From a virus, in the IMG/VR virus record IMGVR_UViG_3300021957_005241, positions 1 to 23,252 of that record: a stretch of 23,252 nucleotides of DNA; one strand, given 5' to 3'. The notes beneath the pieces were generated by a model, which saw only the letters and a list, made by a program, of their open reading frames with translations, was not told the origin of the DNA and searched no databases. Of the stretch, positions 1 through 23,252 are shown piece by piece (positions within the stretch are counted from its first letter, which is position 1; every line of letters starts with the position of its first letter). The position numbers and the translations under genes are program-made.

Positions 1-1620
1 TGCATCGTCATCATACTGCTTACATAAGTCTTCGTACTCGTCAGCATGTTGTGGGTATGTAGAACAAAACTCTTCTTTATCCATGTCTTTTAAGTCCTGA
101 ATAATTTCTTTCATTTTGCCTTCTTCTATCTGACTGTCACCTTCCTGGCTTAGAGCGTCTTTAACTTTTTGTTGATGGTCAATCATTGTTTGGACATCTT
201 CATCTGAAATTTCGCCTTCTGCAGGATATGTCCAATTATCATCGACATACTCACCGGAATCTTTAACTGATGTGCCTAAATCTTCCATTGCAACACCGGC
301 ATCGGTTTGTGGTTCATCTTCCATACCCATCTGGTATAGAGTATTAAAGATGTTTGACATTTTACTTTCAATTTCTTCTTTGCTCATAGAATCAAGTGGT
401 AATTTAACAAATTCCATAGCCAAATCGTTTTCGTGATCGTAGTTATCTTCTTCTGTAATACCATAGTCGTTTCTAATATCTGAAAGATCAACACTTTCGT
501 TTTCTTTTTCGTAGTCGTTTCTTTCTTGATCTGCTTTAGGATCTTTTGCAAGTTCCATATTCTTAATAGCATTTGCTGTTATCTTAATTACAAACTGTTT
601 ATCTTCTGCACTTAGTCCACCTAAGCCACCATCTAATTCTTCGATGATTTCACTTAATCTGTCACTTACTGCTAATCCATTATCATCATTGGCTAATCGA
701 GCGTTAATTTCGCCAAGTAATACTGCTGGAGATTTCAGTAGTTCTCTCATAAAGTGTTCTTTTTTAACTGTTGGGTCGTTTACATCTTCTACACCCATTC
801 TGTTTGCAACACTTTTTGCAATAGTGCTGTGGAACATTTTTGGATCTGGTGGTAAGAACTTTGCCGCTTCTGGATCAGCATTTGCTCTTAACTCAGGACG
901 TTGTGCCGCCTGCTTTGCATCTTTCGGACTAATAGTTTGATAGTCGTCAAAGTTAACAGGTGCTTCGCTTAGACCTGCTAATTTTCTCATAATATTTAAT
1001 TCTTCGCTCATTTTATTTCTCACTATTTTGTTATAGATTAAGTCAAAAACTTTCTCATTATATTCACCGAATTGATTAACAAAGTATTTCTTTGCCTCTT
1101 CTTCATTCGGTGCATTTTTAATTCTTTCCCTAAATGCACTTGCACTTGCTACTTCGTCACCAATTTGTATTGTAGGTGCGATAGTAATATAACCTCTATG
1201 CTCCATTGGTACTGGATCGTTTGCCATTGTTTCTATCTTTTGATAGTAAGCAGGCCTCGGCTCTCCTCTTTTTGTCATCTGTAATCCTGAATCAGAATCT
1301 ACATTGTCAAAAGGGAACCTCCCTAAATCCTTTTCACCAACAGCAAAAATAATCATTGTGTTCTTTTCATCGAACTGCGGATAACTATCTTTGTGGTAAG
1401 GTAACTTACCTGGTAGTACTGCTTCAGCAGATATTCCGTGTGCTGTGGCTATGAGTTGTTTCTCTTCAAAGTTAAACGGTGATTTCTCGCCATCTACTTT
1501 GTTCGAAGTTCCAACGTAAACCTTAGCGTCAGGAAATTGTGCTTGAAGTTTTTTATATACCTCGGCATGGTGTGCCAACATTGGCTGAAATCTACCTGGA
1601 TATATAACTACCTTCTGCAT
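1..1620 (-). CDS. Nucleotidyltransferase-like domain fused to candidate internal virion protein (3' end outside window)
   Basis: One open frame runs from the ATG at 1620 off the left edge (540 codons, no stop seen). Residues 1-200 resemble phage HxGH-type nucleotidyltransferases: IYPGRFQP at 6-13, and a late VASASAFRERI stretch matching the SxTxxR-type motif. The usual HxGH is degenerate here (LAHH at 15-18), so the first catalytic His is a Leu and activity is doubtful. From Met204 (position 1011) the sequence changes to an acidic, mostly helical protein that starts like a separate gene, with RKLAGLSEAP near its N-terminus. LSE before A fits the (L/I)xE cleavage rule of T4 prohead protease, so this half may be an internal head protein. 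The two halves are joined in frame without a stop; an internal start at 1011 cannot be excluded. A late-promoter octamer lies 5 nt before the ATG. Domain calls are from motifs only. Confidence 0.75.
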   Translation of the reverse strand, partial: MQKVVIYPGRFQPMLAHHAEVYKKLQAQFPDAKVYVGTSNKVDGEKSPFNFEEKQLIATAHGISAEAVLPGKLPYHKDSYPQFDEKNTMIIFAVGEKDLGRFPFDNVDSDSGLQMTKRGEPRPAYYQKIETMANDPVPMEHRGYITIAPTIQIGDEVASASAFRERIKNAPNEEEAKKYFVNQFGEYNEKVFDLIYNKIVRNKMSEELNIMRKLAGLSEAPVNFDDYQTISPKDAKQAAQRPELRANADPEAAKFLPPDPKMFHSTIAKSVANRMGVEDVNDPTVKKEHFMRELLKSPAVLLGEINARLANDDNGLAVSDRLSEIIEELDGGLGGLSAEDKQFVIKITANAIKNMELAKDPKADQERNDYEKENESVDLSDIRNDYGITEEDNYDHENDLAMEFVKLPLDSMSKEEIESKMSNIFNTLYQMGMEDEPQTDAGVAMEDLGTSVKDSGEYVDDNWTYPAEGEISDEDVQTMIDHQQKVKDALSQEGDSQIEEGKMKEIIQDLKDMDKEEFCSTYPQHADEYEDLCKQYDDDA

Positions 1621-1625
1621 GTATG

Positions 1626-1633
1626 TATTTATC
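1626..1633 (-). promoter_or_regulatory. T4-type late promoter GATAAATA, 5 nt before start codon
   Basis: GATAAATA reads on the minus strand and differs from the T4 late consensus TATAAATA at the first base only. It ends 5 nt before the ATG at 1620. With T4 geometry, transcription would begin at or next to the ATG, giving a leaderless mRNA. No Shine-Dalgarno sequence is seen. Confidence 0.55.
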
Positions 1634-1662
1634 AATCTCATGATAAAAACTGATTAAATGTT

Positions 1663-2220
1663 TTATACATCTTCCAATGTAGTCATCCAAACACTTAATT
1701 CGCCTATTTCTACGTTTTGTGGTTGGTCAGTACACCATTTAATCATACTTGCTAATTGGTCAGGGGTCATCATATTGTATTGCTTATGATGAACTGTTTG
1801 CGTCATGTCGGTTTTAACGTAACCTGGTGAAATGGATATGATTCTGCAACGTTTTTCATGATCGAGGATCATACGTAATGTTTCTTTGTGTAATTGTTTT
1901 TTAGTTGCGGCATAAACAGCATTTCTGGCATTGCCAAATCGTGTTCTACTGTTAATAACCACAATAGACTTGTCTTCTTTTTCTTTCCAGTGACTGTATA
2001 GTTCTTCTAATATAAGTTGTTGACTGAATTTTGCGTATGCATTGTTTACAAATAAATCACAATCAAGAGATTCTTGTACAATTTGAGAGCAAACATCAAC
2101 GTCATTAATGTCATATCCATTACTTCTGCTAAAGCCTACAACTTCGTGACCATCAGCAACATACATATCATGTAATGATTTACCAATCCCTCTGCTATGT
2201 CCTGTTATATTAATTTTCAT
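1663..2220 (-). CDS. Short-chain dehydrogenase/reductase (SDR)
   Basis: A compact 185-residue SDR, shorter than the usual 250. It has the Rossmann dinucleotide motif TGHSRGIG (6-13), the NNAY motif (59-62), a Ser at 91 in the catalytic-Ser region, the YxxxK pair Y103/K107 and the SPG turn (131-133). An NAD(P)-dependent oxidoreductase is therefore likely and the active site looks intact; the substrate cannot be read from sequence. AGGAG lies 6 nt before the ATG. Its start overlaps the end of the upstream hydroxylase-like gene by 11 nt, so the two are probably translated together. It is last in the run cupin, SGNH hydrolase, hydroxylase, SDR, which suggests a shared small-molecule or glycan-modifying role (inference). 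Confidence 0.8.
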   Translation of the reverse strand: MKINITGHSRGIGKSLHDMYVADGHEVVGFSRSNGYDINDVDVCSQIVQESLDCDLFVNNAYAKFSQQLILEELYSHWKEKEDKSIVVINSRTRFGNARNAVYAATKKQLHKETLRMILDHEKRCRIISISPGYVKTDMTQTVHHKQYNMMTPDQLASMIKWCTDQPQNVEIGELSVWMTTLEDV

Positions 2221-2752
2221 ATCTTACTCCTACAATGTGCCATCTAAATTCATCACCATAATTAACAGCAGAATGTAGATCAGTGGTATCTACTTTATAA
2301 CTGCATCCTGCATTTAGGTGCTCATGTTGTATTATAACACTTTCACCGCTGATTGGTCGACCATTAAAGAACTGTTGAAAACATTTATTATTAGTTTTCA
2401 CAGGAATGTGTAATCTTATATTAGTTTTTTGAAAGTTATGATCAGCATGTACTGTGTATGTTGTTTTAGGCAACAGTTTCATTGCCCGCCATCTGTAATA
2501 CTGTGGGTATCTTGCAAGTATTTCTTCTACATACGTGCCTATAAATGCTTTATTTAATTTAGAGTAGTATCTTTCTGGATGTTTGAGTTTGGCAATTTTA
2601 CCCACACTACCAAACCAATCGTTACTACCATCTATGCTGGTAATACTTATTTGGTTATAATCGTATAATTCATTATCTGTTAAGACAGTTCTGAATTCAT
2701 ACCATAAACGTGCCTCATCGATATCTGAATCTATCAGTTCAATATAGCTCAT
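2210..2752 (-). CDS. Aspartyl/asparaginyl beta-hydroxylase-like (2OG-Fe type) protein
   Basis: 180 residues. The C-terminal half carries the pattern of the aspartyl/asparaginyl hydroxylase branch of double-stranded beta-helix oxygenases: VHADH (101-105), NIRLHIPV (111-118), DLHSAVN (159-165) and RWHIV (170-174). H102 and H160 are likely iron ligands and R170 a 2-oxoglutarate contact, by analogy. The N-terminal half is not recognised. The substrate is unknown and could be protein or a small molecule. An AATAAATA late-promoter-like octamer lies exactly 5 nt before the ATG, so the mRNA may be leaderless. The stop overlaps the SDR start by 11 nt. The family call is by motif pattern and would need a profile search to confirm. 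Confidence 0.6.
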   Translation of the reverse strand: MSYIELIDSDIDEARLWYEFRTVLTDNELYDYNQISITSIDGSNDWFGSVGKIAKLKHPERYYSKLNKAFIGTYVEEILARYPQYYRWRAMKLLPKTTYTVHADHNFQKTNIRLHIPVKTNNKCFQQFFNGRPISGESVIIQHEHLNAGCSYKVDTTDLHSAVNYGDEFRWHIVGVRYEN

Positions 2753-2757
2753 ATGTG

Positions 2758-2765
2758 TATTTATT
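2758..2765 (-). promoter_or_regulatory. Late-promoter-like AATAAATA, 5 nt before start codon
   Basis: A minus-strand AATAAATA followed by CACAT and then the ATG at 2752. The 5-nt spacing is the same as at four other genes in the window. No ribosome binding site lies between motif and start. Confidence 0.5.
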
Positions 2766-2773
2766 AGTAAATT

Positions 2774-3538
2774 TTAAAAAATTTGGTGTTCTTGAACGTG
2801 GTTAATTATACCATCTGCTATTATGCGTTGCCCTTCTTCGCTGGTATGAAAATGATATGGATTTTCTATACCTCTTTCCATTTCGATATGCATAACCCGA
2901 TGCGGCTCCCATGCCACTGAAGCAGAACCTTTATCCCACACAATGTTCTTAAGATGTTCTCTCTGTCGAAAATATTTAGACTGCATTGCAACTGATCCTA
3001 TAAAACCTAACCAAGGTATTTTGGAATCTATTAAAGTTTGTACGGCACTCTCAAATAAGTACACATCTTTTTCATGCATCAGTCCAGGGTCGTATAAGTT
3101 ATGAAACCAGTCTGTGATAACTTGTAATTGTTTAGGTGAATAGGAACCTGGATTACCGTTTTCTGTATCTACTATGTTGATTATTGTATCAGAAACAACA
3201 TTGTTGAGAAAACGACTATCATCACTTAATGGAATATCGTGTTGATCGTATGTGTAATTAAATAAACCTTTGTCGTCATCATAACCAGATTTACTGTCTG
3301 GATGTACATACTCTATTCTATCACTGTTAGTAGTACCCCATACAATAAAATCAACTTGTTCGTCTATCAAGAAATCAAGTTGCTGTCTGATGAATAAGTT
3401 ACTGCCGCCTGGTTTACCTATGGCAATTAATTCTGCATTATAATGTTTTGCAAGATGATTTGCAAAGTGTATTTGTTTGGATTTAAGTGGGGAAAAGAAA
3501 CTATCACCAGCAACACCTATTTTAATCACTTTGAGCAC
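2774..3538 (-). CDS. SGNH/GDSL-like hydrolase
   Basis: 254 residues with the block layout of SGNH hydrolases: GDSFF (11-15, nucleophile Ser13), GKPGGSN (41-47, Gly/oxyanion block), WGTTNSDR (67-74, the Asn block) and a C-terminal YHFHTSEEG (228-236) in the place of the DxxH block. The family includes esterases and glycan O-deacetylases; the substrate is not readable. No signal peptide is seen, so it probably acts in the cytoplasm or is packaged. Translation begins at a GTG at 3538 (or 3529) inside the end of the cupin gene, an overlap of 17 nt that suggests coupling. Its place beside a cupin and a hydroxylase suggests a role in sugar or small-molecule modification (inference). Confidence 0.6.
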   Translation of the reverse strand: MLKVIKIGVAGDSFFSPLKSKQIHFANHLAKHYNAELIAIGKPGGSNLFIRQQLDFLIDEQVDFIVWGTTNSDRIEYVHPDSKSGYDDDKGLFNYTYDQHDIPLSDDSRFLNNVVSDTIINIVDTENGNPGSYSPKQLQVITDWFHNLYDPGLMHEKDVYLFESAVQTLIDSKIPWLGFIGSVAMQSKYFRQREHLKNIVWDKGSASVAWEPHRVMHIEMERGIENPYHFHTSEEGQRIIADGIINHVQEHQIF

Positions 3539-3830
3539 CCCAGCCTTCAGCGTACTCGGTTACTTCTACAACCAAGTTTTCAGTGCTTCTTCCTTTGATT
3601 AATCTGTGGTATACATTCTTAGGAACATATATAGATTCATTGATGTTTAATGGCATAGGGAGTTTATTATCAAGTTGTATTTTCCAGCCTTTGCCTGATG
3701 TAGGTTTTACAGCACGATCGTTGTGATCTCTGTGCCACACTAACTCTTCGGTCTCTACATCTTGTTGAAATATTCTTTGGAACTTGTTTTCTGTAAGTTG
3801 TGTGTCTTTATATGGTTTGTCTACCACCAC
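3522..3830 (-). CDS. Small single-domain cupin protein
   Basis: 102 residues forming one cupin-like barrel: WHRDHNDR (32-39) gives likely metal-binding H33 and H36, and YVPKNVYHRLIKG (68-80) gives the conserved Pro70 and H75. The type is common in marine phages and usually of unknown function. The start is a GTG at 3830 (a second GTG follows directly), reading across the tandem Trp codons and TAG stop of the upstream structural gene, so expression is probably coupled to it. It overlaps the SGNH hydrolase downstream by 17 nt. The substrate is unknown. Confidence 0.55.
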   Translation of the reverse strand: MVVDKPYKDTQLTENKFQRIFQQDVETEELVWHRDHNDRAVKPTSGKGWKIQLDNKLPMPLNINESIYVPKNVYHRLIKGRSTENLVVEVTEYAEGWGAQSD

Positions 3831-4849
3831 TTCCCGCCTTTAACTAAACCGTAACGAGGTAAACGACATGCCCAATATCCTGCTTTTTGCTTATCGTTTT
3901 TCTTTTCACAGTTGTGTCTTGCGGCAAAACTTTTAGCCGCTTTTTTATTACTTGCTTTTGTTTTGAGTCCAGTAACATCACCAAAACTAATTTTCTTAAC
4001 ATTACCTTTTGGTGTTTTTACATACACATAATACTTCTTACTACCACCACGTTTTGGTTTGTTAAGTTGTACATCTTTACCTTGATACTCTGCTTCGTTA
4101 ACGCCTGCTTTTTTAGTTAAGTATGCTTTAACATCATCTCTTGGCGAGTCGTCAATGTATGCAATTTTTAAATTAATGAGAGTTCTTTGATCACCTGCAT
4201 CTGTGTATAGATCTAAATTATCTAAATGGTATGCGGCAACTGTATCACCAGCCTGTGCGGCTTGCTGTAGCTCTTTACCTAAAGGAGTATGCTTTGCACT
4301 GGTCATATGGTTAGCACCCATTAGAGCGGCTAATACACCCACTGTAGCAAGTCCTTTGCGTAGTGAACCTTGTGCTTCATCTACTTCGTCATACTCTTCA
4401 TTCAGATACGGAACATCCAACCAAACACGGCCTACACCTTTAAGTTCAACACTTTCGCCTATGTCGGTGCCAAGCATTTCTTCACTTTCCCAATCTAACT
4501 CAGGAAGTGAACCTGCTTCACGTAATTTTTTGGCTGTTTTAAATGTATCAAAGTAGGCTTCGCTTTGATATCTGAATATGCTATCATATAAAGGAACTTG
4601 CCTTTTTACATGCTCTGCTAATGATTCTAATGATTCAGTAGTCCAATTACTAACACCTTTACCTTGATATGCGCCTTTTATGCCACCTGCTTTTTCAGTG
4701 TACTTGTCTTGTACGTCTACACCAATTCTCCAATAATGATCACGAGGTTTATCTGGATTGTCTTTGTGCCATAAGTCAGCGGCTCTTTGTGCAAGATAGT
4801 AACCGTCTAACGAACCTTCTTCTAATTTAAGTATGCTTTGTATTTTCAT
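3821..4849 (-). CDS. Candidate internal virion protein with conserved marine-phage C-terminal domain
   Basis: 342 residues from the ATG at 4849. A TTG at 4864 is an alternative start, but the ATG has the late octamer exactly 5 nt upstream and is preferred. The N-terminus MKIQSILKLEEGS contains LEE before G at residue 11, fitting the T4 prohead protease rule, and resembles in length and place the capsid-targeting peptide of T4 internal proteins. A hydrophobic stretch lies at 165-180. The C-terminal ~75 residues (about 265-342) are a basic domain with KKYYVYVKTPKG, two Cys (314, 328) and YWACRLPRYG that I recognise as recurring in marine myophage proteins, without a known biochemical role. Packaging in the head is inference. 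Confidence 0.65.
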   Translation of the reverse strand: MKIQSILKLEEGSLDGYYLAQRAADLWHKDNPDKPRDHYWRIGVDVQDKYTEKAGGIKGAYQGKGVSNWTTESLESLAEHVKRQVPLYDSIFRYQSEAYFDTFKTAKKLREAGSLPELDWESEEMLGTDIGESVELKGVGRVWLDVPYLNEEYDEVDEAQGSLRKGLATVGVLAALMGANHMTSAKHTPLGKELQQAAQAGDTVAAYHLDNLDLYTDAGDQRTLINLKIAYIDDSPRDDVKAYLTKKAGVNEAEYQGKDVQLNKPKRGGSKKYYVYVKTPKGNVKKISFGDVTGLKTKASNKKAAKSFAARHNCEKKNDKQKAGYWACRLPRYGLVKGGKWW

Positions 4850-4854
4850 ACTTA

Positions 4855-4862
4855 TATTTATC
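4855..4862 (-). promoter_or_regulatory. T4-type late promoter GATAAATA, 5 nt before start codon
   Basis: Minus-strand GATAAATA followed by TAAGT and the ATG at 4849. The spacing supports that ATG over the in-frame TTG at 4864, which would begin just upstream of the octamer. Confidence 0.55.
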
Positions 4863-4870
4863 AAATTAGT

Positions 4871-5092
4871 TTAATCTAAAATATCTTTTGGTTTTGTGTT
4901 CCAAACAATTCTAATACCACGTCTTTCCAATTCTATGATTGCTTTACGTCTAACTTTTGGCTTTGCGCCATCTTTGTTAATGTATTCGAATAATTCATCT
5001 TTGGATTTATGTTTAATGTATTCGTGTTTTATTGCTGTTTTCTTAGTACCTTTTTTGTACTCTTTGAATGATGGTGCGAATTTTACTGGCAT
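4871..5092 (-). CDS. Conserved small marine-phage protein
   Basis: 73 residues, Lys/Arg-rich, of the type MPVKFAPSFKEYKKGTKK followed by a helical KDELFEYINKDGAKPKVRRK stretch and ending near ERRGIRIVW. I recognise it as a recurrent small protein of T4-like marine phages with no known function. It starts at 5092 in a TAATG overlap with the stop of the small gene upstream, so the two form a translationally coupled pair behind the late promoter at 5287-5294. Its basic charge would suit nucleic-acid or structural binding (inference). Confidence 0.75.
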   Translation of the reverse strand: MPVKFAPSFKEYKKGTKKTAIKHEYIKHKSKDELFEYINKDGAKPKVRRKAIIELERRGIRIVWNTKPKDILD

Positions 5093-5259
5093 TATCCTTG
5101 TCCTCGATTTAAACTCACGTTACGTTTCTTGGACTTGTTCATAGTTGACATACCTAACTTAGTACGTCTACCTCTGCCACCTACACCTTGTGATGTACAC
5201 TTTCTTCCTGAGCCGTTGATTAACGACTTGTTAACTTTTCTTTGTGCTGATTTTGCCAT
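5092..5259 (-). CDS. Small basic marine-phage protein, 55 residues
   Basis: A 55-residue frame starting MAKSAQRKVNKSL, with a Gly/Arg-rich centre (GVGGRGRRTKLG) and an end near MNKSKKRNVSLNRGQG. It is strongly basic, with no hydrophobic segment. The SMNKxKRR...RGQG ending recurs in marine T4-like phages, function unknown. A good ribosome site (AGGAGAG) sits just before the ATG. Its TAA overlaps the ATG of the next gene by one base. A perfect TATAAATA late promoter lies 27 nt upstream. A virion or DNA-binding role is plausible but unproven. Confidence 0.75.
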   Translation of the reverse strand: MAKSAQRKVNKSLINGSGRKCTSQGVGGRGRRTKLGMSTMNKSKKRNVSLNRGQG

Positions 5260-5286
5260 TTCTCTCCTGAGTTGTATTACAGGATA

Positions 5287-5294
5287 TATTTATA
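5287..5294 (-). promoter_or_regulatory. Perfect T4 late promoter TATAAATA
   Basis: Minus-strand TATAAATA, an exact consensus match, 27 nt before the ATG at 5259. A leader with a Shine-Dalgarno sequence (CAGGAGAG) follows, so this late transcript is not leaderless, unlike several others here. Confidence 0.65.
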
Positions 5295-5330
5295 TAACAG
5301 AAAGTTATTAAAAAAGATTATTGGTATGTT

Positions 5331-6560
5331 TTATTTAGGAACGCAATTGTTTACTCTAACTCCACCCTTCATTTTAGTGCCTTGCTTTTTATAGCCTTTC
5401 CAACACTTAGGGTCAAGTCGGGATTTAGATTTCCCTTCGAGTTTTTTAAGTTCATCATAAAGATTGCCTTTATGTTTAACTTCGCCTTTCTTCATATCTT
5501 TCTTCTTATCAGTATGTGTTGCAGGTCTATTGAATTTTTCAATATTCTTTGCTACTGGATTTCTTTTATCATATGATTTAGGCTTTTGAGGTATTGAACC
5601 TTCTTCCATTTGCATGTCATCGAGTTTGTTTTTTGCATCTCTGATTGCATCTTCGAACGGTGCTTCTAATTCGTAAACTGCACTTTCCAAGTTATTCATT
5701 GCTTCATATACTTGACGCTCGTTGTATTCATCTACTTGTATGCCTAACTGTTCTGCTAATGAAGACATTTTAGTTATGATTTGCATGTGTGTATCTGCAT
5801 ACTTAATGTTCTTTGTAATACTTCTTGCTTCTCTAAGACCTGCTTCTAAATCATATATTTTGCTTTCTAAATCAGATTCAGCATCTTCAGTTTGCATTTC
5901 TGGTGCTTGTTGAATAGTCTGTCCTGTTTTCTGCATACGTGCATCACCTTTGGCATTAGCCAAATAGTCTACAAGAAACTTACCACCATATACAGCGGCA
6001 GTAATTCCTAACACAGGTATTTTATATTTAAATATGATCTTAGCGGCTTCAGTTAATGTCTTGATATCAAAGAACTGAGCAAGTTTACTTGTTAACCATC
6101 CGAGAATATCTTTAGCAGTATCTAATTCACCGTCAACTGCATCTAAGGCAATTGTACTTCTAATTGGTCTTTTAGCACCTGCTTTAAGAATTTTTGCTAA
6201 TATAGGAACACCAACACGAAGTAGTGCCAATGGCGCCACTTCGTCTATTTGGGATTCACCTACAAGTTTACCACGCATTGGGTGTGGACTTGAATGTCCT
6301 TTTGTAGGCTTAATTTTCTTTGGCTTTTTGTCACTTGCTTTTGCCTGGCTGGCTTCCGATACCGGGGCACCAGTTATATGCACAGTGGCATTTTTACCTT
6401 TTGAATTAAGAGTATTAGCCATTTTATCTGCTCTTGAGCGACTTGAAACAATCTTCCACGGTTTGTCATTTATACATACCGCATAGTTGTTAGGAGTTTC
6501 GTCCTTGAGCTCATGCTCAATTTCTCTCTTTTTAAAGTCGCTAATCTCAGAAATAATCAT
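5331..6560 (-). CDS. Virion-associated structural-type protein with helical core and Cys-containing tail motif
   Basis: 409 residues. Residues about 24-70 form a small domain (YAVCINDKPWKIVSSRSRAD ... GAPVSEA) seen at the N-terminus of many marine phage proteins. A hydrophobic segment near 180-200 (IPVLGITAAVYGG) could be membrane-inserting. Long charged helices fill 225-310, and the C-terminus (386-409) holds CWKGYKKQGTKMKGG followed by NNCV, a Cys-containing motif also recurrent in such proteins. IDE at 105-107 loosely resembles a prohead-protease site but is followed by Val, so cleavage there is uncertain. It begins 2 nt after the stop of the next structural gene and probably shares its promoter. 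The precise role is unknown; a head-internal or injected protein is a fair guess. Confidence 0.65.
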   Translation of the reverse strand: MIISEISDFKKREIEHELKDETPNNYAVCINDKPWKIVSSRSRADKMANTLNSKGKNATVHITGAPVSEASQAKASDKKPKKIKPTKGHSSPHPMRGKLVGESQIDEVAPLALLRVGVPILAKILKAGAKRPIRSTIALDAVDGELDTAKDILGWLTSKLAQFFDIKTLTEAAKIIFKYKIPVLGITAAVYGGKFLVDYLANAKGDARMQKTGQTIQQAPEMQTEDAESDLESKIYDLEAGLREARSITKNIKYADTHMQIITKMSSLAEQLGIQVDEYNERQVYEAMNNLESAVYELEAPFEDAIRDAKNKLDDMQMEEGSIPQKPKSYDKRNPVAKNIEKFNRPATHTDKKKDMKKGEVKHKGNLYDELKKLEGKSKSRLDPKCWKGYKKQGTKMKGGVRVNNCVPK

Positions 6561-6562
6561 TT

Positions 6563-7171
6563 TTAAGTATTAATATCGCCTAAGTCACTGTTACTGTTTT
6601 GAGATTGTGTGATTGAACCATAGTCTCTAACTGTTACACTGTCACTTGCTAATACAACACTAATTGTACCTGTTCCTGCTGAAGCAGTACCTTGCACAAC
6701 ATTTAGTTTTAGTGTAGCATCTGCTGTATACTCATATTGGAACTGTGAATGATATTGTGCTACTTTAAGCACATCAACATCGCCTGCTCTAATAAAGCGA
6801 GATGTATTATCACTGTCGCCTATTTCTACATAAGTTGCAGTATTGTTTGATGCAGTCCATGCCGCTGGTACGTCAACTGTTACTGAGATGATTCTTGAAC
6901 CTTCAGCAATGTCGGCAATATCACTTGCACCTGAATCAAAGTCAAAGTCAACAGTAATATGCTGGATTAAATCCGCCGTTACTGCATCTAATTGAGCTTT
7001 GGTAACTGCTTCAGTTGCCACTGTAGCGTTTGCAATTTTTAACTTTTGCAGAGCACCACCGTTAGCATAGAAGCCAATTTCGTTTGATGTACCCGTTATA
7101 TACGAGCCTTGCTTACCTAATTCAACGTTAGCACCTAAGCCTGCCAAATTATATTTTTTAACTGTAGCCAT
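6563..7171 (-). CDS. Phage structural protein (conserved marine-phage type)
   Basis: 202 residues beginning MATVKKYNLAGLGANVELG, Gly/Ala/Thr-rich in the first 60 residues, followed by a beta-rich region rich in Val, Asp, Ser and Thr, with no Cys. Composition and the N-terminal pattern match virion structural proteins of marine T4-like phages (from memory of the family); whether it is a head, tail or decoration component cannot be read. The start follows a purine-rich GGGGAATAAAAA leader. A GATAAATA late promoter lies 48 nt upstream, giving it the longest clear late leader of the minus-strand block, consistent with strong expression (inference). Confidence 0.7.
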   Translation of the reverse strand: MATVKKYNLAGLGANVELGKQGSYITGTSNEIGFYANGGALQKLKIANATVATEAVTKAQLDAVTADLIQHITVDFDFDSGASDIADIAEGSRIISVTVDVPAAWTASNNTATYVEIGDSDNTSRFIRAGDVDVLKVAQYHSQFQYEYTADATLKLNVVQGTASAGTGTISVVLASDSVTVRDYGSITQSQNSNSDLGDINT

Positions 7172-7219
7172 TTTTTATTCCCCGGTTTGAATAATTTATG
7201 TAATTATGTTTACACAACA

Positions 7220-7227
7220 TATTTATC
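7220..7227 (-). promoter_or_regulatory. T4-type late promoter GATAAATA in divergent control region
   Basis: Minus-strand GATAAATA, 48 nt before the ATG at 7171. It lies 9 nt from the -35 box of the opposite-facing early promoter (7236-7264), so early rightward and late leftward transcription diverge from this 116-nt gap. Confidence 0.6.
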
Positions 7228-7235
7228 AAAAACGA

Positions 7236-7264
7236 TTGACAAAGTTAACATATACTTGTATAAT
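7236..7264 (+). promoter_or_regulatory. Consensus sigma70 early promoter
   Basis: TTGACA at 7236-7241 and TATAAT at 7259-7264 with a 17-nt spacer: perfect match in both boxes and spacing. It would be read by unmodified host RNA polymerase and drive the rightward operon from 7288. TAGGAGA at 7273-7279 is the ribosome site for the first gene. Confidence 0.85.
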
Positions 7265-7287
7265 ATATTCATTAGGAGACGTACAGC

Positions 7288-7569
7288 ATGACCTGGAACA
7301 ATCGTGTTATTAGACATATCAATGAAGACGCTGATGTATGGTATTCCATACATGAGGTGCATTATGACCAAGATGGTAACCCTAATGGTGTTACAGAAAA
7401 CCCTGTGCCTGCACATGGTGATTCGGTGGAAGAATTAACACATTCCATGATATATCAAATGAAAGCCTTGACAGAACCAGTTTTAGACTATAGAATGTTT
7501 GAGAACCAGGAAAAAGAAACAACAACTGACGAAGCACTTAACATGTTAAAAGGTAAAAATAATGACTGA
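7288..7569 (+). CDS. Small conserved protein of phages and bacteria, function unknown
   Basis: 93 residues with the pattern MTWNNRVI ... WYSIHEVHYDQDGNPNG ... VEELTHSMIYQMKALTEPVLDY. I recognise this as a widespread small family, usually annotated as hypothetical, with a short beta-rich N-terminus and a helical C-terminus. No catalytic motif is visible. It is the first gene behind a perfect sigma70 promoter, with a strong ribosome site, so it should be among the earliest expressed. It overlaps the start of the UvdE gene by 8 nt, making co-translation likely. Confidence 0.75.
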   Translation: MTWNNRVIRHINEDADVWYSIHEVHYDQDGNPNGVTENPVPAHGDSVEELTHSMIYQMKALTEPVLDYRMFENQEKETTTDEALNMLKGKNND

Positions 7570-8629
7570 TCAAAGTATTAAACGTATTGGTTTCTGTTGT
7601 AAGTACATGGACCCAGACCAAACACAGAAGCCTAAGATACTTAAAGAAATACAACAAAACTTTACGGAGAAAGGCACAACTGTAGCATGGTGTAACAGGC
7701 AAGAAAAAGCAGATGCCGAAGACAAGTTATTAGAAGTTGTAACACACAACATGAAAAGTGCATACAACTTAGTTGAATATGTCAGTACACTGCCCGAAAA
7801 CAGACGCATGGTACGTCTTGGTAGTAATCAGATACCCATGGCAACAGAACCCACGTGGCGTTACTTGTGGGAAGACAGCAACAATCGTGCAGAGTTGCAC
7901 AAAGGTTTTGCACGTATAGGTGAACTTGCACGTGCAAAAGATGTGCGTATCAGTTTCCATCCTGGACAGTTTTGTGTGCTTGCCAGTGATAGGCCTGACG
8001 TTGTTGAGCGTAGCATTGATGAATTTGAATATCATGCTAACATGGCACGTTGGATGGGCTATGGTAGAAAATTCCAAGACTTTAAGATTAACGTACACAT
8101 CTCAGGTAGGCAAGGTGCAGAAGGTGTCATCAAGGCTTTGCCACGTTTGAGTCCCGAAGCACTAAATACAATTACAATCGAGAATGACGAGATGTGCCAT
8201 GGCTTAGATGAAAGCCTCAAGTTGAAAGATCACGTAGCACTTGTACTTGACATTCACCACCATTGGATACGAGATGAAGAATACATACAACCACAGGATG
8301 ACAGAGTTAAAGCAGTTATCGACAGTTGGCGTGGAGTTCGCCCTGCTATGCATTACAGTTACAGTCGTGACGAGCATTTACCTGCTGGTGACGATACCCA
8401 CGCTGGTTTGCATGATATCGTGGGACTGCTTGAACAAGGTCATAAGAAACAAAAACTAAGAGCACATTCAGATTACTATCCTAATGACATTGCTAACGAC
8501 TGGGCATTATCGTTTTGGGACCAATTTGATATTCAGTGCGAGGCTAAGGCTAAGAACTTAGCAAGTGAACAATTATACAACAGAGCTATTACAAATGGGC
8601 AAACAAAAAGTATACCTCGACAAGAGTAA
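7562..8629 (+). CDS. uvdE: UV damage endonuclease UvdE
   Basis: 355 residues matching the UvdE TIM-barrel endonuclease family, which nicks DNA 5' to UV photoproducts and begins alternative excision repair. Visible family motifs in order: IGFCCKY (9-15), VRLGSNQIP (84-92), RISFHPGQF (129-137), INVHISG (176-182), IENDE (206-210), LDIHHHW (229-235) and PAMHYS (261-266); the His, Glu and Asp residues in these are the expected metal ligands. Length is typical or slightly long. It overlaps the preceding gene by 8 nt and lies behind the early promoter, which would let the phage repair its DNA and the host's soon after entry in sunlit water (inference on habitat). Confidence 0.9.
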   Translation: MTDQSIKRIGFCCKYMDPDQTQKPKILKEIQQNFTEKGTTVAWCNRQEKADAEDKLLEVVTHNMKSAYNLVEYVSTLPENRRMVRLGSNQIPMATEPTWRYLWEDSNNRAELHKGFARIGELARAKDVRISFHPGQFCVLASDRPDVVERSIDEFEYHANMARWMGYGRKFQDFKINVHISGRQGAEGVIKALPRLSPEALNTITIENDEMCHGLDESLKLKDHVALVLDIHHHWIRDEEYIQPQDDRVKAVIDSWRGVRPAMHYSYSRDEHLPAGDDTHAGLHDIVGLLEQGHKKQKLRAHSDYYPNDIANDWALSFWDQFDIQCEAKAKNLASEQLYNRAITNGQTKSIPRQE

Positions 8630-9842
8630 TAACGAAATCAATTTTACATATATGACCGAGAGCGATATTCGATTGTTGATATCTTTTGGCGACAATGACG
8701 CAGTAGAATACACAACAAATATACAGGAAGCAAATTATATATTCATAATGCTCGGTAAGCCTCATGATCATGATCCTGCATCAATTTCTGAATTCAGTGA
8801 CGCTATAACAAATTTGAGATCGTACAATCCTTCTGCAACTATTGTTATATCAGGTGGTATGTTTCATACAGATGAGTCTGATAACAATCACTCATTAGGA
8901 ATCCTTAGTGACATTATGGCAGGCATAGATAGTAATTGTGTAGCACTCATACTCAATCGTAATTACAAATATATAGAATCCGATAATATACGTTATTACG
9001 ACTTTGTTTTTAATAGATCGCGAATGTCTTATTTTGATCATGATAATGAATATTTTAAAAGAATGTGCCATAGTAGCCAGTGGCCGTTAACATATAAAGA
9101 TGACATTCCTTATGCAGATGCTGAGGCTTATCAGTTAGCAGACTTTACAATTGATGCCAGAAATTCTGATGAGAGATATAACTTAGGTGTACTAAAAACT
9201 TTTTTATCATCAATGTATGCCAGAGAAGAAACCATATACAGCAAAAACAATTCCGGTCATGCAATGGCTGGTCTCAATGATCCAAATGTATTTTTAGTTC
9301 GAGATGCAGTAAGGATTGATTTAAAACATCAACTAAAAAATTATCCTGGATTTGTAGGTGGTGATGGTTCTTGGTTAGCAACAGATGGTGATACTTCCAG
9401 TCAATTAAAACAGACATTAACCCATGGGTTTGCCAACAATGCACCTCCAAGTAAGTTGTATTTTGAATCTTCTGTGGTTAGCATTTATGTTGAAACCGTA
9501 TTAACTAATCCAGACATTTTTTGTGCCTCAGAAAAAACTTTTGTTCCATTAATACAAGGACACTTTATATTACCTTTTGGCGTGGAAAATTTTGTAAGCA
9601 AACTGATTAAAGAATACGATGTAAAGATACCCGATTGGATTGATTGGCAGTACTATGACAGTGAAGTAGATAATTTAACAAGGTGGCTAAAATATAAAGC
9701 AACAGTATTTAATACTCTCAATAAAGGCGAAGATTTTTTGTGGGATTATAAAATGTCTGAAAAAGGACAAAGGATACTACGACATAATCGAGACCTATTC
9801 ACAAGGAATAAAGATTCTTTGCTGTCCGCGATAAATACATAA
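8595..9842 (+). CDS. GT10-like (fucosyltransferase-fold) putative glycosyltransferase 1
   Basis: 415 residues from the ATG at 8595; an in-frame GTG at 8565 would add ten residues but deepen the overlap with uvdE from 35 to 65 nt. About three quarters along (near residue 312) is SEKTFVPLIQGHFILPFG, followed by a Lys-rich helix and IDWQYYDSE. This resembles the xTEKxxxxxxxGxxPxxxG donor-binding motif of GT10 fucosyltransferases and is shared, with variation, by three other proteins in the window. Asp/Asn-rich N-terminal regions are not recognised. No signal peptide or membrane segment is seen. A sugar-transfer role is inferred from this motif alone; donor and acceptor are unknown. Confidence 0.5.
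   Translation: MGKQKVYLDKSNNEINFTYMTESDIRLLISFGDNDAVEYTTNIQEANYIFIMLGKPHDHDPASISEFSDAITNLRSYNPSATIVISGGMFHTDESDNNHSLGILSDIMAGIDSNCVALILNRNYKYIESDNIRYYDFVFNRSRMSYFDHDNEYFKRMCHSSQWPLTYKDDIPYADAEAYQLADFTIDARNSDERYNLGVLKTFLSSMYAREETIYSKNNSGHAMAGLNDPNVFLVRDAVRIDLKHQLKNYPGFVGGDGSWLATDGDTSSQLKQTLTHGFANNAPPSKLYFESSVVSIYVETVLTNPDIFCASEKTFVPLIQGHFILPFGVENFVSKLIKEYDVKIPDWIDWQYYDSEVDNLTRWLKYKATVFNTLNKGEDFLWDYKMSEKGQRILRHNRDLFTRNKDSLLSAINT
9830..9837 (+). promoter_or_regulatory. T4-type late promoter GATAAATA
   Basis: GATAAATA on the plus strand inside the last codons of the upstream gene, 35 nt before the ATG at 9873. A short leader containing TAATAGGA follows. It would let the methyltransferase-sulfotransferase and glycosyltransferase pair be expressed late, independently of the early operon. 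Confidence 0.5.
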
Positions 9843-9872
9843 AGCAGTATTTAATAATAGGACTTTTTCTTC

Positions 9873-11186
9873 ATGAAACAAACTGAGACTGGAATGTGGC
9901 TACCCACATTAGACACATTCTTTGAAAACAGAGGTGATTACGAAATAAGAGATTATAACATCGCTAAAGGTTATTTTGGAAAAAGGAATAGAGTTGCATT
10001 AGACATTGGAGCACATTGTGGCTATTGGAGTAAACGATTAATCAAAGACTTCAAAGATGTAATTGCATTCGAACCAATTCCAGATCATTACGAGTGCCTA
10101 AAAAAGAACTGTGAGGGTGCAACTAACTTTACAGCAATACAAAATGCAATATCAGAAGCACCTGCTAAGTTATACATGCAACAAACTTTTTCAAACAGTG
10201 GAATGACATCCATTGTAGAAGGCAAAACAGATCTTGAAGTAATGGCAGTGAACTTAGATGCAGTCATTGATCAAAAAGCATTTGTTGATTTTATTAAAAT
10301 AGATGTTGAAGGACACGAAGCAGAAGTTATCAGAGGAGCATTGAGATTAATCAAGCGATGCCATCCAACTATCTTTGTAGAAATATTAGAACCAAAGTCT
10401 ACTAATGGGCAATATGTTGCATCTGCGTTATCCGGCATGGGATATACTTTAGAAAAAACAGTAGAGAAGAATCAAATTTGGCGTTGGACTAAACCCATAC
10501 AGTTCTTACACGTTCCCAAGACAGGCGGCACAGCATTGCGAAATGCACTTAAATTAATACAAGGCAAACCGCTGACTGTACCATATGCTATTAGCAATTC
10601 ACATGAATTTTCTTTGAGCAGTTACAATGATAATGTTGGTGTTATAATCAGAGACCCGTGGAAAAGATTTTGCAGTGGCTTCTGGGAAAGAAAAACTAAT
10701 GATCAAAGACAAGCACTTAACAGTAAAGCAGAACCTACATTTAAAGAACACATAAAAGCAACATACAAGACTTTGACAAAAGTTGAGTCTGAAATATTAG
10801 GACAATGCGAAACACCAAACGACTTAGTAACATATATTAGAAGCAACCCAGATGTAATTCAAACGTTTGCTAAAAGGAACAATAACTATCCTCTGGGAGT
10901 TGTACTTGCACCTATAACGGATTGGTTAGGCACAGTTGATCAATACAAAGCACAAGAACATAAAGTGGGTATTGCATGTAGCACAGGCGAACTCACAAAC
11001 ACAATGCAAGAACATTTTAATATGGAAATGCCTAAAGATCCATTCCTTGCAAGAACACGTAAGCAATTTGATATTAAACAAAGTTATGATTGCACCCCAG
11101 AAAATATGACATTCTTCAAGCAGATGAGAAGTGAGGATTACGCATTGATCAAATATATTATTGCAAGTGAGAAATATGTCGGTTGA
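9873..11186 (+). CDS. FkbM-type methyltransferase fused to a sulfotransferase domain
   Basis: 437 residues with two enzymes in one chain. Residues 1-205 are an FkbM-family SAM methyltransferase: ALDIGAHCGYW (42-52, SAM motif I), FEPIP (66-70) and IKIDVEGHE (141-149). Residues 207-437 look like a carbohydrate sulfotransferase: FLHVPKTGGTALRNAL (211-226) is the 5'-phosphosulfate loop for PAPS and IIRDPWKRFCSGF (258-270) is the 3'-phosphate motif. FkbM enzymes O-methylate sugars and other small molecules; sulfotransferases with these motifs modify glycans or lipids. A joint job of capping a glycan by methylation and sulfation is inferred. The next gene, a glycosyltransferase, starts inside its last codons. 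Confidence 0.82.
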   Translation: MKQTETGMWLPTLDTFFENRGDYEIRDYNIAKGYFGKRNRVALDIGAHCGYWSKRLIKDFKDVIAFEPIPDHYECLKKNCEGATNFTAIQNAISEAPAKLYMQQTFSNSGMTSIVEGKTDLEVMAVNLDAVIDQKAFVDFIKIDVEGHEAEVIRGALRLIKRCHPTIFVEILEPKSTNGQYVASALSGMGYTLEKTVEKNQIWRWTKPIQFLHVPKTGGTALRNALKLIQGKPLTVPYAISNSHEFSLSSYNDNVGVIIRDPWKRFCSGFWERKTNDQRQALNSKAEPTFKEHIKATYKTLTKVESEILGQCETPNDLVTYIRSNPDVIQTFAKRNNNYPLGVVLAPITDWLGTVDQYKAQEHKVGIACSTGELTNTMQEHFNMEMPKDPFLARTRKQFDIKQSYDCTPENMTFFKQMRSEDYALIKYIIASEKYVG

Positions 11187-11907
11187 AAATATTTTAGTAC
11201 TTAAAAATTATCGCATCAACGATCATTCTAAATGGTACAATAATAGAACACAAGAACAAAACCTCATAGAAAACTATAAAGCCATGGAAGGTTTATGTAT
11301 TGAGAGTGCAAAAAGATATGTGCAAGACTTAGATCGTGTACATGTGTTTGAGGGCGATGCCGATAACATAAGAGATGTATTCAAAACAAATTTCTATGAA
11401 ATATACGATTTGTGGAAAGAAGGAAACAATATTCTTTACGCAGACCTTGACGTAGTTTTTATCAATCATGCACGTTACTTTAATAGAACAAAATATTTCA
11501 GCATGTTCAACTACACCGACCCACGTTCAACAGAAGATGATCATTACGACATTGACATAGACCATTTCTTCAATTGTGGTATACGTTATTATCCAGCAGA
11601 TATGCCTCATGAAATTTGGGATATAGGATTTGAGATGTTAGAGAATTGGAATCCTGAACGTTGGGATAGCGAACAAGTTATATACAATGTGATGATGTGG
11701 AGCCAAGATATATCCTTGCAGGATGTACTTAATCCAAAACTTGCTTATCAATATTTGTATGCAGATCAAGAACAGATATGCAATGAATGGAACGGCATCT
11801 CTTATAAAGATTGCAGTGCTGTCCACGTCCATGGTTCACGTGGTAGTGGTGATCGTTTAGCATTGATGACTAAACTATTTACTTGGCAACGAGCCATGTT
11901 TCCTTAA
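11176..11907 (+). CDS. GT-A-type glycosyltransferase with DxD motif
   Basis: 243 residues from the ATG at 11176 (an in-frame TTG at 11161 is a weaker choice). It overlaps the end of the upstream gene by 11 nt. ILYADLDVVF (86-95) is a DxD nucleotide-sugar and metal-binding motif, followed by FFNCGIRYYPADMP and a WDSEQVIYNVMMW stretch, the layout of nucleotide-diphospho-sugar transferases that replace or extend a sugar. VHVHG near the C-terminus may supply a metal-binding His. No membrane segment is seen. With the FkbM-sulfotransferase it forms a coupled pair: one adds a sugar, the other may methylate or sulfate it (inference). Confidence 0.7.
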   Translation: MSVENILVLKNYRINDHSKWYNNRTQEQNLIENYKAMEGLCIESAKRYVQDLDRVHVFEGDADNIRDVFKTNFYEIYDLWKEGNNILYADLDVVFINHARYFNRTKYFSMFNYTDPRSTEDDHYDIDIDHFFNCGIRYYPADMPHEIWDIGFEMLENWNPERWDSEQVIYNVMMWSQDISLQDVLNPKLAYQYLYADQEQICNEWNGISYKDCSAVHVHGSRGSGDRLALMTKLFTWQRAMFP

Positions 11908-11910
11908 ATC

Positions 11911-11926
11911 TGAAAGGCGCCTTTCA
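11911..11926. repeat. 16-bp perfect palindrome after glycosyltransferase gene
   Basis: TGAAAGGCGCCTTTCA lies 4 nt after the stop at 11907. As RNA it could form a 6-bp stem with a GCGC loop. It is not followed by a T-run, so it is at best a weak terminator or RNA-end stabiliser; it could also be a protein-binding site. Confidence 0.4.
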
Positions 11927-11932
11927 TTAAAA

Positions 11933-12027
11933 GTGGGACAGTGTTTTGTAGTACTCTTTTTCTATATAGGGTTTACTAAGATTGACCCAAACTACAATTA
12001 TTTGTTAGACTAAAACGTGCTGTCCAC
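11933..12027. ncRNA. Candidate structured non-coding RNA region
   Basis: Within the 240-nt gap 11908-12147 there are nested complementary segments. 11933-11941 pairs with 12020-12027 (8 bp, one bulged G); inside that, 11946-11952 pairs perfectly with 11991-11997 (7 bp), with an alternative 11943-11948 / 12011-12016 pairing; inside that, GGGT at 11969-11972 pairs with ACCC at 11985-11988. No coding frame is evident. Strand is uncertain: read on the minus strand, the outer stem is followed by TTTT. It could be a small phage RNA or a 3' processing structure. Nothing was matched to a known RNA family. Confidence 0.35.
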
Positions 12028-12090
12028 AATAATATTTACTATCACAAGCAAATATACCTTCAAAACGGGTAATTTTGAGCCAGATTTTAC

Positions 12091-12119
12091 TTGACAATAC
12101 CATTAACATACTATATAAT
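12091..12119 (+). promoter_or_regulatory. Consensus sigma70 early promoter
   Basis: TTGACA at 12091-12096 and TATAAT at 12114-12119, spacer 17 nt. Both boxes are perfect. It drives the Sm-like small gene at 12148 and possibly the genes beyond it. Confidence 0.85.
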
Positions 12120-12147
12120 ACTACTATTAAACAATTAAGGAACTTTT

Positions 12148-12438
12148 ATGTTATTAGAAAAACCAATTGCAGATGGCGACTGCATCACAATCAAACTCAC
12201 AAGCGGTGAAGAAGTATTGGGTGCATTTAGCACAGAAACTGAAAATGGTCTTGTAGTAGACAAGCCTGCAACTATTTCAGCAACGCCAGAAGGCAAAATG
12301 GGTATTATTCCTTGGATGATGACATCACGTGCTACAAAGGTTACACTGAATAAAAACACTGTGGTTGCTTATGCAAGAACCGAAGATGAAATTTCTAAGT
12401 CTTATACACAGTCAACAACGAGTATTAAACTCGCATAA
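12148..12438 (+). CDS. Small conserved phage protein with possible Sm/SH3-like barrel
   Basis: 96 residues. The pattern LLEKPIADGDCITIKLTSGE then EVLGAFSTETENGLVVDKPATIS is that of a small beta-barrel of the Sm/SH3 type, with a strand containing GIIPWMM and a C-terminus ending YTQSTTSIKLA. This is a common small protein in T4-like marine phages. RNA binding would fit an Sm-like fold, but no function is established to my knowledge. It has its own perfect early promoter and an AAGGAA ribosome site, which implies early, independent expression. Confidence 0.65.
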   Translation: MLLEKPIADGDCITIKLTSGEEVLGAFSTETENGLVVDKPATISATPEGKMGIIPWMMTSRATKVTLNKNTVVAYARTEDEISKSYTQSTTSIKLA

Positions 12439-12492
12439 TAGTGTACTTTTTTACTTTACCACATAGGTATAAGTACTAAAAAGGAGATTAAC

Positions 12493-13125
12493 ATGAAGCA
12501 GAATTTACTAACAGGTTTTTCGGCAGGACTCTTAGTTTGGGCAATAGTTGGCATTACTAATTCATACATCTCCAAAGCAGGAGAAATGGCTGAATATTCT
12601 ATTCCTATTCCAGACAACATTCTCGAAGGACCTCCTCCGCCAGCAACGTTAGAAATTGATGTAAATGAAATGCACTGTCTTGCTAAGAATATTTATTTTG
12701 AAGCAAGGGGAGAATCTCTCAAAGGTAAAATTGCAGTTGCAAATGTCACTATGAACAGAGTAGATAGCCCAAAGTATCCTAATACAATTTGTGGTGTGGT
12801 ATATCAAGCAAAATATTCTAAGTGGTGGCAAGAACACAATGGCAGTCTTGTGCCTATTAGGAATCAGTGTCAGTTCAGTTGGTACTGTGATGGCAAGATT
12901 GATGCATTATACTTAACTAATGCAAAGGGTGAAGTCATAAAAGGTAATATGCAGGCATGGACAGACAGTCTACAAATTGCAGAAGATTCTATACGTGGTA
13001 ACATTACAGATATAACATTAGGTGCTACACATTATTTTAATCCAGACCTTGCAGATCCTTACTGGGCATATCACTATACCAAACTCACAGAAATAGAAAG
13101 CCACGACTTTTATATCCACTACTAA
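12493..13125 (+). CDS. SleB-type cell-wall hydrolase with N-terminal membrane anchor (candidate endolysin)
   Basis: 210 residues. Residues 5-24 form a weakly hydrophobic Gly/Ala-containing helix (LLTGFSAGLLVWAIVG) suitable as a signal-anchor-release (SAR) or ordinary anchor. After a linker rich in Pro (47-50), residues 60-210 match the SleB/CwlJ hydrolase domain: IYFEARGE (67-74, with the likely catalytic Glu), AVANVTMNRV (81-90), QCQFSW (125-130), GATHYFNP and a final ESHDFY. This family cleaves peptidoglycan, probably as a lytic transglycosylase. A role in lysis is likely. AAGGAG precedes the start. No holin is seen next to it, consistent with, though not proving, a SAR-type route. Confidence 0.8.
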   Translation: MKQNLLTGFSAGLLVWAIVGITNSYISKAGEMAEYSIPIPDNILEGPPPPATLEIDVNEMHCLAKNIYFEARGESLKGKIAVANVTMNRVDSPKYPNTICGVVYQAKYSKWWQEHNGSLVPIRNQCQFSWYCDGKIDALYLTNAKGEVIKGNMQAWTDSLQIAEDSIRGNITDITLGATHYFNPDLADPYWAYHYTKLTEIESHDFYIHY

Positions 13126-13127
13126 TC

Positions 13128-13135
13128 GATAAATA
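13128..13135 (+). promoter_or_regulatory. T4-type late promoter GATAAATA
   Basis: GATAAATA on the plus strand just after the stop of the cell-wall hydrolase gene, 59 nt before the nuclease start. The leader contains AGGAGTAGTAG before the ATG. Confidence 0.55.
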
Positions 13136-13194
13136 CTACTATAACAATATACTGTATGTTTTAGGACACACACAGTGAAAAGGAGTAGTAGAAA

Positions 13195-13671
13195 ATGTAT
13201 GAGTACAGATGTAAAGTAGTGAAGGTCATCGACGGAGACACAGTAGACGTAGATATAGATTTAGGTTTCGGTATTATCCTCAAAGATGAAAGAGTTCGTA
13301 TCATGGGAATTGATACACCAGAAAGCAGAACCCGTGACAGGGTTGAAAAGAAATTTGGTTTAGCCGCAAAGGCAAAACTAAAAGAATTGTTAAAAGGTCA
13401 TCCAACTTTAAAAACACAAATCAACAAAGACGGTGAAGACATGAAAGGTAAGTTTGGTCGAATCCTCGGTGACTTTGTTGTTGAAGATGGATACGGTGGA
13501 TACAAAAATGGTTCACTTGCAACTAAGATTCTAATCGATGAAGGGTTTGCTGTTAAGTATATGGGCGGAGATAAAGATAAAACTAAAGTCGCACACATGA
13601 AGAACAGACGTAAACTTATTGAAGATGGTATTGTACCAATGTCTTTTGCGGAGGCTGGCTTAGAAGACTAA
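13195..13671 (+). CDS. Staphylococcal-nuclease-family (thermonuclease) protein
   Basis: 158 residues of the SNase OB-fold. Motifs: KVIDGDTVDVDIDLGF (10-25, Ca-binding Asp), RVRIMGIDTPES (33-44) with R35, D40, T41 and E43 in the same positions as mature staphylococcal nuclease, and KFGRILGDF (86-94) with the second catalytic Arg at 89. All key catalytic residues are therefore present. There is no signal peptide, so it acts in the cytoplasm or is packaged, unlike the secreted bacterial enzyme. It could help degrade host DNA or RNA for nucleotide recycling, or trim phage DNA (inference). Confidence 0.88.
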   Translation: MYEYRCKVVKVIDGDTVDVDIDLGFGIILKDERVRIMGIDTPESRTRDRVEKKFGLAAKAKLKELLKGHPTLKTQINKDGEDMKGKFGRILGDFVVEDGYGGYKNGSLATKILIDEGFAVKYMGGDKDKTKVAHMKNRRKLIEDGIVPMSFAEAGLED

Positions 13672-13674
13672 ATA
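13667..13674 (+). promoter_or_regulatory. Late-promoter-like ACTAAATA, 5 nt before start codon
   Basis: ACTAAATA, overlapping the stop codon of the nuclease gene, followed by CTTCT and the ATG at 13680. The TAAATA core and the 5-nt spacing match the other suspected leaderless late starts. It deviates from the T4 octamer in the first two bases. Confidence 0.45.
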
Positions 13675-13679
13675 CTTCT

Positions 13680-14780
13680 ATGCGAAAAACACAACAGATA
13701 GACCTATGGACTGGTGGTATTTATGAGTCAACTCTTAACACCACCAATACTGATTTTTATGTAACCATTCTCACAGAATGCAGTTATGTACATGCTGATT
13801 TTAGTAATGATGATAACACATTAGAATATGCATTAGAATGGAAAAGCAAACTGGAAGAACGAAATAATACAATTTCGTTATTGACCAGCAGATGTCAATA
13901 CAACGCCGACGAATACAATGAAGAACAGTATTTGGTTGAACATGTGTTTAAAAATTATGACATGTGGCCATTGTTCTTTATAACATCAGGTACAACAACC
14001 CCCACTAATATTAGAGAATTAGATCCAGAGAATCTATCTGTGCTTTTCTGTTCTATGAATAGAGTCCCTCATGATCATAGACTGACCATGATTGATTTAT
14101 TTGCAAAACAAGATATGATCAACAACAACGATGTTACTTTGGTAATGCCAAACGATAGAGGCGGTACATCTATTTTAGACGGCAACAGTCCACAACGGTT
14201 CAAGTATTGGACAAACCCAAGGCGATTATCGTTCCCCTCTGAAGAAGGATTGATTGAAGATGTAACAAATCTTAGAACGTTGCCTGTAGAGTATTGGCGT
14301 TCGTTAATTGATGTAATAAATGAAAGCAATGACTATTGTCTTTTTTACACTGAAAAAACTGCCAAAGCCATATGGTGTTTGAAGCCGTTTTTAATATTTG
14401 GTTGTAAAAATATAAACACTTATCTCAGAGAGCATGGATTTGAATTGTATGATGAGCTGTTTGATTATTCTTTTGATTCTATAGAAGATAGAGAGTTGAG
14501 ATACGATGCCGCAGTGATTGAACTTAAAAAATTAGAAGGCAAAAATTTACAAGAGCTTTATAAATTAGTGAAACCCAAAGCCATCAGGAATCTACAAAAT
14601 TTATATAAGTTAATACTAAATAATCATGTAGCAGACGAAAAAAAGTATGCTAATTATTTAGAACAACCGGTAGATGTTACCTTACAACTTAACAACTACT
14701 TAAAAGAAGTACAATGCAATACCATCAACGATATCATTGGCTTTGATGGAGATGATGTAAACAATGGCAAAGAAAGATAA
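13680..14780 (+). CDS. GT10-like putative glycosyltransferase 2
   Basis: 366 residues. SMNRVPHDHR (near 121-130) and a later YTEKTAKAIWCLKPFLIFG (223-241), then INTYLREHGFELYDELFDYS, are shared closely with the gene at 14975 and more loosely with two others. The YTEK...PFLIFG segment resembles the donor-site motif of GT10 fucosyltransferases. The last 100 residues are helical and charged. There is no membrane segment. No ribosome site is seen; a late octamer lies 5 nt before the ATG, so the message may be leaderless. Its stop overlaps the bL33-like gene by 17 nt. The enzymatic role is inferred. Confidence 0.5.
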   Translation: MRKTQQIDLWTGGIYESTLNTTNTDFYVTILTECSYVHADFSNDDNTLEYALEWKSKLEERNNTISLLTSRCQYNADEYNEEQYLVEHVFKNYDMWPLFFITSGTTTPTNIRELDPENLSVLFCSMNRVPHDHRLTMIDLFAKQDMINNNDVTLVMPNDRGGTSILDGNSPQRFKYWTNPRRLSFPSEEGLIEDVTNLRTLPVEYWRSLIDVINESNDYCLFYTEKTAKAIWCLKPFLIFGCKNINTYLREHGFELYDELFDYSFDSIEDRELRYDAAVIELKKLEGKNLQELYKLVKPKAIRNLQNLYKLILNNHVADEKKYANYLEQPVDVTLQLNNYLKEVQCNTINDIIGFDGDDVNNGKER

Positions 14781-14967
14781 AAGAAGAACGATAGTGTATA
14801 TGATACCTGAAGGAGAAACCAGAGATCATCATACATATCATTACACAGCAGTTAAAACAAGAGCATTAGTTATTGAGAACAGGAAACTTAAAATGAAAAA
14901 GTATAATCCTGTTAAAAGAAAACATGAGATGTTTGTAGAAGCAAAACTACCACCACACACAAAATAG
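14764..14967 (+). CDS. rpmG: bL33-like ribosomal protein
   Basis: 67 residues, strongly basic. The C-terminal half RKLKMKKYNPVKRKHEMF then VEAKL aligns with bacterial bL33, whose E. coli form reads EKLELKKFDPVVRQHVIY then KEAKI; the N-terminal MAKKDKRR and the YHYTAVKTR strand also fit. It is slightly longer than the usual 50-55 residues because of a loop near 16-26 and a short tail. It has no Cys, so it is of the zinc-free type. In bacteria bL33 sits near the E site of the large subunit. A phage copy may replace or supplement the host protein on ribosomes. It starts inside the end of the GT10-like gene, so the two are co-translated. Confidence 0.75.
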   Translation: MAKKDKRRTIVYMIPEGETRDHHTYHYTAVKTRALVIENRKLKMKKYNPVKRKHEMFVEAKLPPHTK

Positions 14968-14974
14968 AGGCTAC

Positions 14975-16318
14975 ATGTTTAAAAATCCTGACTTACCAGT
15001 TAGAATAATAGATCGCAATTATGTGAATTACACTTTCCCAAACGGATATAGTGATCTCATTGACTGGGTAAAAGATTATCCCAACACAAATTTAGTTATA
15101 TGGCAACCTATGGAGTGGGCACCTTACCATTCATCATGGGGCACTGATAGTGATATCACAGTTAAGAAATTTCAAGACCTCAAACACGCAGTTGACAGTG
15201 TGGGTTCAGAATTAGTGTGGACATTCGGTAGCACAGATCATGCAGAAGATAAAATGTGGTTGACAATTTACGACCAGATGGGTTGCGGACACAGAGATAT
15301 TAATACACGTCAAGAAATAGACAACTATGGTATTTTAGCAATGGACAACGATCTCATGGATACACAACTCATTGCACAACATTTTACTGTTACATTTGAT
15401 CCATATTTTTTCTTACACGATGCAGTAGGTTCAATTGAAGATATAATTACCATGGATGAAGACGACTCTGGGGCACAACCAGATTTTTACAATGACATGA
15501 TTAATAATCCTATAAGCAAAGTGTTTACAAATCTTAACAGAGGTCCATGGATACACAGAGCACAGTGGATAGATCAAATGGCAAAATATGATCTCATAGA
15601 TTCAAATGTGGTATCGTGGAATCAAGAATATATAAGAGGCCAAAACGGAAATTATAAGTTTAAGCATTTTGATCAAAAAATAATAAACGTAGATGCAATG
15701 TTACCCACTGGAGATTCATCTGGTGGATTTGTACTTACTGATGATCGCAATCATCATTTTTCTTATTGTAGAATACCCAACGAATCCACAGACACTCTAA
15801 TTGATATAATCACAGAAAGTAGTCCTATGTTTTACTTCTACACAGAGAAAACATGGAAGTCAGTGTGCAAAGGTAGACCATTTGCAATAGTAGGTCCAAA
15901 AGGTATTAATCATTGGCTACAAGAACAAGGCTTTCAACTGTATAACGAAATCATAGATTACTCATATGATCTACTTGATACACAAGAAGAAAGAAATGAG
16001 CATTTAGCAAAACAGTTAAAAGCACTCGAACAAGCAGACCTAAAAGCATTACAAATATCAGTAGCAGATAAGTTGTTACACAATGCCGCACTTGCAATTC
16101 AAATATGGACAGATAATAACGATAACATACATAATGATCCTATCAGAGCAGGCTTACATGACGACGATTCTGTAATTTATACATGGAAACATGAAAGCGA
16201 AGAAAGACTTGCCCATCATCTTCATTGTGGACATCATGATCCTGTTATGGCCGGCAGAGCACAGGCAGGGTTAAAATTAATCCAGGCATTTGTACATCAA
16301 CTAAAACAAAAAGGTTGA
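14975..16318 (+). CDS. GT10-like putative glycosyltransferase 3
   Basis: 447 residues, the largest of the four related proteins. It has TNLNRGPWIHRAQWIDQ (near 188-204) and YTEKTWKSVCKGRPFAIVG (289-307), then INHWLQEQGFQLYNEIIDYS, closely parallel to the gene at 13680, so the two are probably paralogues from a duplication with the bL33-like gene lying between. The extra C-terminal ~60 residues contain a His cluster (HHLHCGHHDP) that could bind metal. No signal peptide is present. It follows the bL33-like stop by 7 nt with GAGG before the ATG. A glycosyltransferase role is inferred from the GT10-like motif; acceptor and donor are unknown. Confidence 0.5.
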   Translation: MFKNPDLPVRIIDRNYVNYTFPNGYSDLIDWVKDYPNTNLVIWQPMEWAPYHSSWGTDSDITVKKFQDLKHAVDSVGSELVWTFGSTDHAEDKMWLTIYDQMGCGHRDINTRQEIDNYGILAMDNDLMDTQLIAQHFTVTFDPYFFLHDAVGSIEDIITMDEDDSGAQPDFYNDMINNPISKVFTNLNRGPWIHRAQWIDQMAKYDLIDSNVVSWNQEYIRGQNGNYKFKHFDQKIINVDAMLPTGDSSGGFVLTDDRNHHFSYCRIPNESTDTLIDIITESSPMFYFYTEKTWKSVCKGRPFAIVGPKGINHWLQEQGFQLYNEIIDYSYDLLDTQEERNEHLAKQLKALEQADLKALQISVADKLLHNAALAIQIWTDNNDNIHNDPIRAGLHDDDSVIYTWKHESEERLAHHLHCGHHDPVMAGRAQAGLKLIQAFVHQLKQKG

Positions 16319-16342
16319 CAACTATACACAATCGTGTATAAT
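16315..16342 (+). promoter_or_regulatory. Consensus sigma70 early promoter
   Basis: TTGACA at 16315-16320 and TATAAT at 16337-16342, spacer 16 nt. It overlaps the last codons of the upstream gene and drives queD. Confidence 0.82.
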
Positions 16343-16350
16343 ACTTCGAA

Positions 16351-16382
16351 AGTGGATGGAAACAGTTAGGCATCGACCCACT
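16351..16382 (+). other. Hairpin in the queD 5' leader
   Basis: AGTG (16351-16354) pairs with CACT (16379-16382) and GATG (16355-16358) with CATC (16371-16374), leaving a 3' bulge of four and a 12-nt loop. It begins 9 nt after the early -10 box, so it would lie at the 5' end of the early transcript, and it ends at a late promoter. Its function is unknown; it may protect the RNA end or regulate queD. Confidence 0.4.
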
Positions 16383-16389
16383 ATAAATA
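16382..16389 (+). promoter_or_regulatory. Perfect T4 late promoter TATAAATA
   Basis: Exact TATAAATA, 40 nt before the queD ATG and downstream of an early promoter, so queD has tandem early and late promoters. TTTAGGAGA just before the start supplies the ribosome site. Confidence 0.6.
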
Positions 16390-16429
16390 TTCCGCACTAA
16401 TGGCCTTCTAATTATTTAGGAGATACAAA

Positions 16430-16906
16430 ATGAATAAGAGATTTTATTCAGGTAAAACATATTCGCATTCAACTGGACACAGTTGTGCGTTTAGACAGTG
16501 GCGAGCAACATCGCATTGTAATTTAATTCATGGTTATGCATTACAGTTTGAATTCACCTTTGGTGGAGATGAACTCGACGAGCGTAACTGGATTGTAGAC
16601 TTTGGTGGACTGAAGCCACTTAAAGAATGGTTGAAAACTACATTCGATCATACTTACTTGGTAGCAGAAGATGACCCAGAGTTGGACACGTTTGTAGATT
16701 TAGCAAAGAAGGATTTAGTAGATTTACGAATTGTTACTCACACTGGTTGTGAGAGGTTTGCTGAAATGGCTTTTGACAAAGCAGATGAAATTGTTAAAGA
16801 ATTAACAGATGGCAGATGCTGGGTACAAAGAACTACAGTAAGAGAGCATGAGCATAACAGTGCTACTGTTGAACTCAACGACCATACTAAAGTAAAATTT
16901 AATTAA
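16430..16906 (+). CDS. queD: 6-carboxy-tetrahydropterin synthase-like (QueD/PTPS family)
   Basis: 158 residues of the QueD/PTPS T-fold family, which makes the 7-deazaguanine precursor of queuosine (tRNA) or of deazapurine DNA bases. TGHSCAFRQWRA (15-26) and SHCNLIHGYAL (28-38) contain likely zinc ligands H17 and H34 and catalytic-type C30. The usual HGH is HGY here, a form I associate with a QueD subgroup of marine and alphaproteobacterial genomes. NWIVDFGGL (53-61) and DHTYLVAEDDPE (73-84) are typical. REHEHNSA near the C-terminus holds the expected Glu. No other pathway gene (queC, queE, folE) is in the window, so it must work with host or distant phage enzymes. Confidence 0.85.
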   Translation: MNKRFYSGKTYSHSTGHSCAFRQWRATSHCNLIHGYALQFEFTFGGDELDERNWIVDFGGLKPLKEWLKTTFDHTYLVAEDDPELDTFVDLAKKDLVDLRIVTHTGCERFAEMAFDKADEIVKELTDGRCWVQRTTVREHEHNSATVELNDHTKVKFN

Positions 16907-16919
16907 ACAACAAAGGTTT

Positions 16920-16949
16920 CACTGTGAGCCTGAGACGTCTAACACAGTG
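16920..16949. repeat. Inverted repeat after queD
   Basis: CACTGTG (16920-16926) and CACAGTG (16943-16949) are perfect inverted copies separated by 16 nt, which include an inner AGACGTCT palindrome. No T-run follows. It may be a stabilising 3' hairpin upstream of the true terminator. Confidence 0.4.
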
Positions 16950-16986
16950 CCATATGATGAATACATAAAAGATTAGAATGTAAAAG

Positions 16987-17014
16987 CCCTCAACAGACGT
17001 GTTGGGGGTTTTTT
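16987..17014 (+). terminator. Strong rho-independent terminator between convergent genes
   Basis: A 9-bp stem (CCCTCAACA with TGTTGGGGG, one T-G wobble) with a GACG loop, followed by TTTTTT. It ends the queD transcript. On the minus strand the same hairpin is followed by CTTTTAC, so it may also stop the gene from 18296. Confidence 0.9.
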
Positions 17015-18296
17015 ATTGCACTTCTATTTTTGATATTCCTTCTAACATCAAATTAACAAGAAAATCTGTATCTCTAAACAGCATCATATTGTGTAATGCA
17101 TCTTTGCGATACTGTTCATGTGATACTTTTGCTTTATGATCTTTAATTATAAAATCAGTTATTGCTTCTCTTCTTTTACCACCAGACAACTCGTCCCAAC
17201 CAAAATCAGGTATTCTAAATCCTATTCTGCTTAATTCAGTATCTGCTCCTGCGGCACCTAATACTAATGGGGTGATTCCATTTAGCAATAATCTAAATGT
17301 TTTCTCAGTTAAAAATCCTTGAGGATTGATATATGCTGGATGTTCCTTGAGTGTGAATGTTTCTAATGACACACCCCATCTAACATCTCTACCCCACGTC
17401 CAGTCGTTGGTAGCAAAGTCTTCGAATCTTGTAGGTAAGTCTGGTAATGAACGTGGTAACTTTTTCTCGTATGCTTTGATAAACTTTTTGATATTTTTAT
17501 CAGTGTTTTTCTTTGCAGTATCTTGGTGAGTTTTAATATTAGGAGTATTGTTGAATTCATATTTTAAGTACCCGTCCTTTTTGCTCCATGCCATTGACCA
17601 CAAGCAATCATCTAATACTTTTTTTGCATGTAAGTCTGCAATCATTTTTATACGTGATTCTCGAGGTTTTCTCACTGGCAGGAATGCATGATACTTGAAT
17701 TTATTGCTGTCGCGACTATCTAAGATAGAATGAAATAGCACACCTGCTTCTTCAGAGTTGAGATATCTTTCGTCTACTGATTGAGCAACAATCAAAGCAA
17801 ACAAATTTGCATTTGGTAACACTGTACAATTTGGTATATCTGTTTCTTTAAAGTTGTATCCAGTTGTGTGTAAGTATAAGTTTTTAGGCTTAATACCAAA
17901 TGCATCTATTATTTGGATTAAATTTGTTCCTAAGAAACTACCACCTTCTATATAATCATATATCATTACGTTACATGTTTTCAGCAAAGACTTTGCATAA
18001 TGCTTAGGTAACTTAATAAAGTCTCTATCAGATATTTCAAATACCACATGTTCATAATCTGTACTACTTGCTAATAGTCTTTCGCAACTGATTCCATTAA
18101 TACCAAATAATTTTCCAACAGCAATACCTTTAGCATGTGTTTGTGAGATAAAACTTTCGCTACACATATTTTTGATATTCTTATAAAACCAACCCATATT
18201 ATATGTGTCACACGAAGGACCTAAAAATATGTCTATTATACCAGGATTTGACTCTTGTGCTACAAAATCGGTAGCAATTTTTTCTATAACTATCAT
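17013..18296 (-). CDS. GT10-like putative glycosyltransferase 4
   Basis: 427 residues. An AFLPVRKPRESRIKMIADLH segment near the middle parallels the NRxPxxHR segment of the genes at 13680 and 14975, and LTEKTFRLLLNGITPLVLG (329-347) is the closest of the four to the classical TEK...GxxPxxxG motif of GT10 fucosyltransferases. The N-terminal ~190 residues are not recognised; IFLGPSCDTY near 23-32 is the most striking part. There is no membrane segment. It is transcribed opposite to its neighbours, from a perfect TATAAATA 26 nt upstream, and ends within the terminator of queD. Sugar transfer is inferred; donor and acceptor are unknown. Confidence 0.55.
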   Translation of the reverse strand: MIVIEKIATDFVAQESNPGIIDIFLGPSCDTYNMGWFYKNIKNMCSESFISQTHAKGIAVGKLFGINGISCERLLASSTDYEHVVFEISDRDFIKLPKHYAKSLLKTCNVMIYDYIEGGSFLGTNLIQIIDAFGIKPKNLYLHTTGYNFKETDIPNCTVLPNANLFALIVAQSVDERYLNSEEAGVLFHSILDSRDSNKFKYHAFLPVRKPRESRIKMIADLHAKKVLDDCLWSMAWSKKDGYLKYEFNNTPNIKTHQDTAKKNTDKNIKKFIKAYEKKLPRSLPDLPTRFEDFATNDWTWGRDVRWGVSLETFTLKEHPAYINPQGFLTEKTFRLLLNGITPLVLGAAGADTELSRIGFRIPDFGWDELSGGKRREAITDFIIKDHKAKVSHEQYRKDALHNMMLFRDTDFLVNLMLEGISKIEVQ

Positions 18297-18322
18297 AAAG
18301 TAGCCTTATATGTACTTGTCTA

Positions 18323-18330
18323 TATTTATA
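18323..18330 (-). promoter_or_regulatory. Perfect T4 late promoter TATAAATA
   Basis: Minus-strand exact TATAAATA, 26 nt before the ATG at 18296. The leader contains AAGG before the start. Confidence 0.65.
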
Positions 18331-18376
18331 TACCATGTTAATAGCCAAAGATTGTTATCGGCTGTGACAAAAATAG

Positions 18377-18384
18377 CATAAATA
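18377..18384 (+). promoter_or_regulatory. Late-promoter-like CATAAATA, 5 nt before start codon
   Basis: CATAAATA followed by GTACT and the ATG at 18390. One mismatch to the T4 late octamer and the same 5-nt spacing as four other genes. No ribosome site is present. Confidence 0.5.
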
Positions 18385-18389
18385 GTACT

Positions 18390-20285
18390 ATGAAATTCGG
18401 AATCATAACATTAATAACAGCCTTAGCAATTGCAGGCGTGGCGGCATGGTTTAGTATAGCAGGACTTATGGCTATCTTTAGTGCCGCGGCATTACCCATT
18501 GCAGTAATGGCTGGAACACTCGAAGTGGGTAAACTACTCACAGCCAGTTGGTTATACAGATACTGGAATGAAACATCCTTTGCATTAAAGTCATACCTCA
18601 GCATTGCTGTGGCAATACTTATGCTGATCACAAGTATGGGAATATTTGGCTATTTGTCAAAAGCACACTTAGATCAAGCAGGTGCAAGTGGAGACGCCTT
18701 TGCTATTGTAGAAAGAATAGATGGGCAGATATCCAGAGAAGAAAATAAGATTTCAATACTTCAGGATAGGATTAGCAGTTTAGACGGCAGTTTTGATATC
18801 AGCGATAGTGTAACACAGCAGGAAGTAATCAGAGACGGTGCTTGGGATAGAGTACAAGGCGACATTGATTATGCTAAGGGACAAATTGCAGATATAAGAA
18901 CTCAACTAAGTGTAGATCTAAAAGCACAAGATGACAAACTTGTATCATTAGATAAAATTGTAGAAAGTTATGCTAATCAAGGAACGACCACAGTAGAAAC
19001 AGATTCGGGTGGAATATTCCGAAGTGCAGAAACTGAAGTTATTGATAATGTTGCAAAGGCACAACAAATTAGACAAGAACAAAAGCCACAACGTGATGCT
19101 ATAACTGAAGAAAAGAAGAATTTACGAATGTCAGCACAGCAACAAATAAATGCTTTGCAAAAAACCATTGATGAATATCGTGCAGGCGCACAGCAAACAA
19201 TAGACACTGCAAACAAAGAAATTAATCGATTGAGAAATCTCAGTTCTCAATCACAGGACGACAACCTAAACAAAGTAGATACGTTTAACACACAGATTGA
19301 TAATTTGTATGATGGTATAGTTGTATTAAAAGATGAAAAGTTTGAAGCAGAAACTATTGTTAGAGAATTAGAAAAAGAAGTAGGTCCTATTAAGTATGTA
19401 GCACAATTAATATTTGGTGGTGACAGCGAAGATTTACTTGACAAAGCAGTACAGGTGTTTATACTGTTATTGGTATTTGTATTTGATCCACTTGCAGTTA
19501 TGTTAGTTATTGCGGCCAACCAAACACTATTACGTTACGGCGTTGATTTAGAAAGTTCAGGTCCACCATTACCAACAAAACCAAAACAACCTATACCAGA
19601 AGAAGAATTCAATATTGACGAAGCAACTGGTAGGGAAGAAATACCAAGTGCTGTAGACGATGCCGCTACTGCAATGCAAGAATCCGCAAGTCAAAAAAAA
19701 AGATTAGAGGAAGCATTAGCAGAAGTTAATGCCAAGTACGAAGAAACATTAAAAGCATTAGAAGAAAAACCTAAAGTAGTAACTAAAACAATTGTTGAGC
19801 ATGTTCCAAAAGAAGTATTTGTGCAGGTCAAAGATAAAGAGACCGAAAAGAAATTAAAAGCAGAAATCAAAGATCTTAACAAACAACTTGAACAAAAACC
19901 TAAAGAAGTAATTAAGGAGATCGAAGTTGAAAAAATCGTTGAAAAGATCGTCGAGGTTGAGATCCCAAAAGAGACAGTGGTCACTGTCGAAAAAGAAGTT
20001 CCAGGACCAGAGCGAGTTGTTGAAGTGCCAGGACCAGAACGAGTCATCGAAAAAGAAGTAGAGGTTGTTGCAGGTTTGCGTGAAGCCGCAAAGATGGTTG
20101 CCGCAAGTGATTTTAATAAGGAAGGATACAGCGAAGAAGAACTATATGAGATGCTACAAAAAGCATCTGAAGAAGACGTTAAAAAGAAAATAGGTTTTTG
20201 GGCCATGCCGCTACCGAACGATGATAGCAATGATGAACAAGACGGGTCAAATAAAATATATATAACTAAGCCAAACGCTAAATAG
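18390..20285 (+). CDS. Large membrane protein with long coiled coil
   Basis: 631 residues. Three hydrophobic helices lie at about 3-23, 27-50 and 69-89, a long charged coiled-coil region at about 105-340, a fourth membrane segment at about 353-378 (VFILLLVFVFDPLAVMLVIA), and then a long acidic and Lys-rich tail with further coiled coil (about 425-570) that includes a tandem VPGPERV repeat. I recall similar proteins in marine T4-like phages, without a known function. The arrangement suggests a protein anchored in the host inner membrane with large soluble parts, perhaps organising replication or assembly, or affecting superinfection (all inference). The start has a late octamer 5 nt upstream and no ribosome site. 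Confidence 0.65.
   Translation: MKFGIITLITALAIAGVAAWFSIAGLMAIFSAAALPIAVMAGTLEVGKLLTASWLYRYWNETSFALKSYLSIAVAILMLITSMGIFGYLSKAHLDQAGASGDAFAIVERIDGQISREENKISILQDRISSLDGSFDISDSVTQQEVIRDGAWDRVQGDIDYAKGQIADIRTQLSVDLKAQDDKLVSLDKIVESYANQGTTTVETDSGGIFRSAETEVIDNVAKAQQIRQEQKPQRDAITEEKKNLRMSAQQQINALQKTIDEYRAGAQQTIDTANKEINRLRNLSSQSQDDNLNKVDTFNTQIDNLYDGIVVLKDEKFEAETIVRELEKEVGPIKYVAQLIFGGDSEDLLDKAVQVFILLLVFVFDPLAVMLVIAANQTLLRYGVDLESSGPPLPTKPKQPIPEEEFNIDEATGREEIPSAVDDAATAMQESASQKKRLEEALAEVNAKYEETLKALEEKPKVVTKTIVEHVPKEVFVQVKDKETEKKLKAEIKDLNKQLEQKPKEVIKEIEVEKIVEKIVEVEIPKETVVTVEKEVPGPERVVEVPGPERVIEKEVEVVAGLREAAKMVAASDFNKEGYSEEELYEMLQKASEEDVKKKIGFWAMPLPNDDSNDEQDGSNKIYITKPNAK
19995..20048 (+). repeat. 27-bp in-frame tandem repeat (EVPGPERV units)
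   Basis: Two adjacent 27-bp units encode EVPGPERVV and EVPGPERVI within the tail of the membrane protein. Differences between the copies are mostly synonymous, which suggests a duplication kept under protein-level selection. Confidence 0.7.
20277..20284 (+). promoter_or_regulatory. Late-promoter-like GCTAAATA
   Basis: GCTAAATA overlaps the end of the membrane-protein gene, 23 nt before the clpX ATG. It matches the TAAATA core only, so it is a weak call. Read-through from the upstream promoter is an alternative. Confidence 0.3.
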
Positions 20286-20307
20286 TTGTAGAGGTAAATT
20301 TAATTAA

Positions 20308-21594
20308 ATGACACAAGATTCTCCTACGTTATCATGTAATTTCTGCGGAAAGAATAGAGATCAAGTAGAAAAACTAATTGCAGGACCTGATGTATACATT
20401 TGCAATGAATGTATAGAGCTGAGTTACAATATCACAGTTACTGAAAAGTCTGAAGAGTTTGACATAGAAGAACTTGACAATTTACTTACACCAACAGAAA
20501 TTTATAATAAGTTAGACGAATATATAATTGGTCATGCAGGTGTAAAAGAGTTATTAAGTGTTAGTGCATATAATCACTACAAAAGAATAGCATTTAATCG
20601 ATCAGAAGATTTTGATGTTGACACACTCGACAAGTCAAACATATTACTTATGGGTAATACAGGAACAGGTAAAACCTTGTTTGCAAAAACATTGGCTAAA
20701 ATACTAAATGTACCAATGACTATTGCTGATGCAACAACATTAACTGAAGCAGGTTATGTTGGGGAGGACGTTGAAGGTGTTATTGAACGTTTGCTTACTC
20801 TAACTAATTGGGATAAGGACAGTGCTGAAAAAGGAATTATATTCATTGACGAGATAGACAAGAAGGCTCGTAGGAGCGAATCTAACACTGCTACACGTGA
20901 TGTAAGTGGTGAAGGCGTTCAACAAGCACTATTAAGATTAATTGAAGGTACAATAGTAAAAATTAAAATGGGGAACAGTAAACGGTTAGCAGGTGACGAG
21001 TTTATAGAATTTGATACCAGCAATATACTGTTTATAATGGGGGGTGCGTTTGTTGGGTTAGACAAACTCATCGAGAAGAGATTAAAGAAGAAGTCCGGTA
21101 TAGGATTTGGGTCCACAGTATTAGATGCTACGGAATCTAAAAAGTTAACAAAATTAGCAACACATGATGATTTTGTAACCTTTGGCCTAATTCCAGAGTT
21201 AGTCGGACGAACTCCTTTAATTGGTATACTTGACCAGTTCGAGACTGAGGATTTTAAGAAAATATTATCCTCAGTCAAGAACAATATTTTAAGTCAAGTT
21301 AAGGTATTATTTGACATAGACAATATACGTATTGAATTTGGTGATGACTACATTACTTATGTAGCCGAACAAGCCGCAACTAAGAGTTTGGGTGCAAGAG
21401 CAATTAAGACTTTAGTTGATCAAAGTTTAATAAGTTTAATGTTTAGAGCACCAGATCTTCACAATAAAGATGTGGCTATGATAAAATTAAATAAATATCC
21501 ATTGACAAAAGAAGATTTTCCTGTATTATATTACAGTAATAACGAATCAGAAATTGATAGAAACTATAAACTGCATGGCGCAGAGGACTTATGA
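20308..21594 (+). CDS. clpX: ClpX-type AAA+ unfoldase
   Basis: 428 residues, full length beside E. coli ClpX (424). The N-terminal zinc domain has C10, C13, C32 and C35. The AAA+ core has Walker A GNTGTGKT (116-123), pore-1 GYVG (149-152), Walker B IIFIDEID (177-184), a pore-2-like RDVSGEG (197-203), arginine-finger GR (300-301) and sensor 2 near GARAIK. The RKH loop is altered (NSKRLAGDEF). The IGF loop (265-267), which docks ClpX on ClpP, is kept, so it could redirect host ClpP to new substrates, such as host regulators or phage scaffolds (inference). No clpP is in the window. Its stop overlaps the bS21-like start by 4 nt (ATGA). Confidence 0.95.
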   Translation: MTQDSPTLSCNFCGKNRDQVEKLIAGPDVYICNECIELSYNITVTEKSEEFDIEELDNLLTPTEIYNKLDEYIIGHAGVKELLSVSAYNHYKRIAFNRSEDFDVDTLDKSNILLMGNTGTGKTLFAKTLAKILNVPMTIADATTLTEAGYVGEDVEGVIERLLTLTNWDKDSAEKGIIFIDEIDKKARRSESNTATRDVSGEGVQQALLRLIEGTIVKIKMGNSKRLAGDEFIEFDTSNILFIMGGAFVGLDKLIEKRLKKKSGIGFGSTVLDATESKKLTKLATHDDFVTFGLIPELVGRTPLIGILDQFETEDFKKILSSVKNNILSQVKVLFDIDNIRIEFGDDYITYVAEQAATKSLGARAIKTLVDQSLISLMFRAPDLHNKDVAMIKLNKYPLTKEDFPVLYYSNNESEIDRNYKLHGAEDL

Positions 21595-21983
21595 GCAAAA
21601 ACTTTAAACCAAATAACTTCAATAAGAAGTTTGACAACAAAAAACCATACTCAGCACCGAGACCGAGAATTCCAGGTACAAGTGTTGAAGTGAGAAATGG
21701 TGATGTTAACGGAGCAATTCGTAGACTAAAAAAGATTCTTGAAAACGACAACCGTCAAAAAGAATTAGCAAAAAGAGAGTACTACGAAAAACCAAGTGCT
21801 AAACGTAAACGTGTTAAAGATCAAGAAATCCGTAGACACAAAAAAGAACTACTTAAAAAGATTCAATCCGGTTCTGAACCATATCAGGAAACAGGCGGAC
21901 TCAAACATCTTAAGGGTAAGAGATCAAGAAGAAAACACGCAATGCTAAAGGATATGTTTAGCAGAGCTAACCGCAGAAGGTAG
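21591..21983 (+). CDS. rpsU: bS21-like ribosomal protein with N- and C-terminal extensions
   Basis: 130 residues, very basic. The centre, from SVEVRNGDVNGAIRRLKKIL through KREYYEKPSAKRKRVKDQ to IRRHKKELLK, aligns well with bacterial bS21 (E. coli core RRREFYEKPTTERKRAKA). bS21 sits on the small subunit near the mRNA exit and anti-Shine-Dalgarno region and affects start-site choice. The phage form adds about 30 Asn/Pro-rich residues in front and about 40 basic residues behind. Phage bS21 genes are known from pelagiphages and from large phages. It is coupled to clpX by an ATGA overlap, linking translation and proteolysis functions in one unit. A role in favouring phage mRNAs is inference. Confidence 0.88.
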   Translation: MSKNFKPNNFNKKFDNKKPYSAPRPRIPGTSVEVRNGDVNGAIRRLKKILENDNRQKELAKREYYEKPSAKRKRVKDQEIRRHKKELLKKIQSGSEPYQETGGLKHLKGKRSRRKHAMLKDMFSRANRRR

Positions 21984-21985
21984 AC

Positions 21986-22765
21986 ATGAAAATTGTTGTT
22001 GTTAGTGGAGGATTCGATCCACTGCACTCTGGTCATATAAGTTATTTAGAAAGTGCCGCAAAATACGGTAATAAACTTGTAGTACTTGTAAACAGTGATG
22101 AGTGGCTCACAAGAAAGAAAGGCAGACCCTTTATGCCTTTTGAAGAACGTTCCTTAATTATACAACGCATGGACATGGTAGACAATGTTTATGCAGTCAG
22201 CGACGATGATAACAGTGTAACAAAAGGACTTGTTCAAGTCAGAGACGCATTCGGACATCAACATGAATATGTATTTTGTAATGGCGGCGACAGAGGCAAA
22301 GACAACATACCAGAAATGGATGTTGAGGGTTATGAGTTTGAATTTGCTGTAGGTGGTGATAACAAAGCCAACAGCAGTAGTTGGATATTAAAGGAATGGA
22401 AGTACCCAACAGAACGCAGAGTATGGGGTGAATTCAGTAACCTATTCGAAGACGGTGTTGTAAAAGTTAAAGAGCTTGTGATAGAACCAGGCAAAGGCAT
22501 CAGTTATCAGCGTCACTTTAAACGTAGTGAAATATGGTTTGTAAGTAAAGGTGAATGCGAGATTAAGTATGGGGCAGACACTGAGTTGCCAGACCATTAT
22601 TCATATCATGTATTAAAAACAGATCAATCGTTTACAGTAAGAGCAAAATCATGGCATCAGATTGTAAACAAAGGTAAAGTACCTTGTCATATAGTAGAAA
22701 TACAGTACGGCGAAGAAACAACAGAAGACGACATAGAGCGTCTTGAATATTACGACGGAGAATAG
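21986..22765 (+). CDS. Cytidylyltransferase-like domain fused to a phosphomannose-isomerase-type cupin
   Basis: 259 residues in two domains. Residues 1-140 are an HxGH nucleotidyltransferase of the cytidylyl/RfaE-C type: GGFDPLHSGH (8-17, intact motif) and a GRPFMPFEER segment near 46-55. This class activates phosphorylated sugars or alditols with CTP or ATP. Residues 145-259 are a cupin like the C-terminal part of type II mannose-6-phosphate isomerases: ISYQRHFKRSEIWFVSKGE and SWHQIVNKG. A chain joining sugar isomerisation with nucleotide activation would supply donors for the glycosyltransferases in the window (inference). It starts 2 nt after the bS21-like stop (GAAGG before the ATG). Confidence 0.75.
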   Translation: MKIVVVSGGFDPLHSGHISYLESAAKYGNKLVVLVNSDEWLTRKKGRPFMPFEERSLIIQRMDMVDNVYAVSDDDNSVTKGLVQVRDAFGHQHEYVFCNGGDRGKDNIPEMDVEGYEFEFAVGGDNKANSSSWILKEWKYPTERRVWGEFSNLFEDGVVKVKELVIEPGKGISYQRHFKRSEIWFVSKGECEIKYGADTELPDHYSYHVLKTDQSFTVRAKSWHQIVNKGKVPCHIVEIQYGEETTEDDIERLEYYDGE

Positions 22766-22766
22766 T

Positions 22767-22841
22767 ATGGAATATGCATTGGCAGGAATGTTTTTTACTT
22801 TACTGGTAGTCTGGATAGTAATAAAATCTGAGGACAAATAA
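22767..22841 (+). CDS. 24-residue single-span membrane peptide
   Basis: A very short frame, MEYALAGMFFTLLVVWIVIK followed by SEDK, forming one membrane helix with a charged C-terminus. GGAG lies 6 nt before the ATG and the TAA overlaps the next ATG by one base, so it is likely a real coupled gene. Its position directly before a cytochrome c recalls the tiny subunits of respiratory complexes (CcoQ-like), but the sequence alone is too short to assign. Confidence 0.55.
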   Translation: MEYALAGMFFTLLVVWIVIKSEDK

Positions 22842-23252
22842 TGAGTGAATTATATAAAGCAATAGTTGGTTGTGTTGCAATAGCAACTTTTTTTATTTTT
22901 ATGATTATGCCTAACATGGCATACAGTGGCTACAGCAGTAGCAGTTCATGTACAGACGAATGCTATGAACAGTATGTAGCACTAAATGGTACAGCACCAG
23001 AGATAGAGCAACGCAAACAAGCATTGGCTAACTTGGACGAGTTTAGTGACATCAGAAGTTTATGGGGCGGTTGTGCCGCATGTCATGGAGCAGAAGGACA
23101 AGGTATGGCAGTATTCCCTAAACTTGCAGGACAAAATAAAGACTACATTGTGAGCAGACTTAATGCTTACAAGAATAGAGAAACAGTTGGCAACATGAGT
23201 TCAACTATGTGGTCACAGGCAGGAATGCTAAGTGATGCACAAATGGATATGA
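22841..23252 (+). CDS. Class I c-type cytochrome with signal peptide (3' end outside window)
   Basis: 137 codons are visible before the window edge. Residues 5-29 are a hydrophobic export signal or anchor ending near PNMAYS. A Cys pair (37, 41) precedes the haem domain. GGCAACHGAEGQG (76-88) holds the CxxCH haem site (C78, C81, H82), followed by PKLAGQNKDYIVSRLNAYK (93-111), which is typical of cytochrome c4/c5-like or cbb3-linked mono-haem domains. M119 or M123 could be the sixth ligand. Maturation would need the host Ccm system and periplasmic export. A phage electron carrier to sustain host respiration is inferred. It is coupled to the 24-residue peptide by TAATG. Confidence 0.85.
   Translation, partial: MSELYKAIVGCVAIATFFIFMIMPNMAYSGYSSSSSCTDECYEQYVALNGTAPEIEQRKQALANLDEFSDIRSLWGGCAACHGAEGQGMAVFPKLAGQNKDYIVSRLNAYKNRETVGNMSSTMWSQAGMLSDAQMDM

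Follow-up and report, generated by a model that had tools for sequence, protein, structure and literature searches.

A fused FkbM methyltransferase-sulfotransferase gene overlapping a glycosyltransferase gene in a phage, and its possible role in glycan tailoring

The fused gene and its neighborhood

The window, i.e. the whole stretch of DNA analyzed here, is a virus record of 23,252 bases, which as a whole recovered no match in a megablast search. It contains a run of genes on the plus strand in which a single ORF combining two enzymatic domains is followed by an overlapping glycosyltransferase gene:

8565-9842, plus strand: ORF of 425 aa preceding the fused gene in this run, probably a further glycosyltransferase by a weak GT10-like 'SEKT/TEKT' motif
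9873-11186, plus strand: fused FkbM methyltransferase-sulfotransferase gene, 437 aa
9873-10487, plus strand: FkbM methyltransferase arm, residues 1-205 (HMM match over residues 5-203)
10002-10022, plus strand: SAM-binding motif I (DIGAHCG) at residues 44-50, with G46 and G50 identical in all five aligned sequences
10491-11183, plus strand: predicted sulfotransferase arm, residues 207-437
10509-10532, plus strand: 5'-phosphosulfate-binding loop HVPKTGGT, residues 213-220; F211, H213, P215, K216 and G219 invariant in eight sulfotransferases
10602-10604, plus strand: candidate catalytic base His244
10650-10676, plus strand: 3'-phosphate-binding motif RDPWKRFCS, residues 260-268; R260, P262, R265 and S268 invariant in eight sulfotransferases
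11176-11907, plus strand: predicted GT-A-fold glycosyltransferase, 243 aa from ATG 11176 (248 aa from TTG 11161)
11443-11451, plus strand: DxD motif of the glycosyltransferase, D90-L91-D92

The N-terminal arm of the fused protein recovers the Pfam family PF05050 over residues 44-184 with 70.5 bits against a cut-off of 22.7 (E = 2.5e-19) and the NCBIfam model TIGR01444 with 90.9 bits against a cut-off of 37.7 (E = 9.8e-26). It matches the family along its full length and shares with it both the SAM motif, in the form of DxGxxxG at residues 44-50, and the K-I-D-V-E-G-x-E motif, present as KIDVEGHE at residues 142-149. Judged by family score and motifs, this arm is an FkbM methyltransferase, with O-methylation of a sugar or natural product as its putative activity. 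It aligns end to end with the stand-alone phage proteins L011, L020 and Mosig_00190 and stops where those proteins stop. Since the stand-alone phage FkbM proteins finish approximately where the sulfotransferase starts, the two domains appear to be joined with almost no linker. The other phage relatives are all stand-alone proteins of at most 361 residues, mostly of about 200-260 residues, without a match to the sulfotransferase profile in any of them, whereas the fused protein carries a C-terminal sulfotransferase. A phmmer search of the fused protein against the PDB yielded no useful match.

The preliminary description had the end of the fused gene overlapping a DxD glycosyltransferase gene. 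The overlap is indeed present, but the start chosen there (TTG 11161) did not hold up: an alignment of relatives favors ATG 11176 as the better start, with an overlap of 11 bases rather than 26. An AlphaFold2 model of the product (pLDDT 79.4, pTM 0.84) matched glycogenin, blood-group and other GT6/GT8 enzymes in Foldseek searches (probability 1.00, E from 8.6e-6), and phage glycosyltransferases were also matched. Combined with the DxD motif, whose D90 and D92 are invariant in six aligned sequences, the model indicates that the partner gene encodes a GT-A-fold glycosyltransferase, and this prediction stands. Because no Pfam GT family is matched at E <= 1, the gene is named by its fold without a family; its placement in family 8 (PF01501) was dropped for want of a Pfam match.

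The motif of the upstream ORF, T/SEKT...PF..G, is common to four large ORFs of the window (8565-9842, 13680-14780 and 14975-16318 on the plus strand and 17013-18296 on the minus strand), and on the strength of this signature all four may be GT10-like glycosyltransferases. The ORFs starting at 13680 and 14975 are clear paralogs (30% identity, E = 4e-26), and those at 17013 and 8565 seem related by the motif only. The profile of this family recovers a fucosyltransferase as its sole PDB match, with an E-value of 0.72. Homologs of the ORF at 8565-9842 occur at the same place in the contigs L008 and L012, and the one from L008 reaches an E-value of only 0.055 against PF00852. Elsewhere in the window are a phage-borne ribosomal protein S21 gene (14764-14967, PF01165, 6.5e-13), a ribosomal L33-like 67-aa ORF (21591-21983, 22.3 bits, under the cut-off of 25) and, running past the window end, a gene for a cytochrome c domain protein (22841-23251, PF00034, 2e-7), which adjoins a cytidylyltransferase-cupin gene, an arrangement kept in the related contig L129.

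The C-terminal sulfotransferase arm

The C-terminal arm scores marginally against PF03567 (Sulfotransfer_2), with 22.8 bits over residues 208-324, i.e. 0.8 bits above the cut-off of 22.0; its counterpart in the related contig L003 reaches 26.8 bits in a genome search. Owing to this marginal score the arm was examined by further means. A profile constructed from seven phage sulfotransferases, with that of the window left out, gave 35.2 bits on the fused protein in a search of that single protein. A profile-profile comparison with hhalign returned a probability of 96.8% for the arm over just 68 columns, namely those with both phosphate-binding motifs. A protein from a bacterial MAG, L024, aligns with the arm over about 150 residues (29% identity, E = 5e-10), including a TPNDL segment outside these motifs that the two share. 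Finally, a profile combining the arm with its bacterial relatives recovered heparan sulfate 6-O-sulfotransferase 3 (5t03, E = 6.7e-6), with the bacterial rows adding to the score.

This nearest solved relative of the profile and the Sulfotransfer_2 family at large share both phosphate-binding motifs with the arm, which differs from the family in being situated behind a methyltransferase and, relative to the stand-alone phage sulfotransferases, in its longer middle region. The combination of an FkbM domain with a PAPS-type sulfotransferase domain in one 437-residue chain, as first proposed, is therefore reflected in the scores of all three family models, marginally so for PF03567, and the two phosphate-binding motifs reported with it are present. 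As for conservation of catalytic residues in homologs, a histidine occupies the column of His244 in every sulfotransferase row of our alignment A6, where it could act as the catalytic base. The structure prediction suggested at the outset gave a model of the fused protein with a pLDDT of 52.5 (AlphaFold2, 13-sequence alignment), and the best 50 PDB matches listed in a fold search with it were of the methyltransferase type where recognizable, with no sulfotransferase among them; the assignment of a sulfotransferase fold consequently rests on sequence.

The role of phage sulfotransferases has been described as unclear (PMC10580990). The impression that they are uncommon agrees with deposited phages, as far as tblastn can tell: the arm recovered no match among 50,697 phage records, and searches with two further phage sulfotransferases matched only these proteins themselves or two records. 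It does not extend to environmental phages, as nine PF03567 Sulfotransfer_2 matches were found in a single 139-kb viral contig (IMGVR_UViG_3300042731_009106, our G007). A different group of phages has a PF03567 sulfotransferase gene (L021, 4977-5582; also in L022 and L023) that overlaps an APS-kinase-family gene (5575-6366; PF01583, 47.8 bits against a cut-off of 21.1), with which these phages might provide the sulfate donor themselves. In G392, which is related to the window phage, a 256-aa ORF (L134, 1501-2271) combines an APS-kinase-like with a nucleotidyltransferase-like domain (PF01467, weak).

Recurrence, selection and the variable slot

The fused gene model is present as an ORF of equal length, 437 aa, in two further IMG/VR contigs, L002 and L003, which indicates that it is neither a chance ORF nor a frameshift artifact. 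L002 is identical to the window across the stretch of the fused and glycosyltransferase genes. The L003 version is 97% identical, with 86 nucleotide differences resulting in just 14 residue differences; its frame remains intact despite these substitutions, and an assembly artifact was rejected on this ground. The dN/dS ratios between the window and L003, 0.067 in the methyltransferase arm and 0.041 in its sulfotransferase partner, show that purifying selection acts on both.

These values bear on whether the C-terminal arm might be a degenerate or re-purposed P-loop domain devoid of sulfotransferase activity, perhaps one that binds glycans as a partner to the methyltransferase arm. Such a decayed state would be consistent with the marginal Pfam score, the poor alignment of the second, C-terminal half of the domain with the sulfotransferase profile, and the AlphaFold model, which gave no confident fold. 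Yet the arm retains both phosphate-binding motifs and the candidate histidine, evolves under the constraint just described, and is clearly related to bacterial proteins scoring above the Pfam cut-off, making its inactivity improbable in our view. The prediction that the second arm is a PAPS-type sulfotransferase, just over the Pfam cut-off and backed by the independent profile and the bacterial relatives, stands.

The fused state is restricted in the material searched: among the best 80 viral relatives of the methyltransferase arm there was no further fusion beyond the two contigs of the window lineage. In a sample of 385 alphaproteobacterial genomes none of the matches listed spans both arms, and the loci fetched from these genomes contain no ORF with both domains, leaving an import of the whole fusion from alphaproteobacteria unsupported. 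Longer bacterial sulfotransferase ORFs (L150, L152 and L154) were considered as possible fusions, and no methyltransferase domain was found in them.

The glycosyltransferase has a wider distribution. Besides the two contigs with the fusion, it occurs in eight related loci at 56-60% identity, and L054 and L059 supply two more. In the longer relatives the gene order is UvdE, a variable slot, the glycosyltransferase, a 96-aa protein, a SleB hydrolase, a nuclease, QueD, ClpX and S21. The slot is occupied by a stand-alone FkbM gene in L129 and L130, by a Methyltransf_24 gene behind an ORF related to that at 8565-9842 in L131 and L133, and in the window by the fusion behind that ORF itself; in L132 it is empty. 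L132 also encodes, between SleB and the nuclease, a 303-aa ORF (5488-6399, equivalent to 7926-8837 of L015) with PKGASTS and REPVDRW motifs, which looks sulfotransferase-like by eye and attains an hhalign probability of only 20%. An FkbM gene overlaps the glycosyltransferase gene in L054, L059 and L011, a truncated FkbM gene precedes it in L010, and in L020 an FkbM gene adjoins a sulfotransferase gene. Because the FkbM-glycosyltransferase overlap also exists without a sulfotransferase, the simplest history is one in which a sulfotransferase of bacterial type was added in frame between the members of an older FkbM-glycosyltransferase pair.

Proposed function and comparison with known phage systems

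The preliminary description envisaged that the enzymes together add a sugar and cap it by methylation and sulfation on a virion or cell-surface glycan. Two observations favor their acting together: the overlapping methyltransferase-glycosyltransferase pair, which is conserved in relatives, and an island in the cultured Pelagibacter phage Mosig EXVC030M (MT647606); adding and capping a sugar on such a surface is their putative role. That island (Mosig_00183-00191) is a row of overlapping genes encoding the same types of enzymes as the window: two FkbM proteins, glycosyltransferases and one PF03567 sulfotransferase. Mosig_00190 shows 33% identity to residues 1-202 of the fused protein. In contrast to the window, all the Mosig enzymes are separate genes; its sulfotransferase is only distantly similar to the fused arm (blastp E = 0.032), and no protein of the island significantly matches the window glycosyltransferase. 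A joint task of these enzymes in glycan modification is favored by the Mosig island, the neighboring FkbM and sulfotransferase genes of L020 and the fusion itself.

Taken together, we give about an even chance to the locus being a glycan-tailoring cassette, with its product most likely on a host envelope glycan. The GT-A glycosyltransferase, acting in the cytosol, would transfer a sugar from a nucleotide sugar onto an acceptor, and the fused enzyme would O-methylate (FkbM arm, using SAM) and O-sulfate (sulfotransferase arm, using PAPS) that sugar or a neighboring one, so that a single polypeptide makes two caps. The cassette would have arisen from the older FkbM-glycosyltransferase pair through the in-frame gain of the bacterial-type sulfotransferase. 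Alteration of a host envelope glycan, such as an O-chain or capsule precursor, might then change phage receptors during infection. As no APS kinase is encoded in the window record, PAPS would have to be supplied by the host or by a portion of the genome lying outside the record; the APS-kinase-like protein of G392, absent from the window, was not used as an argument for a supply of its own in the relatives.

Among the possible acceptors we consider host envelope glycans the most probable, followed by the virion and then by DNA. The choice of a host-surface acceptor as the most likely one draws on analogy: a study of pelagimyophages proposes that their GT8-type glycosyltransferases, encoded among lipopolysaccharide/glycosyltransferase genes, alter the O-chain of the host and thereby shut out other phages, a role like that proposed for the cassette; sulfotransferases and methyltransferases are unmentioned in it (PMC7029224). 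A search of four related contigs, possibly fragments, revealed no T4-type Gp23 capsid gene.

Alternatively, the glycosyltransferase could glycosylate a capsid or tail protein, with the fused enzyme methylating and sulfating that glycan. Glycans on the capsid and tail tube of mycobacteriophages have been reported (cited in PMC12619734), and an ORF (6563-7171) situated some 2.7 kb from the cassette weakly matches a PHROG of unknown function and may be structural. As against this, no structural protein could be confidently named in the window and no link between the cassette and virion assembly was apparent; decoration of the virion is hence unlikely, if still a serious competitor. A third potential acceptor is a sugar on a modified base, whose methylation and sulfation would shield the DNA against restriction. 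In this regard, a QueD-like 7-deazaguanine gene is present nearby (16430-16906) and DNA-hypermodifying glycosyltransferases of phages are known (cited in PMC12619734). However, neither a base hydroxylase nor a DNA-modification glycosyltransferase family was recognized within the window, and L132, with its empty slot, still has QueD. Furthermore, the usual targets of FkbM and Sulfotransfer_2 enzymes are small molecules and glycans, and we hold DNA modification to be very improbable.

Returning to the glycan-tailoring cassette, a more specific version can be put forward tentatively, with somewhat less than even confidence: the fused protein may be a bifunctional enzyme that attaches both a methyl ether and a sulfate ester to a single glycan, having arisen when a sulfotransferase was inserted in frame into an FkbM-glycosyltransferase operon; the swappable slot of the phage lineage would then determine whether a surface sugar of the infected cell or virion is capped with methyl, with methyl and sulfate, or not at all. 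The domain fusion is new, whereas the module belongs to an already known kind of phage glycan modification. The covalent linkage of a sulfotransferase to a sugar-type methyltransferase, along with the overlap with a glycosyltransferase gene, points to a glycan substrate in a manner that can be tested. Given this arrangement and a slot that holds other modifying enzymes or none in related phages, the window phage, a marine-type phage, probably alters surface-sugar chemistry, and the position between UvdE and the glycosyltransferase offers a natural series (no enzyme, FkbM, Methyltransf_24 and FkbM-sulfotransferase) in which the effect of each cap may be followed.
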